Shown: piece by piece, positions 1-64,000 of the stretch | Position numbering within the stretch: position 1 is the first letter of the stretch | Layout of the letters: each line of letters begins with the position of its first letter | Origin: Spirosoma taeanense | GTDB lineage: Bacteria; Bacteroidota; Bacteroidia; Cytophagales; Spirosomataceae | Direction: 5' to 3' | Length of the DNA stretch: 64,000 nucleotides | Assembly: GCF_013127955.1 (NCBI RefSeq) | Contig: NZ_CP053435.1 | Span: 3,509,001 to 3,573,000, forward strand | The notes under the pieces: generated by a model | Database searches by the model: none | Told to the model about the DNA's origin: nothing | Seen by the model: the letters and a program-made list of their open reading frames with translations, nothing else | Program-made: the position numbers and the translations under genes

Positions 1-530
1 GCTTCAGCGTCCGCACCATGTATGGCGACGCGATTCAGGATAAGGGCATGGCGTTGCTCCCCGAAAAAATAAACGGGCAGTACGTCATGATCAGCCGACA
101 GGGTGGCGAATATATCAACATCATGTTTTCCCGCGATCTGTATTTCTGGGATACGTACGAAACATTGCTGACGCCCAGGTTCCCCTGGGAGGTGATTCAG
201 CTAGGCAACTGCGGCTCACCCATCAAAACCGATCAGGGCTGGTTACTGCTTACGCACGGCGTGGGTCCGGTCCGGCGTTACGTCCTGGGCGTAGCTCTAC
301 TGGACCTCAACGACCCAAAGAAGGTGCTGGCCCGAACGCCGGAGCCGCTGATTTACCCACTCGAATCCGAGCGGGAAGGCTACGTTCCGAACGTAGTGTA
401 CACCTGCGGCTGGCTGGACCACGGCGATCTGATCGTTGTTCCCTACGCCATGTCCGACTCAGCCTGTGGTATGATTACTCTATCCAAACAGGAACTGCTG
501 GATGAACTGCTAGCCAACCCGTCGGTATGA
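1..530 (+). CDS. GH130 family glycoside phosphorylase/hydrolase, 3' part
   Basis: The frame is open to the window edge (codons from base 3), so the N-terminus is missing. The visible ~175 residues match the C-terminal half of GH130 five-bladed propeller enzymes, which phosphorolyse or hydrolyse beta-mannosides: the segments around GNCGSPIKTDQGWLLLTHGV and the closing pattern YVPNVVYTCGWLDHGDLIVVPYAMSDSACG are characteristic of that family. The stop overlaps the next start (ATGA, 527-530), so it is translationally coupled to a secreted protein. No signal peptide can be judged because the start lies upstream. The exact substrate cannot be told. Confidence 0.85.
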   Translation, partial: FSVRTMYGDAIQDKGMALLPEKINGQYVMISRQGGEYINIMFSRDLYFWDTYETLLTPRFPWEVIQLGNCGSPIKTDQGWLLLTHGVGPVRRYVLGVALLDLNDPKKVLARTPEPLIYPLESEREGYVPNVVYTCGWLDHGDLIVVPYAMSDSACGMITLSKQELLDELLANPSV

Positions 531-1858
531 CCAATTGCTACCGTTTGCATTGGCTTTGCCTGGTTCAGCTTTCCCTGCTGCTGATTTCCTGCCATAAGCC
601 CCGGCCGACTCAGTCGGCGCAAGATCGGACCCGGCTGGTCAACACGGCTCACCTCGATCATCTGTATCAGGTCGTTCAACTGAATGGCGTGGCGGTTGGC
701 CTGATCAATATTTATAGCGAGTACCCGGACTATACATGGGTCGCGGACGACGACGAAGGAGCCGCCTGCGTGGACGACGTAGCCCGGGCGGTTCTCTTTC
801 TGCTGCATGAGCCCGATCTGAAAGTCAACGCTGGCAAGCAGGATAAACTCCATAAGCTGACGGAGTTCGTGCTCCAGATGCAGGCCAACACGCCCGACGC
901 CGGGGGAGGTTATTTCTATAATTTCATCTTCGGCAACCGCGTCATCAACAAAACGGGCAGCACCAGCATCAACCAGCCTAACTGGTGGTCGTGGCGGGCG
1001 CTGTGGTGCCTGACCGAAGTGTATCCCTATTATAAAACTGTCGACCCGGCTTTTGCGCTACGTTTGCAAACGGCCAGTCAGCGGCTCGTGGCCAATATCA
1101 TCCGTGATTTCGGCAGCAAACCCCAGGCGTACAATCAGGTTGCGGGGCTGAACATACCGACCTGGCTGCCCTACGGTTCCGGCTCGGATCAGGCGGCTAT
1201 CATGATTCTGGGTTTGCTGAATTATTATCAGCAAACCCCCGACCCGCAGGTACTGAACGTAATGACAAAGTTAGGCGATGGCATTGTTCAGATGCAGCAG
1301 GGCGGAACCCGGCAGGTACCGTACGGCGCGATTCTGAGTTTCGAAAACAACTGGCACGCGTATGGAAGTGATCAGGCCTATGCCCTGCTGCGGGCGGGCA
1401 AAGCGTTGAACCGCCCCAACTGGCTGGCCGTTGCCAGACGGGAGGTTGACCAGTTCTACCCGTATCTGCTGAAGGAAGGGTTTCTGGAGTCATTTACAAT
1501 CGACAAAAAAGGCCAGGATTTGTCATTCATCAAAAAATCGCGTTTTTCGCAGATTGCTTACGGTGTCCGGCCGATGGTCTGGGCCGCGCTCGAATTATAC
1601 GACCAGACCCAGAACGCCCGGTACCTGAAACTGGCCGGTCAACTGGCCAGCTGGTTTCTGGGCAGTAATCCTGCAAAAGCGCTCATGTACGACAAAACGA
1701 CGGGTATGGCCTTCGACGGAATTAGGTCGGATTCGACCATCAATAAAAACTCGGGGGCCGAATCCACCATTGAATCGCTGCTGGCCTTTCAGCGGCTGGA
1801 GCAGTATCCGGCTGCCGTAACGCAGGCAACTAACTCCCGTTCCTTATGGCCGAAGTAA
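527..1858 (+). CDS. Lipoprotein with glycosidase-like six-hairpin fold
   Basis: 443 residues. The N-terminus has a lipoprotein signal with lipobox LLISC (Cys about residue 22), so it should be anchored in the envelope. The rest is alpha-helical, with conserved-looking acidic and aromatic patches such as [18 protein letters not shown] and [19 protein letters not shown], resembling (alpha/alpha)6 toroid glycosidases. I do not recognise a specific GH family. It sits between a GH130 gene (4-nt overlap) and an ABC ATPase (13-nt overlap), which supports a role in oligosaccharide breakdown. Function is inferred from fold and neighbours. Confidence 0.7.
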
Positions 1859-2946
1859 AACTGGTCCATGTTGCCAAAGCGTACGAGACGGGCCCCCGCG
1901 TGATTCGGGACGTCAGCATCGAGGTCAAAGACCACGAATTTCTGGTGCTGGTCGGGCCGTCGGGCTGCGGCAAATCGACAATATTGCGCATGATTGCCGG
2001 CCTGGAAGAAATCACCGAAGGCGATTTGCTGATCGACGGCCAGCGCGTTAACGACGTACCGCCCAAAGACCGCAACATTGCCATGGTCTTTCAGAATTAC
2101 GCGCTCTACCCCCACATGACCGTATTCGACAATATGGCCTTTGGATTAAAGCTCGCGGGTTTACCCAAAGACGCGATCAGGCAGCGCGTCGGCCGGGCCG
2201 CCAAACTGCTCGAAATCGAAACCCTGCTCGACCGCAAGCCCAAAGACATGTCGGGTGGGCAGCGGCAGCGGGTGGCGATTGGCCGGGCCATCGTCCGTAA
2301 TCCCAAGGTGTTTCTGTTCGACGAACCCCTGAGTAATCTGGATGCTAAACTGCGGGTGCAGACGCGTATTGAGCTGCAAAAACTCCACCGCGAGCTGAAC
2401 GCAACGATTATTTACGTCACCCACGATCAGGTGGAGGCCATGACGCTCGGCGACCGGATTGTGGTTCTGCGCGATGGCGACGTAGTGCAGCAGGATACAC
2501 CCATCAACCTGTATAATCACCCCGCAACGCAGTTTGTGGCCGGGTTCATCGGCACGCCACCCATGAACTTCGTATCGGGTTATATTGCCGAAGACGCGCC
2601 TATTCGCTTTATCAGCACGGGCGGGCAGATACAGATCAGCCTTGAAAACGCTCCGCAGGCCGATCGACTACGGCTGTACATGGGGCAATCCATTACGCTC
2701 GGTATCCGCCCCGAACACCTGTGTAATCAGCCGCCCCAGGCGCAGGCGGTTCATGAGCAGCGCGTGGTGCTTGAGGCCATTGAAAACATGGGCAACGAAA
2801 CACTGGCGTACTGTACCGTCGAGGGTACTCAACTGATTGCCCGTCTGGCGCCCAACTTCAGCGCGCCCTTCGGCGAGTCGATCGAGTTGCACTGGAATCT
2901 CGACAAATGCCATTTCTTCGATCTCCAGAGCGGTATAGCTCTGTAG
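1846..2946 (+). CDS. ugpC: Sugar ABC transporter ATPase, UgpC/MsmX/MalK type
   Basis: 366 residues. Walker A GPSGCGKS (37-44), Q-loop Gln83, signature SGGQRQR (136-142), Walker B VFLFDE (155-160) and H-loop His193 are all intact. The C-terminal third is the MalK-like TOBE/regulatory domain, with the typical ...LGIRPEHL... segment. Such ATPases drive import of di- and oligosaccharides, often serving several permeases. No permease or binding protein gene is in the window, so they may lie upstream of base 1. The start overlaps the previous gene by 13 nt, and a terminator follows at 2971, making this the last gene of the operon. Confidence 0.92.
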
Positions 2947-2970
2947 CGCTTCGGTTCACAAACCTTTTCC

Positions 2971-2999
2971 AAAACGCCATTAATGAAGGCGTTTTTTTA
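2971..2999 (+). terminator. Rho-independent terminator after the ABC ATPase gene
   Basis: An 8-bp stem AAAACGCC (2971-2978) / GGCGTTTT (2988-2995) closes a 9-nt loop and runs into a T tract. It ends the sugar-use operon. Confidence 0.85.
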
Positions 3000-3084
3000 T
3001 TTCCTACCACCCAGATATCTTATTGAAAATCAAGAACTCAATTAGCTATTGACTTACATTTAGCCGAACAAAACCTTCTACCCT

Positions 3085-4938
3085 ATGCAATCAACGCTTA
3101 CTTTCCGGGCTTTTCTGGCCCTGACAGCCCTCCTGCCGTTCGCTGCAGCTGCGCAAACCAATTACGTGGCCAATACGCCCAACTCGGTCGTGCCCAGCAC
3201 CAACAATACGCTGGTTGGCCCGAGTGCGGGTAATCTGATCATGAGTGGCGACAACAACACCTTTCTGGGCACCAATGCGGGCCGGTCGAATACTTCCGGC
3301 CAGAGCAATGCGTTTGTGGGTTCCAGCGCGGGCTACAGCAACACCAGCGGCAGCTATAACTCGTATGTCGGCACCTTTGCCGGCTACTACACCACAACCG
3401 GCAGCTACAATGTTTTTTCCGGAATTGCGGCTGGCAACAACAACACGTCGGGCAGCAACAACGTCTTCACGGGCGCCAACGCCGGGCGCAACAATACTTC
3501 GGGCAGTAACAATACCTTTCTGGGCTATTATGCCGGCTACAACAACCTGACGGCCAGCAACAATATCCTGGTCGGGTATCAGGCCGGCTACTACACCAAC
3601 GGCCGCAGCAACGTTGCCCTCGGCGTCCGGGCGCTTTACATCAATCAGTCGGGCTCCAACAATACGGTCCTGGGCGACTCGGCGGGTTATTCCAGCAACG
3701 CATCGGGGAACGTCATGCTCGGCAGCAAAGCAGGCTATTCGAACCAGACCAGCACCCAGAATACATTTGTGGGCTACCAGGCCGGTTACAGTTCGACAGG
3801 GCCCTCGAACACCTTTATCGGCTACGCAGCCGGGCGCGCCAACACCTCGGGGCAGTTCAACACGTTTGTCGGTGTACAGGCGGGCTTATCGAACACGACC
3901 GGCGCGTCGAACTTCATAATGGGCACGAATGCAGGCAGCAGCAATACCACCGGTTCGGCCAATTTTTTTCTGGGCGATAACGCCGGGGGCCAGAATACCA
4001 CGGGCGGTTACAATGTCTATTTAGGCGCGAATGCCGGCAACGGCGCGGGCGTCAACGGCGACAACAACGTAGCCATCGGTTTTGAAAGCGGCCGGGCCAA
4101 TAGCGCGGGAGCAACCAACCTGTTTGTAGGTTTCCGGGCCGACGCGGGCGCTAACGGACTCACCAACGCAACGGCCCTTGGCCCCAACGCAAAAGTGAAC
4201 GTAAGCAACGCGCTGGTGCTTGGCAACGGCGCAAACGTAGGCATCGGCACCTCGGCTCCAACCACCCGCCTGCAGGTAACCAGCGGCACCAGCGGGCAGT
4301 CGGGCCTTCGCTTCGAGAACCTGACCTCGGCCACTGTACCCGTTACTTCGGCCAGCAAGTTCCTGACCGTTGATGGCAACGGCAATGTAATTCTGGCCAA
4401 TTCGGTTAGCGGGACGCGCGTTGGCGATTCATCCGTTGAGAGCCTGTGGCAGCGTAACGGTCAGTTTCTGCAGAGCACCAAAGGGGAAGCCATCATCATT
4501 GGTCAGGGCGTGGGCAAGACACCGGCCGGTTACCGGCTTTACGTGGAACAGGGTATCCTGACCGAGAAGGTAAAGGTGGCCGTCAAGAATACCAGCGAGT
4601 GGTCGGACTACGTCTTTGCTGATGATTACCGCTTAAAAAGTTTGACGGAAGTCAGTCGGTACGTTTGGGCCAACAAACACCTGCCGGGCGTTCCCTCGGC
4701 CGCTGCGGTAGTTCAGGACGGCATCGACGTCGGCAAAATGACCGCTACCCTGCTGGAAAAAATCGAAGAACTGACGCTCTACAGCATCCAGCTGGAAAAC
4801 GAATTGAAGTCGGCCAATCAGAAACATCGGCAGGTTAGCCAGCAGCAGGAAAGTCGCTTACAGGCCATGGAGCAGCGCCAGGCTGAACTGGAAAATCGGC
4901 TGAAAACGCTTAGCCAAAAGCCCGCCAATCAGAAGTAA
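3085..4938 (+). CDS. Secreted TMF-like repeat protein with C-terminal coiled coil
   Basis: 617 residues. Signal peptide at about 1-23 (cleavage after AAA). Residues ~40-346 hold about 18 copies of a 17-residue unit, consensus NNTFxGxxAGxxNTSGS, a beta-strand repeat like those of trimeric adhesin heads and tail-fibre proteins. This is followed by a GIGTSAPTTRLQV collar-type segment and an endosialidase-chaperone-like C-terminal region (DDYRLKSL..., LPGVPSAA..., GKMTATLLEKIEELTLY), ending in a heptad-rich coiled coil (~555-610) that probably trimerises. Large proteins of this type are common in Bacteroidota and are presumed surface fibres. It is monocistronic: terminators lie on both sides. Confidence 0.8.
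   Translation: MQSTLTFRAFLALTALLPFAAAAQTNYVANTPNSVVPSTNNTLVGPSAGNLIMSGDNNTFLGTNAGRSNTSGQSNAFVGSSAGYSNTSGSYNSYVGTFAGYYTTTGSYNVFSGIAAGNNNTSGSNNVFTGANAGRNNTSGSNNTFLGYYAGYNNLTASNNILVGYQAGYYTNGRSNVALGVRALYINQSGSNNTVLGDSAGYSSNASGNVMLGSKAGYSNQTSTQNTFVGYQAGYSSTGPSNTFIGYAAGRANTSGQFNTFVGVQAGLSNTTGASNFIMGTNAGSSNTTGSANFFLGDNAGGQNTTGGYNVYLGANAGNGAGVNGDNNVAIGFESGRANSAGATNLFVGFRADAGANGLTNATALGPNAKVNVSNALVLGNGANVGIGTSAPTTRLQVTSGTSGQSGLRFENLTSATVPVTSASKFLTVDGNGNVILANSVSGTRVGDSSVESLWQRNGQFLQSTKGEAIIIGQGVGKTPAGYRLYVEQGILTEKVKVAVKNTSEWSDYVFADDYRLKSLTEVSRYVWANKHLPGVPSAAAVVQDGIDVGKMTATLLEKIEELTLYSIQLENELKSANQKHRQVSQQQESRLQAMEQRQAELENRLKTLSQKPANQK
3205..4122 (+). repeat. Tandem 51-nt coding repeats (about 18 copies)
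   Basis: Period 51 nt (17 residues) inside the fibre gene. The copies vary most at the two residues after the conserved Gly, so the array is old and diverged. A few units are 16 or 18 residues long. Confidence 0.8.
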
Positions 4939-4952
4939 TTCCCTGACTACGT

Positions 4953-4995
4953 CCGTCAAAAAAGCCGGAACCTTCGATTCCGGCTTTTTTGACGG
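4953..4995. terminator. Terminator after the fibre gene, perfect 18-bp stem
   Basis: The arms 4953-4970 and 4978-4995 pair perfectly around a 7-nt loop. The stem includes six A and six T residues, so it could work in either direction. Confidence 0.88.
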
Positions 4996-5105
4996 GGTTG
5001 AATCAGTATGGATACCTCCCGAATGACTTTTTATATAAAGCATTACGATTCTGGCAACGGCCCTGACGGGCCCGAAGCGAACAATACCCGAAACCATCGA
5101 TTCAA

Positions 5106-6488
5106 ATGTATCACTTTCACATTGACCGTCGTAAGTTCCTGCAGGGAACTACCGCATCGCTCGCGCTGTCGGCCCTGAGCGCCAGCGGCATGAAGACTGA
5201 CTTCTTTAACCAGGCAAAGACCTACCGTGTGGCCCTGATTGGCACCGGCTGGTATGGCAAAAGCGATTTGTTCCGGCTGATTCAGGTCGCTCCGGTTGAA
5301 GTGGTGGCACTCTGCGACGTAGATAAGAACATGCTGGATGGAGCCGCCAAACTGGTTAGCCAGCGTCAGAAGTCCGGCAAGACACCGAAGCTCTACGGCG
5401 ACTACCGGAAGATGCTGGCCGAAAACAAGCTGGACATCGTACTCATCGGCACCCCCGACCACTGGCACGCCCTACAAACTATCGACGCGGTGAAATCCGG
5501 CGCTCACGTTTACGTTCAGAAGCCAATCAGCGTCGACGTCATCGAAGGGGAAGCCATGGTGGCTGCGGCCCGTAAATACAACAAAGTCGTTCAGGTAGGT
5601 ACGCAGCGCAAAAGCACTCCTCACCTGATCGACGCGAAAAAGAACATTGTTGATGCGGGTCTGCTGGGCAAAGTGTCCCACGTGGATATGTGCTGCTACC
5701 TGCACATGCGCAACAACGGCAATCCGCCGGTGCAGCCCGTTCCGGAGTTCCTGGACTACGAAATGTGGACCGGACCGGCCCCCATGCGGCCATACGACGG
5801 TCTGCCGCACGTTCGTTGGTGGCGTACATTCATGGAATACGGCAACGGCATCATGGGCGATATGTGCATCCATATGTTCGATACAGTACGCTGGATGCTG
5901 AAGCTGGGCTGGCCTACCCGCATCAGCTCGACGGGTGGTATCTACGTCCAGAAAGATGGTAAGTCAAACATCCCCGATACGCAGTCGGCTCTGTTTGAGT
6001 ACCCCGACCTGAACTGCTCGTGGGAGCAACGCTCCTGGGGGACGGCCGTCAACCCCGACTATCCCTGGTCGTTTACGCTATATGGCGATAAGGGCACCTT
6101 GTGGGCCAGCACCATGCAGTATGATTTTATTCCCGTAGGCAAGGGCGAGAAGATTCACAAGGACGTTGTCTACGAAAAGGAAAAATATCCGGAAGACGTG
6201 ACCGAGCCAACCAACCCGAAAATTGAGTTGAACGCGGCCCCGGCTACGCGCCTGCACATGCTCGACTTCCTGAACGCCATTGAACACAACAGCCGTCCGG
6301 TGGCCGACATCGAGGAAGGACACATTTCGACGGCCAGCTGCATTCTGGCGAATCTGTCCATGCAAACCGGTCGCCCGATGGTTTATGATCCGCAGAAGCG
6401 CGAAGTGGTAGGCGATAAGGAAGCGACCAAACTACTACAGCGGCCGTACCGTTCGGGCTGGGTGCACCCTGATCCTAAACGTGTTTAA
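5106..6488 (+). CDS. Tat-exported Gfo/Idh/MocA family oxidoreductase
   Basis: 460 residues. The N-terminus carries a twin-arginine signal (RRKFLQG, Arg8-Arg9), so the folded NAD(P)-bound enzyme should be exported. A Rossmann fold follows with VALIGTGWYG (43-51). The usual EKP motif appears as VQKPIS, which is frequent in this exported subfamily. The C-terminal part contains the typical MGDMCIHMFDTVRWML segment. Family members oxidise or epimerise sugars and related polyols; the substrate is unknown. It is followed 13 nt later by an SMP-30 lactonase gene, a logical partner if the product is a lactone. Confidence 0.87.
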   Translation: MYHFHIDRRKFLQGTTASLALSALSASGMKTDFFNQAKTYRVALIGTGWYGKSDLFRLIQVAPVEVVALCDVDKNMLDGAAKLVSQRQKSGKTPKLYGDYRKMLAENKLDIVLIGTPDHWHALQTIDAVKSGAHVYVQKPISVDVIEGEAMVAAARKYNKVVQVGTQRKSTPHLIDAKKNIVDAGLLGKVSHVDMCCYLHMRNNGNPPVQPVPEFLDYEMWTGPAPMRPYDGLPHVRWWRTFMEYGNGIMGDMCIHMFDTVRWMLKLGWPTRISSTGGIYVQKDGKSNIPDTQSALFEYPDLNCSWEQRSWGTAVNPDYPWSFTLYGDKGTLWASTMQYDFIPVGKGEKIHKDVVYEKEKYPEDVTEPTNPKIELNAAPATRLHMLDFLNAIEHNSRPVADIEEGHISTASCILANLSMQTGRPMVYDPQKREVVGDKEATKLLQRPYRSGWVHPDPKRV

Positions 6489-6501
6489 CAGCCTACAGAG
6501 A

Positions 6502-7425
6502 ATGACGTATTGCTATAAAGCCGGCCTGTTTGCAGCGGCTCTCCTTACCATAGCGGGGCATGCCTTTGGGTTGCAGAACGAGGCCCCTAAACTTGATTCG
6601 GCAAGAGTCGTTGCGCCCGGCGCTCAGCCCAGGCAGATTTCCAGTCAGTTTACGTTTACCGAGGGCCCGGCCGTCGATAAGAAGGGGGTAATTTATTTTA
6701 CCGATCAGCCCAACGACAAAATCTGGAAGTTTGACACCGACGGGAAGCTGTCGCTTTTCATGGACAAGACCGGCCGCTCAAATGGCCTGTATTTCGACAA
6801 GAAAGGCAACCTGATTTCCTGTGCCGACGAGAAAGATGAACTCTGGTCGATCAGCCCGAAGAAAAAGGTTACGGTGCTGCTGAAGAACTACCAGGGTCAG
6901 CGGCTCAATGGCCCGAATGATCTCTGGATAGATTCCAAAGGCGGAATCTATTTCACCGACCCTTACTACCAGCGGGACTACTGGGATCGAAAGAAGCCGG
7001 ACATCGACGGCCAGAAAGTGTACTACCTGCCGAAAGGCAAACAGGAAGCCACGCTGGTTGCCGACGATCTGGTGCAGCCCAACGGGATTGTAGGCACCCC
7101 CGACGGTAAATTTCTTTACGTCGCTGATATTCGGGCCAACAAGACCTACAAGTACCAGATCAATGCCGATGGCAGCCTGAGTAATCGCCAGTTGTTTGTC
7201 GAGCAGGGTTCGGATGGTATGACGCTGGATGAACAGGGCAACGTGTACCTGTCGGGCCGGGGCGTAACGGTCTATGATCCGAGCGGTAAAAAGATAACCA
7301 ACATTCCCGTTCCCTCGCGCTGGGTTGGCAACCTGTGTTTTGGCGGCAAGGACCGGCGTACGTTGTTCATTACCGCAACCGAGTCGGTCTATACGCTGCC
7401 CATGCAGGTCAGGGGCGTCGAATAA
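6502..7425 (+). CDS. SMP-30/gluconolactonase family protein, secreted
   Basis: About 307 residues from ATG 6502. An in-frame GTG at 6481 would overlap the upstream gene, but ATG 6502 puts the hydrophobic signal (AGLFAAALLTIAGHAFG) right at the N-terminus. It is a six-bladed propeller with family marks: TEGPAVDKKGVIYFTD, NGPNDLWIDSKGGIYFTDP and QPNGIVGTPDGKFLYVAD, which hold the metal-binding Glu, Asn and Asp. Members hydrolyse sugar lactones. The gene pair with the Tat oxidoreductase suggests sequential sugar oxidation and lactone opening in the periplasm. Confidence 0.87.
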   Translation: MTYCYKAGLFAAALLTIAGHAFGLQNEAPKLDSARVVAPGAQPRQISSQFTFTEGPAVDKKGVIYFTDQPNDKIWKFDTDGKLSLFMDKTGRSNGLYFDKKGNLISCADEKDELWSISPKKKVTVLLKNYQGQRLNGPNDLWIDSKGGIYFTDPYYQRDYWDRKKPDIDGQKVYYLPKGKQEATLVADDLVQPNGIVGTPDGKFLYVADIRANKTYKYQINADGSLSNRQLFVEQGSDGMTLDEQGNVYLSGRGVTVYDPSGKKITNIPVPSRWVGNLCFGGKDRRTLFITATESVYTLPMQVRGVE

Positions 7426-7444
7426 AACAACGGGCGACTTAACA

Positions 7445-7490
7445 AACCGGTCGAAACTGAGACAGCTTGTAGACTCAGTTTCAACCGGTT
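7445..7490 (+). terminator. Long hairpin after the lactonase gene
   Basis: The 17-bp arms 7445-7461 and 7474-7490 have one mismatch and a 12-nt loop. Only a weak T-rich tail follows, so termination is likely but not certain. Confidence 0.55.
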
Positions 7491-7544
7491 TACTTGCTTT
7501 TACGTAAGCGATGTAGTAGCTTTTGTACGGTAACGCATACCGTT

Positions 7545-8639
7545 ATGGAAGCAAGCCTCTACTCACTCATCGTTGGTCTGTCGCTGTTATTCGTCACGGG
7601 CCACACGCTCGCTCAAAAGCCCGTCAGCGGCCTAAAGGGCGAGTATTTCAACGGGCCAAACTTCGAGAAAAAAGTGTGTACCCGCACCGACCCGCAGATC
7701 AATTTCCGCTGGGACTGGGCAAGTGAACCGGCGCCGGGGGTTCAGCGGGAATACTTTTCGGTACGCTGGACCGGTAAGCTGTATGCGCCAACGTCGGGCG
7801 TCTATCATTTCAGCGCGCTCGTCGACGATGGCGTTCGCGTTTGGGTGGGCAACCAGAAGGTCCTTGACGAGTGGCGCAAACAGGACGACAGCAATTTCAT
7901 CGGGTCAATCCGGCTCCGGGGTAAGCAATGGTACGACCTGAAAGTCGAATATTACAACGACTGGAAAGGCAGCGTCATTCAACTGTTCTGGGCCCAGCCT
8001 AACGACCAACGAATTGGCCTGATTTCGCAGAGTATCTATCGAACGATTATTCCGGGCGACTATCTGGCGCTGCCCACTCCTTCCCGCAAGCCAGTGGCAG
8101 TACGGCCCGCCCAAGTCGCTGCGGCTCCTCCCCGAAAAGCCGCCAATCAGCCGATAGACAGGTCAACGCCGGTTGTTAACGCCCCGGCTAAAAAATCCCT
8201 GGCGGCATTCGCGCGGGTAAGCACCGTAAAAGCCGATCATGAACCCGCCGAAGCAGCATCCGAGCCGGTAGCGGCAAAACCATTCGTGATGCCGGAGCGG
8301 GGTAAAACGCTGGTCTTGCAGCAGGTTCGATTTGAACAGAGCAGCTACGTGCTGCTTTCCGAATCCTTTCCGTTTCTGAATCAGCTGGCGAAGGCCCTGA
8401 AAGAGAATCCGGCTTTACGTATTGAGATTAGCGGCCATACCGACAACGTGGGCGACCCGCGATTGAACCAGACCTTATCCGAATACCGGGCCAAACAGGT
8501 TGCCTCCTATCTGATTCGACAGGGTGTTGCCGAGGGCCGCCTGGAAGCGAGGGGCTACGGCAGCACACGGCCCCTGTTCGACAATAGCATTGCTGCCGAA
8601 CAGGCCCGCAACCGACGGGTTGAAATCAAACTGCTCTGA
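7545..8639 (+). CDS. PA14 domain plus OmpA-like peptidoglycan-binding protein
   Basis: 364 residues from ATG 7545, which directly precedes a signal peptide ending at TLAQ. A TTG at 7494 is possible but would put 17 non-hydrophobic residues first. Residues ~25-155 form a PA14-type beta-barrel (GLKGEYFNGPNF, YHFSALVDDGVRVWVG, LKVEYYNDWKGSVIQLFW). A Pro/Ala-rich linker follows, then an OmpA domain (~255-364) with the peptidoglycan-contact pattern ISGHTDNVGD and the closing NRRVEIKL. PA14 modules usually bind carbohydrate, so this may tether glycans to the cell wall; that role is inferred. Confidence 0.85.
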   Translation: MEASLYSLIVGLSLLFVTGHTLAQKPVSGLKGEYFNGPNFEKKVCTRTDPQINFRWDWASEPAPGVQREYFSVRWTGKLYAPTSGVYHFSALVDDGVRVWVGNQKVLDEWRKQDDSNFIGSIRLRGKQWYDLKVEYYNDWKGSVIQLFWAQPNDQRIGLISQSIYRTIIPGDYLALPTPSRKPVAVRPAQVAAAPPRKAANQPIDRSTPVVNAPAKKSLAAFARVSTVKADHEPAEAASEPVAAKPFVMPERGKTLVLQQVRFEQSSYVLLSESFPFLNQLAKALKENPALRIEISGHTDNVGDPRLNQTLSEYRAKQVASYLIRQGVAEGRLEARGYGSTRPLFDNSIAAEQARNRRVEIKLL

Positions 8640-8666
8640 CCCGAATTCCCTAACAACCCTTAGCCA

Positions 8667-9254
8667 ATGGACACCACACGACGCCGTTTTTTTGCGCTGC
8701 TGTCGGCTCTGCCGCTGTTCAGCTTTTTCTCGACCGTCAACTACCGACGGTCTGTAACTTTACTGCCAACGCCCCCCTGCGACGACCACGACGAGCCCAC
8801 GCCACCGCTGGAAGAGGGGCCGTTTTATTCGCCCCGATCGCCCGAACGGAACAGCCTGCTCGAACAGGGTATGGCCGGCACTCCGCTCGTGCTGAGTGGC
8901 CAAGTGCTGAACACCAATTGCAAACCCGTCGCCAATGTGCTGCTGGACTGGTGGCAGGCCGACAACGGGGGTGAATATGACAATAAAGGTTTCCGGCTGC
9001 GCGGGCATCAGTACTCTGACCGCAATGGGCGTTTCCAGCTGGAAACCATCGTTCCCGGTCTGTATCCCGGCCGTACGCGGCATCTGCACGTAAAGGTACA
9101 GGCTCCAAACCAGCGTATTCTGACTACGCAGTTGTTCTTCCCCGACGAGCCGCATAACCAGCGCGACCGGATTTTCGACCCTGCTCTGCTGATGGCCATC
9201 CGCCAGAAAGGTGACACGCAACGGGCCGATTATACGTTCGTCGTGAACGCCTGA
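8667..9254 (+). CDS. Intradiol ring-cleavage dioxygenase family protein
   Basis: 195 residues. The N-terminus RRRFFALLSALPLFSFF resembles a twin-arginine or Sec signal, so it probably acts outside the cytoplasm. The beta-sandwich core carries the four non-haem Fe(III) ligands of catechol 1,2- and protocatechuate 3,4-dioxygenases: Tyr104, Tyr133, His139 and His141 (GLYPGRTRHLHVKV). The order and spacing are right. Exported small members occur widely and their natural substrate is often unknown; plant or humic catechols are a guess. No beta-ketoadipate pathway gene is nearby. It ends against a bidirectional hairpin. Confidence 0.85.
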   Translation: MDTTRRRFFALLSALPLFSFFSTVNYRRSVTLLPTPPCDDHDEPTPPLEEGPFYSPRSPERNSLLEQGMAGTPLVLSGQVLNTNCKPVANVLLDWWQADNGGEYDNKGFRLRGHQYSDRNGRFQLETIVPGLYPGRTRHLHVKVQAPNQRILTTQLFFPDEPHNQRDRIFDPALLMAIRQKGDTQRADYTFVVNA

Positions 9255-9274
9255 ACAAGCTACTGCACACTCCT

Positions 9275-9321
9275 TACGTAAAAGCCTCGTTATGAATCGT
9301 TCATAGCGAGGCTTTTACGTA
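9275..9321. terminator. Bidirectional terminator between convergent genes
   Basis: The stem 9275-9296 / 9300-9321 is 22 bp with one G-T pair and a 3-nt loop, with A4 and T4 runs inside the arms. It separates the dioxygenase gene (+) from the lipoprotein gene (-). Confidence 0.85.
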
Positions 9322-9332
9322 GTTTAATTTAC

Positions 9333-9869
9333 TTACCAGTTAGCCGACTTTAGCGACATCGCCTGCGTGTCGTTCGGGCCGTCGCGCAGCACTAACTGCT
9401 TCTGTCCCTGCACCGTTACGGTTTCGTAGTAGAACGTACTGGATTTTAACTCACTGGGCCTGGCGTCACGCTTAAAATTGCTGTTTGGATAGCAGGAATA
9501 GAAACCCCGGTAATTTCCACTGGAGGGCGTCAGGGTAAACGACTGCTCCGCTTCGTTAAATTTAACTTTGCCCTTGAAGTACGAAAAGGCTTCAGTGCGG
9601 CAGCTATAGCTGGTGGTGGAGTTGATGACGTATTCTTCAAATTCGCCGTTGGGCTTAAAGTCCAGGACGAACGCCTGCTCGTATGGTTTTCCCTGATAAC
9701 TTCCGTCGTAACCCCAGAAGTTGCTCATGGAAAACGTACCCCACATCCATTTTCCGGAAACGTCGCCCGGTACGTTGCTTTGAATGGCGGGGTCGATCCT
9801 GTCCGAATTGGGTGTGCAGGCAATGGACAGCGATAGAATCGCAAACAGGGTAAACAGATGTTTTTTCAT
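9333..9869 (-). CDS. Hypothetical lipoprotein
   Basis: 178 residues with a clear lipoprotein signal (lipobox LSIAC, Cys18). The mature part is predicted beta-rich and includes the stretch GKWMWGTFSMSNFWGYDGS, reminiscent of small lipocalin-like Bacteroidota lipoproteins. I cannot name a family. It is the last gene of a minus-strand run behind a LytS/LytTR system and a membrane protein (31-nt gap), so it may be a target or accessory of that regulator. Confidence 0.65.
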   Translation of the reverse strand: MKKHLFTLFAILSLSIACTPNSDRIDPAIQSNVPGDVSGKWMWGTFSMSNFWGYDGSYQGKPYEQAFVLDFKPNGEFEEYVINSTTSYSCRTEAFSYFKGKVKFNEAEQSFTLTPSSGNYRGFYSCYPNSNFKRDARPSELKSSTFYYETVTVQGQKQLVLRDGPNDTQAMSLKSANW

Positions 9870-9900
9870 GGTTCAAAAGAGGATTTGTTGTTAAAAAAGA

Positions 9901-10473
9901 TCAGATAAGAACTGCATTCGGAACTACCGGCTTCCCTTCCCGGCCTTTCAGCACGACGACGGCCAGCAGCGACCAGGCAATGATTGTATGCAGGACGACA
10001 AACGGAAACGTGAAGTCATTCGGAGGAAGCAGCTTCGTGGCCATAGCCACTGGAAACCACAGTCCGCAGAGCAGGGGCACGAACCGTTGCCAGCCAGTCA
10101 GGCGGTTAGCTATGATGACCGTTAGGCCATAAATCAGCATCAGGACGTTGCTCAGCGGCCAGAACATATCCAGCCGCCAGAAGAGCGTGGATTTATTTGT
10201 CGGGGCAACCAGTTGCCAGACGTTCGAAAGGTTGGCGATAGTCAGGAAGCCAAGAATGACTAGCGGAAAGACCCGGCCAAAGCGGCTGTTACCCGCAACC
10301 TTCATCCGTTGTAGGGCGACCATACTACACATCCAGGCCGTAATATAGATCAGTCCCCAGACGCCCGTAAACCAGGAATCGGCCAGCGATTTGTCTTGTT
10401 GCTCGACCCATATGCCAAGCCCCATACTTGGTGCGCCCAGCAAGGCCAGCGCTCCCAGCGTTTTGTTGTTCAT
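9901..10473 (-). CDS. Hypothetical multi-spanning membrane protein
   Basis: 190 residues with about five to six hydrophobic segments (ALALLGAPSMGLGIW, GVWGLIYITAWMCSMVAL, VFPLVILGFLTIANL, VLMLIYGLTVIIA, FVPLLCGLWFPVAMA, VLHTIIAWSLLAVVVL). No family recognised. It lies 43 nt downstream of the LytTR regulator gene in the same direction, so co-transcription is likely. Confidence 0.65.
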   Translation of the reverse strand: MNNKTLGALALLGAPSMGLGIWVEQQDKSLADSWFTGVWGLIYITAWMCSMVALQRMKVAGNSRFGRVFPLVILGFLTIANLSNVWQLVAPTNKSTLFWRLDMFWPLSNVLMLIYGLTVIIANRLTGWQRFVPLLCGLWFPVAMATKLLPPNDFTFPFVVLHTIIAWSLLAVVVLKGREGKPVVPNAVLI

Positions 10474-10516
10474 TGGAGTTGTTGTTTTATTGGTTAAAAG
10501 AAATGAAAACGTATGA

Positions 10517-11308
10517 TCAGCCCCCCAGCCATTTCTTGAACTCCGGCGCGCGGTCGCGACTCACGAAGAGCATTTCGTTGATAGCGGGCTTCAGGGTAAG
10601 TTTCAATTTGCCGTTCAGGTGCACATACACGCCGGTAACCGCCGGTCGGGCAACTAAATACTGGCGGCTGGCCCGAAAGAACTGCCGCTCGTCGATCTGC
10701 AGCTCAACCTCCTCCAGCGTCTGGTCAACTGGGAAGTAGCGGCCGTCGTGGGCTTTCAGAAACGTAACGCGGTCTTCGCTGTAGAAGTAAGCCACTTCAT
10801 CCACCCCAACCGAAATCAGTCGCTGCCCCTGCCGAACCAGGAAGTGCTCCCGGTGCGTGAGCGAGGTCGGGGCCGTGGCACGGCGGAGCTCATCAATCAG
10901 CGCGTTTACGTCGAAGGTCGGTGTCACCGATTTATAGACCTGGCTGAGCTGCCGGAATTTCGTCAGGCTGTTGTGCAGTTCTTCGCGCTGGATGGGTTTA
11001 AGCAGGTAATCAATACTATGGACTTTGAAAGCACGCAGGGCATATTCATCGTAGGCCGTCGTGAAAATGACCGGACACGTAATCTCCACTTCCTGAAAGA
11101 TTTCGAAGCTCTGCCCGTCAACCAGTTCAATATCCATCAGAATCAGGTCAGGGTCGTCGGGACCGGCTTTGTGCGTCTGCAGAAACTGAACGCTGGCGTC
11201 AACGCTATCGGCCCAGCCGACTATCCGGGCGTCGGGGTCGATTTGCCGGATCAGTTCTCTGATGCGCTCGGCCGCCACCACTTCGTCTTCAATAATAAAC
11301 AGGTTCAT
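10517..11308 (-). CDS. LytTR-family response regulator
   Basis: 263 residues. The receiver domain has the acidic pocket EDE (7-9), phospho-acceptor Asp59 (ILMDIE) and a later Thr and Lys (FTTAYDEYAL, LLKPI). The C-terminal LytTR DNA-binding domain spans about 155-263 (HFLVRQGQRLISVGVDEVAYF, ASRQYLV). The start overlaps the end of the kinase gene by 4 nt. Such pairs in Bacteroidota often control neighbouring membrane genes, here probably the two downstream genes. Confidence 0.9.
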   Translation of the reverse strand: MNLFIIEDEVVAAERIRELIRQIDPDARIVGWADSVDASVQFLQTHKAGPDDPDLILMDIELVDGQSFEIFQEVEITCPVIFTTAYDEYALRAFKVHSIDYLLKPIQREELHNSLTKFRQLSQVYKSVTPTFDVNALIDELRRATAPTSLTHREHFLVRQGQRLISVGVDEVAYFYSEDRVTFLKAHDGRYFPVDQTLEEVELQIDERQFFRASRQYLVARPAVTGVYVHLNGKLKLTLKPAINEMLFVSRDRAPEFKKWLGG

Positions 11309-12330
11309 AGGGCAGTTGACGGAATAAGTGGAACTTTCACCGTAAAGTATGTCGGCTCTTCCAACACGATCACGTTGGGTTGATTTAACAGTTTATATTT
11401 TGCCGCGATGTTGGCCAGTCCCGTGCCGGTAGTGGGTACGCTGACGCGCTTCTGCTGCCGATTGTTCGACACCGTCAGCCACTGGCCGTCTTCCACCTCA
11501 ATCCGCACGCTCAGCGGTTTACTGATCGACACCTGATTATGCTTAACGGCGTTCTCGAGCAGGATTTGTAGCGTCAGCGGTGGAATCAGGTGGTTTTCGT
11601 ATTCCTCCCCAATTGTTGTGGCAAGCTTAATGCCCTGCCCAAACCGCGTCTGCAACAGAAAGAAATAAGCCTGCGTAAACTGCAGTTCGCCAGTCAGTGC
11701 GATCAACTCTTTTTCGTTGCTCTGTAGCAGATAGCGGTAAACTTTCGACAGCTCGGCGATGAATTTTACCGCCTGCGTCTGATCTTTCTCGACCAGAGCC
11801 GTCAGTGTGTTCAGGCTATTGAACAGAAAATGCGGCTTCACCTGATTCTTGAGCGAGTCCAGCTGACTCATCAGATTCGCTTTTTTAAGCTGTTCGGCTT
11901 CCTGATTTGCTTTTTGCCAGGCTTCCATATAGATCAGGAGTTCGTAAAATGCGGCCGTCAGCGCTCCGTACAGATAGGTGTAGAACAGCCCGAAGATGTG
12001 AAAAAACAGCGGTGTCGACTCCCGAGAAAAGAACTGTTCGAAGATCACCGCCCGCAGGCCGTACACCCCTCCCATTACCAGCAGAAGCATCAAAGCCTCC
12101 TGACCGAACCGCCACCCCGAGAGCGCACTGAGCGGATACCGGCGATGCATGTACAGAACCACGGCCCGGCTCGACTCCCAGATCAGGACGGCGGCTATCA
12201 GCGTGTTGTCGAACACCAGTATAAGCGGTACGGTGCCGCGCCAGATTTCTCCACTCATCAACCCGAACCGCAGCGTGGCGACAATGACAATGCCGACAAG
12301 GCGAATCCAGCCATCGTTTACTAATTTCAT
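11305..12330 (-). CDS. LytS/YehU-family sensor histidine kinase
   Basis: 341 residues. Four transmembrane helices lie within residues ~10-135, followed by a short linker and the His_kinase domain with the phospho-acceptor motif QVKPHFLFNSLN (His167). The ATPase part carries the N-box LLENAVKHN and a glycine-rich GTGLANI lid. There is no separate extracellular sensor domain, so the membrane helices themselves probably sense. It is co-translated with the LytTR regulator through a 4-nt overlap. About 255 bp upstream holds no gene. Confidence 0.9.
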   Translation of the reverse strand: MKLVNDGWIRLVGIVIVATLRFGLMSGEIWRGTVPLILVFDNTLIAAVLIWESSRAVVLYMHRRYPLSALSGWRFGQEALMLLLVMGGVYGLRAVIFEQFFSRESTPLFFHIFGLFYTYLYGALTAAFYELLIYMEAWQKANQEAEQLKKANLMSQLDSLKNQVKPHFLFNSLNTLTALVEKDQTQAVKFIAELSKVYRYLLQSNEKELIALTGELQFTQAYFFLLQTRFGQGIKLATTIGEEYENHLIPPLTLQILLENAVKHNQVSISKPLSVRIEVEDGQWLTVSNNRQQKRVSVPTTGTGLANIAAKYKLLNQPNVIVLEEPTYFTVKVPLIPSTAL

Positions 12331-12585
12331 CAGTGACGTTTACGGGGTTAGGTGCGTACTCAGGTTAAAGTTTGTTGTTCACAGTTCAGCAGGTTTGCAG
12401 CAACAACTCCGGGATGGCGATACAAAACAAATCGATGGCTGTGGCGTAACCAACGCGGCCCTGTTCGACTTGTCGACTGTCTTGCCCGAGTCGTCCATAA
12501 GCGCGACTGAGTCGTCACGATGGCTTGCCGGTGAAGCGTGTTTAGGGGTATCTTTTACGGTATCGGCGCGCAGCCAGCAGGAAGC
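12331..12585. other. Spacer upstream of the LytS kinase gene
   Basis: A 255-bp non-coding gap between two minus-strand operons. It should hold the LytS operon promoter and the end of the NarL regulator transcript, but I find neither a good TAnnTTTG box on the minus strand nor a clear terminator. Confidence 0.5.
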
Positions 12586-13203
12586 TTAAATGAGCTGGTT
12601 TTCGACCGCTACCCGCACCAGAGCGGCTGTATTTTTGACTCCGAACTTGGCCAGAAGGTTCTTTCGGTGACTATCGACGGTGAGTGGGCTTACGAAGAGC
12701 TTGTCGGCGATTTCGTGATTGGTCAGACCTTCGGCGATGCAGGCCAGCACTTCTTTTTCGCGGGAAGTCAGCAGCGGAACTGGTTTGGGTGTCGGACCCG
12801 ACAGCAGCACCTGCGAAACCTCCTGACTCAGATACATGCGCCCGGCCTGCGCCTGCCGGATGGCCTCGATCAGCTCATCGCTCGATACGCTTTTCAGCAC
12901 GTAACCCGACGCGCCCTGCTCGATCATGCGGGTGATGTAGCTCCGCTCCTTGAAGGTACTCATCGCCAGAATTTTCAGGGTCGGAAACTCGGCTTTCAAT
13001 TTCTGGCAGAGGTCGATGCCGCTAAGATCAGGGAGGTTTATATCCAGCAGCACTACGTCGGCGCGATTGGCTTTGAGGAACGCCATCGCCGAAAAGGCAT
13101 CGTTCACCGTTCCGACCACCTCAACGCTGTCGGCAGCGGCCAGCAGGGCCTTTACGCCCTCAATGACCATCGGGTGGTCATCTACGATCAGAATCTTCGT
13201 CAT
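12586..13203 (-). CDS. NarL/FixJ-family response regulator
   Basis: 205 residues. The receiver domain has VDDHP at 7-11, phospho-acceptor Asp54 (VVLLDINLPD) and a switch Lys in GYVLKS. A LuxR-type HTH sits at ~140-205 (LTSREKEVLACIAEGLTNHEIADKL, TVDSHRKNLLAKFGV). It lies 66 nt downstream of the TPR kinase gene in the same direction, its obvious partner. It should bind inverted-repeat sites; candidate dyads lie upstream of the divergent gene at 15429. Confidence 0.92.
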   Translation of the reverse strand: MTKILIVDDHPMVIEGVKALLAAADSVEVVGTVNDAFSAMAFLKANRADVVLLDINLPDLSGIDLCQKLKAEFPTLKILAMSTFKERSYITRMIEQGASGYVLKSVSSDELIEAIRQAQAGRMYLSQEVSQVLLSGPTPKPVPLLTSREKEVLACIAEGLTNHEIADKLFVSPLTVDSHRKNLLAKFGVKNTAALVRVAVENQLI

Positions 13204-13269
13204 TCGCTTCGCGTCTATTGGTAGGCATTCAGGATCATTCGGCTGTCAGCAATGAATGGCCCTGAACGA

Positions 13270-15249
13270 TTAGGAAACCATAAACTCAACATGAACCGCC
13301 GTCCCTTTTCCGGGAGCTGATTCAACTTCCAGCGTACCGTTCAGGTAATCGACCCGGGAGCGGATATTGAGCCAGCCGATTCCCTGCTGTTGAGCCAGAT
13401 TGGCCGTATCGAACCCCCTGCCGTTGTCTTCGACCGTCAGGTGGAAGCGTTCGCCATCCCGAATGAGCTGCACGAGCGTCTGGCTGGCCCCCGCGTGTTT
13501 CTGGACGTTGTTGAGCAGTTCCTGCACAATTCGAAATACGATAATTTCGGTGGCTTGCGGCAACCGTTCGCTCAATCCGAACGTCTGGTAATCAATTTGT
13601 TGCCCGCCCGGCCGATTCAGGTAATCGACGTAATCCTGCAGGGCGTCTTTCAGCCCAAAGCGAACCAGCGCTTCGGGCATCATGTTGCGGGCCACCCGGC
13701 GCAGTTCCTGAATTGAGGTTTCGAGATTGTCGATAACCCGTTCAAACGTCTGTGCCGCTGCCTCGGGAATAATCTGATTTCCGTTCATAGCCATAAGAGA
13801 TGATTTGATACCCGACAGCATACCGCCCAGACCGTCGTGCAGGTCGCGGGCCAGTCGGCTCCGTTCTTCTTCCTGTCCCCGCAGAATTCCTTCGGCGGCC
13901 GACAGTTGCTTTTCCTGCTCTAACTGTTTGATTTTCTGCTCGCTAATTTGATGCGCCTGTTCGGCCAGCCGCTGTTTGTTCCGGGTGTTTCGGTAATACA
14001 AACTGCCAATGATGCCTAGTAAGACCAGCAAGGCCGCCAGCCCCGCAATCAACAGATTTTTTCGCTGGAGCGACAGTTGCTGAATCTGCTGCTGCTGACG
14101 TAAGGCGCTGATCTGCGCCGTCTTCTGCCTGGTCTGGTATTGGGTTTCAAGCTCCTGCGTTGCCCGCAGTACCGTTTCGTTGCTGATTCGGGTACGGATG
14201 TCCTGCCATTTCTGTCGCCACTGGTCACCTTCCCGCAGTCGCCCACGACCGATTTCAATATCGGACAGTAGCAGATACAGGTTCGTTACGTACTCGTTGT
14301 ACTGGTTTTTCTCGGCAATCTGACGCGCCTGCTGGGTTAGGTCGTAGGCCGGTTCCCATTCTTTTTTCCAGTAATGCTCCAGCGCAATACCGTGCAGCGC
14401 CCACATTTCGATTTCATGATTCTGGTTGGCACGTGCCAGTTTCAGCGACTGATCGTAATAGTCAAGGGCTTTGGGGACATTGCCTTCATGGCTGAAAATA
14501 TCGGCCAGATTCGACAGCAGAGATGCTTCCAGATACGGGTCCTGGGTTTGTCGGGCGAACCGCAGTCCTTTCTGAAAATAATAGCGGCTTTTAGAGAGTT
14601 GTTTCAGCACCAGATAGATCTCTCCAACGCGCTGGCAGTTATAACCGGCCGCGTTGATCGCTCCTACGTTTTCGGCCCGCTCAATCACCCGCAGGCCATA
14701 CGTAAGGGCTTTGGTGTACTCCCGCAGATCAATGTACAGCTTAACAATATTGCCTTCAATGGTAATGGGGAAATGAACCGGCACTACCGCCTGATTCACT
14801 TCAGTTAGGGCATTCAGATAGTTTTCCAGGGCCAGTCGCTGTTCACCTTTGGCAGTGTGCACGTTACCAATGTAGTTATACAAGGCCCCCAGCGTTTTAT
14901 GCGCTTTCAGGGGGCGGGCCAGACGGATGGCCGTATCGCAGTTCTTCAAGACCTGATCATACTTCCCTTCGATGTACAGGTAATAGTTGTAGTTGGCGAG
15001 GCAGTTGGCCACGCCCAGCGCGTAATTGGTTTTGCGGCTCAGGGCCATGGCTTTGTCGATCCAGGGGCGCGACTCAGTGGCCGTGTAATACAGCTTGCCA
15101 ATATCCAGCAGGGTCTGCACCCGGGCCGAATCGGTCCGGGCCTGCTCCAGAATGCGCAGCAGACTGTCCCGGCGGGCCTCAGACTGGGCCGCGCAAAGCC
15201 GGGCGGTCAGGCCCATCAGCAGGAACAGAGAGAGGATACGTGGTCGCAT
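13270..15249 (-). CDS. TPR-containing sensor histidine kinase (HisKA_3)
   Basis: 659 residues. Signal peptide at ~1-22, then about seven TPR-like helical repeats (~40-350) in the periplasm, a coiled region, one transmembrane helix (399-418), a cytoplasmic coiled coil and a HisKA_3 dimerisation domain with His471 (LARDLHDGLGGMLSG). It ends with an HATPase domain (ELLNNVQKHAGAS, VEDNGRGF). This architecture is common in Cytophagales, paired with NarL regulators as here. It is divergent from the SnoaL/FAD gene cluster that starts at 15429. Confidence 0.92.
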   Translation of the reverse strand: MRPRILSLFLLMGLTARLCAAQSEARRDSLLRILEQARTDSARVQTLLDIGKLYYTATESRPWIDKAMALSRKTNYALGVANCLANYNYYLYIEGKYDQVLKNCDTAIRLARPLKAHKTLGALYNYIGNVHTAKGEQRLALENYLNALTEVNQAVVPVHFPITIEGNIVKLYIDLREYTKALTYGLRVIERAENVGAINAAGYNCQRVGEIYLVLKQLSKSRYYFQKGLRFARQTQDPYLEASLLSNLADIFSHEGNVPKALDYYDQSLKLARANQNHEIEMWALHGIALEHYWKKEWEPAYDLTQQARQIAEKNQYNEYVTNLYLLLSDIEIGRGRLREGDQWRQKWQDIRTRISNETVLRATQELETQYQTRQKTAQISALRQQQQIQQLSLQRKNLLIAGLAALLVLLGIIGSLYYRNTRNKQRLAEQAHQISEQKIKQLEQEKQLSAAEGILRGQEEERSRLARDLHDGLGGMLSGIKSSLMAMNGNQIIPEAAAQTFERVIDNLETSIQELRRVARNMMPEALVRFGLKDALQDYVDYLNRPGGQQIDYQTFGLSERLPQATEIIVFRIVQELLNNVQKHAGASQTLVQLIRDGERFHLTVEDNGRGFDTANLAQQQGIGWLNIRSRVDYLNGTLEVESAPGKGTAVHVEFMVS

Positions 15250-15314
15250 CGGCTTCGGGCTTATTTCCAGTCAAGTTTTTCACTTTTTAGGTCTCTTCCA
15301 AGCCTTCACCGCAA

Positions 15315-15358
15315 AATCCCCTTTTTCGGGGAGAAAAAATCCCTGCTTTTACGGGATT
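15315..15358. promoter_or_regulatory. Candidate operator dyads in the divergent promoter
   Basis: AATCCC (15338-15343) and GGGATT (15353-15358) form an inverted repeat with a 9-nt spacer. A second AATCCC (15315) faces GGGGAG (15328-15333) just upstream. They lie directly before the -33 region of the gene at 15429 and behind the TPR kinase gene. Control by the adjacent NarL regulator is an inference. Confidence 0.4.
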
Positions 15359-15388
15359 GATTCACAGCGGTTTAGCAAGCGAACTTTG
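15357..15388 (+). promoter_or_regulatory. Candidate Bacteroidota promoter of the SnoaL/FAD cluster
   Basis: TTG (15357-15359), 21 nt, then GAACTTTG (15381-15388), one base off TAnnTTTG. It would give a 5' leader of about 35 nt before ATG 15429. Confidence 0.45.
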
Positions 15389-15428
15389 CATCGTCAGCGA
15401 CGAACTAAACCCGTTGAACCAGCCAATC

Positions 15429-15857
15429 ATGAAAACAAATCAAGAAATCGTACAGGCCATTTACGAAGCCTTCGGACAGGGGAACATCCCAGCTATTCTG
15501 GACCACCTTGCCGACGATGTGCAATGGGAATCCTGGGCCGATAACTCGGCTCAGCAACAGAACGTCCCCTGGCTGAAAGCCCGCCAGGGGAAAGAAGCAG
15601 TACCTGAATTTTTCAGTATCGTGGGCCAGTTGAACCTTACCGATTTTCAGGTATTATCCATCATGGCAGGTGGCAATCAGGTAGCCGCCGAGATCATCGT
15701 CGAAACGGCTTCCTCGGCCCTGGCGACGAGCTTCCGCGACGAGGAAATGCACCTGTGGACCTTCAACGACGAAGGAAAAGTAACCCGCCTGCGCCATTAC
15801 ACGGATACGTTCAAACACATTCAGGCGGCTAAAGCAGCTACGACTGTACCGGCATAA
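15429..15857 (+). CDS. SnoaL-like/NTF2-family protein
   Basis: 142 residues from ATG 15429. An upstream in-frame ATG at 15357 would overlap the promoter and adds unlikely residues. The fold is the cone-shaped NTF2/SnoaL alpha+beta barrel: helix QEIVQAIYEAFGQGNIPAILDHLADDVQWE, a KEAVPEFF segment and the closing strands HLWTFNDEGKVTRLRHYTDT. Members include polyketide cyclases, isomerases and many stress-linked proteins of unknown role. It is first in a run with an FAD oxidoreductase and a two-domain SnoaL protein (27- and 36-nt gaps), which suggests work on a shared small molecule. Confidence 0.8.
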   Translation: MKTNQEIVQAIYEAFGQGNIPAILDHLADDVQWESWADNSAQQQNVPWLKARQGKEAVPEFFSIVGQLNLTDFQVLSIMAGGNQVAAEIIVETASSALATSFRDEEMHLWTFNDEGKVTRLRHYTDTFKHIQAAKAATTVPA

Positions 15858-15884
15858 CCTTCTATTCCTAAACCCTTAGCAACA

Positions 15885-17222
15885 ATGACTTCCCGTGCAA
15901 ACCAGCCACGCGCCCATGCAATTGTGATGGGTGCCAGCCTCGGCGGACTCATGACCGCCCGCGCCCTGAGCCACCATTTTCAGAAGGTAACCCTGATCGA
16001 ACGGGATGTGGTGAACCGTCAGCCCGAATCGCGGCAGGGCCAACCTCAGACCCGCCATCTGCACGGGCTGCTGCCCGGTGGCTTCCGGATTATGATGGAT
16101 TATTTTCCGGACCTCCGGCAAGCCCTGGCCGACGCCGGTGCCAACGTGTGCGATTTTGCCAATACGATGACCTGGTTCACCCACGGCGGCTACCGGAAAA
16201 GTTTCGACATGAATCTGCCCGCCGTTACGATGAGCCGCCCGCTGCTGGAGCACCTCATCCGGGAGCGCGTGCTGGCTCTGCCCAATGTTCAACTAATCGA
16301 CAACTGTTCGGTACAACGTCTGGACACCGACGCCGACCGGCAACGGGTAACCGGCCTAACCGTGCTGCACAAGACGAGCCGGCAACTGGACTCGCTGACC
16401 GCCGATCTGGTGATCGACGCAACAGGGCGGGGTTCGAGAAGCCCGCAGTGGCTGGGCGAGCTGGGCTACGACGCCCCGCCCGTCAGCGAGGTTAAAGTAA
16501 AAGTAGGCTACACGACCCGCATCTATGAACGCGACCCGAACGACCGCCTGACAAACCACTGGATTCTCTGCACGCCTGCTGCCCCGAGCGAACGGCGGTT
16601 TGGTGGTCTGTTCCCCGTCGAAGGAAATCGCTGGGTCGTAACCGTCGGTGGCTGGCATGGCGACAGCGCCCCGGTCGATGAACCGGGTTTTCTGGAATTC
16701 GCCAGGAGTCTGCCGGCTACCGATATTTATGACATCATCAGCCGCAGTGAACCGCTTTCCGATCCCATTCCGTACCGGTTCCCGTCGAGTCTGCGCCGTC
16801 ATTATGAACGTCTGAACCGGTTTCCGCTGGGCTATCTGGTCCTGGGCGATGCCATCTCCAGCTTCAACCCTACTTACGGCCAGGGCATGACGTCGGCCAC
16901 GATGCAGGCCGCTGCTCTGGACAGGCTTCTTGCCGACAACCCTTCCGACGAGAAGCTGGCGAAAACTTTTTTCCAGCGGGCCGCCAAAGTCGTGGACATT
17001 CCGTGGCAACTGACAGTGGGCGAAGACTTCCGCTATCCGGAAACCGAAGGTCCAAAACCCGCTGCCGTCGATTTTCTCAATAAATACGTTTCCCGCGTTC
17101 AGCGCGCTACACTGCGCGACGAGGTAGTCTGCGCGGCTTTCCTGCGGGTGATGAGCCTGTTGAAGCCGCCCACATCGCTGTTTCACCCGCGAATTCTCTG
17201 GCGGGTCATGACGGCTGCCTGA
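15885..17222 (+). CDS. FAD-dependent oxidoreductase/monooxygenase-like
   Basis: 445 residues. The N-terminal FAD-binding Rossmann motif is HAIVMGASLGGLMTARAL (~11-28), in the GxSxGG form. A second FAD contact is at ~318 (LVLGDAISSFNPTYGQGMTSA), typical of PHBH/geranylgeranyl-reductase-like flavoproteins. The substrate domain between them is not diagnostic, and no halogenase WxWxIP motif is seen. The gene lies between two SnoaL-type genes. Hydroxylation or epoxidation of a hydrophobic substrate is a family-level inference. Confidence 0.8.
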   Translation: MTSRANQPRAHAIVMGASLGGLMTARALSHHFQKVTLIERDVVNRQPESRQGQPQTRHLHGLLPGGFRIMMDYFPDLRQALADAGANVCDFANTMTWFTHGGYRKSFDMNLPAVTMSRPLLEHLIRERVLALPNVQLIDNCSVQRLDTDADRQRVTGLTVLHKTSRQLDSLTADLVIDATGRGSRSPQWLGELGYDAPPVSEVKVKVGYTTRIYERDPNDRLTNHWILCTPAAPSERRFGGLFPVEGNRWVVTVGGWHGDSAPVDEPGFLEFARSLPATDIYDIISRSEPLSDPIPYRFPSSLRRHYERLNRFPLGYLVLGDAISSFNPTYGQGMTSATMQAAALDRLLADNPSDEKLAKTFFQRAAKVVDIPWQLTVGEDFRYPETEGPKPAAVDFLNKYVSRVQRATLRDEVVCAAFLRVMSLLKPPTSLFHPRILWRVMTAA

Positions 17223-17258
17223 TGCTATTGTATTCTCAAACCCTTAATCAATAATCCA

Positions 17259-18218
17259 ATGAAAACGAACAGCACAAAAAAGTCTATTCTTTTAACCGCT
17301 TTACTGGCAACGGGTCTGACGATGGCTCAGGGCACAGCCAACGCCGACAACTTCGACAGCATTCTGGCCCGGAAACGAACGTCGCCGACAGAATCGGCTT
17401 TAGTGGCAGATTCTCTCGAGGAACGAAACAAAAAGCTTACCCGGGAGGCATATGAGGCCATTGCCAGGCGCGACCTCGACAAATTCATTACGTATATCGC
17501 CGACAATGCCATCGACTATGGTATTGGGCCAACGCCTGTTCAGGGCAAAGCGGCCATTATAGCAGGCTTAAAAGATTTCTTCAGTGCCTTTCCCGATTAC
17601 ACGGTTATCGTAAGTGGCATAGCCGCCGACGGCAACAAAGTTTACGTGCAGAATACCTTTAAAGGCACGCAGAAAGGTGCGATCGGGATGATTCCGGCGA
17701 CGGGAAAACCCGTGATCTGGAACGATGTGGACATCCTGGAATTTGATCAGAGCGGTAAAATCTCCGCCCACTGGGCCAATAACCCCAACGCCGTGCTGGA
17801 CCAGATTGGCTTCCACAGTTTTTCTAATCCGAACACGGCGGTCGTTATGAACGGCTATGCACTGTTTGGCAAGGGCGATATTGCGGGTATCCTCGCAGCC
17901 TGCGCCGACGATGTGGTCTGGGATACGTCGGAGAGCCCTTCCGCGGCTGTCGCCCGGGTTTACAAAGGCAAAACTGAGCTGGCCGCGTTTTTCAAAGCGT
18001 TGGCCACTAACGTGCAGATCACCAAGTTTCAGCCGTACCGCTTCCTGGCCGATGGCGATGATGTCGTTACGTTCATTAACACCGAATATAAGCTGAAAGG
18101 CTCGCCAAAGCCGTTTAAAGTGACGGTTATCCACCACTTCGTTGTGCGCGATGGTAAGATTGTTTTCAGCAAAGAAATCATGGATAAGCCGCAGGCCGTA
18201 ACGGTAGCCGTCAAATAG
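17259..18218 (+). CDS. Exported protein with two SnoaL/NTF2 domains
   Basis: 319 residues with a signal peptide (cleavage near ANA, residue ~29). Two SnoaL-like domains follow: the first (~55-180) starts LTREAYEAIARRDLDKFITYIADNAIDYG, the second (~190-315) starts VVMNGYALFGKGDIAGILAACADDVVWD. The tandem arrangement builds the usual dimer within one chain. Because the neighbouring enzymes look cytoplasmic, export of this one is notable. A 305-bp gap with an inverted repeat follows. Confidence 0.8.
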   Translation: MKTNSTKKSILLTALLATGLTMAQGTANADNFDSILARKRTSPTESALVADSLEERNKKLTREAYEAIARRDLDKFITYIADNAIDYGIGPTPVQGKAAIIAGLKDFFSAFPDYTVIVSGIAADGNKVYVQNTFKGTQKGAIGMIPATGKPVIWNDVDILEFDQSGKISAHWANNPNAVLDQIGFHSFSNPNTAVVMNGYALFGKGDIAGILAACADDVVWDTSESPSAAVARVYKGKTELAAFFKALATNVQITKFQPYRFLADGDDVVTFINTEYKLKGSPKPFKVTVIHHFVVRDGKIVFSKEIMDKPQAVTVAVK

Positions 18219-18523
18219 ATTACCATTGACCGTACCATCCTCTTTTCTGCAGACCAACCGTCGATGCTGAGCAATATCAGAAATTGGTCGATAAGGCAGG
18301 TTTTGGTATTCGGCACTTAGGCCACCAGGCTCTATTTTGCGGATAATCGACGGCTTAAAACGCTGACGTGCCAGAGTACGGAGCCCCTTTACGAAAACTC
18401 TTGACAATCAATCGTAAGCACTTGTTTGCCAAGAGTTTTCGTAAATTTCATACAAAACAGAACCTGAGATTTATCCGGCCGGTTCTGCCTTTCCCGAAAC
18501 GACTCCTATACCCCTTTCAAACT
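18219..18523. other. 305-bp spacer with a perfect 16-bp inverted repeat
   Basis: The spacer holds no convincing gene. Its one clear feature is a perfect inverted repeat, 18388-18403 against 18430-18445, with 26 nt between the arms. Confidence 0.6.
18388..18445. repeat. Perfect 16-bp inverted repeat upstream of the DUF4188 gene
   Basis: TTTACGAAAACTCTTG (18388-18403) is repeated inverted at 18430-18445. No T tract follows, so it is more like a double operator site or a cruciform than a terminator. It lies about 80 nt before ATG 18524. Confidence 0.7.
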
Positions 18524-19030
18524 ATGAAACCCGTACAACTCGCAGCTGACCTCGACAGCTACCCCAACCTGGTTGTTATTTACCTCGGCATGACCCACGA
18601 TTCGTTCAAAGGGCTTCGAACCATGTTCAAAATCGGTCCGCAGATTCAGAAAGCGGTGGATGCTAAGCCCGAAGGACTGTTGCGGCACGAACAATTGTTT
18701 TTTGGCTTTGCCCCGCTCCATCTCGGTATGCGTCAGTACTGGCGGGATTTCGAATCCATGGAAAACTGGACACGCGCCCTGCCGCATCAGGGCTGGTGGA
18801 AAGATTTTATGAAAGACCCGCAGGGTACGCGCTTCTGGCACGAGGCCTACTGCATGAAAGGCGGTATGGAAGGCGTCTATTTAAACATTGACAACGTAGG
18901 TTTTCTGCAATTTGCCCCGAAAGTCGAGAAAGCCGGGCGTATGTTCTCTTCCCGCGACCGGCTTAACCTCAAAAGCGATACACCCATGCCCACGCCTGTT
19001 TATACGGAAGCCGATTTAAAGAAGCTGTGA
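18524..19030 (+). CDS. DUF4188 family protein (monooxygenase-like)
   Basis: 168 residues from ATG 18524; longer in-frame starts lie inside the inverted-repeat region. The pattern NLVVIYLGMTHDSFKGLRTMFKIGPQI ... MRQYWRDFESMENWTRALPHQGWWKDF ... GTRFWHEAYCMKGGMEGVY fits DUF4188, relatives of the phenylacetaldoxime dehydratase/haem-type and ABM-like alpha+beta proteins. No catalytic residue can be assigned from sequence. Its stop overlaps the next start (GTGA), so it is co-translated with an SRPBCC protein. Confidence 0.75.
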   Translation: MKPVQLAADLDSYPNLVVIYLGMTHDSFKGLRTMFKIGPQIQKAVDAKPEGLLRHEQLFFGFAPLHLGMRQYWRDFESMENWTRALPHQGWWKDFMKDPQGTRFWHEAYCMKGGMEGVYLNIDNVGFLQFAPKVEKAGRMFSSRDRLNLKSDTPMPTPVYTEADLKKL

Positions 19031-19572
19031 AATCTAATACGAACGCTTATCATTTTGTTACGCACTGGCACCTTGCCGCTTCGCCCGAAGAGGTGTATCG
19101 GACGCTTGAGGATGTCAATTCACTGCCGCAGTGGTGGCCCTCAGTTTATCTCGACGTAAACGTGCGTGAAAAAGGGCAACCCGGCGGAGTCGGGAAAGTA
19201 GTGGAACTGTTCACCAAAGGCTGGCTGCCCTATACGTTACGCTGGACATTCCGGGTAACGCACACGAGTTTTCCCCAGGGCTTTTCACTCGAAGCCTATG
19301 GCGATTTTGAAGGGCGGGGCATCTGGACCTTTACGCCCGAAGAGTCGGGTACGCACGTCACCTACGACTGGCGGATCGAAGCCCAGAAGCCGCTTTTGAA
19401 GAAGTTCTCGTGGTTGTTAAAACCTGTTTTTTCGATGAACCACGAATGGGCAATGCGGAAAGGACTGGAAAGTCTTATCCTTGAACTGCGCCGACGCCGG
19501 GGCGAGGTCCATGTGCCGAACCCGCCTAAACCAACCTTCCCGCATAATCGAACGAACAATCAATTATTGTGA
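19027..19572 (+). CDS. SRPBCC (START/Bet v1-like) family protein
   Basis: 181 residues from a GTG start at 19027 that overlaps the upstream stop by 4 nt. The N-terminal pattern HFVTHWHLAASPEEVYRTLEDVNSLPQWWPSVYLDV and the long C-terminal helix are typical of the ligand-binding helix-grip fold of polyketide cyclases and lipid-binding proteins. A large hydrophobic ligand is likely; its identity is unknown. It belongs to the same run as the SnoaL and DUF4188 proteins. Confidence 0.82.
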   Translation: MKSNTNAYHFVTHWHLAASPEEVYRTLEDVNSLPQWWPSVYLDVNVREKGQPGGVGKVVELFTKGWLPYTLRWTFRVTHTSFPQGFSLEAYGDFEGRGIWTFTPEESGTHVTYDWRIEAQKPLLKKFSWLLKPVFSMNHEWAMRKGLESLILELRRRRGEVHVPNPPKPTFPHNRTNNQLL

Positions 19573-19597
19573 TCATTTCCAGAACCTCTTACCGATC

Positions 19598-20233
19598 ATG
19601 AAACGGTGTTTGGTTTTCCTGATTCCGCTGGCACTCGCCGGTTGGGTGTTAACTGATTTGCTGATACCCCGACAGGTTAATCTGCGGCATTTTGAACCTG
19701 AAGAAGTTGCCCGACTGGACGGCGCCATGTGGCGGTCTTATTACGAGAAAAAACCGCTGCTACTGTTCTGGCAGTCGGCCAGACTCATTCGGGAGCAGAT
19801 GAATGCTCCGTTCTGGCGGTCATTTATTATCGCCTACCATGCCGCCAAGGCCGCTTTCCTCTTTAAGAACGGCAGTAGTCGTCTGGATTATAACCAGGCC
19901 TTACCCGATCTGGAAGCGTTCTATACGGCTATCGGCAATCTCAGCGACCAGCCGCTGAACGTAACGGCCACCGCCCGCAACGAACTGGAGTGGTGGATAA
20001 TCCGACGCGAACGTAAGCAACACCCACCCGCCGAATGGGCCGCCCTGCAGGCGCAGATAGCCGCGGACCTGTACCACATTCCCGTTGCCAGCTGTTTAAA
20101 ATACGGTCAGTTAAGAACCGAAGCCATGGTGTTCCGCGATCACAAAGGTGAGGCCATTACCGAATCCGACTGGCAGCACGTTGACAGCCTTTTGAACCAG
20201 TCCTGGCAGTCGCTGGCCAAATCCCTGAGTTGA
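19598..20233 (+). CDS. Hypothetical membrane-anchored protein
   Basis: 211 residues from ATG 19598. One N-terminal hydrophobic segment (CLVFLIPLALAGWVLTDLLI) anchors a soluble part rich in Trp and Glu (RNELEWWIIRRERKQHPPAEWAALQAQIAADLYHI). I do not recognise a family. It is 25 nt after the SRPBCC gene and convergent with the MFS gene 29 nt away, so it is the last gene of the run. Confidence 0.65.
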   Translation: MKRCLVFLIPLALAGWVLTDLLIPRQVNLRHFEPEEVARLDGAMWRSYYEKKPLLLFWQSARLIREQMNAPFWRSFIIAYHAAKAAFLFKNGSSRLDYNQALPDLEAFYTAIGNLSDQPLNVTATARNELEWWIIRRERKQHPPAEWAALQAQIAADLYHIPVASCLKYGQLRTEAMVFRDHKGEAITESDWQHVDSLLNQSWQSLAKSLS

Positions 20234-20262
20234 CCCAGCAAGCCGGACTGGTACCTGCACAC

Positions 20263-21930
20263 TCACTGACCTTCGAGCGTTACCGAATCCGGCACGGCAA
20301 TGGGCGCGGCCAGTTCGGTTAACTTATCCGTCTGGGCTACGAAGTGCGTAACAAGCGGAGGATTCGGGCCGACATGAAACTGACGGACCATGCGCTCAAC
20401 GGCAACATCATCCTGCGTAAACCGCTGATGCTGGCGCAGATGCTCGCCCCAGGAAGCAACCGTAAAGAACTCGACCTGCCGTTCGGGCTGGGCTATATCG
20501 GTGAACACCCCAACCCGCAAGGCGCCGTCCCGCAGCCGGACTCGTTTCAGGTCTTCGACCGCTTTGAGGAAGGCGGGTAGTGTAGCCGGATTGATGCGGT
20601 ATTCAATCATGACCACTACCGGTCCTTCTTCGGGATCAACCCTGGCCAGATTGTCGGGGTCAGTCCAAGTGTTGGCTGGCGCCAGGTTTAACTGTTCCCC
20701 CTGGTTAATCGGAAACGGTATCGCCAGCAGCGTGCTCAACAGCAACCAGCCGGCTGCAGCTCCGAGCGCGGTTTCCAGACCAAACCGGCTGGCCACACTA
20801 CCCCAGATCAAGCTGCCGAACGCCATGCCGCCCTGAAAGACGAGCAGGTAAATGCTCAGTACCCGCGCCTGCACCCACTTGGGCAAATTGAGTTGCACCG
20901 ATACGTTGAAACTGGTCAGGGTCAACAGCCAGCAAACGCCGGCTACGTACATGATTGGATAAAGAAAGGTCACGGAAGGCAGCACGCCCAGCGACACCGT
21001 CGCCAGCGCGAAGCCAAACAGCCCTACCAGAATCCGCCGGTTGGTGGTCAGCATCCGTCGGATGGAATCCATCAGTAGCGCACCACTGACGGCCCCGGCG
21101 CCCAGACACGATAGAAGGGTACCGTAAGTGCCCGCTTCGAGCTGAAATTTGCGGGCAATAACCAGCGACAGCAAGGCCCACAAAGCACTGGCCCCAAACG
21201 TAAATGCCGACGCCCGAATGAGGATGGCATGAATCGATGGCGAAAACTGGACGTAACGCAGTCCCGCCCGCAGGGCATTGACGAAATTTTCGCTCGGCAG
21301 ATTCGACAGCACAGCCGGGCGTCGCCAGCGGTACAGCACCCAGCACGTTCCCAGAAACGACAGACTATTCAGCAGAAAGACGTAGCCCGGTGAGTAGTAA
21401 GCGATAATCAGCCCACCCACCGCCGGGCCAACGGCGCGGGCCGCGTTGATACTAACGCCGTTGAGCGTCAGGGTTGCAGGCAGCAGGTTACGTGGTACCA
21501 GTTCAGAAGCTACTGTTTGCCAGGCCGGCGCGTTGAAAGCCGCACCAATCCCGAGTACAAACGTCAGAAACAGCACCGACCAGCTTGTTGACACGCCCGA
21601 CAACGTCATCAGCGCTAAGGTCAGAGCCGCAGTTGCCATGAACAACTGGGTCACCAGCAGCAGCCGACGACGGTCCAGCAAATCGGCAATGACGCCCGCC
21701 GGAATACTCAGCAGGAACACGGGCAGGCTCGTAGCCGTCTGCATCAGGGCAACCAACACCGATGAGGTTGATAAGGTCGTGATAAGCCATACACCAGCCG
21801 TGTTCTGCATCCAGGTTCCAATGTTGGAAACAAACGCAGCAATCCACACGGCTCTGAACATACTCACCGAAAAAGCCTGCCAGATAGTAGGCGGTTTCTC
21901 GGCTGGCACGTCGGTGTCGATGGTTTTCAT
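20263..21930 (-). CDS. MFS exporter (MFS_3/EntS-like) with C-terminal ABM-like domain
   Basis: 555 residues. Residues ~15-410 carry about 12 transmembrane helices of the MFS_3 type (FVSNIGTWMQNTAGVWLITTLSTS, AGVIADLLDRRRLLLVTQ). The last ~130 residues are soluble and resemble antibiotic-biosynthesis-monooxygenase dimeric alpha+beta domains (VVVMIEYRINPATLPAFLKAVEDL, RVGVFTDIAQPERQVEFFTVASWGEH). This fusion is known in the family, but here it lies beside SnoaL, SRPBCC and DUF4188 genes of similar small-molecule-binding type. It is 38 nt downstream of the RND permease gene in the same direction and may be the last gene of the efflux operon. Confidence 0.88.
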   Translation of the reverse strand: MKTIDTDVPAEKPPTIWQAFSVSMFRAVWIAAFVSNIGTWMQNTAGVWLITTLSTSSVLVALMQTATSLPVFLLSIPAGVIADLLDRRRLLLVTQLFMATAALTLALMTLSGVSTSWSVLFLTFVLGIGAAFNAPAWQTVASELVPRNLLPATLTLNGVSINAARAVGPAVGGLIIAYYSPGYVFLLNSLSFLGTCWVLYRWRRPAVLSNLPSENFVNALRAGLRYVQFSPSIHAILIRASAFTFGASALWALLSLVIARKFQLEAGTYGTLLSCLGAGAVSGALLMDSIRRMLTTNRRILVGLFGFALATVSLGVLPSVTFLYPIMYVAGVCWLLTLTSFNVSVQLNLPKWVQARVLSIYLLVFQGGMAFGSLIWGSVASRFGLETALGAAAGWLLLSTLLAIPFPINQGEQLNLAPANTWTDPDNLARVDPEEGPVVVMIEYRINPATLPAFLKAVEDLKRVRLRDGALRVGVFTDIAQPERQVEFFTVASWGEHLRQHQRFTQDDVAVERMVRQFHVGPNPPLVTHFVAQTDKLTELAAPIAVPDSVTLEGQ

Positions 21931-21968
21931 AGACTCGGTTTATTCAGCGCAAATGCCGGCGCAACAGC

Positions 21969-24900
21969 TTACTTATCGACCATCTGCGGTTGCTCTTCCG
22001 GTTGGTTCTCCTCAGCCTTTTTCTGATCGGCGTTCTTTTTAAGCTGCTCCAGCCCTTTCTTTCCATAGGCCAGCCGGGTGATGCTCACGTATAACACCGG
22101 CACGATGAAAATGGCCAGCGAAGTAGCCGCCAGCATCCCGCCCAGTACCGTCCGGCCAATGGTGACCCGCGCCACAGCACCCGCGCCACTGGCAATGGCC
22201 AGCGGAAACACACCCAGAATAAACGCCAGCGAGGTCATCAGGATCGGGCGCAGCCGAAGCCGCACGGCCTCAATGGTGGATTCCAGCAGATCTTCGCCCC
22301 GGTCGACGCGCTCCTTGGCAAACTCCACAATCAGAATGGCGTTTTTAGCGGCCAGACCGATGAGCGTAATCAACCCAATCTGCGCGTAGATGTTGTTGTT
22401 CAGGTACGGGAACAGCGTCAGGGCCAGAATAGCCCCCAGCGCGCCAATGGGCACCGACAGCAGGACCGAAAATGGCACCGACCAGCTTTCGTAGAGAGCG
22501 GCCAGGAACAGAAAGACGAACCCAATCGACAGCGCGAAAATGAAGACCGAGCTGTTACCCGCGTTAATCTCTTCGCGGCTTAGTCCCGAGAAATCATAGG
22601 AATACCCGGCGGGCAGCACCTTATCGGCCACTTCACGCAGGGCGTCGATGGCCTGGCTGCTGCTGTAACCGGCCTTGGCGCCCCCGTTCAGCTCGACCGA
22701 ACGGAAGAGGTTGAAGTGCGAAATCAGCGGAGCGTTTTCGATAATGCTCGTCTTGATGACCGTACTGATCGGAATCAGCTGCCCACCCGAATTGCGGACG
22801 TAGAACTGGTTCAGCCCTTTTATATCGGTTCGATAAGACGTATCGGCCTGCGCGACAACCCGGAATTTACGCCCGTAAATAATGAAGTCGTTGACGTACT
22901 GACTACCCAGATAGGTTTGAATTGTTCTGTACACATTACTCACCGAAACACCAAGCTTCTTCGCTTTTTCGCGATCCACTTCAACGCGGTAGGCGGGTGT
23001 TTTGGCCGTAAAGTACGTAAACGCCCGCCCAATCTCCGGTCGTTTGTTGGCTTCGGCAATGAAGTTCTGCACGACACCGTCGAACGCCCGGACGTCGTCG
23101 TTGGTCTCCCGCTGCTGAATCTCGAAGGTAAAGCCCGAACTCTGGCCCAGCCCCGGAATAGCCGGTGGCTGAAGCACCTGCAGCCGAGCGTCGTTCAGAT
23201 CCGCCAGCGCCCGCTGGAGCTTGCCAACCAGCGAATCGGCCTGCATATCACGTTCCTTCCGCTCTGCCCACGGTTTTAACTGAATAAACACCGTTCCGCT
23301 GTTTGATTTCGACGCAAACGTAATGGCGTTCAATCCACCCAGGGCAGAGAAGTGGGCTACATAAGGTTGCTGTTTCAGGGTTTGCATGATGCGGTTAAGC
23401 ACCACCAGACTGCGCGCAGTTGAAGCTGCTTCGGGAATTTCGTAGGTTACAATCAGACGTCCTTCATCTTCCGTCGGGATAAAGCCTGTCGGCTTGGCCC
23501 GGAACAGCAGACCCGTTCCGACGTAAAGCACAATCAACCCAACAATGACCAGCGGAGTAGCTTTGATAAGCCGCTGAACGGCATTCGAGTAGCGGGTCGT
23601 GACGCGCTCAAACCACTGGTTGAACTTATAGAAAAACTTGTTCAGCCCTTTCGCGTTTTCGTCGATATGCTGGGGCCGAAGCAGGATCGTACAGAGTGCC
23701 GGGGTAAGCGACAGAGCGACAAAGGCCGAAATCAGCACTGAAACGGCGATGGTGATGGCAAACTGCTGATACAGCCGTCCGACAATCCCCGGTATAAAAC
23801 CGACCGGCACGAACACGGCCGCCAGAATCAGGGCGATGGCGATAACCGGCGCCGATATTTCGCGCATAGCATCCAGCGTAGCCTCCTTCGGTGATTTTCC
23901 TTTGTCGATGTTGGCCTGGACGGCCTCCACGACCACAATGGCATCATCCACAACAATACCAATAGCTAGCACGAACGCAAAGAGCGTGAGCGTATTAATG
24001 GTAAAGCCAAGCGGCACGAACAGGGCAAAGGTGCCGACAATAGAGACCGGAATCGCCAGCAGCGTAATGAGCGTAGCCCGCCAGCTTTGCAGGAACAGAA
24101 ACACCACCAGCACCACCAGTACCAGCGCTTCGAGCAGCGTTTTAACCACCTCCGAAATCGACACCTGAATAACCGATACCGATTCGAAGGGAACGACGTA
24201 CTCAATATCATTCGGGAAGTTTTTTTTCAGGTTTTCCATTGCGGCATAGACGCCTTCGGCCGTAGCCAGGGCGTTACTGCCGGGCAGCTGATACACCAGC
24301 AGGTAAGCCGCCCGCTTGCCGTCCACAAACGAGTTGCTGGCGTAAGAGAACTTGCCTAACTGCACCCGCGCTACGTCTTTCAGATACACCAGCGAACCCC
24401 GCGCCGGATCGCTGCGGACAATGATATTGTTAAATTCCTCTTCTTTACTGAGCCGGCTGTTGGTGAAGACGGTGTACTCAAACGCCTGCGTCGACGGTTG
24501 TGGCGATCCACCAATGGACCCACCGGCCACCTGTAGGTTCTGCTCCTGCAAAGCGGCCACAACCTCATCGGACGTAATGCCGAGCTGAGCCAGACGGTCG
24601 GGCTTCAGCCAGATCCGCATACTGAAATCATCAGCCCGGCTGAAAATGTCGCCCACGCCCTGTACCCGCAGCAGAGCGTCGCGGATATAAATGTTGGCGT
24701 AGTTATCCAGAAACGAGACGTTGTGAGTGCCCTTCGGCGAATAAATCGCCACCAGCATAAACAAAGACGGGTTCCGTTTCCGGACCGTTACGCCCAGCTG
24801 GTTCACTTCTTCGGGCAACTGCGGCTCGGCAATACCAACGCGGTTCTGCACGTCCAGCGCGGCAATGTTTACGTCCGTGCCGACGTCGAACGTTACGTTC

Positions 24901-25172
24901 ATACTCATGCGGCCGTCGTTCGTCGCGTTGGTTTGCACGTAACTCATGCCCGGTGTTCCATTCACCTGGGTTTCGATGGGGGTTGCAACGGTCTGCTCCA
25001 CCGTCTGCGCATCGGCACCGGTATAGGTACCGGTTACCTGAACCACCGGGGGCGTAATGTCAGGGTACTGGCTGACAGGCAGGCTCAGCAGCGACAGCAC
25101 GCCCAGTGCCACAATGACGACAGACGCCACGATGGCCGTAACAGGTCGGTTGATGAATATTTCTGCGAACAT
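21969..25172 (-). CDS. RND multidrug efflux permease (HAE1/AcrB type)
   Basis: 1067 residues, a full-length inner-membrane RND pump. The N-terminal MFAEIFINRPVTAIVASVVIVALG, the proton-relay Asp pair in VLAIGIVVDDAIVVVEA and the later GLAAKNAILIVEFAKE (Lys) are intact, as are the duplicated porter domains. The tail is charged and not conserved. It exports amphiphilic compounds with the adaptor and TolC-type proteins encoded just upstream in the same operon. A striking hairpin fills the short gap to the adaptor gene. Confidence 0.95.
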   Translation of the reverse strand: MFAEIFINRPVTAIVASVVIVALGVLSLLSLPVSQYPDITPPVVQVTGTYTGADAQTVEQTVATPIETQVNGTPGMSYVQTNATNDGRMSMNVTFDVGTDVNIAALDVQNRVGIAEPQLPEEVNQLGVTVRKRNPSLFMLVAIYSPKGTHNVSFLDNYANIYIRDALLRVQGVGDIFSRADDFSMRIWLKPDRLAQLGITSDEVVAALQEQNLQVAGGSIGGSPQPSTQAFEYTVFTNSRLSKEEEFNNIIVRSDPARGSLVYLKDVARVQLGKFSYASNSFVDGKRAAYLLVYQLPGSNALATAEGVYAAMENLKKNFPNDIEYVVPFESVSVIQVSISEVVKTLLEALVLVVLVVFLFLQSWRATLITLLAIPVSIVGTFALFVPLGFTINTLTLFAFVLAIGIVVDDAIVVVEAVQANIDKGKSPKEATLDAMREISAPVIAIALILAAVFVPVGFIPGIVGRLYQQFAITIAVSVLISAFVALSLTPALCTILLRPQHIDENAKGLNKFFYKFNQWFERVTTRYSNAVQRLIKATPLVIVGLIVLYVGTGLLFRAKPTGFIPTEDEGRLIVTYEIPEAASTARSLVVLNRIMQTLKQQPYVAHFSALGGLNAITFASKSNSGTVFIQLKPWAERKERDMQADSLVGKLQRALADLNDARLQVLQPPAIPGLGQSSGFTFEIQQRETNDDVRAFDGVVQNFIAEANKRPEIGRAFTYFTAKTPAYRVEVDREKAKKLGVSVSNVYRTIQTYLGSQYVNDFIIYGRKFRVVAQADTSYRTDIKGLNQFYVRNSGGQLIPISTVIKTSIIENAPLISHFNLFRSVELNGGAKAGYSSSQAIDALREVADKVLPAGYSYDFSGLSREEINAGNSSVFIFALSIGFVFLFLAALYESWSVPFSVLLSVPIGALGAILALTLFPYLNNNIYAQIGLITLIGLAAKNAILIVEFAKERVDRGEDLLESTIEAVRLRLRPILMTSLAFILGVFPLAIASGAGAVARVTIGRTVLGGMLAATSLAIFIVPVLYVSITRLAYGKKGLEQLKKNADQKKAEENQPEEQPQMVDK

Positions 25173-25188
25173 AATCTCTTGTTTGAGC

Positions 25189-25249
25189 GATTGAGCGAAT
25201 GAATGATTGAGTGATCTGGTATTTCACTCAATCATTCATTCGCTCAATC
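25189..25249. repeat. Perfect 26-bp intergenic hairpin between adaptor and pump genes
   Basis: The arms 25189-25214 and 25224-25249 pair perfectly around a 9-nt loop. Each arm is built of ~8-nt words (GATTGAGC, GAATGAAT, GATTGAGT). The hairpin reaches into the adaptor stop codon (25248-25250) and lacks a T tract. Confidence 0.85.
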
Positions 25250-26360
25250 ACAAATTACTTACCTTTACAACGGCCCCTTCCCGGATCTTCTGAGTACCCT
25301 CCGTTACAATCAGCTCACCTTCGTTCAGGCCATTTTGAACCACAACCTTATCGTTGATACGGGCCCCGAGCGTTACCTTTTTTTGAGTCACCTTGCTACT
25401 GTCACCAACCACAAACACGAAGAATTCGCTCATCTGCTCCGTTACGGCCTTATAGGGAATCAGGAGTTGCGGCTGATCGGTGCTGTTTTTCACCCGCACA
25501 TTGCCGTTCAGACCAACTTTCAGTTCCTTATCCGGATTAGGGAATGCAATCCGGACCCGAAGCGTGCCGGTCTGCGGATCAACGGCCCGGTCCACAATAC
25601 GGACCTCGCCGGGGTATTTGTATTGACTGCCGTCGGGCAGCATGAGAATAAACGTAGAATCACGGGCTGCCTTTTTCTGGTTCTGGAGTCTCAGGAACCG
25701 CGGAATCTGCGTTGCATCGACCTGAATATCGGCCGCAACCGGATCATCGGCCGAGATGGTGTTCAGGGGCGTCGAGCCGGGAGCTACTGCCGCGCCAAGC
25801 CGCACCTGCGAAATGCCGATGGTACCGTCCAGAGGGGCGTAGATTGTTGTGTATTTAAGGTTGGTGGCCACCTGCCGGATGTTGGCCTGAGCCGCGGCAA
25901 CCTGCATCCGGGCTGCTTCGAGAGTGGCCGTCGCGTTGTCTACCACCTGCCGGGCAATGGCGTCCTGCTGCGCAAGCGTATTATAGCGGTCGGCGTCTTT
26001 CTGGGCGCGGTTGAGGTTCGCCCGCTGCACGTTCAGGTTCGCCACCGCCTGGTCGTATCCCGCCCGGTACTGCTGCGGATCAATGGTGTACAGCTTCTGC
26101 CCTTTCCGTACGCGCTGCCCATCCTCAAAGAAAATCCCCGTAATATTTCCCGATACCTGCGGCTGAATCTCTACTTCTCGCAGAGCCGTTACCGTGGCCG
26201 GGAACTCGTCATAATAAGTTGCATTGCCTTTGATCGCCCGCACGGCCGTAACGGCCGTTGGTGGAGGAGCCTGCTGTTGCTGATCATTTTTTTTCTCCCC
26301 GCAGGCCGTCAGAAACAACCCGCCACCGGCAATTAAGATAAACTTGATGTGGTTTTTCAT
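25248..26360 (-). CDS. RND efflux periplasmic adaptor (membrane fusion protein)
   Basis: 370 residues. Lipoprotein signal with lipobox FLTAC (Cys20), so it is lipid-anchored like AcrA. Order: barrel-sandwich half (~60-100), alpha-hairpin with coiled coil (ANLNVQRANLNRAQKDADRYNTLAQQDAIARQ), second lipoyl half (TTIYAPLDGTIGISQVRLGA), beta-barrel and membrane-proximal domains. It bridges the RND pump and the outer-membrane channel. The stop codon lies inside a 26-bp hairpin, which may tune downstream expression or mRNA stability. Confidence 0.93.
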   Translation of the reverse strand: MKNHIKFILIAGGGLFLTACGEKKNDQQQQAPPPTAVTAVRAIKGNATYYDEFPATVTALREVEIQPQVSGNITGIFFEDGQRVRKGQKLYTIDPQQYRAGYDQAVANLNVQRANLNRAQKDADRYNTLAQQDAIARQVVDNATATLEAARMQVAAAQANIRQVATNLKYTTIYAPLDGTIGISQVRLGAAVAPGSTPLNTISADDPVAADIQVDATQIPRFLRLQNQKKAARDSTFILMLPDGSQYKYPGEVRIVDRAVDPQTGTLRVRIAFPNPDKELKVGLNGNVRVKNSTDQPQLLIPYKAVTEQMSEFFVFVVGDSSKVTQKKVTLGARINDKVVVQNGLNEGELIVTEGTQKIREGAVVKVSNL

Positions 26361-26427
26361 AGTACCGTTACTCTACTCGCTCCCGAAAGTCTTTTCAGGT
26401 ATCTAGAATTGTCTTTATTGACTTGTC

Positions 26428-27768
26428 TTAAAATCGAATCAGGCCCAGCGCCCGCTGTACGTCCAGCTTACTAATCAACACGGAATACAGTGCGTTGAAT
26501 ACGTTCAGCCGGGCCGTTCGCAGATCGGCTTCGGCTACGGTTACGTCCAGATACGTCTTTACGCCGGAACGGTATTGCAGGTTAATGATTCGGTAAACAT
26601 CCTCGGCCAGCGCCAGATTTTCGCGCAGGGCGAGGTAGTTCGCCAGATTCCCTTTATAGTTCGACAGCGCCTGCGCATATTCCGCGTCGACCGCACTCGA
26701 CAGAGCCGCCAGATCCCACTGCAACCGCCGAACCTGCAATTCGGCAATTTTCAGTTGCTGGATTCGTCGGCCACCCTGAAAAATCGGCAGTGCCACCGAC
26801 AGACCAATCAGTGAGTTGGGAAATGTCTGGTTATATAGCTGCGGAAAGACGTTGCTCTGGTACAGGAGGTTATAGTTGGCGTTGGCGTTCACCGTGGGCA
26901 GGTAGGCCCAGCGATTGTAGCGAACGTTGGCTTCGAGGAGTTGTCCCTGCGTTTGCAGCAGCTGATATTCAATCCGGTTCTGCGGATTCACGAGCAGGGT
27001 TGTGTCCAGCATCACTTCGTTTGCCAGTTGCAGGGTGTCGTACGTCAGGGTGAGCTGTGAATTCGGCGGGTAGCCCATGAGCTGTTTCAGCGTCTGCATC
27101 TTCGCCCCGACCAGATCGCGGTACTGTTTCTGCTGCGCCCGGGTGTTGTTGAGCGCAATCCGGGCACGCTGGGCGTCGGTTTTGTCGACTACGCCACTCA
27201 GATACTGATTCGTGGCATCCTGAAGGCTTCGCTGCTGCCGCGTAATATCTTCGCCCAGAATCTCGACCTGCCGCTGGGTCAGGATTACGTCATAAAACGC
27301 CTTGCTGACATTGACCACCACGTCGATTTTGTTGCTGACCGTTGCCTGACTGGCCTGCACACGGTAGGTATCGGCCGTTCGGCTGGCCAGCAGCAGATCC
27401 CGGCTGAAGATACTCTGGGTCAGCGAGAACGAAGCCGTAGACGTGTTTTTAGCCCCCAGTGATACCGGTCGTCGCTCACCGGTCGTAACGTCCGGAATAA
27501 GCGTAACGGGTAGTTTCAGGTAGTGGATAAGATTGTAGCCGGCGCCCAGTTGCGGATACCAGGCCGCCAGCGCACTGCGCACGGTACGATCCGCAATCTC
27601 CTGATCAATAACCGATTGCAGGATGAGGGGCTGGTTGTCCAGAGCATATTGAATGCAATCCGGCAAATAGGCCTGTCTCGCTAAAGAATCGGGGGTTTTC
27701 TGTGCTATTACGTCACAGGAAAGGCCATGGAGAAGAACAAAGAGGAATACAAACCAGCAGTTTTTCAT
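26428..27768 (-). CDS. TolC-family outer-membrane efflux protein
   Basis: 446 residues with a signal peptide (cleavage near VIAQ). Two repeats of the outer-membrane efflux domain are visible, each with long helices (SLARQAYLPDCIQYALDNQPLILQ; DLAALSSAVDAEYAQALSNYKGNLANYLALRENLALAEDVYRIINLQYRSGV). It supplies the exit duct for the RND system and is the first gene of the operon (TolC, adaptor, pump, perhaps MFS). I find no regulator gene beside it. Confidence 0.92.
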   Translation of the reverse strand: MKNCWFVFLFVLLHGLSCDVIAQKTPDSLARQAYLPDCIQYALDNQPLILQSVIDQEIADRTVRSALAAWYPQLGAGYNLIHYLKLPVTLIPDVTTGERRPVSLGAKNTSTASFSLTQSIFSRDLLLASRTADTYRVQASQATVSNKIDVVVNVSKAFYDVILTQRQVEILGEDITRQQRSLQDATNQYLSGVVDKTDAQRARIALNNTRAQQKQYRDLVGAKMQTLKQLMGYPPNSQLTLTYDTLQLANEVMLDTTLLVNPQNRIEYQLLQTQGQLLEANVRYNRWAYLPTVNANANYNLLYQSNVFPQLYNQTFPNSLIGLSVALPIFQGGRRIQQLKIAELQVRRLQWDLAALSSAVDAEYAQALSNYKGNLANYLALRENLALAEDVYRIINLQYRSGVKTYLDVTVAEADLRTARLNVFNALYSVLISKLDVQRALGLIRF

Positions 27769-27905
27769 AACAGAACAAAAGCCAACCTGACCCGCGCTGA
27801 CGGATAGTCAACAGCGTGTACTATCTCTGAACTACTGAAAAGGGGCCTTTTGTTCGGCAACGCCCTAAATTCTATGCGTACGATTACGCCCCGTCCCCGA
27901 TTACG

Positions 27906-27937
27906 TTTGTCAAACCCACCCAATCGCCGTAATTTCG
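27906..27937 (+). promoter_or_regulatory. Candidate promoter of glnS
   Basis: TTTG (27906-27909), 20 nt, then TAATTTCG (27930-27937), one base off TAnnTTTG. The expected start point is about 20 nt before ATG 27962. Confidence 0.55.
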
Positions 27938-27961
27938 GGGCTTTATCAGCAACCTGGCGCC

Positions 27962-29683
27962 ATGACTGAAGCTCCGAAAGAATCCAATGAACGTGACGAA
28001 CGCAGCAATGCTGGTGGGTCACTTAACTTTATTGAACAAATTGTCGAAGAAGATATCGCAGCCGGTAAAAACGGCGGACGCGTGCATACGCGCTTTCCGC
28101 CCGAACCAAACGGATACCTGCACATCGGTCACGCCAAATCCATCTGTCTGAATTTCGGACTGGCCGATAAATACAGCGGACAAACAAACCTGCGGTTTGA
28201 CGATACTAACCCCGTTACGGAAGATACGGAGTATGTAGACTCCATCAAGAACGACGTTCGCTGGCTCGGCTTCGAATGGGAAAATGAGTATTACGCATCA
28301 GACTACTTCGATCAGTTGTATCGGTTTGCCGAAACCTTGATTCAGAAAGGGCTGGCTTACGTCGACGATTCGACTGCCGAAGAAATCGCAGCTCAGAAAG
28401 GTACGCCCACCGAACCGGGCCGGATGAATCAGTACCGCGACCGGAGCGTGGACCAGAACCTCGACCTGTTCCGCCGAATGAAAGCCGGGGAGTTTTCCGA
28501 CGGATCGAAAGTGCTGCGGGCGAAAGTCGATATGGCGTCGCCCAATATGCAGCTGCGCGACCCGATCATGTATCGGATCAAGCACGCTCACCATCACCGC
28601 ACGGGTGATACCTGGTGCATCTATCCGATGTATGACTTTGCGCACGGGCAGTCGGACGCCATTGAGCATATTACCCACTCGCTCTGTACGCTGGAGTTTG
28701 AAGTGCACCGGCCGCTGTACGAGTGGTTCATTCAGCAGCTCGACATCTTCCCGTCTCGTCAGATCGAGTTTGCGCGGCTCAATTTGACCTATACGGTCAT
28801 GAGTAAGCGTAAGCTGAAACAACTGGTCGAAGAAGGTCACGTCAGCGGCTGGGATGATCCGCGCATGCCGACCATCGCGGGGATTCGTCGGCGCGGCTAC
28901 ACGCCCGCCAGTATCCGCGAGTTCTGCGACCGCATTGGTATTGCCAAGCGCGACAACCTGATCGATGTGGGGTTGCTGGAATTCTGCATCCGCGAGGAGC
29001 TGAACAAAACAACCCCGCGTGTCATGGCCGTGCTGGACGAAAAACCCCTGAGGCTCGTTATTACGAACTACGAGCTAGGCCGGGAAGAAGAACTGAACAT
29101 CGAGAACAACCCCGAAGAAGAAACGATGACGTATCGCCGGGTGCCGTTCAGCCGCGAAGTGTATATCGAGCGCGACGATTTCATGGAAAATCCGCCGAAG
29201 AAATTCTTCCGGCTGTTTCCGGGCGGCATGGTCCGGCTCAAGGGTGCCTACATCATCAAGTGCGATGAGGTCGTTAAAGACAATGCGGGTGAAATTATCG
29301 AATTGCGCTGCTCCTACATTCCCGAAAGCCGGAGCGGTTCCGATACGTCGGGGATCAACGTAAAAGGGACGATTCACTGGGTGTCGGTACCTCATGCTGT
29401 TGAGGCCGAAGTGCGGCTCTACGACCGGCTGTTCTCCGTCGAGAACCCGGCCGCCGACGAGCGGGAGTTCCGCGAACTGCTGAATCCCAATTCGCTGGAA
29501 GTAGTGCGGGCGTTTGTGGAACCCGCCCTGGTCGAAGCCGCCCGCAGCGGATCGCAGACCAACTTCCAGTTCATGCGGAAAGGCTACTTCATCCTGGATT
29601 CAGACTCGACGGCCGAGCGTCCCGTTTTCAACCGGACTGTTACGCTGAAAGACGGCTGGGCCAAGGAGCAGAAGAAAGGCTAG
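27962..29683 (+). CDS. glnS: Glutamine--tRNA ligase
   Basis: 573 residues, full length. The class I signatures are HIGH (54-57, in [15 protein letters not shown]) and a KMSKS variant ([10 protein letters not shown], about residue 280). The C-terminal two-barrel anticodon-binding region typical of GlnRS is present ([38 protein letters not shown]). It charges tRNA-Gln in the cytoplasm. It is divergent from the efflux operon and is followed by a long hairpin. Confidence 0.97.
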
Positions 29684-29697
29684 AATTTGATTTGTGC

Positions 29698-29752
29698 GTG
29701 TTAAATGAACCAGACAAATGCTGTTAGGAAGTCGGTCTGGTTCATTTAACAC
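29698..29752 (+). terminator. Perfect 18-bp hairpin after glnS
   Basis: The arms 29698-29715 and 29735-29752 pair perfectly with a 19-nt loop, starting 14 nt after the glnS stop. There is no T tract, so it may protect the 3' end or stop transcription only in part. Confidence 0.6.
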
Positions 29753-29809
29753 GGTCTGTTTGCCTACTCGCAGTGATACGTACCCTTTACGTTTTGCTAA
29801 TCTCAGAAT

Positions 29810-30028
29810 ATGTCGAACGGAGTTTTTAAATCCAGCCGATTTGAGGACGTACCCACTTACGACAAAGCGTACTGGTGGGCCAAAACACCCGAAGAACGTT
29901 TAGAAGCCGCGCTAAAACTAATCCAATACGCGAAGGCCATCTACTACGCCAATCCGGCTAACCCGCCCCTCACGAATGGAGCCCGAATACTTAAATCTAA
30001 TACGCCTATTCAACGAGGAAGGCGTTGA
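29810..30028 (+). CDS. Small protein paired with a nucleotidyltransferase
   Basis: 72 residues, hydrophilic, with a helix-like core (TPEERLEAALKLIQYAKAIYYANPANPP). It overlaps the downstream nucleotidyltransferase gene by 53 nt in another frame. Small genes of this kind often precede such nucleotidyltransferases in Bacteroidota, so a two-gene module is likely. It does not show the RxxxxH motif of HEPN partners. Function unknown. Confidence 0.55.
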   Translation: MSNGVFKSSRFEDVPTYDKAYWWAKTPEERLEAALKLIQYAKAIYYANPANPPLTNGARILKSNTPIQRGRR

Positions 30029-30425
30029 GTATGTGGTGTTAGGTGGCCATGCTGTCATTGCCCATGGCTACCTACGCACAACTGGCGACATTGACATTTT
30101 CGTCCGTCCCAGCAACGAGAACGCAACCTGTTTGTTGAGGGCGCTGGAGCGGTATGGATACACCAACGGAGAGTTTGAACATGCTGATTTTACCCAGGTA
30201 CCTAATTATCTGTCGTTTAGTCGTCACGACGGCTGGATTGACCTGATGACTTTTACACTGGGCGTTACGTTTGAGGAGTGCTACCAAAATCGCGTCGTGC
30301 TGACTGTACAGACCATTCCAGTCAGTTTCATTAGCCTACCCGATTTAATTCGCAATAAACAGGCAACGGGCCGTCTGCAAGATCAGCGGGATCTGGAGAA
30401 TCTTCCTGACCAGGCAGATGTGTAA
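29976..30425 (+). CDS. Nucleotidyltransferase (MNT/DUF6036-like)
   Basis: 149 residues. The pol-beta-type active site is visible: GG (23-24) in VVLGGHAVIAHG, then DID (Asp38, Asp40) and a third acidic residue, Asp90 (GWIDLM). The C-terminal SLPDLIRNKQATGRLQDQRDLENL matches the family ending. Relatives transfer nucleotides to proteins or RNA, some as antitoxins that silence HEPN toxins. Here the only partner is the small overlapping upstream gene. The role is inferred. Confidence 0.8.
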   Translation: MEPEYLNLIRLFNEEGVEYVVLGGHAVIAHGYLRTTGDIDIFVRPSNENATCLLRALERYGYTNGEFEHADFTQVPNYLSFSRHDGWIDLMTFTLGVTFEECYQNRVVLTVQTIPVSFISLPDLIRNKQATGRLQDQRDLENLPDQADV

Positions 30426-30472
30426 CGTTATGGGTCTTACTGTATAAAACAAGTAGCCCCTGACAATCTAAT

Positions 30473-31240
30473 CTATCTGAACAGTATCCGCTGCGCCAGT
30501 ACTTCGGCTGGATAACCGACTTCTACCAGATATAAGCCGTTGGCCGGCGCTGCCCGACCGGCAACCGTGCGGTCTCTGGCTTCAATCAACTGGCTGAACT
30601 GGTCCAGATTCATACGCCCCTGCCCTATTTCGAGCATTGTACCGACAATGGTGCGGACCATGCCCCACAGAAACCGATTGGCTTTGATGTGAAACGTTAG
30701 TCGGTCGTCGGCGTCACGCTCCCAATAAGCAAAGTCAAGCAGACACCGGAAATGCGACACATTCGCGCGGACTTTACTGAAGCTTTTAAAATCCCGGTGC
30801 TGCATTAGTATCCGGCAAGCCTCATTCATTTGCGCTACGTCCAGTTCCGGCCGGAAGTGATACGTCAGCCCCGGCTCAAACACATTCTTCTGGCGGGTGA
30901 TATAGTAGTGGTAATAGCGCGAGATGGCCGAGAAACGGGCATGGTCGTCGGCCCGCACGGGAAAGATTGTTCGGATGGCGATATCGTCGGGCAGGATGCA
31001 GTTCAGCGAGTAGACAAGCTGGTCTGTAAGGGCCAGGGGCTCCTCGCGGTCAAAATGCGCAAACTGCTGCCGGGCGTGTACGCCGGCGTCGGTACGGCCG
31101 CTGCCGGTAATATAAACGGGATGCTGCAGCCGCTGGCTCAGGGCCGCTTCGAGGGTTGTCTGCACACTCACGCCATTAGCCTGCGTTTGCCAGCCGTGGT
31201 AGGCCGTTCCGCGGTAGGATAGCTCAATAAAATAACGCAT
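30473..31240 (-). CDS. truA: tRNA pseudouridine(38-40) synthase TruA
   Basis: 255 residues from ATG 31240; a TTG 9 nt upstream is less likely. The catalytic Asp51 sits in GSGRTDAGVHA, and further family marks are SYRGTAYHGWQ and FLWGMVRTIVGTML. It isomerises U38-U40 in tRNA anticodon arms. A TACCTTTG promoter box ends only 6 nt before the ATG, so the mRNA may have almost no 5' leader. Confidence 0.95.
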   Translation of the reverse strand: MRYFIELSYRGTAYHGWQTQANGVSVQTTLEAALSQRLQHPVYITGSGRTDAGVHARQQFAHFDREEPLALTDQLVYSLNCILPDDIAIRTIFPVRADDHARFSAISRYYHYYITRQKNVFEPGLTYHFRPELDVAQMNEACRILMQHRDFKSFSKVRANVSHFRCLLDFAYWERDADDRLTFHIKANRFLWGMVRTIVGTMLEIGQGRMNLDQFSQLIEARDRTVAGRAAPANGLYLVEVGYPAEVLAQRILFR

Positions 31241-31246
31241 AGCCCA

Positions 31247-31254
31247 CAAAGGTA
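31247..31254 (-). promoter_or_regulatory. -7 box just upstream of truA (leaderless mRNA?)
   Basis: On the minus strand TACCTTTG ends at 31247 and the ATG begins at 31240. This is a perfect TAnnTTTG match, but the -33 region is poor. Confidence 0.4.
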
Positions 31255-31313
31255 CCGTCTATCGGCGATTTCCGACGCTTTCTAAAACCGACTACTCTGG
31301 GACTTTTGGAATG

Positions 31314-31348
31314 AAAAAGCCGCCCATCGCATAACGACAGACGGCTTT
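31314..31348 (-). terminator. Terminator for the DUF6600 gene
   Basis: On the minus strand a stem with GCCG / CGGC ends (31316-31322 against 31342-31348) is followed by five T residues. Confidence 0.65.
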
Positions 31349-31369
31349 AGCTTTTGTCAATCTATCTGG

Positions 31370-32551
31370 TTATCGTGGCCCCCGACTACCGCGCCCGCCC
31401 GGATTCACGTCGCGCTGGCCCCCTTCCTGAGATCGCTGCTGCGCCTGACCCCGCTGCGGATAGACGTCTGCGCCCCGGCTTTCGGGCATTCGCTGCTGGT
31501 AATTACCTTCCGACCGCTGTCCCCGGCTATAAGGCTGGTTAGGCTGGCTTACGTTCGGCTGTGAGCGCTCGGGACTTTCATACCGACGTTCGGGCTGGGT
31601 TTGCTGCGGATAACCGCCTGCGGACTGTTGGCCATAATCGCCCCGGTTCGAACCGCGCCGGTCTGCGCGATTGTCATACGTTCGATTGTTGCCACCGTAG
31701 GGCGAAGTTTCATTCGAATAACTGCCCCGCCGGTCGTTTGGAGAATTATTGCCGTACGCGGGACCCGGGCTGTTATCGAACCGATCCTGGTACTGACCAT
31801 ACTCCCGTCCGCTACCCCGCGACGCATCCGGGCGGTAAAGACGTACCGATCTATCACCCACCACCGAACGACCCGGCCGGTCCAAGTTGTCGATCCGGTA
31901 GACGGGCACGCTGCGTCGAGTGGCGTACTCAATATCCCGGTGCTGCGGCCCGTACACGTATGCCCGGTTATTGATCCGGTATATGTTGTTGATGATCGTT
32001 GTGTTCTGGTAGATGTTCACCACGTTGGGCCGGGGCACGCGGTAGCTGTACAGGCGCGGGCTGGTGATGTAAGCCTGCGGCACGAAGGTCCAGTACGGCG
32101 CGGGAATGTTAATGTTTACGTTAATATCCACGCCTGGCCCGAGGGGTGCCCAGCCGTAATATCCTCCTCCCGATCGCCAGGATACCCAGGCCGGTCCCCA
32201 GTCTGAACCGGGAATCCAGAGCCAGCCGCCATAGGCGCCGTCAAAAATCCAGCGGCCGTAGTGGAACGGAGCCCAGCCCCATGGATAGTCGGACACCCAT
32301 GTATTACCAAACTCGGTCACGACCCAATGGCCGGCCGTAGCGTAGGGCTGAAAATCAGGTCCGGCATTGGGCAGCCATACGTCGCCGTAGCCGGGATACC
32401 GTAGCCACTGCCCGTACGGAGCCAGCTCATTATAAAACGTTTGCGGAGCCATGCTGTAGCCCGGCTGAGCCGTGGCCGATTGCATAAGCGACGGACCAGC
32501 GACCAGCATGGCCATAATACCCAGTCGTATGATGATGTTTGGAATGCCCAT
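31370..32551 (-). CDS. Secreted DUF6600-type protein with disordered tail
   Basis: 393 residues with a signal peptide (cleavage near SATAQ). The first ~200 residues carry repeated Trp/Tyr/Gly motifs (LAPYGQWLRYPGYGDVWLP, YPWGWAPFHYGRWIFD, GGWLWIPGSDWGPAWVSWRSG), the DUF6600 pattern. The last ~170 residues are low-complexity, rich in Gln, Arg, Ser, Gly, Asn and Tyr, probably disordered and surface-facing. The role is unknown; a cell-envelope structural part is plausible. It is monocistronic with its own terminator. Confidence 0.75.
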   Translation of the reverse strand: MGIPNIIIRLGIMAMLVAGPSLMQSATAQPGYSMAPQTFYNELAPYGQWLRYPGYGDVWLPNAGPDFQPYATAGHWVVTEFGNTWVSDYPWGWAPFHYGRWIFDGAYGGWLWIPGSDWGPAWVSWRSGGGYYGWAPLGPGVDINVNINIPAPYWTFVPQAYITSPRLYSYRVPRPNVVNIYQNTTIINNIYRINNRAYVYGPQHRDIEYATRRSVPVYRIDNLDRPGRSVVGDRSVRLYRPDASRGSGREYGQYQDRFDNSPGPAYGNNSPNDRRGSYSNETSPYGGNNRTYDNRADRRGSNRGDYGQQSAGGYPQQTQPERRYESPERSQPNVSQPNQPYSRGQRSEGNYQQRMPESRGADVYPQRGQAQQRSQEGGQRDVNPGGRGSRGPR

Positions 32552-32568
32552 TACCCAGTTGATTTAGT

Positions 32569-32585
32569 CAGTAGGCGACCTACTG
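32569..32585. promoter_or_regulatory. Short palindrome upstream of the DUF6600 gene
   Basis: CAGTAGG (32569-32575), 3 nt, CCTACTG (32579-32585), about 18 nt upstream of the start on the minus strand. It may be an operator or a leader hairpin. Confidence 0.35.
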
Positions 32586-32682
32586 CGGGTTAGACCACAA
32601 AAACTTTCTAACGTTTAATCCAGGGCAGGAACATTTTCAGGCTGACTAACGGCGAATTAGTAGACCTTTCCAACCGGCTCCG

Positions 32683-33144
32683 TTAACTGGCCGATCGGCG
32701 CAGCCGGTCAAAGACGAACCCGGCAACCAGACCGCCAAACAGATACCAGCCAACCGTCATGACGACCGTAGCTTCGGTGCGTTTAGTGGGCGCTTCGCCC
32801 AGGCCCATTGGCCCCGGCAGCGTTACGGCCCCAACGCCCGCCAGAACGCCCAGTGCGGCTCCGGTCAGGATGGGCGCGTTTTTCCCCAGGCCGACCAGGC
32901 TATAGTAGAGCGCATTGGACGTTACGTCGCCGAGCATGGCGAGTCCGTATAGTTTGTTGCCCGTAGGTGGCTGCTTGCCCGCCTTCTGGAACCCCTTCGT
33001 GATACTCCGCTCGCCCAGAATATCGGCGCGGGGCGCTTCGGGCACAAATTGGCGGACCGTTTCGTGCAGAATGTTCAGGGCAATGGCCCCGGCAAGTCCG
33101 CTGCCGATCGCCTGAGGCAAGGTTGATTCAAGTGGGTTATTCAT
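32683..33144 (-). CDS. Hypothetical small membrane protein
   Basis: 153 residues with three hydrophobic Gly/Ala-rich segments (AIGSGLAGAIALNIL, APILTGAALGVLAGVGAVTL, VVMTVGWYLFGGLVAGFVFD). No family recognised. It lies 57 nt downstream of corA in the same direction and may share its transcript. Confidence 0.65.
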   Translation of the reverse strand: MNNPLESTLPQAIGSGLAGAIALNILHETVRQFVPEAPRADILGERSITKGFQKAGKQPPTGNKLYGLAMLGDVTSNALYYSLVGLGKNAPILTGAALGVLAGVGAVTLPGPMGLGEAPTKRTEATVVMTVGWYLFGGLVAGFVFDRLRRSAS

Positions 33145-33201
33145 CGTTGACAGATCTTTACGGAATAACCCCTGCAGCCCAGGGTTGTTTACGGCTTGCG
33201 T

Positions 33202-34152
33202 CTATAGCCAGTTTTTCCGCCGGAAAATCCAGACCGTCAGCGCTGATGAAAACACCATCATCGCCAGCGCAAACACGTAGCCGTATTTCCAGTGGATTTC
33301 GGGCATATTATCGAAGTTCATGCCCCACATGCTCGCCAGCAGCGTAGGCGGCAGAAACACGAGCGAAACAACCGTAAAGATTTTAACGACCCGGTTCTGC
33401 TCCAGGTCAATCAGACCAAGGTACGTGTTCTGCAGAAACTCCAGCCGCTCGAAGATGAAGTTGGTATGATCGATCAGCGAGTTAATGTCTTTGATCAGCG
33501 TTCGCAGGCGCTGCTGTTCGGCCTCGCTGAACCAGCCGTCCGAGCGGATCATGGACGATATAACCCGTTGTTTGTCAACCACGTTCTCACGAATCGACAT
33601 GGTCAGCTCCTGGTAATCGTTGATATTGAGCAGCATCTCGCGGTCCAGCGTAGCGTCGAGATCGAGCAGGCGGTTGATGGCCTTGATTTCGCCCGATACC
33701 ATCTCGATCAGGTCGGCATCGTAATCAATCCGCGATTCAAAAATATAAATCAGGATCTGCGCTCCATCGCTGAACACCGCCCGGCGCGACTTGATACGCT
33801 TGACCGTATCGGCAAAGGATTTGAGGTCGGCGTTGCGGTAGGTAAACAGCGTATCGTCCTTGAGAATAAAACTGACCGGCACCGTTACGTAGCGCTGCTC
33901 CTGATCCGGCACCAGAAAGTTGGAGTTGGCAATCATCAGATCGTCTTCCTCAATGTAGCGCGAACTACTTTCAATTTCCAGCTGCTCCTGCTGACTCAGA
34001 AAATCTACGTCAAATTTCTCTTCTACACTCTTGATTTCGGCCGAGGTCGGGTTCTGAAGATCCACCCAGAGCGTCCGTTCGGTGTCGGAGAAAGAATCTA
34101 TGTCGCGGATTTTACGGACGGCGGTTTCGTCCTGTTGGAAGATACGAATCAT
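33202..34152 (-). CDS. corA: Magnesium/cobalt transporter CorA
   Basis: 316 residues from ATG 34152. A longer in-frame start at 34233 would run through the upstream terminator. A large N-terminal cytoplasmic domain is followed by two C-terminal transmembrane helices with the signature GMNFDNMPE in the loop (YGMN-type; the preceding residue is Trp). It forms a pentameric Mg2+ channel. The C-terminal RRKNWL is typical. Confidence 0.93.
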   Translation of the reverse strand: MIRIFQQDETAVRKIRDIDSFSDTERTLWVDLQNPTSAEIKSVEEKFDVDFLSQQEQLEIESSSRYIEEDDLMIANSNFLVPDQEQRYVTVPVSFILKDDTLFTYRNADLKSFADTVKRIKSRRAVFSDGAQILIYIFESRIDYDADLIEMVSGEIKAINRLLDLDATLDREMLLNINDYQELTMSIRENVVDKQRVISSMIRSDGWFSEAEQQRLRTLIKDINSLIDHTNFIFERLEFLQNTYLGLIDLEQNRVVKIFTVVSLVFLPPTLLASMWGMNFDNMPEIHWKYGYVFALAMMVFSSALTVWIFRRKNWL

Positions 34153-34191
34153 AAAAGTCGAGCGGACAGATTGTCCGGGCGCAAAGTTCAC

Positions 34192-34226
34192 AAAAAAACG
34201 GGCCGACTCAACGCCGACCCGCTTTT
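34192..34226 (-). terminator. Terminator after the 433-aa amidohydrolase gene
   Basis: On the minus strand a 9-bp stem (CGGGTCGGC with GTCGGCCCG, two G-T pairs) is followed by seven T residues. Confidence 0.8.
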
Positions 34227-34283
34227 GTCTCAACAGCTAACTCTTCCGGCCCTGGTGTGCTTCGCCAGCGGGCAGCCAATCGT

Positions 34284-35585
34284 TTATTTCTGCTCGTATT
34301 TCTCTTTATAAGTTTTGTAGAGTCGCTTGTGCCGGTCGTCCAGATTGACTTTTCGACCCTGCACATACGCCTGTTCGACCACATTCGTCCGCATATCGAG
34401 CGCATCGCCCGCCGACACAAACAGGGTGGCCTGTTTGCCTTTTTCGAGCGTTCCAACGAGGTTATCGACGCCCAGGATTTTGGCGGTATTCGACGTTACC
34501 ATCTTCAGAGCTTCTTCGCGGTCATTGATACCAAAACCAACGGCGGTACCGGCCAGAAAGGGCAGGTTGCGCGTCCGCCACCATTCATCAGCATAACTCA
34601 GACTGACCAGCACACCCGCTTTTTGCAGGATACCGGGCATGCGATACGGCAGGTCAACGTCTTCGTCTTCCCGATTGGGCAGACGGTGCAGAGCACTCAG
34701 AATAACCGGTACGTTGTTGTCTTTCAGGAAGCTGGCGACCCGGTGGGCTTCTTCGCCACCCACAATCACCACGTTGGGAACACCAAACGACTTAGCAAAC
34801 TGAACCGCTTCGATGATGTCTTTCCCGTAGTCAGCCCGGATGTATAGATTCTGTTTCCCCGAAAACAAGCCCCGCATGGATTCCAGCTTCAGGTTTTTAG
34901 GTGTCTGGCTGGTCAGGGCCGCATAGGCTTTCGCATCGCCGAAGGTGGCCTCAAGCGCACCGATGGTTTCGGAACGCTTTTCGTTTTTCTTAACGACCAG
35001 CGAGAAATCGACGATATCGAAACTACGGGCGAAGTAGGCAGGCCAGTTGAGCCAGATACCATCGTCTCGCTTCAGAACGGCGTCTTCCCAGTTCCAGCCG
35101 TCGGCCATCATGACACTCGAACTCCCCGACACGGTGCCTCCCTGCGGCATGGCCTGCGTCAGCAGCACGCCGTTGTTCCGGATGGTCGGTATGATCTCGG
35201 AATCAGTGTTGTAGGCAATCAGCGCCCGGACGTTTGGGTTCAGGACGCCAATTTCCTGCTTATCGACCGTCGAGCGTACGGCCCCGATTTCCTGCAGACC
35301 CACCGTCGATGCGGGCGAAATCAGACCGGGATAAACGTGTTTGCCCGTTACGTCGATAACGTCCATGGTGCTGGTGTTCAGCCGGACGGTCGTCGCGTCG
35401 GCTACGTTCGAGATGATGCCGTTCTCAAAAACGATCACTCCGTTTGGAATAACCTGCCCGTTTCCGATGTGAATCGTGCCGCCCATCAACGCTATCATCC
35501 GGGCCTGCGGCCGGGCCGGAGCGGGGTTCTGGCCAAAGCTCGTAAGCGAGGTCAGGGTAAGTATGCTAATTAGTATTTTTTTCAT
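34284..35585 (-). CDS. Secreted amidohydrolase-like protein lacking the HxH metal motif
   Basis: 433 residues with a signal peptide (cleavage near SFGQ). The fold is that of imidazolonepropionase-like amidohydrolases (GTIHIGNGQVIPNGVIVFENGIISNV; SNTAKILGVDNLVGTLEKGKQATLFV). After VYPGLI the normal xHxH metal pair is replaced by SPAS, so the binuclear metal site looks incomplete. It follows a 1019-residue relative by 55 nt, and the two are a common pair in Cytophagales. It may be a structural partner instead of a hydrolase. Confidence 0.85.
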   Translation of the reverse strand: MKKILISILTLTSLTSFGQNPAPARPQARMIALMGGTIHIGNGQVIPNGVIVFENGIISNVADATTVRLNTSTMDVIDVTGKHVYPGLISPASTVGLQEIGAVRSTVDKQEIGVLNPNVRALIAYNTDSEIIPTIRNNGVLLTQAMPQGGTVSGSSSVMMADGWNWEDAVLKRDDGIWLNWPAYFARSFDIVDFSLVVKKNEKRSETIGALEATFGDAKAYAALTSQTPKNLKLESMRGLFSGKQNLYIRADYGKDIIEAVQFAKSFGVPNVVIVGGEEAHRVASFLKDNNVPVILSALHRLPNREDEDVDLPYRMPGILQKAGVLVSLSYADEWWRTRNLPFLAGTAVGFGINDREEALKMVTSNTAKILGVDNLVGTLEKGKQATLFVSAGDALDMRTNVVEQAYVQGRKVNLDDRHKRLYKTYKEKYEQK

Positions 35586-35591
35586 TATTCG

Positions 35592-35650
35592 TAGTCATTA
35601 GATGGTCATTAGGGACTGTGAATTATGCGATGAATGACTTCTAATGACTA
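35592..35650. repeat. Imperfect intergenic hairpin between the two amidohydrolase genes
   Basis: The outer arms TAGTCATTAG (35592-35601) and CTAATGACTA (35641-35650) pair perfectly, and the inner GTCATT / AATGAC continue with a bulge. The right arm covers the stop codon of the upstream gene (35641-35643). Confidence 0.6.
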
Positions 35651-38600
35651 TGTCCTTCTTCGCCCTCGGCAATTACGCCCTCGACATCTTCGCAATGCCA
35701 CATCCGCGCCCGCTTGAAAGTTGGCTTAACGGCCGAGGCTCCGCCCGCTTTGGCGGCAATCATTTTCTGGATAATCCGGGCACGCTCGGCCTGCATGGCC
35801 TCCCGCTTGGCATCTTCGGTTTGCAGGTCAAAATAAATGGCGCCGTCGATGATGGTTTTTTCGGGCCGCGCATAAATAGCCAGCGGGTTCGCATTCCAGA
35901 GTACCAGGTCGGCATCTTTACCGGCCCGAATGCTGCCCAGCCGGTTGTCCAGGTGCAGCAGTTTGGCCGGATTCAGGGTCACCAGTTTCCAGGCTTCCTC
36001 TTCCGTCAGAGCGCCGTACTCGACCGTCTTGGCGGCTTCCTGATTCAGCCGGCGGGCCATTTCGGCGTCGTCGGAGTTGATCGAAACCGTTACACCCTGC
36101 CGGTGCATCAGCGCGGCATTATAGGGAATGGCATCTTTTACCTCCATTTTGTAAGCCCACCAGTCGGCGAACGACGAACCGCCCGCGCCGTGCTTGGCCA
36201 TCTTGTCGGCCAGTTTATAGCCCTCCAGAATGTGCGTAAAGGTGTTGACTTTAAAGCCCAGCGAGTCGGCCACTTTCAGCAGCATATTGATTTCCGACTG
36301 CACATAGGAATGGCACGTAATGAACCGTTTCTTGGCCAGAATTTCAGCTAGTGCGTCGAGTTCGAGATCCCGGCGCGGGGCTGTGGTCTGCGCTTTTTCT
36401 TTCGCGCTGAGCTTGTTATAAGCAGCCCATTCACTGGCGTATTCTTTTGCCCGGGTGAAGTGGTCCATATACACCTGCTCTACGCCCATCCGCGACTGTG
36501 GAAAGCGCGTCAGCACGTTCGGGTTGGGGTAGTTTGCCTGCTTTACGTTCTCGCCGAGGGCAAACTTAATGAAGCCGTCCGCGCCCTTAATGAGCATGGC
36601 GTCCGGCGCTTCGCCCCACTTCAGTTTCACCAGGGCCGACTGCCCACCGATGGCATTGGCTGAGCCGTGGAGTAACTGCGAGGACGTAACCCCACCCGCC
36701 AGCTGCCGGTAAATATCCACGTCTTCGCTATTGATAACGTCGGCCATGCGGACTTCGGCCGTGCTCGACTGCGACCCTTCATTGATCGACAGCAAGGCAA
36801 TGTGCGAGTGTTCGTCAATAATGCCATTGGTCAGGTGTTTGCCCGTTCCGTCGATTACGGTCGCATTCGCCGGAGCCGAAAGACCTTTGCCCACCTGCGC
36901 AATCTTGCCGTTCTGCACCAGCACATCCGCTCCCGATACGATCCCGTCTTTCTCGTTCGTCCAGACCGTCGCATTCCGGATCAGCATCGTCTGCGGCTGC
37001 GGTTTGCGAACGTTACCCAGGCCTACGAACGGAAACATTACCGTCGTTGCCGAAGCAGGCATCGTCGTTACCGCAGCCGTAGCAGCCGTTGTCGCAGCTG
37101 GTGCAGTGGCCTCCGCCGTGCGCGTAATGGACCACGTTACCGGCTTCCCGTCGGGGGTTTGTCCATCGCCTTTGAAGGAAGTCGGGCTGGTCCGGTAACC
37201 GGTCAGACGTGTCGTACCCGGTTTCGTTTTGTCGAGCTGCAGCTGAATCGACATCAGGTCTCCGCTCACGGCTACCTTCGGCGTAATTTTCGTGGTGTCG
37301 GCCTGGATCTGATACTCCGGCTTTTCCGGTGATTTACCCGTTATGTTCAGTTTCAGGTTCGAGCGATTGCCGATGGCCAGCTGCCACGTACCGCGCAGGT
37401 CGGCCGCGTTTTTCTGGTTGACGATGTACTGCTTCCCGCGAATCCAGTTTTCATAGATCACGTTATCGGCGCTGAACAGATTGCCCGATGTAATCAGGAA
37501 ACTGGCCACGCGCCCCTTCTGCAACGTCCCCACCTGATCGTCTACGTGAATCAGCTTTGCCGGTATGGTTGTCAGGGCTTCGAGCGCTTTCTGCTCCGGC
37601 AAACCGTTCTCAATGGCTTTGCGGAGGTTCGCCCAGAAGTCGGCTTTGCTTCTCAATCCTGCCGTTGTCAGCGCAAACAGAACATTGGCAGCCGCCAGCC
37701 GCCCGGTGTTCATCGGCGCCATTTCCCAGTGCTTGAGTTCGGCCATCGATACGTTGTCGGCATCCCAGGCATCCTCCACGTCGTAGGGTTGCGGGAAGTT
37801 AATCGGCACAATCAGCGACGCTCCCGTTGCTTTAATTTCGTCCAGACGCTGGTATTCGTCGCCCATACCTTTGATGATGTACTGAACGCCAAACTCATCG
37901 CCAATTTTGTCGGCCCGGAGAACGCCTAATTTGTCGTTGACTTCAAAAATGGAAGGCAGCGCCTGAATCCGGTTCAGGGCATCGAGCGAGAGATTAGCCT
38001 GCTCTTTATTCCCGGCTCGTTTATACCAGTCGGCATCGTACAGAGCCTGCCGCAGCAGGGCTACTGCGCCCATCGCCGAGTTTGGGTTGGTCTGCGTCGA
38101 GCTGCCCTTGCTGAGCGAGTAGTGCGCCGTTACGTTCGGCTTCAGAACAACCGAATTCTCGCGGTCGTCGGACAGCGTAACCAGTGCGCCCGTTCCCCGA
38201 ACGATGCCATCGTGGGGATGCGTCAGAACGGTCGCGAAACCCAGTTTGCGTAGTTCGTCGGCCTTTTTTGCGTCGGCTTTGAAGAGCAGGCTGGCGTCAT
38301 TCTCAGGCTGAACGGCCTGGTTCCAGTAGTAGGCACCCTTTTTGTTGGATTCGTACTGGGGTGGGGATGTAAAGGCCCGGCGCTCAGCCCGAACTTCGGC
38401 CATCCCGTAGTCTGAATCAACGTCGATCAGAGCCGGATAAATCCGTTTGCCTTTCAGATCGGCCACAACCGCTCCGGCGGGCAGTTTTACACTGGTACCA
38501 ACGGCTTCGACGCGACCGTTACGAATAAGCAGTGTAGCATTTTGAAGGGTAGTCTGTGGGTCAACGACGATCGTAGCGTTGGTGAAGGCATACAGCCCCG

Positions 38601-38700
38601 GCCGCTCGTCGTAAACACCATTGCGCGGGAACGTTGCCTGGGCCTGCACGTAACTGATCAGACCGACAGCGAACAATCCTGTCAGGAAGTGTTTTAACAT
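35641..38700 (-). CDS. Secreted double-module amidohydrolase
   Basis: 1019 residues from ATG 38700, which opens a signal peptide (FLTGLFAVGLISYVQAQ). The first module (~25-450) has LIDVDSDYG where HxH is expected, so it lacks the metal pair. The second module (~590-1000) has IIDEHSHIAL with the HxH pair and a late Asp (SINSDDAEM), so it should be active on an amide, ester or cyclic substrate. A Thr/Ala-rich linker joins them. It is probably periplasmic. A short hairpin separates it from the second amidohydrolase gene. Confidence 0.87.
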   Translation of the reverse strand: MLKHFLTGLFAVGLISYVQAQATFPRNGVYDERPGLYAFTNATIVVDPQTTLQNATLLIRNGRVEAVGTSVKLPAGAVVADLKGKRIYPALIDVDSDYGMAEVRAERRAFTSPPQYESNKKGAYYWNQAVQPENDASLLFKADAKKADELRKLGFATVLTHPHDGIVRGTGALVTLSDDRENSVVLKPNVTAHYSLSKGSSTQTNPNSAMGAVALLRQALYDADWYKRAGNKEQANLSLDALNRIQALPSIFEVNDKLGVLRADKIGDEFGVQYIIKGMGDEYQRLDEIKATGASLIVPINFPQPYDVEDAWDADNVSMAELKHWEMAPMNTGRLAAANVLFALTTAGLRSKADFWANLRKAIENGLPEQKALEALTTIPAKLIHVDDQVGTLQKGRVASFLITSGNLFSADNVIYENWIRGKQYIVNQKNAADLRGTWQLAIGNRSNLKLNITGKSPEKPEYQIQADTTKITPKVAVSGDLMSIQLQLDKTKPGTTRLTGYRTSPTSFKGDGQTPDGKPVTWSITRTAEATAPAATTAATAAVTTMPASATTVMFPFVGLGNVRKPQPQTMLIRNATVWTNEKDGIVSGADVLVQNGKIAQVGKGLSAPANATVIDGTGKHLTNGIIDEHSHIALLSINEGSQSSTAEVRMADVINSEDVDIYRQLAGGVTSSQLLHGSANAIGGQSALVKLKWGEAPDAMLIKGADGFIKFALGENVKQANYPNPNVLTRFPQSRMGVEQVYMDHFTRAKEYASEWAAYNKLSAKEKAQTTAPRRDLELDALAEILAKKRFITCHSYVQSEINMLLKVADSLGFKVNTFTHILEGYKLADKMAKHGAGGSSFADWWAYKMEVKDAIPYNAALMHRQGVTVSINSDDAEMARRLNQEAAKTVEYGALTEEEAWKLVTLNPAKLLHLDNRLGSIRAGKDADLVLWNANPLAIYARPEKTIIDGAIYFDLQTEDAKREAMQAERARIIQKMIAAKAGGASAVKPTFKRARMWHCEDVEGVIAEGEEGHSH

Positions 38701-38733
38701 GAAGAAAACAGTTGATGATTGGGCATTAAACGG

Positions 38734-38741
38734 CAAAATTA
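38734..38741 (-). promoter_or_regulatory. -7 box of the amidohydrolase operon, within a dyad
   Basis: On the minus strand TAATTTTG gives a start point ~27 nt before ATG 38700. It lies between the arms of an inverted repeat (38726-38734 and 38753-38762), suggesting an operator. The -33 box is weak. Confidence 0.4.
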
Positions 38742-39164
38742 CACAATCTAACGCCGTTTTAACTTGTCTTATCCAAAGAAGATTTTGTCAGTAAGGACTA
38801 TTACAGGTAATTTATTCAGAAAGTCGGAACCACCTGATTCGTCAGCCAACGGCTATTCCTGTCAGAATACGCTCCGCGAAACCCTGCTAAATCTACACCG
38901 TCAATCATCTTTTTTGATTCGTTTTATTCCTTTCCCGCTTTCCCAGGGCTTCGGAGCTGGTTTTTGTCCAGACTGACTGCGCAAAGGCAATCCATCCGGG
39001 CAATCTGCTGAAAATAGGGCAACGGCACATTCATAACCGGGTTTGCAAGGTTGTTCTGCGGGAGACGAGAGTAGTCATGCCTTTTGAAAGCGTTTCTTCA
39101 TGAAGGAAGCAAAAAAACAGCACGAAGGTTTGCTTCGTGCTAGAGAATCTTGTTCGTCAATTAT
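38742..39164. other. Non-coding gap of about 420 bp
   Basis: I see no convincing gene here; a 70-residue open frame at 38764 (+) is low in coding character. The right end holds the helicase terminator. Confidence 0.5.
39112..39141 (-). terminator. Terminator of the DEAD-box helicase gene
   Basis: The 9-bp arms 39119-39127 and 39133-39141 have a 5-nt loop. On the minus strand they are followed by G and seven T residues. Confidence 0.85.
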
Positions 39165-40730
39165 CTATTCGACAGCAGGTACCGGAACAGGCGCATGACT
39201 TTGTCCATTCTCACGGTTTAGTCCGTCGTACTGATCGCTCCGTGGCCCGCGCCGACGTTTTTTCCGGCGCTTTGGCTTGTCGGATGCCGGCCCATCACCA
39301 TTGATCGGTCGGGTCGACGCGGCTGCCGCTGTTTCAACGCCATTTGTGGCGACGTCAGTATTTAAAGGTATGCCTTCGGGACGTGGTTTACGTTCATCGC
39401 GTCCGCGCCGATCCCGACGTCCGTCATTCCGGTTGCCTTCTGGCCGTTCGCCAGTAGGTGCATTGTCTTTGTTTGCCCGACGGGGTTCGCCGTTACGGGA
39501 GCCATCGCCCCGGCGACCGTCGCGCCCACCCCGACCAGAACCGCCTTTACCGCGCAGACCGCTGAATCGCTTCGGATCAAACACAGGCGACTTGCCCATG
39601 CCCAGCTCCTCGGTAATTGACCGCTTCTCCACCTCGCGTTCAATGAGCTTTTCGATGTTGACGATACGGTTCTGATCCTGATCGCTGATAAACGTAATGG
39701 CAGTGCCGGTAGTGGCGGCCCGTGCCGTGCGGCCAATCCGGTGCACGTAGTCTTCGGCATCGCGCGGAATGTCGTAGTTCACCACGTGCGTCAGGTTATC
39801 AATGTCGATACCGCGCGAGAGAACGTCGGTCGCTACCAGAATCGGGAACGCTTTGTTTTTAAAGTCGCGCAGCACCACCTCCCGGTTGTCCTGCTCCAGA
39901 TCGGAACTGATGCCCCGAGCTTCGTAGCCCAGTTTGCTCAGCGCCCGCACAATGCCGTTTACCTCCGACTTACGCGACGTAAACAGCACCATACTCTGCA
40001 CCGGCGTTAAACTGTTTTTAATCAGATGCGCCAGCAGGGGCAGCTTCTGGTTATCGTAGGCCAGGTAAAACTGCTGGTCAATGCCCGCAGCCGGTTTCGA
40101 TACCGCCAGCCGAATCTCTTCGGGATCGGTCAGGATGCGCTTCGAGAATTCGCGGATTTTGTTGGGCATCGTCGCCGAGAACAGCAGCGTCTGCCGCTTA
40201 CCAGGCAGTTTGGCTACGATGTTCAGGATATCATCCGAGAAGCCCATGTCGAGCATCTTGTCGGCCTCGTCGAGCACGAGATAGTCAATCTTGTCGAAGT
40301 TGACGTAGCCGAGCTGCATATGTGCAATCAGCCGGCCCGGCGTAGCGATGATAATATCGGCCCCGGTTTCGAGGGCTTTACGTTGTTTGTCCCAGTCGTC
40401 GCCCTTGCCCCCGCCGTAGATGGCGATGCTGTTGGCCTGTACAAAATAGCCGAAGCCTTCGACCTGTTCGTCAATCTGCTTGGCCAGCTCACGCGTCGGC
40501 ACCAGAATCAGCGTACTGGTATGGTCGTGGTTAGCGTGCGAAATACGATCCAGAAGAGGAATGAGATAGGCGGCTGTTTTGCCGGTGCCCGTCTGAGCGC
40601 TGGCGATAAGGTCTTTGCCTTCGAGAATTTTGGGGATGGCCATCTCCTGGATGGGTGTGGCCTTCAGGTAGTTCATGGCGTCCACGCCGGTCAGCAGGTC
40701 GTCGTGGAGGTTGAATTCGGAAAATGTCAA
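39165..40730 (-). CDS. DEAD-box ATP-dependent RNA helicase
   Basis: 521 residues from a TTG start at 40730; no ATG lies between the leader hairpin and the conserved N-terminal MTFSEFNLHDDLLTGVDAMNYLKATPIQ. Motifs in order: Q motif, AQTGTGKT, PTREL, DEAD, SAT, RGIDI, HRIGRTAR. From ~390 the tail is Gly/Arg/Asp-rich and ends in a basic KRRKKRRRG segment, probably an RNA-binding disordered tail, as in RhlE/CsdA-type cold-stress helicases. Its leader contains a terminator-like hairpin. Confidence 0.93.
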   Translation of the reverse strand: MTFSEFNLHDDLLTGVDAMNYLKATPIQEMAIPKILEGKDLIASAQTGTGKTAAYLIPLLDRISHANHDHTSTLILVPTRELAKQIDEQVEGFGYFVQANSIAIYGGGKGDDWDKQRKALETGADIIIATPGRLIAHMQLGYVNFDKIDYLVLDEADKMLDMGFSDDILNIVAKLPGKRQTLLFSATMPNKIREFSKRILTDPEEIRLAVSKPAAGIDQQFYLAYDNQKLPLLAHLIKNSLTPVQSMVLFTSRKSEVNGIVRALSKLGYEARGISSDLEQDNREVVLRDFKNKAFPILVATDVLSRGIDIDNLTHVVNYDIPRDAEDYVHRIGRTARAATTGTAITFISDQDQNRIVNIEKLIEREVEKRSITEELGMGKSPVFDPKRFSGLRGKGGSGRGGRDGRRGDGSRNGEPRRANKDNAPTGERPEGNRNDGRRDRRGRDERKPRPEGIPLNTDVATNGVETAAAASTRPINGDGPASDKPKRRKKRRRGPRSDQYDGLNRENGQSHAPVPVPAVE

Positions 40731-40749
40731 GGTAACGTTTGTGAAAGTT

Positions 40750-40780
40750 AAAAAACGCTGACCTTGTTTTCCCGGTCAGC
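40750..40780 (-). promoter_or_regulatory. Terminator-like hairpin in the helicase 5' leader
   Basis: On the minus strand GCTGACC (40780-40774) pairs with GGTCAGC (40763-40757) around a 10-nt loop and is followed at once by CG plus six T residues. It lies between the promoter and the start codon (40730), so it can act as an attenuator. Confidence 0.75.
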
Positions 40781-40799
40781 AAACCGCTTGATTTGGAAA

Positions 40800-40830
40800 C
40801 AAATATAACGAAAAAATAACCAGAAATCAA
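40800..40830 (-). promoter_or_regulatory. Promoter of the DEAD-box helicase gene
   Basis: On the minus strand TTG (40830-40828), 20 nt, TATATTTG (40807-40800): a full match to the Bacteroidota consensus. Predicted start near 40793, leader ~63 nt. Confidence 0.7.
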
Positions 40831-40893
40831 TAGAGTTCCCCCGTGCCAGTGCTCCTTCCAGGCTCATAATCAATTCATACAGCCAGCATTCAC

Positions 40894-40924
40894 TTGGCGA
40901 TTGTTCCGCTTCTGTTTACCTTTG
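40894..40924 (+). promoter_or_regulatory. Promoter of the his leader
   Basis: TTG (40894-40896), 20 nt, TACCTTTG (40917-40924). The leader-peptide ATG (40929) follows only 4 nt later, so the message would be leaderless or nearly so. Confidence 0.65.
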
Positions 40925-40928
40925 CGCC

Positions 40929-40991
40929 ATGATCTCCCAGCGGGCCACCGATTCTCCTTTCCGACATCGTCGCCATCATTACGGCCGCTGA
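40929..40991 (+). CDS. hisL: Probable histidine-operon leader peptide
   Basis: A 20-residue open frame ending FRHRRHHYGR, with three His codons (two adjacent) just before the stop and just before a GC-rich dyad. It lies between a strong promoter and hisG. Ribosome stalling at the His codons when charged tRNA-His is scarce would prevent the terminator, as in classic attenuation. The arrangement is seen directly; the mechanism is inferred. Confidence 0.7.
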   Translation: MISQRATDSPFRHRRHHYGR

Positions 40992-41025
40992 GCCGCCGGG
41001 TCCGTTACGTCGGGCCGTCATTTTT
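40981..41025 (+). terminator. his attenuator (leader terminator)
   Basis: ACGGCC (40981-40986) pairs with GGCCGT (41013-41018), followed by CA and T5 (41021-41025). A further GGGCC (40942-40946) in the leader frame could pair with the first arm as an alternative structure. Confidence 0.6.
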
Positions 41026-41029
41026 CCTG

Positions 41030-41037
41030 TACTTTTG
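41030..41037 (+). promoter_or_regulatory. Second possible promoter box before hisG
   Basis: TACTTTTG is a full TAnnTTTG match just after the attenuator, but no TTG lies at the right distance upstream. It could give attenuation-independent basal transcription. Confidence 0.4.
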
Positions 41038-41108
41038 CATCTTCATTTACTGAGTTTACGACCGTAGCGGTCAGTGTCCAGCCGTCGGTTGATTGTTTAT
41101 CCTGCATT

Positions 41109-41969
41109 ATGTCTTCTGTGTTACGCATTGCCCTACAAAAATCCGGTCGGCTGAGCGAAGATTCGTACCAGCTTTTCAAAGAATGCGGCATCCGCTTCGA
41201 CTATGGCACCGGCAAGCTCAAGTCTGTTTCATCCAATTTCCCGGCCGAATTCCTGTTTCTGCGGGATGACGACATTCCGGGTTACGTCGAAGACGGCGTG
41301 GCCGACCTCGGTATTGTCGGCGAGAACGTAGCTGTTGAAACGGGGCGTCCCGTGCAGACCATTCATAAGTTAGGTTTTTCGAAGTGCCGTCTGTCGATCG
41401 CCGTTCCGCGCGGCACCGACTGGACGGGAATTCAAAGTCTGGACGGAAAGAACATCGCTACCTCCTACCCGAATCTGCTGGGTAATTACCTCGCTGGCGA
41501 AGGCGTTCGAGCCGAAATCCACGAGATCAGCGGTTCGGTTGAGATTGCCCCGAGCATCGGGTTGGCCGAAGCAGTCTGCGACATTGTTAGCTCGGGAAGT
41601 ACGCTGCTGAGCAACGGTCTGAAAGAAGTGGAAACCATATTCCGTTCGGAAGCAATTCTCATTGCCCGGCCCGAGCTGGACGAAGATAAGCAGGCCCTGG
41701 TCGAAAAGCTGTTGTTCCGGATCAAGTCAGTGCAGGCGGCCAAGAACAACAAATACATCGTTCTGAACGCGCCGAACCACGCCCTCGACCAGATTACGGC
41801 GCTGCTGCCCGGCATGAAAAGCCCTACCGTAACGCCATTGGCCACCGAAGGATGGAGTTCGGTCCATTCGGTGCTAAACGAAAACGAATTCTGGGAAAAC
41901 ATCGAAGCCATCCGGGCCGCTGGTGCGGAAGGAATTCTGGTGATTCCGATTGAGAAAATGATCTATTAA
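41109..41969 (+). CDS. hisG: ATP phosphoribosyltransferase, long form
   Basis: 286 residues, the HisG_L type with a C-terminal ACT-like regulatory domain (about 210-286) for feedback by histidine. Conserved parts include LRIALQKSGRLSEDS, DLGIVGENV and the PRPP-site loop DIVSSGSTLLSNGL. First step of histidine synthesis: ATP + PRPP to phosphoribosyl-ATP. First gene of the operon behind a His leader and attenuator. Confidence 0.96.
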   Translation: MSSVLRIALQKSGRLSEDSYQLFKECGIRFDYGTGKLKSVSSNFPAEFLFLRDDDIPGYVEDGVADLGIVGENVAVETGRPVQTIHKLGFSKCRLSIAVPRGTDWTGIQSLDGKNIATSYPNLLGNYLAGEGVRAEIHEISGSVEIAPSIGLAEAVCDIVSSGSTLLSNGLKEVETIFRSEAILIARPELDEDKQALVEKLLFRIKSVQAAKNNKYIVLNAPNHALDQITALLPGMKSPTVTPLATEGWSSVHSVLNENEFWENIEAIRAAGAEGILVIPIEKMIY

Positions 41970-42023
41970 ACGAATGAATAACCTCGCCCAGGACGGTTCG
42001 TCATTATCCATTGTTTATCGTTC

Positions 42024-43313
42024 ATGAATATCATCTCTTTTCCCAGCCGTGCGGAATGGCCTCAGTTACTGGCCCGACCCGTGCAATCGACCCAGCAGAT
42101 CGAAGCGGTCGTTGCTCCCATCCTGGCGCAGGTCCGAGAGCAGGGCGACGCAGCCCTGATTGAACTGGCGCAGAAGTTCGACAAAACCGACTTATCGCAG
42201 AGTGGACTTGAGGTATCGCGGGCCGAACTCGACGCGGCCGAAGAGCAGCTCAGCGACGAACTGAAAGCGGCCATCCGGCAGGCTTACCAGAACATTCGTC
42301 TGTTTCACGAACGGCAGAAGCAGCCTGTCGAAAAGATTGAAACCATGCCGGGCGTAGTGTGCTGGCGCCGAAGTGTGGGTATCGAGAAAGTGGGGCTGTA
42401 TATTCCGGGGGGCACGGCTCCCCTGTTCAGCACAGTGCTGATGCTGGGGGTTCCGGCGCAGCTGGCGGGTTGCCGTGAGGTGGTGCTCTGCACACCCAGC
42501 AACCACCCGGCTATTTATTTCGCGGCCCGCCTGGTGGGCGTAACGAAGGTGTTTCGGGTTGGTGGGGCGCAGGCGATTGCCGCGATGGCCTATGGCACTG
42601 AGTCAATTCCGCAGGTTTATAAAATCTTTGGGCCCGGCAACCAGTATGTCACGGCGGCCAAGATGCTCGTCGCTAAAGAAGGCGTGGCCATTGATATGCC
42701 AGCCGGACCAAGCGAAGTAGCCGTTTATGCCGACGATTCGGCGGTTCCGGCCTTCGTGGCTGCGGATCTGCTCTCGCAGGCTGAACACGGCGCCGACAGT
42801 CAGGTACTGCTGGTTTCGACCAGCAAGAAACTGGTCGAGCTGGTGAATCTGGCTCTTCCGACGCAACTGAGCAAACTTCCCCGAGAAGCGCTGGCCACTA
42901 AAGCGCTGGAAAACAGCAAAGCGATTCTGGTCGAAAGTCAGGCGGATGCCATTGAGTTGCTCAATGCGTACGCAGCCGAGCATTTAATCCTGAGCGTCGA
43001 CAACGCCGAAGCGGTTGCCGAACAGATTACTAATGCGGGCTCTATTTTCCTGGGCAACTACACCCCCGAGTCGGCCGGAGACTACGCGTCGGGCACGAAT
43101 CACACACTGCCGACCAACGGCTTCGCCCGTGCGTACAGTGGTGTATCGCTGGACAGTTTTGTGAAGAAAATCACTGTGCAGCAGATTTCACCAGAGGGCT
43201 TACAGGCGCTGGGACCAGTGGTGGAAGCCATGGCCGAAGCCGAATCGCTCGATGCGCACAAGCGAGCCGTGCGTCTGCGGCTGGCGCGTCTGGCCGAAGC
43301 CAATCCGGCCTGA
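42024..43313 (+). CDS. hisD: Histidinol dehydrogenase
   Basis: 429 residues, full length. Signatures include GLYIPGGTAPLFSTVLM, the family signature region from FGPGNQYVTAAK to PAGPSEV, and the Zn-site/catalytic stretch AEHLI. It catalyses the last two steps, L-histidinol to histidine, with NAD. It is 54 nt after hisG. The gap contains a weak repeat of GAATGA-like words. Confidence 0.97.
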   Translation: MNIISFPSRAEWPQLLARPVQSTQQIEAVVAPILAQVREQGDAALIELAQKFDKTDLSQSGLEVSRAELDAAEEQLSDELKAAIRQAYQNIRLFHERQKQPVEKIETMPGVVCWRRSVGIEKVGLYIPGGTAPLFSTVLMLGVPAQLAGCREVVLCTPSNHPAIYFAARLVGVTKVFRVGGAQAIAAMAYGTESIPQVYKIFGPGNQYVTAAKMLVAKEGVAIDMPAGPSEVAVYADDSAVPAFVAADLLSQAEHGADSQVLLVSTSKKLVELVNLALPTQLSKLPREALATKALENSKAILVESQADAIELLNAYAAEHLILSVDNAEAVAEQITNAGSIFLGNYTPESAGDYASGTNHTLPTNGFARAYSGVSLDSFVKKITVQQISPEGLQALGPVVEAMAEAESLDAHKRAVRLRLARLAEANPA

Positions 43314-43340
43314 TTTTGTTATCTTGCTAAAAAAGAAGTC

Positions 43341-43580
43341 ATGAGCCGGTTACTAATCGAAATTAATTCGGAAGAGAACGAAGCCATACTGCTGTCGTTA
43401 TTACCCAAACTGGATGGACGCCTGATCGAGAAGAAACCCAGTCCTGAAAAGCCATCACTGGCTTCGGTATTGGAGACAATTATCCAGTCGGGCGGGGCGG
43501 GCGATTCGTTCGGTGATCCGTCAGAATGGCAGCGGGAGATTCGTAGCTGGGATCGTATTCTGGACGGCCGCGAAGAATGA
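43341..43580 (+). CDS. Probable antitoxin of a PIN-toxin pair
   Basis: 79 residues, acidic, immediately upstream of a PIN-domain gene with an ATGA overlap (43577-43580). The N-terminus (SRLLIEINSEENEAILLSLLPKLDGR) could form a strand-helix-type DNA-binding dimer, and the C-terminal part (GDPSEWQREIRSWDRILDGREE) could wrap the toxin. The family is assigned by position, not by a motif. It starts 27 nt after hisD, so the module sits inside the his transcript. Confidence 0.65.
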   Translation: MSRLLIEINSEENEAILLSLLPKLDGRLIEKKPSPEKPSLASVLETIIQSGGAGDSFGDPSEWQREIRSWDRILDGREE

Positions 43581-43957
43581 TCTTAGATAGCAACATCATT
43601 ATTTACTCAGCCAAGCCGGAGTATATCAGGCTGACCCGCTATCTGCAGGCTAATCAGGAAATCGTTCGGGTTTCGTTAATCTCTACGCTTGAAGTGCTTG
43701 GCTTTAGTCGATTGTCTGTTACGGATAAACAAATCTTCGAAGCTTATCTGAACAGCGTTCATATACTCCCTATTACCGAGGCCGTCATCACCGAAGCCAT
43801 TCGCCTGCGTCAGCAACGTAAACGCTCCGTGGGCGACGCCATTATTGCGGCAACGGCACTAATCCATAATCAACCCGTACTCACCAATAACCCAGCGGAC
43901 TTCGCCGACATCGCCGGTTTACAGGTCATTGCGCTGGCCGAGATTCTGAACGCATGA
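43577..43957 (+). CDS. PIN-domain ribonuclease toxin (VapC-like)
   Basis: 126 residues, normal VapC length. The acidic catalytic residues are in place: Asp4 (ILDSNIIIY), Glu39 (STLEVLG), Asp87 (SVGDAIIAATA) and Asp108 (NPADF). VapC toxins cleave tRNA or rRNA with Mg2+. It is coupled by ATGA overlaps both to the upstream antitoxin gene and to the downstream deformylase-like gene (43954-43957), an unusual tight three-gene unit. Confidence 0.85.
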   Translation: MILDSNIIIYSAKPEYIRLTRYLQANQEIVRVSLISTLEVLGFSRLSVTDKQIFEAYLNSVHILPITEAVITEAIRLRQQRKRSVGDAIIAATALIHNQPVLTNNPADFADIAGLQVIALAEILNA

Positions 43958-44454
43958 AACACCTCGCCGATCTGCTTCTTCTGGGCGATCCACGCTTGTA
44001 CCAATCCTGCGAACCGGTACTCGAATCAGAACTGCCGCTGGTGCCGGACTGGGTAGCCGATCTGCACAACGTCATGGAGGAGATTCGGGCAATGTACCAG
44101 TTCGGGCGCGGCATTGCGGCCCCTCAACTGGGCATTATGAAGCGGCTTATCTACCTGAACGTTGATCGGCCACAGGTTATCATTAACCCCGAACTGACGG
44201 CCGTCAGCGATGAACAGGACGAACTCTGGGACGACTGCATGAGTTTTCCGAATCTGCTGGTGCGGGTCCGGCGACACCGTAGCCTGACGCTCCGCTTTCG
44301 GGATGAACTCTGGCGACCACAGACCTGGGACGTAACGGACTGGGGGCTGTCGGAACTGATTCAGCACGAGTACGACCACCTCAACGGCGTCCTCTGTACC
44401 ATGCGGGCAGTCGACGCGCAGTCGTTCCGGTGGCGTCCTACGCCAACCCATTAA
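43954..44454 (+). CDS. Peptide deformylase-like protein with altered motif 2
   Basis: 166 residues. Motif 1 is GRGIAAPQLG (51-60) and motif 3 HEYDH (138-142) keeps the HExxH metal ligands and Glu139. Motif 2 is DDCMSF (93-98) instead of EGCLS: the metal-binding Cys95 is kept, but the Glu-Gly before it is changed. Canonical PDF removes formyl from nascent peptides. This could be a divergent deformylase or a paralogue with another substrate. It overlaps the toxin gene by 4 nt and precedes hisC by 14 nt. Confidence 0.85.
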   Translation: MKHLADLLLLGDPRLYQSCEPVLESELPLVPDWVADLHNVMEEIRAMYQFGRGIAAPQLGIMKRLIYLNVDRPQVIINPELTAVSDEQDELWDDCMSFPNLLVRVRRHRSLTLRFRDELWRPQTWDVTDWGLSELIQHEYDHLNGVLCTMRAVDAQSFRWRPTPTH

Positions 44455-44468
44455 CAAAACCGATCCTT

Positions 44469-45644
44469 ATGTTTGAACTCAATAAGCTTCTCCGCCCGCA
44501 CATCCTGACGTTAACGCCTTACTCCTCGGCCCGCGACGAGTATACCGGCACGGAAGGCGTTTTCCTGGATGCCAACGAAAATCCGTTTGGCTCAGTCGTT
44601 GATACAAAACTTCAGACGCCCGATCACGCCGAGCCGGACGACTATAACCGCTACCCCGACCCGCACCAGGGGGCTACCAAACAGCGCCTGGCTCCGATCA
44701 AGGGCGTTCGGCCGGGGCAGATCTTTCTTGGAAACGGCTCCGATGAACCCATCGACCTGCTTATCCGCGCGACCTGTCGGCCCGGTCAGGATTCGATTCT
44801 GATTATGCCGCCCACCTACGGGATGTATGAAGTTTCGGCGACAATCAACGACGTTGCCGTGGTGAAAGTCCCGCTTCGACCCGACTTCCAGGTGGATACG
44901 GATGCGGTCCTGGCGGCTATTACGCCGACGACCAAAATCATCTGGCTCTGTTCGCCCAACAACCCCTCGGGGAACCTGCTGCAGCCCGACGCTATCCAGA
45001 CCATCCTCGAAGCGGCTACGCAGTCGCTGGTGGTTGTAGACGAAGCCTATATTGATTTTGCGACTACGCCCTCCTGGACCGAAAAGCTGGATCAATACCC
45101 GAATCTGGTCGTGCTGCAAACCTTCTCAAAAGCCTGGGGCATGGCGGCTCTGCGGTTAGGGATGTGTTTCGCTTCGGAGGAGTTGATTCAGGTCATGAAC
45201 AAAATCAAACCACCTTACAACATCTCGGCTCCCACGCAGGCACTCGCGCTGGAGGCCCTCCGTCATGAGAATACGAAGAACGAGATGGTGGCTAAGATTT
45301 TGGCCGAACGGCAAATTTTGGCCGAAAATCTGCGTTCTTTGCCAATAGTACAGGTCATTCACCCGTCGGATGCCAATTTCCTGCTGGTGCAATTTGCAGA
45401 TGCTAAAGCAACGTTTGAGTACCTGATCGAGCAGCAGGTTATTGTTCGTGACCGCTCGAAGGTGAAACTTTGTGACGGCTGCCTGCGCATTACGGTCGGG
45501 ACCAGGACCGAAAACGAGCGGCTGCTTGCGGTCCTCCGGCAGATCAAAAAATCGGCTAACGATGGCAATGCACCTATTTCGGACAACCTGCCCCTGGGCA
45601 CGGGCGAATCGGCAACGAAGCCGGAACTGGTATCGAATGCCTGA
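44469..45644 (+). CDS. hisC: Histidinol-phosphate aminotransferase
   Basis: 391 residues from ATG 44469; a GTG at 44430 lies inside the upstream gene. PLP fold type I: FLDANENPFG, the NNPSGN substrate loop, VVDEAYIDF and the Schiff-base Lys in LQTFSKAWGMAALRLG. It converts imidazole-acetol phosphate to histidinol phosphate. The last ~25 residues (SDNLPLGTGESATKPELVSNA) extend beyond the usual C-terminus. hisB and the other his genes do not follow, so the operon is split. Confidence 0.95.
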   Translation: MFELNKLLRPHILTLTPYSSARDEYTGTEGVFLDANENPFGSVVDTKLQTPDHAEPDDYNRYPDPHQGATKQRLAPIKGVRPGQIFLGNGSDEPIDLLIRATCRPGQDSILIMPPTYGMYEVSATINDVAVVKVPLRPDFQVDTDAVLAAITPTTKIIWLCSPNNPSGNLLQPDAIQTILEAATQSLVVVDEAYIDFATTPSWTEKLDQYPNLVVLQTFSKAWGMAALRLGMCFASEELIQVMNKIKPPYNISAPTQALALEALRHENTKNEMVAKILAERQILAENLRSLPIVQVIHPSDANFLLVQFADAKATFEYLIEQQVIVRDRSKVKLCDGCLRITVGTRTENERLLAVLRQIKKSANDGNAPISDNLPLGTGESATKPELVSNA

Positions 45645-45660
45645 GTTTGATAAATTACTT

Positions 45661-46191
45661 ATGAAAAAAGTATGGTTACTGACAGCGCTGGTACTGCTGG
45701 GCTGGCTGGCAACACCCAAAACCGCACAGGCACAATACAACAACTGGGCCGTGGGCTTTCGCGTCGGCGAACCGGCGGGCGTAAACGTCCGCAAGTATTT
45801 CGGCGAAAACCGCGCGTTCGACCTCAACATCGGCACCTATGGCGGGCTTTACGGTAACGCGCGTAAGTACCGGTCGGGCCGCTACAGGAGTGTCGGGCTG
45901 GCGGTTCAGGGTCATTACCTGTGGCACAAAGCCCTGACCAAGAGCGAAAGCGTTCGGGGGTATTACGGTTTCGGTGGCCAGATCAACACCCGACGGTATT
46001 ACCCCATCCGGCTGAACGGCGAATACGAGAACGCCCTGTCGCTGGGCGGGTCGGGGATTGCAGGCGTCGAATATTTTCCGGCGGGTAAGCCTTACTCCTT
46101 TTTTCTGGAAACCGGCTTGTACGTCGAATTACTACAGGCTCCCTTTTTCCTGAATCTGAACTCAGGACTTGGGCTGCGCTATAATTTCTAA
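45661..46191 (+). CDS. Outer-membrane beta-barrel-like protein
   Basis: 176 residues with a signal peptide (cleavage near AQAQ). The mature part alternates polar and hydrophobic residues with many Gly, Tyr and Arg (NNWAVGFRVGEPAGVNVRKYF ... FLNLNSGLGLRYNF) and ends in the aromatic residue typical of outer-membrane barrels. It is 16 nt after hisC and may be read through from the his operon. No specific function is recognised. Confidence 0.7.
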   Translation: MKKVWLLTALVLLGWLATPKTAQAQYNNWAVGFRVGEPAGVNVRKYFGENRAFDLNIGTYGGLYGNARKYRSGRYRSVGLAVQGHYLWHKALTKSESVRGYYGFGGQINTRRYYPIRLNGEYENALSLGGSGIAGVEYFPAGKPYSFFLETGLYVELLQAPFFLNLNSGLGLRYNF

Positions 46192-46241
46192 GAGCGAAGA
46201 AAAGCCGGGGTAGCGAATCTTGTCTCTACTTTCTTCGCTTT
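46191..46241 (+). terminator. Hairpin before the UvrD-like gene
   Basis: The 12-bp arms 46191-46202 and 46230-46241 (one G-T pair) have a 27-nt loop and a pyrimidine-rich tail. It probably ends the his transcript. Confidence 0.45.
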
Positions 46242-46256
46242 CTCTGGCTCCTCCAT

Positions 46257-49200
46257 ATGTTTAAGATTTACAGTTCCTCGGCCGGGTCGGGCAAAACATA
46301 CACCCTGACTAAAGAATACCTCAAGCTGGCGTTACGGCCAGGGGCCGAGGACAGCTATTTCCGGCATATTCTGGCAGTAACGTTTACTAACGCGGCTGCC
46401 AACGAGATGAAAAACCGGATTCTTGAACGACTCAGCGACATTGCCGGGGGGAAAGAGCTTCCGTTGTTGACCGATCTGGTCGCTGAACTGTATGCCCACG
46501 CGCCCGGCTCCGATGCGTTTGAAATAGCCAAGTCTGAACTTCGTCAGAAGGCCCGGTCGGTCTTCAGAACCATTCTGCATCGCTACGCGGATTTCTCGGT
46601 GACGACCATCGACTCCTTCACGCAGCGCGTTGTGATGGCGTTTACGGATGAGCTGGGACTCCCCTATTCATTCGAGGTCGAGATGGAAACCGATGAGGTG
46701 CTGGAACTCGCCATCGACAACCTGATTGAAAAGGCAGGCGTTGACGAAATGGACGAGATTACAACCATTCTGAGCGAGTATTATACCAGCACCGCTACCG
46801 AAGGTAAGAGCTGGAATCAGTTGCCCGAACTGCTGAAAGAATTTGGTCGCAACCTGACCTCCGATCAATTTTACGAAGCTGTCAATGCCGCGCAGGAATT
46901 GTCGCCGGTAGCGTTGCGGGCTATTCGGGCGCAGTTGCTCGACTACAACCAGCAGCTCGAAGCCGATATCGTCGGGCAGGGCCAACGCGCCTGGAAGCTC
47001 ATCACCGACGCGGGGCTGAGCGAAGAGAACTTCAAGGGGAAACGAAACAGCCTTGCTGCATATTTCAAGACAATTGCTCTCAAAGACTACGATAAACAAC
47101 CAACGGCAACGCATCGTAAGCAAATCGACGAAGCTGATTGGTATTTACCTAAAGCTCCGCTCTCCGTAACGAGTTCTATTGATCGAATTGCCGATGAACT
47201 GTGTCAATGTTTTTCCCTAATAGAAACCATCCGGACTGAGCGCGGGCGTCAGGCGGCTCTGTTTGATTGTCTGTTGCCGCACCTGCAGAAGCTGGCTCTG
47301 CTCAAGCAGATGCGCCTTGAATTCGATGATCTGCTGCGGAAGGATGGTCGGGTACACATTTCCGAATTCAACAAGAAAATCCTGAACATTGTCGCTTCGG
47401 AGCCGGTGCCGTTTCTGTATGAGCGGCTGGGTACGAAGTACAACCATATCCTTATCGACGAGTTTCAGGATACTTCCCGGCTACAGTTCGCCAATCTGCT
47501 GCCGCTCATTGAAAACGCCCTTGGCGCCGACCACTTCAACCTGGCCGTGGGCGACGGTAAACAGGCCATTTATCGCTTCCGCGGGGGCGATATGGACCAG
47601 ATTGTTTCCCTGCACCGAAACGATCTGGAGAGTCTAAAAACAGCTCACGGTTCCGGAACCTGGACCGCCGACCGCATCGACATGCTCGACGGGCATCTGC
47701 AGGGTGAGCTGCTGGATACCAACTGGCGAAGCGCCGAGCCCATTGTGCGGTTCAACAACCAGTTTTTTGAGCACACGGCCCGCCGGTTTGAACATGAGCA
47801 CCCCAAACTGGCCGATGTGTTCGATGCTGAGCAGCTGTTTCACCAGAAAACTTCGCCCAGGGCCCGGACAGCCGGACACGTTCAGTTAGACTTCGTTGGC
47901 AAGGATACAGATGAAGGCAAAGACCTGACAGCGCTCATGCTCGAAACGACGCTGAAACACCTGCACCAGGCCTTGATGGACGGCTACCAATACGGCGATA
48001 TCGCAATACTGTGCCGGAAAAAAGCCCATGCCCGCGCCCTGGCGAATGAACTGAACGCCCAGCGGATTCCGCTCGTATCAGCCGACTCCTTATCGCTCGA
48101 ATTCTCCGATCCGGTCAAGTGGCTTGTTACACTTATGCGGTTGCTGCAGCGGCCCGATCAGCAACTGTTACGTTACGAACTGCTATATCTGTTCCACCGG
48201 GTTGTGCAGGGCGTTTTCCCCGACGATAAACTCACCGAGCAGCTTCGCGAGGTTGCCCAGGGCGATATCATGGGCGTGTATGATTACCTGACCGCACAAG
48301 GCTACCCGCTCGACCCGTATGCCCTTGGTCAGTTGAATCCCTATGAACTTGCCGAGCGGCTGACGGCTCAGTTTGGCTTATTCAATCAGGCTGATCACAA
48401 CCCGTTTCTGTTCCGGTTTCTCGATGAGGTGCTCACGTTCAACCAAAAACGCAGCGGTCATCTGAGCGATTTTCTGCTCTACTGGGATAGCGTCCGGCAA
48501 AAGATTTCGGTAGAAGGCGACGCCCGAAATGCCGTCAGTATTCAGACCATCCACAAGGCTAAAGGGCTGGAATATCCGGTCGTTATCATTCCCTTTGCCA
48601 ACTGGGATGTCGGCCCCAACAGTAAAGGCACGATCTGGCTCGATCTGGACGATGTTCGCACCGACCTGCTGGCGCATCAGGCGCCGACCGGCGAACTGAC
48701 GCGGCTGCTGAGCGCCCCGGCCCATCCCACTAGTCAACTCAAAAACACCCCCGTCTCGGCGCAGTATCAGGAGGAACTAACGCGTACGTTCCTCGAAAAC
48801 ATGAACCTGCTTTACGTAGCGTTCACCCGCCCTACCGACCGGCTTTACGTCATCAGCGAGCTCAAAAAGGATTTTGGCAGCGGAAAACCGGCAACGGTAG
48901 CGCACTGGCTGTATGAGTTTCTGCGTCACAGTGACGTGGCTCAGGCCTGCGGCTGCCCGTGGCAGGACGGCAAGTTTAGTTACGCAATCAGTTTATGCAG
49001 TGAATCATTCGGGCACCACGAACGAGTCGATACGCTGGACGAGATTGTTCTGGACGACGTAATCAGCGGTCACCGTAAGCAGGAGCTGAACCTGCGTCGG
49101 CAGGCCGACCGGGTATTCGACGTAGCGACCTTCGAGCGAACCCGCGAGCGCGACCGGAAGCTCTGTGCCGCGCTGAGCCTGATTAAAGGCCCCGGCTGCG

Positions 49201-49580
49201 TCGAAAAAACGTTACGTCAGCTCGTCAGCGAAGGACTGGTCCGCACGGCCGAGTGCGCCGAATTGCGTGAGCGGCTGCAGTCGATTATTGCCCATCCCGA
49301 ACTTACGGCTTTGTTTGATCCATCGCTGCGGATCGATACGGATCGAAGTATTCTCAGCAACAAACACCTGCACGGCGCGCCCCACCGCGTGGTGCATTAT
49401 CCCGACGGCCGAATTGTTCTAGTTCAATATGAGTCGGCACTGGGGCCTGAGGCTTCTTCGAATGACCCGGTCAGCGGTCTGCAGTATTTTACGGGATTGT
49501 ACCGCGACATGGGCTTTCCCGAAGTCGAAGGCCGTTTAGTCTTTCTGGCCGACGAACCCGATGTCGTGCGGGTGATATAA
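46257..49580 (+). CDS. UvrD/RecB-type helicase with degenerate nuclease end
   Basis: 1107 residues. SF1A helicase motifs: Walker A SAGSGKT (8-14), TTIDSFTQRV, DEFQDTS, AVGDGKQAIYRFRGGD, TNWRS, TIHKAKGLEYPVVI and YVAFTRPTDRLYV. In RecB/AddA proteins the C-terminus is a PD-(D/E)xK nuclease with DYKT. Here the matching strand reads IVLVQYES (1053-1060), so the catalytic Asp and Lys are replaced, although the fold seems kept. It may be a helicase-only repair subunit; an AddB-like partner is not in the window. Confidence 0.88.
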   Translation: MFKIYSSSAGSGKTYTLTKEYLKLALRPGAEDSYFRHILAVTFTNAAANEMKNRILERLSDIAGGKELPLLTDLVAELYAHAPGSDAFEIAKSELRQKARSVFRTILHRYADFSVTTIDSFTQRVVMAFTDELGLPYSFEVEMETDEVLELAIDNLIEKAGVDEMDEITTILSEYYTSTATEGKSWNQLPELLKEFGRNLTSDQFYEAVNAAQELSPVALRAIRAQLLDYNQQLEADIVGQGQRAWKLITDAGLSEENFKGKRNSLAAYFKTIALKDYDKQPTATHRKQIDEADWYLPKAPLSVTSSIDRIADELCQCFSLIETIRTERGRQAALFDCLLPHLQKLALLKQMRLEFDDLLRKDGRVHISEFNKKILNIVASEPVPFLYERLGTKYNHILIDEFQDTSRLQFANLLPLIENALGADHFNLAVGDGKQAIYRFRGGDMDQIVSLHRNDLESLKTAHGSGTWTADRIDMLDGHLQGELLDTNWRSAEPIVRFNNQFFEHTARRFEHEHPKLADVFDAEQLFHQKTSPRARTAGHVQLDFVGKDTDEGKDLTALMLETTLKHLHQALMDGYQYGDIAILCRKKAHARALANELNAQRIPLVSADSLSLEFSDPVKWLVTLMRLLQRPDQQLLRYELLYLFHRVVQGVFPDDKLTEQLREVAQGDIMGVYDYLTAQGYPLDPYALGQLNPYELAERLTAQFGLFNQADHNPFLFRFLDEVLTFNQKRSGHLSDFLLYWDSVRQKISVEGDARNAVSIQTIHKAKGLEYPVVIIPFANWDVGPNSKGTIWLDLDDVRTDLLAHQAPTGELTRLLSAPAHPTSQLKNTPVSAQYQEELTRTFLENMNLLYVAFTRPTDRLYVISELKKDFGSGKPATVAHWLYEFLRHSDVAQACGCPWQDGKFSYAISLCSESFGHHERVDTLDEIVLDDVISGHRKQELNLRRQADRVFDVATFERTRERDRKLCAALSLIKGPGCVEKTLRQLVSEGLVRTAECAELRERLQSIIAHPELTALFDPSLRIDTDRSILSNKHLHGAPHRVVHYPDGRIVLVQYESALGPEASSNDPVSGLQYFTGLYRDMGFPEVEGRLVFLADEPDVVRVI

Positions 49581-49611
49581 TCTCGGGCCGTTTCCAGTAA
49601 CCACCAAGCCA

Positions 49612-50472
49612 TTGAAACAAACACGTATCCTCCTTACTTTCTGGCTGACCCTGCAATCGTTCGTCGGTTTTACGCAGGCCAGCGATACCGCCCGAATTAC
49701 CGTAACGTCCACATCGCCTTATCAACTCCGCACGGGTTGTGAATTAACGTTACTGGGCGCTGGCGTTGTATCATACGGTGCATCAGTGGTGCTCAACCGC
49801 GCCGTTAAGCCGCTGACGCAGCAGGAAGTTGCTCTTCTTAACCGGAACAGTATCAATTCGTTTGACCGGGGAGCCACTAAAAACTGGTCAAGAGCTCTTG
49901 ACCGGCTCGGCGACGTAACCCTGGCGGGCAATCTGGCCATTACGGGGTTGGTTACTTTAGGCACCCGGACGATGCGCCAGGATGTGAAGACCGTAACCGT
50001 GATGTTTATCGAAACGTTACTGCTGGCCAACGGCATTGAACGATCCGTAAAGGGGCTTACCCAGCGCATCCGCCCGTTTGTTTACAATCCCGCAGCCCCC
50101 CTTGACGATAAACTGACGCGGGACGCCCGGCAGTCTTATTTCTCGGGGCATGCCACCAATGCGTTTACCACCGCTGTTTTTACGGGGGAAGTATTCCGGC
50201 ACTATTTCCCGAACTCCCGGCTAAAACCCGTCATTTGGATCAGTTCGCTAGGACTGGCATCAACAACGGCCGTATTACGGTATAAAGCCGGGCTCCACTA
50301 CCCCACCGACCTACTGACCGGTGCGGCCTTTGGTTCACTTGTTGGTTGGGGGATTCCGAAGTTACACGAACTCAAAAACCGAGGTGAGCTGGGTCAGCGG
50401 CTGGACGTGCAGCCCTGGAGCAACGGCTCGGCCAATGGAATTTACGTACGGTTACACGTGTTCTCGCGTTAG
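49612..50472 (+). CDS. PAP2-family phosphatase, membrane or secreted
   Basis: 286 residues from a TTG start at 49612, which opens a signal peptide (LLTFWLTLQSFVGFTQA). The three PAP2 motifs are present: KGLTQRIRP (Lys147 to Pro155), SYFSGH (175-180) and RYKAGLHYPTD (Arg223, His229, Asp233). Two or three membrane helices lie around them. Substrates of relatives include lipid pyrophosphates and phosphatidate. It is 15 nt before metF, probably co-transcribed. Confidence 0.87.
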   Translation: MKQTRILLTFWLTLQSFVGFTQASDTARITVTSTSPYQLRTGCELTLLGAGVVSYGASVVLNRAVKPLTQQEVALLNRNSINSFDRGATKNWSRALDRLGDVTLAGNLAITGLVTLGTRTMRQDVKTVTVMFIETLLLANGIERSVKGLTQRIRPFVYNPAAPLDDKLTRDARQSYFSGHATNAFTTAVFTGEVFRHYFPNSRLKPVIWISSLGLASTTAVLRYKAGLHYPTDLLTGAAFGSLVGWGIPKLHELKNRGELGQRLDVQPWSNGSANGIYVRLHVFSR

Positions 50473-50487
50473 ATTCGCTGCAAATAA

Positions 50488-51447
50488 ATGACTAAGATTA
50501 CCGACCATATTAAGGCTGCCAACGGCAAACCCATTTTCTCCATTGAAGTAATTCCACCGCTGAAAGGCGACAATCTGAAAAGCCTGCTCGACAACATTGA
50601 GCCGCTGATGGAGTTTAAACCGCCGTTTGTTGACGTTACGTACCACCGGGAAGAATACATTGAGCGTCCGCTGCCCGATGGCACTATTCAGAAGATCGTT
50701 ACGCGCAAACGGCCCGGTACGGTTGGTATCTGTTCCGCTATCATGCACCGTTTCGGTGTCGATCCGGTGCCACACGTTCTCTGTGGCGGCTTCACCCGCG
50801 AAGAAACCGAAGACTTTCTGATTGACCTGCATTACCTCGGCATCGACAACGCGCTCGTGCTGCGGGGCGATCCGGCAAAACCGTTCAGCACCTTCAAAGC
50901 CAAAGAAAACGGCTATACCTATGCTAGCGAACTGGTTGAGCAGGTCGCCAACATGAACCGGGGCATTTATCTGCACGAAGAAGATACGGCTCTGGCTCCC
51001 AGCAACTTCTGCATTGGGGTAGCCGCTTACCCCGAAAAACATTTCGAAGCCGCCGACCACGATATTGATTTCCAATACCTGAAACACAAAGTCGATAAAG
51101 GCGCGGATTATATTGTAACGCAGATGTTTTTCGACAATCAGAAATATTTTGATTTTGTCGAACGCTGCCGTCAGGCGGGCATTACGGTTCCGATTATTCC
51201 GGGTCTGAAACCCCTCAGCACCCGCAAGCAGCTTCAGATTCTGCCCAAACTGTTTCATCTGGCAATGCCCGACGATCTGGTCAGGGCCGTCGAAGCCTGC
51301 GAGAACGATCAGCAGGCCCGGCAGGTCGGCGTGGAATGGTGCGTGCAGCAATGCCGCGAACTTATGGCCGCCGGTGCGCCGGTGCTGCACTTCTATACGA
51401 TGGGCAAGGCCGATAACGTCATGAAGATTGCCCGGGAGGTATTTTAA
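50488..51447 (+). CDS. metF: Methylenetetrahydrofolate reductase
   Basis: 319 residues, a TIM-barrel flavoprotein. Characteristic parts: PIFSIEVIPPLKGDN, VDVTYHRE, the NFCIGVAAYPEKH segment, QMFFDNQKYFDFV and the FAD-loop residues around LVLRGDP. It reduces 5,10-methylene-THF to 5-methyl-THF for methionine synthesis. No methionine synthase or SAM-riboswitch-like leader lies next to it. Confidence 0.95.
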   Translation: MTKITDHIKAANGKPIFSIEVIPPLKGDNLKSLLDNIEPLMEFKPPFVDVTYHREEYIERPLPDGTIQKIVTRKRPGTVGICSAIMHRFGVDPVPHVLCGGFTREETEDFLIDLHYLGIDNALVLRGDPAKPFSTFKAKENGYTYASELVEQVANMNRGIYLHEEDTALAPSNFCIGVAAYPEKHFEAADHDIDFQYLKHKVDKGADYIVTQMFFDNQKYFDFVERCRQAGITVPIIPGLKPLSTRKQLQILPKLFHLAMPDDLVRAVEACENDQQARQVGVEWCVQQCRELMAAGAPVLHFYTMGKADNVMKIAREVF

Positions 51448-51486
51448 GTAGAGCAGGTAACCGTTTACTAATCCCGGCTCTGAGGC

Positions 51487-53067
51487 TCAGTTTTCTTTCA
51501 ATAACCGTAGCAACACCCCGTTGGTGGGGCCGTACCCTTGCGGCAGAGGTTCATCGCTCGTCGAACGCCCTGAGCTTGTAGCGTCGTAGGTATTCGGCAG
51601 AGTGCCTGTGGCCCTGTAAAACCGCAGGTTCTCTGTTGTCCAGTTTAGTTTGATTCGATTAGCCAGTTCCATCAGGTTGTAATTGCGCAGGCCCTGAATA
51701 GCAAACCACTGGATCGACGCATGGACATTGGGCGCATCCCAGGTTAGCTCGGAGCGGGTAGTCGTGGTAGCCATCAGGCCACCGGCTTTCAGAAACTCCC
51801 GCTCCAACGTCTGACCGACGTGCTGCGCCTGTTCGGGTGTCGTAATTTTGACGAATAGCGGCAGAACAGCGGCTGCCGAGTAAATCGTCGCAGGCTTTTT
51901 CGCCACAAAATCGTAGTCGAAATAAAACCGGCGCCGGTCGCTCCAGCAGTACCGCTGAATGGCATCATGCCGCTGCCGGGCCAGAATCTGGTACATCCGC
52001 ATACGGCGCGTGTCTCCCTTAAGTCGGTAGCCCTCAGCCAGAGTCCGCTCCAGAATCAGCAGCAGACAGTTCAGGTCTACCGGAATCAGATCGGTGGTAC
52101 GAATTGAGCGCAGGTTTTTTCCGTCTTTCAGCCACCGGCTGCTAAACGCCCAGCCCGACTCCGCCCCAGCCCGGAGATTGCGGTAGAACAGCGGAACTTC
52201 CTTGTCTTTCAGTTTTCTGGTCAGCTCTACGTCCTCGCGGTAAGCTTCGGGGCGGGGCGTGTCCCAATCGTCATAGTATCGGTTCAGATACACGCCCTCG
52301 GCCAGCCGCGCCACGCGCCGGTACGCTGGGTTGCGGGCCGTCAGTCGGGTTCGGCCATCCATCCAGAAATTGTATTCCAGTTGCAGCTCAGGCAGATACT
52401 TCAGCACGATCCGGCGGCCCTGCACCTCGCTCAGCAAACTCACCATCAATGCAAACACGGGTGGCTGCGACCGACTCAAGGCATACGTCCGGTTGCTAGC
52501 CGGCACGAACCCGAATGTTCGAATGAGGTACGCAAAATTATCAATCAGGTTCCGGATGAGCATGGTCTGCCCCGAGGCCTGCAGACCAAGCATAGTAAAA
52601 TAACTATCCCAGTAGGTTAGCTCAGCAGCGCGGCTGTTGGATACGACGTAAGGCTTTGGCAGCGGAATGAACGAACCACTTTTCGGGCGGCTGGCCGCAT
52701 TTGCCTGACGTGTCAGCAGCGGCCAAAGACTGGTCATATACTCTTGAGCAGACTGGCCAGTATTGGGTTTCCCGGTCGGTAATACCGGTGGGTCGGTGGT
52801 CAGGACGAACTGCTGCTCAACGAAATTTTTCAGACTGAATTTTCGATTTTGACGGGCCTTTTCATAATTCGCCAGAACTGTATTCGGAGAGAACCTGGGC
52901 GTAGCGTCAGCAAAGGTTTTTGAATCCGGGAAAACGCCACTAGTCTGTACGTCCTGGAATAACTTCCCAAACTGCTCGTCGGGTGATTGCCAGACTGAGG
53001 ACTGAGCCTGTCCCATTACGGTACCCCAGAGTATGCAAAACAAGATGGTTTGAAAACGTTGGTTCAT
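51487..53067 (-). CDS. Trehalase-like (GH37) protein, probable loss of the catalytic acid
   Basis: 526 residues with a signal peptide (cleavage near MGQAQ). The GH37 fold is clear: FPDSKTFADATP, ELTYWDSYFTMLGL (149-162), SRSQPPV and LTWDAPN. Three motifs differ from known trehalases: PGGRFRE is SNSRAAE (143-149), the ESGWDFSSRW motif is ESGWAFSSRW with Ala307 at the catalytic Asp, and the final GGEYPLQDGFGWTNG loop is changed. So it may bind trehalose or a relative without normal hydrolysis, or act on another sugar. Single gene. Confidence 0.87.
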   Translation of the reverse strand: MNQRFQTILFCILWGTVMGQAQSSVWQSPDEQFGKLFQDVQTSGVFPDSKTFADATPRFSPNTVLANYEKARQNRKFSLKNFVEQQFVLTTDPPVLPTGKPNTGQSAQEYMTSLWPLLTRQANAASRPKSGSFIPLPKPYVVSNSRAAELTYWDSYFTMLGLQASGQTMLIRNLIDNFAYLIRTFGFVPASNRTYALSRSQPPVFALMVSLLSEVQGRRIVLKYLPELQLEYNFWMDGRTRLTARNPAYRRVARLAEGVYLNRYYDDWDTPRPEAYREDVELTRKLKDKEVPLFYRNLRAGAESGWAFSSRWLKDGKNLRSIRTTDLIPVDLNCLLLILERTLAEGYRLKGDTRRMRMYQILARQRHDAIQRYCWSDRRRFYFDYDFVAKKPATIYSAAAVLPLFVKITTPEQAQHVGQTLEREFLKAGGLMATTTTRSELTWDAPNVHASIQWFAIQGLRNYNLMELANRIKLNWTTENLRFYRATGTLPNTYDATSSGRSTSDEPLPQGYGPTNGVLLRLLKEN

Positions 53068-53205
53068 TTGTTCAGATACCTATTCTGCAGGAAACGCTTA
53101 TAATTTCTCTACACTTTTGTTCATTCCAGAGAACGCAGGACGTCTCTATCTTCATTCGGCGTGGCCGATCGTATTGATCGTATTATTGGCTCAACGAAGA
53201 ACCAT

Positions 53206-53313
53206 TTATGCAACGTATATGCCGTCTTTCAGAATAGAATAGTGCGCTTCAGGCAACCGTCCATAAATCGCTACGGCCCGACTCGGCTGGCGTGCAGGAT
53301 AGTCAGAACGCAT
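53206..53313 (-). CDS. Possible 35-residue small protein
   Basis: A short frame from ATG 53313, with protein-like composition (SRAVAIYGRLPEAHYSILKDG). It lies alone in a 412-bp gap between the trehalase-like gene and ftsX. There is no recognised family and no good promoter box. It could also be the remnant of a longer gene. Confidence 0.25.
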   Translation of the reverse strand: MRSDYPARQPSRAVAIYGRLPEAHYSILKDGIYVA

Positions 53314-53425
53314 AAAACGGGCTGATCGGCGTTAGAGCAAAAGGCTTTACGGTTAGCATTGGCTTCGGTCGTTCGATTTTAATCAGCGCGAATGCAAAAC
53401 GGCTTATCCCTTAAAAATTCTTAAA

Positions 53426-53459
53426 TTGGCCCGTTTCCCAGCCGAAACTATTAGTTTTG
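53426..53459 (+). promoter_or_regulatory. Candidate promoter of the ftsX operon
   Basis: TTGG (53426-53429) and TAGTTTTG (53452-53459). The -7 box is a full match, but the 23-nt spacing from TTG is longer than usual. The start point would be ~15 nt before ATG 53480. Confidence 0.4.
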
Positions 53460-53479
53460 TCTCATAACACGAACCCTGA

Positions 53480-54361
53480 ATGGCTCGTAAAAAAAAGAAA
53501 GTAGGTACGTACCCCAGCGGCATGATTTTGTTTAGTCTGACGCTGGCGCTGTTTTTAGTTGGTTTCTGCGGGATGCTGGCCATTCAGTCCAAAAGACTAG
53601 TCACCTATATCCGTGAGAACTACGAAATGCGGGCGTTTCTGGATAAGGACCTCGACACCCGGAAGCTGACCAGGCTGCAGCGGACCATTGCCGAACGGCC
53701 CTATATCCTAAAAACCAGCGACTCCGCTCAGATTAGCTTTGTACCTAAGGACGTAGCCGCCAAAGAGTTCATTGCCGAAACGAAAGAAGACTTTTCGAAG
53801 TTTCTGGGCGAAAACCCACTGCGCGACAGCTACCGGATCAAGCTCAACGAAGAGTATTTTGAGGAAACGAAACTGCAGCAGGTAAAAGAAGACCTGGAAC
53901 AGATAGACGGCGTATTTGAGGTAGTGTATCAGGAAAATCTGGTGGACAACATTAATCGGAACATTACAAAAATCTACGCGGTTATGTCGGCCTTTGCGCT
54001 GATTCTGCTGATAATTATTGTCGTTCTGATGAACAATACGATCCGACTGGCGCTGCATTCCCAGCGGATGCTGATCCGAAGTATGCAGCTGGTTGGCGCA
54101 ACAAACGGCTTTATCACACGCCCTTTTCTGGCGCGGGGGATCTGGCAGGGGTTTCTGGCTGGGGTGATTGCCGTAGCGCTTCTGCTGGCGGCCCTGCAAC
54201 TCGCCATTCGCAATCTGCCCGAACTGGCGATGTTTCAGGACCCCGAAAAACTGGCTATGCTGATGGCAGGCATCGTTGGATTAGGGGTTATCATTGGCTT
54301 TTTAAGCACGTATCAGGCTGTAAACCGGTACCTCGGCCTGAGCCTGGACGAATTATACTAA
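53480..54361 (+). CDS. ftsX: Cell-division ABC transporter permease FtsX
   Basis: 293 residues. One N-terminal transmembrane helix (MILFSLTLALFLVGFCGMLAIQS), an extracytoplasmic FtsX domain (~40-170), then three helices, with the family loop VLMNNTIRLALHSQRMLIRSMQLVGAT. With FtsE it controls peptidoglycan hydrolases at the septum. ftsE is not adjacent, which is usual in Bacteroidota. First gene of a ftsX-DUF3098-uppP-truB-ribF run. Confidence 0.93.
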   Translation: MARKKKKVGTYPSGMILFSLTLALFLVGFCGMLAIQSKRLVTYIRENYEMRAFLDKDLDTRKLTRLQRTIAERPYILKTSDSAQISFVPKDVAAKEFIAETKEDFSKFLGENPLRDSYRIKLNEEYFEETKLQQVKEDLEQIDGVFEVVYQENLVDNINRNITKIYAVMSAFALILLIIIVVLMNNTIRLALHSQRMLIRSMQLVGATNGFITRPFLARGIWQGFLAGVIAVALLLAALQLAIRNLPELAMFQDPEKLAMLMAGIVGLGVIIGFLSTYQAVNRYLGLSLDELY

Positions 54362-54454
54362 TAAAGACTGCAGATCCGTCGCGAATGGCCTATCAGGGCC
54401 GATGAACTTCGGACCAGTTTTAGGGTTACATAAGAAGATAACTGACTAACGAAC

Positions 54455-54811
54455 ATGGCAAAAGACAAACCATATGGCTCGACCACGCTGACGCGCGAGG
54501 ACCCTGCTCAGAAAACGACGTCGGCTACTCCAGCCGCGTCGTCTGCCAAACCCGCCCCCGTGCGGTCGTCGGTTGCCGATTCTGAACCGAACCGGCGGAC
54601 CAATTCACGTGAAGTTGCGCTGCCCTTCGGTCGGAAGAATTATACGCTGATGCTGATTGGCATCGGGGTTATTCTGGCCGGTTTTTTCATCATGAGTCTC
54701 GACAAAGAAGAATTTGGCTTCGGTTTTCTGGGCCTGACTCTTGGCCCAATTGTGGTCATGAGTGGCTTCATTCTGGAGTTTTTCGCCATTCTAGCCCGAC
54801 CCAAGGCGTAA
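54455..54811 (+). CDS. DUF3098 membrane protein
   Basis: 118 residues. A disordered, Ala/Pro/Ser-rich N-terminus (~1-55) is followed by two transmembrane helices (YTLMLIGIGVILAGFFIMSL and LTLGPIVVMSGFILEFFAIL) of the DUF3098 family. It is conserved directly after ftsX in Bacteroidota, so a cell-division or envelope role is likely but not shown. Confidence 0.88.
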   Translation: MAKDKPYGSTTLTREDPAQKTTSATPAASSAKPAPVRSSVADSEPNRRTNSREVALPFGRKNYTLMLIGIGVILAGFFIMSLDKEEFGFGFLGLTLGPIVVMSGFILEFFAILARPKA

Positions 54812-54812
54812 A

Positions 54813-54894
54813 AGTTGTATAGTTGCAGAGTTATAAAGTTGTAAAGTTTTCCTCCGACAACTCGACAACCTTATAACTTTGCAACGCTATAACT
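54813..54894. repeat. Intergenic hairpin of 8-nt words before uppP
   Basis: The 36-nt arms 54813-54848 and 54859-54894 pair imperfectly (about four fifths) around a 10-nt loop. The left arm is a tandem of words like AGTTGTAT, AGTTGCAG, AGTTATAA, AGTTGTAA (period 8). It fills almost the whole gap between the DUF3098 gene and uppP. Confidence 0.75.
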
Positions 54895-54901
54895 CTCCTG
54901 A

Positions 54902-55747
54902 ATGGACCTGATTCACGCTATTGCGCTGGCCATCATTGAGGGGCTGACCGAGTTTTTACCGGTTTCCTCGACGGGCCACATGATTATCTACTCCTCGCTG
55001 GCTGGTATTGCCGGCAATGAATTCACCAAACTCTACACCGTCGACGTTCAGTTCGGCTGCATTCTGTCGGTGCTGGTGCTGTATCACCGCCGATTCCTGA
55101 CCGACACCCGTACGGGCGACGTGCCCCTGCCAGACTGGGTGATGCGCCTGCCCCAGCGCTTTCAGCGGCTGGCCGACTTCTACGTCAAGATTCTGATTGC
55201 GTTTCTGCCGGCGGCCGTCATTGGTTTTCTCCTGAACGACTTTATTGATTCATTGCTTGAGGATGTTCGGGTTGTGGCCATAAGCCTTCTGCTGGGCGGT
55301 ATTGTGCTGGTGTTCATTGACCGCATTGCCAACCGCCAGACTAAAGACCGTGACGTAACGGCTCCTGATGCGCTCAAAATCGGTTTTTTCCAGTGTATTG
55401 CCATGATTCCCGGCGTATCGCGGTCAGCCGCTACGATCATTGGCGGCATGTTTCAGGGGCTGACGCGGACGCAGGCGGCTGAATTTTCGTTCTTCCTGGC
55501 CGTACCGACCATGGCAGCAGCCTCGGGCTACAAACTCCTTAAGACATATAAACTACTCCAACCCGCCGATTACCAGACGCTCCTGATCGGCAACGCGATT
55601 GCCTTTGTAGTTGGTCTGCTCGCCATTCGGGGATTTGTGGGTTTCCTGACCCGTTACGGCTTCAAGGTATTCGGTTATTACCGGATCGCGCTGGGGTTGC
55701 TGCTGCTGGGCCTGGTAGCCGCCGGGGTTAAGTTGGACGTATTATAA
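54902..55747 (+). CDS. uppP: Undecaprenyl-diphosphatase UppP (BacA)
   Basis: 281 residues, about eight membrane helices. Motifs: IEGLTEFLPVSSTGHM (N-terminal Glu-rich site) and PGVSRSAATIIGGM (second site with the catalytic Ser/Arg region). It recycles undecaprenyl pyrophosphate to the monophosphate carrier for peptidoglycan synthesis. The start lies 7 nt after the hairpin, so that structure could affect its translation. Confidence 0.95.
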   Translation: MDLIHAIALAIIEGLTEFLPVSSTGHMIIYSSLAGIAGNEFTKLYTVDVQFGCILSVLVLYHRRFLTDTRTGDVPLPDWVMRLPQRFQRLADFYVKILIAFLPAAVIGFLLNDFIDSLLEDVRVVAISLLLGGIVLVFIDRIANRQTKDRDVTAPDALKIGFFQCIAMIPGVSRSAATIIGGMFQGLTRTQAAEFSFFLAVPTMAAASGYKLLKTYKLLQPADYQTLLIGNAIAFVVGLLAIRGFVGFLTRYGFKVFGYYRIALGLLLLGLVAAGVKLDVL

Positions 55748-55800
55748 CAAATTGCGAATTGACTCTGCCTGAGTCCGTTTCCCAATTTCAAGTTTATCCT

Positions 55801-56505
55801 ATGCAACCAGACGAAGGGCAGGTTATCTTGATTGACAAGCCGCTTACGTGGACGTCGTTTGACGTAGCCAATAAGCTGAAATACGCCTGTAAATTCAAAA
55901 AAATCGGTCATGCCGGAACGCTCGACCCACTGGCTACGGGCCTGTTGATTCTATGCACCGGCAAGATGACCAAGCAGATCGATCAGTATCAGGCGCAGGA
56001 GAAGGAATATACCGGTACGCTCGTGCTGGGCAAAACGACCCCCTCGGTTGACCTCGAAACCGAGTTCGACGCCGAATTTGATCTAAACGGCATTACGTCC
56101 GAACAGATTCAGGAAGCGGCCCGCCAGCTGACGGGCGAGATTCTGCAGGTGCCGCCGATTTACTCGGCTGTGCGGGTTGGCGGTGAACGGCTCTACGAAA
56201 AAGCCCGGCGGGGCGAGACAGCCGAGATAAAGAGCCGCCAGGTAACCGTATCGCTTTTCGAGACCAGCGCGGAGCGGTTTCCGGAGGTAGACTTCCGGAT
56301 TGTCTGTTCCAAAGGCACGTATATTCGCAGCCTGGTGCGCGACCTGGGTCTGCTGCTTCAAAACGGGGCCTATATGAGTGCCCTGCGCCGAACCCGAATC
56401 GGTAGTTTCTGGGTTCACGAGGCCGACACGATTGAAGGTTTCATCAGCAAGTGCCGCGCCGAATCGACCAGTGCCAATCTGCCTCTATCTTCCTCAACGC
56501 TATGA
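55801..56505 (+). CDS. truB: tRNA pseudouridine(55) synthase TruB
   Basis: 234 residues from ATG 55801; an upstream TTG at 55759 would add 14 residues before the conserved VILIDKPLTWTSFDV. The catalytic Asp is in GHAGTLDPLATGLL, and KGTYIRSLVRDLG is the later family mark. It makes pseudouridine 55 in the T-loop of tRNA. Its stop overlaps the ribF start (ATGA, 56502-56505). Confidence 0.95.
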   Translation: MQPDEGQVILIDKPLTWTSFDVANKLKYACKFKKIGHAGTLDPLATGLLILCTGKMTKQIDQYQAQEKEYTGTLVLGKTTPSVDLETEFDAEFDLNGITSEQIQEAARQLTGEILQVPPIYSAVRVGGERLYEKARRGETAEIKSRQVTVSLFETSAERFPEVDFRIVCSKGTYIRSLVRDLGLLLQNGAYMSALRRTRIGSFWVHEADTIEGFISKCRAESTSANLPLSSSTL

Positions 56506-57440
56506 TGGTTCATTACGGTCTTGACGACCTTCAGCCCCTCCCCTATGCCGTTGTCACAAGCGGCACCTTCGACGGCGTTCACCGGGGTCACCAGACGATT
56601 CTGGCGCGCCTGACCGAAGTCGCCAGAACCAACGGCGGGCAATCGGTTCTGATTACTTACTGGCCGCATCCGCGCACAGTCGTCTCCAACGATAGCCAGA
56701 ATTTAAAGCTGCTGACGACCCTGGACGAAAAAATAGAGCTGCTGGAACAGGCCGGCGTCGATCATCTGGTGGTAATTCCCTTCACACGGTCGTTTTCACA
56801 GTTAACATCCGAGGAATATATCCGCCAGATCCTGATTGAGAAAATTGGCACTCAGAAACTGGTGATCGGCTACGACCACCGCTTTGGCCGCGACCGCGAG
56901 GGCGGGTTCGACTACATCAAGGCGCACCAGGCTGAATATGGGTTTGGGGTTGAAGAAATTCCTCGTCAGGACGTAGAAGCCGTGGGCGTAAGTTCATCGA
57001 AAATTCGGGCCGCCCTGAACGAAGGTTATGTTCAGATTGCGAACCGGTTTCTGGGGCGTCCCTATAGCCTGACCGGAACGATCGTGAAAGGCCAGCAGCT
57101 TGGCCGCACGATTGGTTTTCCGACGGCCAACATGCAGGTCGACGATCCCATTAAGCTCATCCCCGCCAATGGCGTCTATGCGGTATTTGTGTTGCATGGA
57201 GGCCAGACGTATGGCGGCATGTTAAACATCGGCTTTCGCCCGACGGTGGCGGGTACGCATCAAACCATCGAAACCTATATTTTCGATTTCGACAAGGAGA
57301 TTTATGGCGAACATATGACGCTCGAGTTCTATGAGTTCTTACGTCCCGAAAAAAAATTTGATGGTTTACCGGCCCTGGTCAACCAGTTAAAGCGTGACGA
57401 TCTGTCGGCGCGGATTGCGCTGGCGACAGCGAGCAGATAA
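56502..57440 (+). CDS. ribF: Bifunctional riboflavin kinase/FAD synthetase
   Basis: 313 residues from ATG 56502. The N-terminal FAD synthetase domain has SGTFDGVHRGHQTIL, the nucleotidyltransferase H-x-G-H site, and VGYDHRFGRDREG. The C-terminal flavokinase domain has GRTIGFPTANMQV and the GVYAV and NIGFRPTV segments. It makes FMN then FAD. Coupled to truB; a terminator follows. Confidence 0.95.
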   Translation: MMVHYGLDDLQPLPYAVVTSGTFDGVHRGHQTILARLTEVARTNGGQSVLITYWPHPRTVVSNDSQNLKLLTTLDEKIELLEQAGVDHLVVIPFTRSFSQLTSEEYIRQILIEKIGTQKLVIGYDHRFGRDREGGFDYIKAHQAEYGFGVEEIPRQDVEAVGVSSSKIRAALNEGYVQIANRFLGRPYSLTGTIVKGQQLGRTIGFPTANMQVDDPIKLIPANGVYAVFVLHGGQTYGGMLNIGFRPTVAGTHQTIETYIFDFDKEIYGEHMTLEFYEFLRPEKKFDGLPALVNQLKRDDLSARIALATASR

Positions 57441-57466
57441 CAAAACCGGATTCTTCGGGTTCTTTT

Positions 57467-57504
57467 AACCAAAATCGCTGAGCTGGCTCAGCGATTTTGG
57501 TTTT
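57467..57504 (+). terminator. Strong terminator after ribF
   Basis: The 17-bp arms 57467-57483 and 57486-57502 are followed by T residues (57501-57504). Confidence 0.85.
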
Positions 57505-57536
57505 AGGCAATTTATTAACCTAATAGACTCAACGCT

Positions 57537-57887
57537 ATGCGCTTCATCCCTACCAACGTCCACGGCGTCCTGGATTACGTCAGTGGCGGTTTATTTCTGG
57601 CTTCGCCCTGGCTATTTGGCTTTGCCGATAAACCAGCCGCTAAGTGGGTTCCGGTGGCTGCGGGCAGCGCGGCCCTTTCCTCCTCGCTGTTCACGGATTA
57701 TGAACTGGGTGCCATCCGAAAAATACCCATGCCTGCTCATCTGGCCTTAGACGTAGCCGAGGGCGTTATGCTAGCCACGTCACCCTGGCTGTTTGGTTTC
57801 GCCAAAAAAGTATATATGCCTCATCTCCTGTTTGGCGTTTTTGCCATTGGCGCCGGGCTATTAACCAAAACAAGCCCGGAAGACTGA
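57537..57887 (+). CDS. SPW-repeat membrane protein
   Basis: 116 residues with four hydrophobic segments. Two copies of the SPWLFGFA(D/K)K motif (residues ~23-32 and ~82-91) show an internal duplication: each half is helix, SPW, helix. This matches the SPW repeat family of small membrane proteins with unknown function. Single gene between two terminators. Confidence 0.82.
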   Translation: MRFIPTNVHGVLDYVSGGLFLASPWLFGFADKPAAKWVPVAAGSAALSSSLFTDYELGAIRKIPMPAHLALDVAEGVMLATSPWLFGFAKKVYMPHLLFGVFAIGAGLLTKTSPED

Positions 57888-57970
57888 TAACCAGCACCTT
57901 TCTTGTACTGGTACTCTTAATCACCAGGAAACTTTCGGACGAATATTGAAATAAGTAAACCTCATTGTCG

Positions 57971-58003
57971 CGCCGATCTGCTCCTAGGTCGGCGTAACTT
58001 TTT
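57971..58003 (+). terminator. Terminator after the SPW gene
   Basis: CGCCGA (57971-57976) pairs with TCGGCG (57989-57994), with a T-rich tail to 58003. Confidence 0.6.
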
Positions 58004-58071
58004 CCGTACCTTCGCCTTCCCGAAGAGTACAGCAAAACCGCATCAGCGGACCAATCATTAACTAAACCGTT

Positions 58072-60339
58072 ATGCAACAGAAAATCCGGCGCGAAGACGC
58101 CCTCGACTACCACGCGAAGGGACGTCCCGGCAAACTTGAAGTCATTCCAACCAAAGAATACAATACTCAACGCGACCTCTCGCTGGCGTATTCGCCGGGT
58201 GTTGCCGAGCCGTGTCTGGCCATTGAAGCCAATCCGGAAGATGTGTATAAATACACGGCCAAGGGCAATCTGGTGGCCGTTATCAGCAATGGCACGGCCG
58301 TTCTGGGTCTGGGCGACATCGGCCCCGAAGCGGGTAAGCCCGTCATGGAGGGCAAAGGACTGCTGTTCAAGATTTACGCCGACATCGACGTGTTCGACAT
58401 CGAACTGAACACCAAGGACGTCGATGAATTCGTTCGTACGGTCAAGATTCTGGAACCTACGTTCGGTGGAGTGAACCTGGAGGACATCAAAGCGCCCGAG
58501 TGCTTCGAGATTGAGGAGCGGCTCAAAAAAGAGCTGAACATCCCGATTATGCACGACGACCAGCACGGAACGGCCATTATCTCCGGTGCGGCCCTGCTGA
58601 ACGCCCTCGAACTGGTTGGTAAAAACATCGCCGACGTTAAGTTCGTAGTCAACGGTGCGGGCGCTTCGGCCATCTCCTGCTCCAAGCTGTATCTGGCACT
58701 GGGCGCGAAGATCGAAAACTTCGTCATGTGCGACAGCAAAGGGGTGATTCGGGCCGACCGAACGGACCTTGACGAGCGGAAAGCACAGTTCGCCACCAGC
58801 CGCGATCTCAATTCGCTCGAAGAAGCCTTTGTCGGGGCCGACGTATTCATTGGGTTGTCGAAAGGCAACGTCGTCAGCCAGGATATGGTCCGCTCGATGG
58901 CGAATGATGCCATTGTGTTTGCGATGGCCAACCCCACGCCCGAAATCAGTTACGAAGATGCTACGTCAGCCCGGCCCGACATCATCATGGCAACGGGCCG
59001 CTCCGATTACCCCAACCAGGTCAACAACGTACTTGGTTTTCCGTATATCTTCCGGGGAGCGCTCGATATCCGGGCGACGGAAATTAACGAAGCGATGAAG
59101 CTTGCGGCTACCTACGCGCTGGCCGATCTGGCGAAAAAAACCGTTCCTGATCTGGTTAACCTTGCTTACGGCGAAGCCAATCTAATGTTTGGCCGGACGT
59201 ATATCATCCCCAAACCCGTTGACCCGCGTTTGCTGGCCACTGTAGCCCCGGCAGTGGCTAAAGCCGCCATGGACTCGGGCGTGGCCCGGCAGCCCATAAC
59301 CGACTGGGAAGCTTACGAAACCCAACTCGCCCGGCGACTAGGACAGGATAATCAGATTTCGCGGGTAATTCTGACGAAGGCCAAATCGGATCCCAAACGG
59401 GTTGTCTTCGCCGACGCCGAAAACCCAAAGGTGCTGAAAGCTGCGCAGCAGGTGCGCGATGAAGGGATTGCCTTCCCGATTCTGCTCGGCGATAAGGCCA
59501 ACGTACAGCAACTCATCGCCGAGAACAGTCTGGACATGGGCGATGTACCGATCATTGACCCGCGGTCACCGGAGCAGGATGCGCTGATTCAGCGGTTCGG
59601 CGATCTGTATTTCCAGAAGCGGCAGCGTAAAGGCGTCAACGCCACCGAGGCCCGCAAGCAGATGTACTACCGCAACTATTTCGGGGCCATGATGGTCGAA
59701 ACCGGCGAAGCCGATGCCCTGATCTCGGGTCTGACCCGAAATTACCCCGATACGATCCGGCCAGCCCTGCAGGTGATCGGCAAACAGAAAGGCGTTCAGA
59801 AAGTGGCGGGTATGTATATCCTGCTGACCAAGCGCGGACCGCTTTTCTTCTCCGACACGACCGTCAATTTCAACCCAACGGCGGAGGAAATTGTGGAGAT
59901 TACTGAAATGACTGCCCGCGCCGTCGAGCGGTTCAACATCAAGCCCCGCATCGCACTGGTGACGTATTCGAACTTCGGCAGTGCTAAAGGTGAAGACGCC
60001 GAAAAGATGAACCAGGCCGTTATGACGCTCCAGCAGAAACACCCCGACATGATCGTGGACGGCGAGATTCAGGCGCACCTCGGCTTTAATACCGAGCTGT
60101 TACGGCAGAATTATCCCTTCAGCAAGCTGGTCGAGGAAGGGGCCAATACGTTTATTTTCCCCAACCTGTCGGCGGCCAACATTGCTTACAACCTCATGAG
60201 CGAAGCAGCCGGCTTCGATACGATCGGCCCGATTCTGCTGGGTATTCATAAGCCTGTGTATGTGTTGCAGCTCGGTTCGTCGGAGCGCGAAATCGTCAAC
60301 ATGGTCGCCATTGCGGTGGTCGAGGCACAGGGAAAATAG
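58072..60339 (+). CDS. maeB: NADP-dependent malic enzyme with phosphotransacetylase domain
   Basis: 755 residues. The malic enzyme part (~1-420) has [11 protein letters not shown], the catalytic-Lys region, the DDQHGTAI metal segment and a nucleotide fold [13 protein letters not shown]. The C-terminal ~325 residues form a phosphotransacetylase-like domain ([47 protein letters not shown]) that in MaeB proteins is regulatory, bound by acetyl-CoA, with no PTA activity. It converts malate to pyruvate + CO2 with NADPH. Confidence 0.95.
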
Positions 60340-60358
60340 TTTGTTCAATACTAAACGG

Positions 60359-60387
60359 TGCCTGATGAGCGCAGCGCTCATCAGGCA
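60359..60387. repeat. Perfect 14-bp palindrome between maeB and trpS
   Basis: The arms 60359-60372 and 60374-60386/87 (TGCCTGATGAGCGC and its inverse) are separated by one base. There is no T tract, and it ends 11 nt before the trpS start. It could be a terminator without a tail, a translation-control hairpin or an operator. Confidence 0.7.
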
Positions 60388-60398
60388 TCCTTCAATGC

Positions 60399-61373
60399 AT
60401 GGCACGGATTTTAACCGGCATTCAGAGCAGCGGGCGTCCGCACCTGGGCAACATTCTGGGGGCAATCAAACCCGCCATTGACTTATCCAAACAGCCCGGC
60501 AACGAGTCGTTTCTGTTTATTGCGGATCTGCATTCGCTGACGACGATCAAAGACGGACCGATGCGTCGGGAGTTTACGCGGGCAGTGGCCGCTACCTGGC
60601 TGGCGTTTGGTCTGGACACAACCAAAAACACCTTCTGGCGACAGTCGCGGGTCGTGGAGCATACCGAACTGGCCTGGCACCTGTGCTGCTTTACGCCCTT
60701 TCCAATGCTCAACAACGCAACCTCATTCAAGGAAAAGGCTGATAAGCTGTCGGATGTAAACGCGGGTTTGTTTGTTTATCCGGTTCTGCAGGCCGCCGAC
60801 ATTCTGCTGTACGACGCCGAAATCATTCCCGTTGGTAAGGATCAGCGACAGCACATCGAAATGACCCGCGACATTGCCAGTGCGTTCAACCGGCAGTATA
60901 ACGAAGACGTGTTTGTGCTGCCCGAAGCCCGGATCGACGACCGGCTGATGACCATTCCAGGCATCGACGGGCAGAAAATGAGCAAGTCGTATAACAATTA
61001 TATCGACATCTTCCTGCCCGCCAACGAGTTGTATAAAGTGATCAAAAAGATCAAATCCGACTCGACACCCCTGGATGAGCCCAAGAATCCGGATACCGAC
61101 ATTACGTTCCAGATTTATTCGCTGTTGGCATCGGACGAGCAGACAGGTGAAATGCGACGGTTATACGAAGGCGGTAACTATGGCTACGGAACGGCCAAAA
61201 AAGCGCTTTATGAACTTATCATCGAACAGTATGCCCCGGTTCGCGAACGCTTCGATTACTATATGGCCAACAACGACGCCCTTGAAACCGAGCTTCGGAC
61301 GGGCGAAGAAAAAGCCAGCGCGATAGCCCGACGAACGCTGGCGCGCGTGCGGGAAAAACTAGGGTATAATTAA
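60399..61373 (+). CDS. trpS: Tryptophan--tRNA ligase
   Basis: 324 residues, class I, short bacterial form. HIGH-type motif SGRPHLGNILGAI near the N-terminus, KMSKS in GQKMSKSYNNY, and the DLHSLTT region. It charges tRNA-Trp. The start follows a 29-nt palindrome by 11 nt. Convergent with the next gene. Confidence 0.96.
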   Translation: MARILTGIQSSGRPHLGNILGAIKPAIDLSKQPGNESFLFIADLHSLTTIKDGPMRREFTRAVAATWLAFGLDTTKNTFWRQSRVVEHTELAWHLCCFTPFPMLNNATSFKEKADKLSDVNAGLFVYPVLQAADILLYDAEIIPVGKDQRQHIEMTRDIASAFNRQYNEDVFVLPEARIDDRLMTIPGIDGQKMSKSYNNYIDIFLPANELYKVIKKIKSDSTPLDEPKNPDTDITFQIYSLLASDEQTGEMRRLYEGGNYGYGTAKKALYELIIEQYAPVRERFDYYMANNDALETELRTGEEKASAIARRTLARVREKLGYN

Positions 61374-61374
61374 C

Positions 61375-61399
61375 AGGCTGTGGAAATCACCCACAGCCT
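61375..61399. terminator. Hairpin between convergent trpS and cell-wall gene
   Basis: The 9-bp arms 61375-61383 and 61391-61399 have a 7-nt loop. The tail is only weakly T-rich in either direction. Confidence 0.5.
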
Positions 61400-62307
61400 T
61401 ACCCGATCTTATTCTTCAGGTCGTCCCCGGCAATGATCGTGCTGATAAATTTATAGCCTTGACTGGCCTCACTAAAACGGCGGTCTGTTTCAACCAGCTT
61501 CATAAACTGCTCGTGATCCTTGGTGCTCCGGCTAACCAGACAGCCAGCGCTGGCGCGACCGATGTTGTTTGGATCGGCGTTAAAGCCTGAATGCTGATTA
61601 ATGCCGAAACCACTCCCCACGTCAATTTTATCGCCGGTACGTTTACCATCTTTATTCAGGTCTCGATGAACCGATACATTCGCGACCTGTACCAACGCTT
61701 TGTGGGCTGAGGGCGTCTGTGCCTTATGAAGGCCCACCCGCCAGGATTTATACTGTCCAAACGCAATGCGTGCTGCGCCCAATAAATTCTCGGGTTTATC
61801 AGTGAAGAACCGGCCCGGCTCCGTAGTAGCCAGCACATTCATCCGTATAGTGGGTTTATTGTCGGCGATTTCAATCACTATACGTCGGTCGTTGAATTTA
61901 TTGAACTCATCGGCATTCGGCATCCCATCCTCATTGGCCCCTTCAACGTAAACGATGTTGAGAAAACCAGGGAGTTTAGCCACCCAGAAATTCCGCAGTT
62001 GCATATACCGGATAATCCGGCTGGCAAAATCATTCCCTAACGTCAAGGGCATAAATGTATCGGCGCTGAAATCGAGTAACGACTGCGCCAGCAATACTTC
62101 AATCGTTTCATCGAGCTGAATTCCAATCTGACGGGCGTATAGACGTAAAGCCAGTTTGGACACCGGACCGAAGTCTCCATCGGCCGGAGCGTCCAGGCAA
62201 CCCAGTGTGATAAGCCGGGTCTGAATCTCGCCCGCCAAAACGGCGTCAAAGGCCAGATCTTTCAGATGTATCGTACGCCCATTGGCAATAACTTCCTGAA
62301 GTTTCAT
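61399..62307 (-). CDS. Peptidoglycan-binding protein with transpeptidase-like Cys motif
   Basis: 302 residues, no signal peptide. The N-terminus (~25-75) is a PG_binding_1-like helix bundle (IQTRLITLGCLDAPADGDFGPVSKLALRLY). The C-terminal part (~180-290) has GINQHSGFNADPNNIGRASAGC, with His239, Ser253 and Cys256 arranged as in YkuD L,D-transpeptidases (HxxG...SxGC). The middle is not recognised. It may modify or recognise cell wall, but lack of an export signal is odd and hints at a lysin- or effector-like route. Confidence 0.7.
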   Translation of the reverse strand: MKLQEVIANGRTIHLKDLAFDAVLAGEIQTRLITLGCLDAPADGDFGPVSKLALRLYARQIGIQLDETIEVLLAQSLLDFSADTFMPLTLGNDFASRIIRYMQLRNFWVAKLPGFLNIVYVEGANEDGMPNADEFNKFNDRRIVIEIADNKPTIRMNVLATTEPGRFFTDKPENLLGAARIAFGQYKSWRVGLHKAQTPSAHKALVQVANVSVHRDLNKDGKRTGDKIDVGSGFGINQHSGFNADPNNIGRASAGCLVSRSTKDHEQFMKLVETDRRFSEASQGYKFISTIIAGDDLKNKIG

Positions 62308-62562
62308 GTGTCAAATTGGTTATCAAGATGATATATAAAAGAACGGTAATTATAAGAAATGCTCTGAAGTAGTATCTGCTGTAAAATTCTCTCTCGTTTC
62401 CGGCTTTTTTGCAGGGGAAACTACCCATCTTTCAGGGTTAAATCCCCTAATTTCTCCCCCGGTTCAGTTCTGGCTTTTTTCAATATGATTTGATTATGAA
62501 CAGAGGAAACACCGACCCGGAGAGCAGAATAAAGACGGCCTGGCGGATCGCTTATTCAGCAA

Positions 62563-62592
62563 TTGGCAAGTTGCGATAGCCGACTAACTTTG
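62563..62592 (+). promoter_or_regulatory. Promoter of the sugar isomerase gene
   Basis: TTG (62563-62565), 19 nt, TAACTTTG (62585-62592): a full consensus match. The leader would be ~30 nt to ATG 62629. Confidence 0.72.
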
Positions 62593-62628
62593 CGCCGATT
62601 GTTTTCTCTGATAAACTCTCCTTTTCCA

Positions 62629-63543
62629 ATGCTCAACCTCGGTTTTGTCTCCGCCATCCTGGCCGATTATGACCTGAACGGTGTTCTTAAATTTGCCTCG
62701 GACCATACATTCAAATGCGTCGAACTCATGTGCTGGCCCAGCGGCAACGCCGATGCACGCCGGTATGCGGGCGTTACGCATATAGACGTCGACAATCTGC
62801 ACCCCGACCAGATTCATACGCTGATGCGGCTCTATCATGTGTCGATTTCGGGACTTGGCTACTACCCAAATCCACTTGACCCGAATCCGGAGCAGGCTGA
62901 GTTTTACCGGGAACATCTCAAGAAAATCATTCGGGCGGCTGCCAAACTGGGGGTGCCGGTCGTTAATACATTCATTGGGCGCAATCCGTCGCTGAGCGTA
63001 GCAGATAACCTGAAACTGTACGCCGAACACTGGCCCGGCATCATCCGGGTAGCCGAAGAGTGTAATATTAAAATCGGCATCGAAAACTGCCCAATGTGGT
63101 TCACCGACGACGAATGGCCGGGCGGCAAGAACCTCGCCACGACACCCGCTATCTGGGACAGGATGTTCGAAATTATCCCCTCGCGGGCACTGGGCCTGAA
63201 CTACGACCCCAGCCATCTGGTCTGGCAGATGATGGATGAAGTGCAGCCCATCTACGATTACCGCGAGCGCCTGCACCATATCCACCTGAAGGACGTAAAA
63301 GTGTATCGCGACAAACTCAACCGTGTTGGTATCATGGCCAATCCGCTGGAGTACCACTCGCCTAAACTTCCGGGCCTGGGCGACGTTCGGTGGCGGGACT
63401 TTTTCGCGGCCCTGACCGATGTGCGGTACCGCGGGCCCGTCTGCATTGAGGTGGAGGATAAAGCATACGAAGGCAGCTCAGAAGACGTACAGACGGCTAT
63501 CCTGACCGCCCGAAACTACCTGAATCAATTCCTGGTGCTTTAA
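62629..63543 (+). CDS. Sugar phosphate isomerase/epimerase (TIM barrel)
   Basis: 304 residues from ATG 62629; an upstream frame from 62563 would start inside the promoter. An AP-endonuclease-2-type barrel with metal ligands Glu152 (IGIENCP), Asp193 and His196 (NYDPSHLVW), His219 (HHIHLKD) and a late Glu (CIEVED). Relatives isomerise or epimerise sugars and inositols, using a divalent metal. The natural substrate is unknown. A long hairpin follows. Confidence 0.88.
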   Translation: MLNLGFVSAILADYDLNGVLKFASDHTFKCVELMCWPSGNADARRYAGVTHIDVDNLHPDQIHTLMRLYHVSISGLGYYPNPLDPNPEQAEFYREHLKKIIRAAAKLGVPVVNTFIGRNPSLSVADNLKLYAEHWPGIIRVAEECNIKIGIENCPMWFTDDEWPGGKNLATTPAIWDRMFEIIPSRALGLNYDPSHLVWQMMDEVQPIYDYRERLHHIHLKDVKVYRDKLNRVGIMANPLEYHSPKLPGLGDVRWRDFFAALTDVRYRGPVCIEVEDKAYEGSSEDVQTAILTARNYLNQFLVL

Positions 63544-63579
63544 TTACAGAGACTATACCCAACATAGAATCTGAAGTCA

Positions 63580-63636
63580 AATACTGACTGTCGGAGAGCA
63601 AGCCAGCTGCTGTTTTAGTCTCCGACAATCAGTATT
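63580..63636 (+). terminator. Long hairpin after the isomerase gene
   Basis: The 18-bp arms 63580-63597 and 63619-63636 (one mismatch) have a 21-nt loop. The tail is TTCG, not a T tract. Confidence 0.55.
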
Positions 63637-63852
63637 TTCGTTTCTGTGCATAACTGGCTCAATGTCTTCTATATTCCTATCTCGCCCCGTCATGGTATAT
63701 GCAATAGCTAGGGCCAATGAAGCAGAAATCCTTCACTAAAAACGGGAAATTTCCCATTGACTTCAAAAATGACCAGTTATTAGCTTTACGAAATACTTGT
63801 AAGAAATACTCATACAATAGTGAACAATTTATTTTAGATATATCCATAACAT
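63637..63852. other. AT-rich spacer before the last gene
   Basis: About 215 bp clearly richer in A and T than the rest. A 65-residue open frame (63717) is present but overlaps the start of the next gene and looks non-coding. A possible -7 box TATTTTAG lies near 63830. Confidence 0.45.
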
Positions 63853-64000
63853 ATGTTCGGTTCACAGATACTGGAAGTTGCGATAGGCATAATCTTTATT
63901 TTTCTACTGGTTAGTATCATCTGCTCTGCCCTTCGCGAAGGTATTGAAGCTTGGCTAAAAACCAGGGCGGCTTACCTTGAATATGGCATCCGAGAGTTAT
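63853..64000 (+). CDS. Conserved membrane protein, 5' part
   Basis: The frame from ATG 63853 runs off the window edge (49 codons seen). It begins with a membrane helix (ILEVAIGIIFIFLLVSIICSAL) followed by REGIEAWLKTRAAYLEYGIREL. This N-terminal pattern is that of a widely conserved family of unknown function, in which a helix is followed by a charged 'RA.LE.GI..L' segment. The rest lies beyond base 64000. Confidence 0.7.
   Translation, partial: MFGSQILEVAIGIIFIFLLVSIICSALREGIEAWLKTRAAYLEYGIREL

Follow-up and report, generated by a model that had tools for sequence, protein, structure and literature searches.

The region ahead of hisG in Spirosoma taeanense raises the question of whether members of the Bacteroidota, a phylum in which Shine-Dalgarno sequences are rarely used, control their histidine genes through leader-peptide attenuation, which is textbook knowledge for Proteobacteria, and through which RNA structure such a control would act. 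Classic elsewhere, this type of attenuation is little described in Bacteroidota. Within the window, namely the whole analyzed stretch of 64,000 nucleotides, a preliminary description had read positions 40894-41040 as a histidine leader peptide with an almost leaderless start, followed by a local attenuator with a GC dyad and a T run as its terminator. What had been observed was confirmed, and its interpretation was partly supported: the leader is real and conserved, its start is predicted to be leaderless, the promoters stand in tandem, and comparison with related loci makes an attenuator the most likely function.

The leader frame and its tandem promoters

The reported promoter, the ATG 4 nt past its box, the 20-codon frame, the dyad, the T5 and the second box are all present, and all features described below lie on the forward strand. 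The promoter P1 (40894-40924) comprises a TTG (40894-40896), a 20 nt spacer and the -7 box TACCTTTG (40917-40924), and the 4 nt CGCC separate this box from the leader ATG at 40929, which is also the predicted +1. The leader ORF (40929-40991), predicted to be leaderless, has 20 codons for the peptide MISQRATDSPFRHRRHHYGR, among which those for His (13, 16 and 17) and Arg are abundant, and ends with the TGA at 40989-40991. Downstream, the second promoter P2, with the -7 box TACTTTTG at 41030-41037 and a predicted +1 at 41042, precedes hisG (41109-41969; TIGR00070, 1.1e-55), the putatively regulated gene, and the next gene is hisD (42024-43313; TIGR00069, 3.7e-153). NCBIfam holds no family for the 20-aa leader peptide. 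As a separate observation, the gap between hisD and hisC (43341-44454) contains a 79-aa frame with no family match, a frame resembling a VapC-like PIN toxin, with a weak match below the cut-offs, and a peptide-deformylase-like frame.

The same-genus sample of 36 genomes yielded 35 hisG loci, one genome (71% complete) having given none, and 34 of the 35 Spirosoma loci have, ahead of hisG, a leader with the core FRHRR and His codons; 33 of these leaders are complete, and that of L018, situated at a contig end, is visible in its last codons only. At L035, the leader frame is absent upstream of hisG and the P2 box is present. The commonest leader peptide is MISQRATHSPFRHRRHHRGC, and the outlying ones are those of L022, which reads RHCRPSC, of L010, which stops at RHRRHQ, and of L032-L034, which stop at FRHRR and have a single His codon each. 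Alignment A1 comprises 31 of the 36 complete leaders, L032-L034, L043 and L049 being left out, and alignment A2, which also lacks L005, comprises 30; across the 31 rows of A1, each leader has 2-5 His. In the same 31 rows, 59% of the single-base codon differences are synonymous when read in the leader frame, and 20% and 26% when read in the two alternative frames, as counted pairwise and thus non-independently; by this sequence comparison, the leader frame is under coding selection. Since a second reading frame is open too in 30 of the 31 rows, openness by itself is no evidence of coding.

The FRHRR core is the best-conserved part of the peptide, and the first His of this core stands at codon 13 in 34 of the 36 leaders, even in L032-L034 with their differing upstream codons, while an extra His occupies codon 8 in 17 of 33 leaders. 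The bases CGA-CAT of codons 12-13 (40962-40967) are invariant in all 31 rows of A1; both are minority codons in six genes of the window (CGA, 20 of 211 CGN; CAT, 25 of 78 His), and the invariance may reflect a slow-codon or a base-level constraint. A functional basic micropeptide, FRHRRHH..., as the product of the frame would fit with such a conserved core. However, the C-terminus is altered or lost in L010 and L032-L034, the leaders of other families differ in sequence yet are His-rich, and the position of the frame is tied to hisG in the examined loci, all of which renders this explanation barely credible.

The spacing between the P1 box and the ATG is kept at 4 nt (24 leaders) or 5 nt (nine leaders) in 33 of the 33 complete same-genus leaders, which predicts a leaderless mRNA or one with a 1-nt leader and upholds, as a prediction, the near-leaderless start that had been proposed; in the leaders L042, L043 and L049 of the genera g10 and g5, the ATG likewise lies 4 nt after the box. 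The promoter box of Flavobacterium psychrophilum is located at -12 to -5 according to PMC9723704, and a 4-nt spacing would therefore put +1 on the A of the ATG, provided that this box position can be carried over to Spirosoma by analogy. Leaderless mRNAs make up only 5.5% in that species, as given in the same paper.

A loose pattern places the P2 box 60-145 nt ahead of hisG in each of the 35 same-genus loci. Its presence in every locus, including L035 without a leader, and the single hisG promoter without a leader in several sister genera would agree with P2 alone mattering for hisG, P1 and the frame being a relic or a short independent RNA. Such a view has to face the coding selection and the fixed start spacing throughout the genus as well as the leaders of L043 and L049, which are carried without a P2 box, and we regard it as highly unlikely. 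P2 also counts against an attenuator, as it would bypass attenuation of any type.

Local hairpins, the T run and the trp yardstick

In the window sequence, the post-leader segment folds into the dyad (40999-41016; -10.8 kcal/mol), and the T5 (41021-41025) follows it. Both the frame and the dyad had been expected to be conserved in relatives; the frame is (34/35 loci), and the pairing of the dyad is not kept, so that the dyad, particular to the window sequence, was rejected as a terminator. L024 and L030 have no hairpin whatever downstream of the stop codon. All 33 leaders have a run of 3-5 T ahead of P2; a run of 5-7 T also precedes the sole hisG promoter in seven of seven sampled Larkinella and g30 loci, none of which has a leader, and a run of 1-4 T does so in seven of seven Rudanella-type and Fibrella-type loci. 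Since T runs precede hisG promoters even where there is no leader, the T5 belongs, in part at least, to the promoter.

In its folding energy, the leader region in the window does not stand out from shuffled sequences (z 0.23; 116 of 200 shuffles as good). No Rfam covariance model matched at the gathering threshold in the whole window, the two matches at 40850-41150 up to an E of 10 being at chance level, and tRNA alone was matched in eight further loci. The RNAalifold consensus was weak (-2.6 and -2.4 kcal/mol) and proposed hairpin H (41-44 with 54-57), and neither the stop-codon hairpin B:C nor the long-range stem A:D described below was found. The program is blind to A:D because its 3′ arm, segment D, moves along the alignment, and RNAalifold was therefore set aside as a judge of structure, duplex and permutation tests being used instead.

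Comparison between the relatives gives some support to two hairpins. In hairpin H (40969-40985), 40969-40973 pairs with 40981-40985 and the two adjacent His codons lie in the loop; with the fifth pair included, 90.2% of the cells are paired (0/500 shuffles), and all 31 rows can form the inner three pairs, one of which shows two double changes. Hairpin B:C (40982-40995; 55-58 with 63-66) is built across the stop codon, in the window sequence by CGGC with GCCG; its four pairs are formed in 88.7% of the cells (16/500 shuffles), and three of them show double changes (1/500 shuffles), with an ordinary covariation score (99/500 shuffles). A six-pair B:C was tried and rejected for showing no excess (71.7% of cells paired vs 70.3%; 101/500 shuffles), and four pairs were retained. 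L010 retains a hairpin at the B:C site despite its shifted stop codon. As H and B:C share the bases 55-57, they would be mutually exclusive, each having some covariation support within the weak consensus. A small hairpin, CGAC-AUC-GUCG (40962-40972), spans the Arg-His-Arg codons and is part of the minimum-energy folds for most rows, being broken in L023 and L026.

The three GGCC-containing segments (at 40942, 40983 and 41013) are positioned as first described, and the conserved pairings are others, namely H, B:C and A:D. A classic local attenuator, in which the three segments would pair alternatively and the dyad with T5 would terminate, can draw on the existence of the dyad and T5, on the stability of the dyad fold and on the exclusion between H and B:C, which resembles that of 1:2 versus 2:3 in classic attenuators. 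Yet we find it unlikely, given that relatives do not keep the dyad, that L024 and L030 do without any post-stop hairpin, and that the T run goes with P2 and also stands before hisG promoters without a leader.

The trp genes offer a yardstick within the same genus, where the sensing codons (WWW) likewise lie in a leader peptide. All 13 Spirosoma trpE loci (L143 and L117-L128) have a WWW leader, followed by a strong terminator carrying a T run; thus, leader-peptide attenuation is in use in Spirosoma and can involve strong terminators. Unlike this trp attenuator, which is not leaderless as judged by a box scan, the his leader has no strong conserved intrinsic terminator. This lack, together with the C/T-rich leader RNA over codons 9-18, would suit a control in which stalling at His codons acts via Rho-dependent termination or RNA decay, the pyrimidine-rich leader being covered by a stalled ribosome and exposed by a released one; however, the species-specific pairing of A with D would then be left unexplained, and we consider such a control rather doubtful. 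Apart from this, a tRNA-Pro(CGG) gene was seen upstream of the trp leader in 11 of the 13 Spirosoma trpE loci. The idea that other amino acids are sensed by the same leaderless design was dismissed, as no Trp-rich or branched-chain-rich frame directly follows a box in 12 trpE and 12 ilvD loci.

Long-range pairing of segments A and D

The best candidate to replace the terminator of the preliminary description is the long-range stem A:D. Segment A, at about codons 4-6 of the leader, is complementary to segment D ahead of the T run; in the window sequence, the 5′ arm A is CAGCGGGCCAC at 40938-40948 (codons 4-7) and the 3′ arm D is GGGTCCGTT at 40998-41006. The pairs found among the loci are AACGGG/CCCGTT, AACAGGC/GCCTGTT, AACAGAC/GTCTGTT and AAAACGGG/CCCGTTTT.

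On average, A pairs downstream better than shuffles do (mean z -0.67, compared with -0.01 and -0.10 for two control segments), and only 6 of 36 A:D duplexes singly beat 95% of their shuffles. Downstream parts swapped between loci pair as well as the own ones in 54 of 5000 permutations. In the A:D permutation test, with D confined to the final 34 nt and a single row for each of the 19 A classes, the own duplexes have a mean of -11.8 kcal/mol versus -9.75 (sd 0.45) for permuted ones, and 0 of 10000 permutations were as good, kinship being ignored; with all 36 rows, and kinship likewise ignored, 1 of 10000 was. Control segments at nt 23-38 and nt 31-46 were equaled by 944 and 565 of 3000 permutations, and the segment at nt 1-16, which overlaps A, by 0 of 3000. 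By these comparisons, the A:D pairing is species-specific. A and D misfit in L017, L022 and L031, and 22 other A segments bind the D of L003 better than its own A does. D lies nearer to the T run in most relatives than in the window sequence, and it does not adjoin the T run in L003, L004, L012 and L028; moreover, terminators usually have a shorter loop than A:D.

Ribosome occupancy changes the predicted pairing. When no ribosome occupies the leader RNA, 32 of 36 leaders pair A beyond the stop codon at P > 0.5, and when a ribosome sits on the stop codon, 28 of 36 do. If a ribosome is instead stalled at the core His (codon 13), A:D still has P > 0.5 in 28 of 36, and a second ribosome on the AUG reduces this to 0 of 36 because A is then masked. 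For the leader RNA of the window, the A:D probability falls from 0.80 to 0.09 with a single stalled ribosome.

We propose, with moderate confidence, that this region controls the hisG operon as a histidine-responsive leader-peptide attenuator, with P1 transcripts attenuated via A:D and P2 serving as the basal promoter. We infer that the leader would be translated, that it would respond to histidine, and that A:D with the U-run would end transcription. First, the P1 mRNA would begin at, or one base ahead of, the leader AUG. When charged tRNA-His is ample, the ribosome would reach the stop codon and depart, upon which A could pair with D, closing a multibranched structure that contains the stop-codon hairpin and ends at the U-run, and the P1 transcript would end ahead of hisG. 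When histidine is short, ribosomes would stall on the His codons (13, and also 8 in 17 of 33 leaders), and a stalled ribosome, alone or with one queued on the 5′ AUG, would cover A, so that A:D could not form and P1 transcripts would run on into hisG. Meanwhile, P2 would give a constant basal level of hisG mRNA without the leader, and the tandem of P1 and P2 makes it simple to test basal expression against that driven by starvation.

A two-ribosome ruler, in which the ribosome stalled at codon 13 and the one waiting on the AUG together cover exactly segment A, is a speculative refinement to which we give a small chance; if true, it would join the attenuator stem, the sensing codon and the position of the start into one mechanical unit. 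Judged by the number of bases, one ribosome stalled at codon 8 would be enough to cover segment A, and the codon-8 His would be the one-ribosome variant of the ruler. As Shine-Dalgarno sequences are rare in the phylum, a sensing ORF loaded at the 5′ end would show that attenuation is possible without one.

Relation to known attenuators and spread in the Cytophagales

The enterobacterial hisL attenuator constitutes the Rfam family His_leader. The Spirosoma leader shares with it the His-codon leader before hisG and, putatively, the mutually exclusive hairpins, and differs in reading RHRRHH without a run of His codons, in its predicted leaderless start, in having no conserved local terminator, in the second promoter between leader and hisG, and in giving no Rfam match. 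Polycysteine leaderless short-ORF attenuators have reportedly been described in mycobacteria by Canestrari and colleagues in 2020; as far as the title conveys, a leaderless ORF there senses the amino acid that the downstream operon serves, as is proposed for Spirosoma; phylum and amino acid are different and the long-range pairing belongs to Spirosoma.

His attenuation is described for enterobacteria only in the available part of PMC8305728, and a Bacteroidetes his attenuator is not described in that of PMC4833913. Short frames reminiscent of leader peptides are mentioned for Bacteroides (PMC7366714), and strong clues to leader-peptide attenuation of amino-acid operons in flavobacteria, along with a structured element ahead of the hisG of Flavobacteriaceae, are given in PMC9723704. 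That element shares phylum and gene with the Spirosoma leader and belongs to another class, and the passages on it give no leaderless start, leader sequence or structure. A literature search, thin on subscription journals, found no description of a Cytophagales his or trp attenuator, the flavobacterial transcriptome study with its clues coming nearest.

Among the matches of one search, 23 are the hisG leaders and those away from hisG were left aside, and so were separate matches in L103 and L105. In 23 other genera of the family, a His leader is present in 9 of 60 loci (six in Runella, two in g10 and one in g5), and with six loci added for Runella, 11 of 12 carry it, with runs of 3-5 His. A further 14 loci of the family gave no recognized leader, and none was seen at the sampled hisG loci of Larkinella, Rudanella, Fibrella, Emticicia, Dyadobacter and g30. 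In other Cytophagales families, 16 of 60 loci have a His-rich short frame, of which 15 were inspected, L198 being left out; their endings include HHFHHSS (Algoriphagus), NNHHHHHV, AWHHHAFHHGS and HPHQHGHHSS, and in seven of them a box is clearly recognizable before the ATG, at a spacing of 6-10 nt. The proposal that attenuation logic extends to Bacteroidota thus gains ground: owing to the His leaders in Runella and other families and to the trp WWW attenuators with terminators in 13 of 13 Spirosoma loci, leader-peptide attenuation in the order Cytophagales is well supported by sequence. The leaders from Spirosoma, Runella and the other families form a ready comparative set.

A textbook terminator lies downstream of the His leader in L154-L156, and a stem of at least seven pairs crosses the stop codon, the site of B:C in Spirosoma, in 10 of the 15 other-family leaders. 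Strong stop-codon hairpins of His leaders were seen in several Cytophagales families (L150-L153, L158, L186, L188, L189 and L200), and a shared RNA motif is possible. In Runella, a stem of CTACGCT with AGCGTAG was considered as a covarying structure and rejected, since its changes are one-sided and give no covariation support.

Some minor observations were made along the way. The locus L223 (NZ_JAPQNS010000001.1), titled Flavobacterium sp. SUN052, has a hisG that shares 89% identity with the query, as in Rudanella, so the entry is perhaps misnamed. Between P2 and hisG, in the 5′ UTR, an inverted repeat TGTATGA...TCATACA was noticed by eye in L007-L010, with none in the window. In Runella (L058-L061, L094 and L095), palindromes TTTGTACAA flank the leader promoter on both sides, and they are perhaps operators of a DNA-binding regulator.
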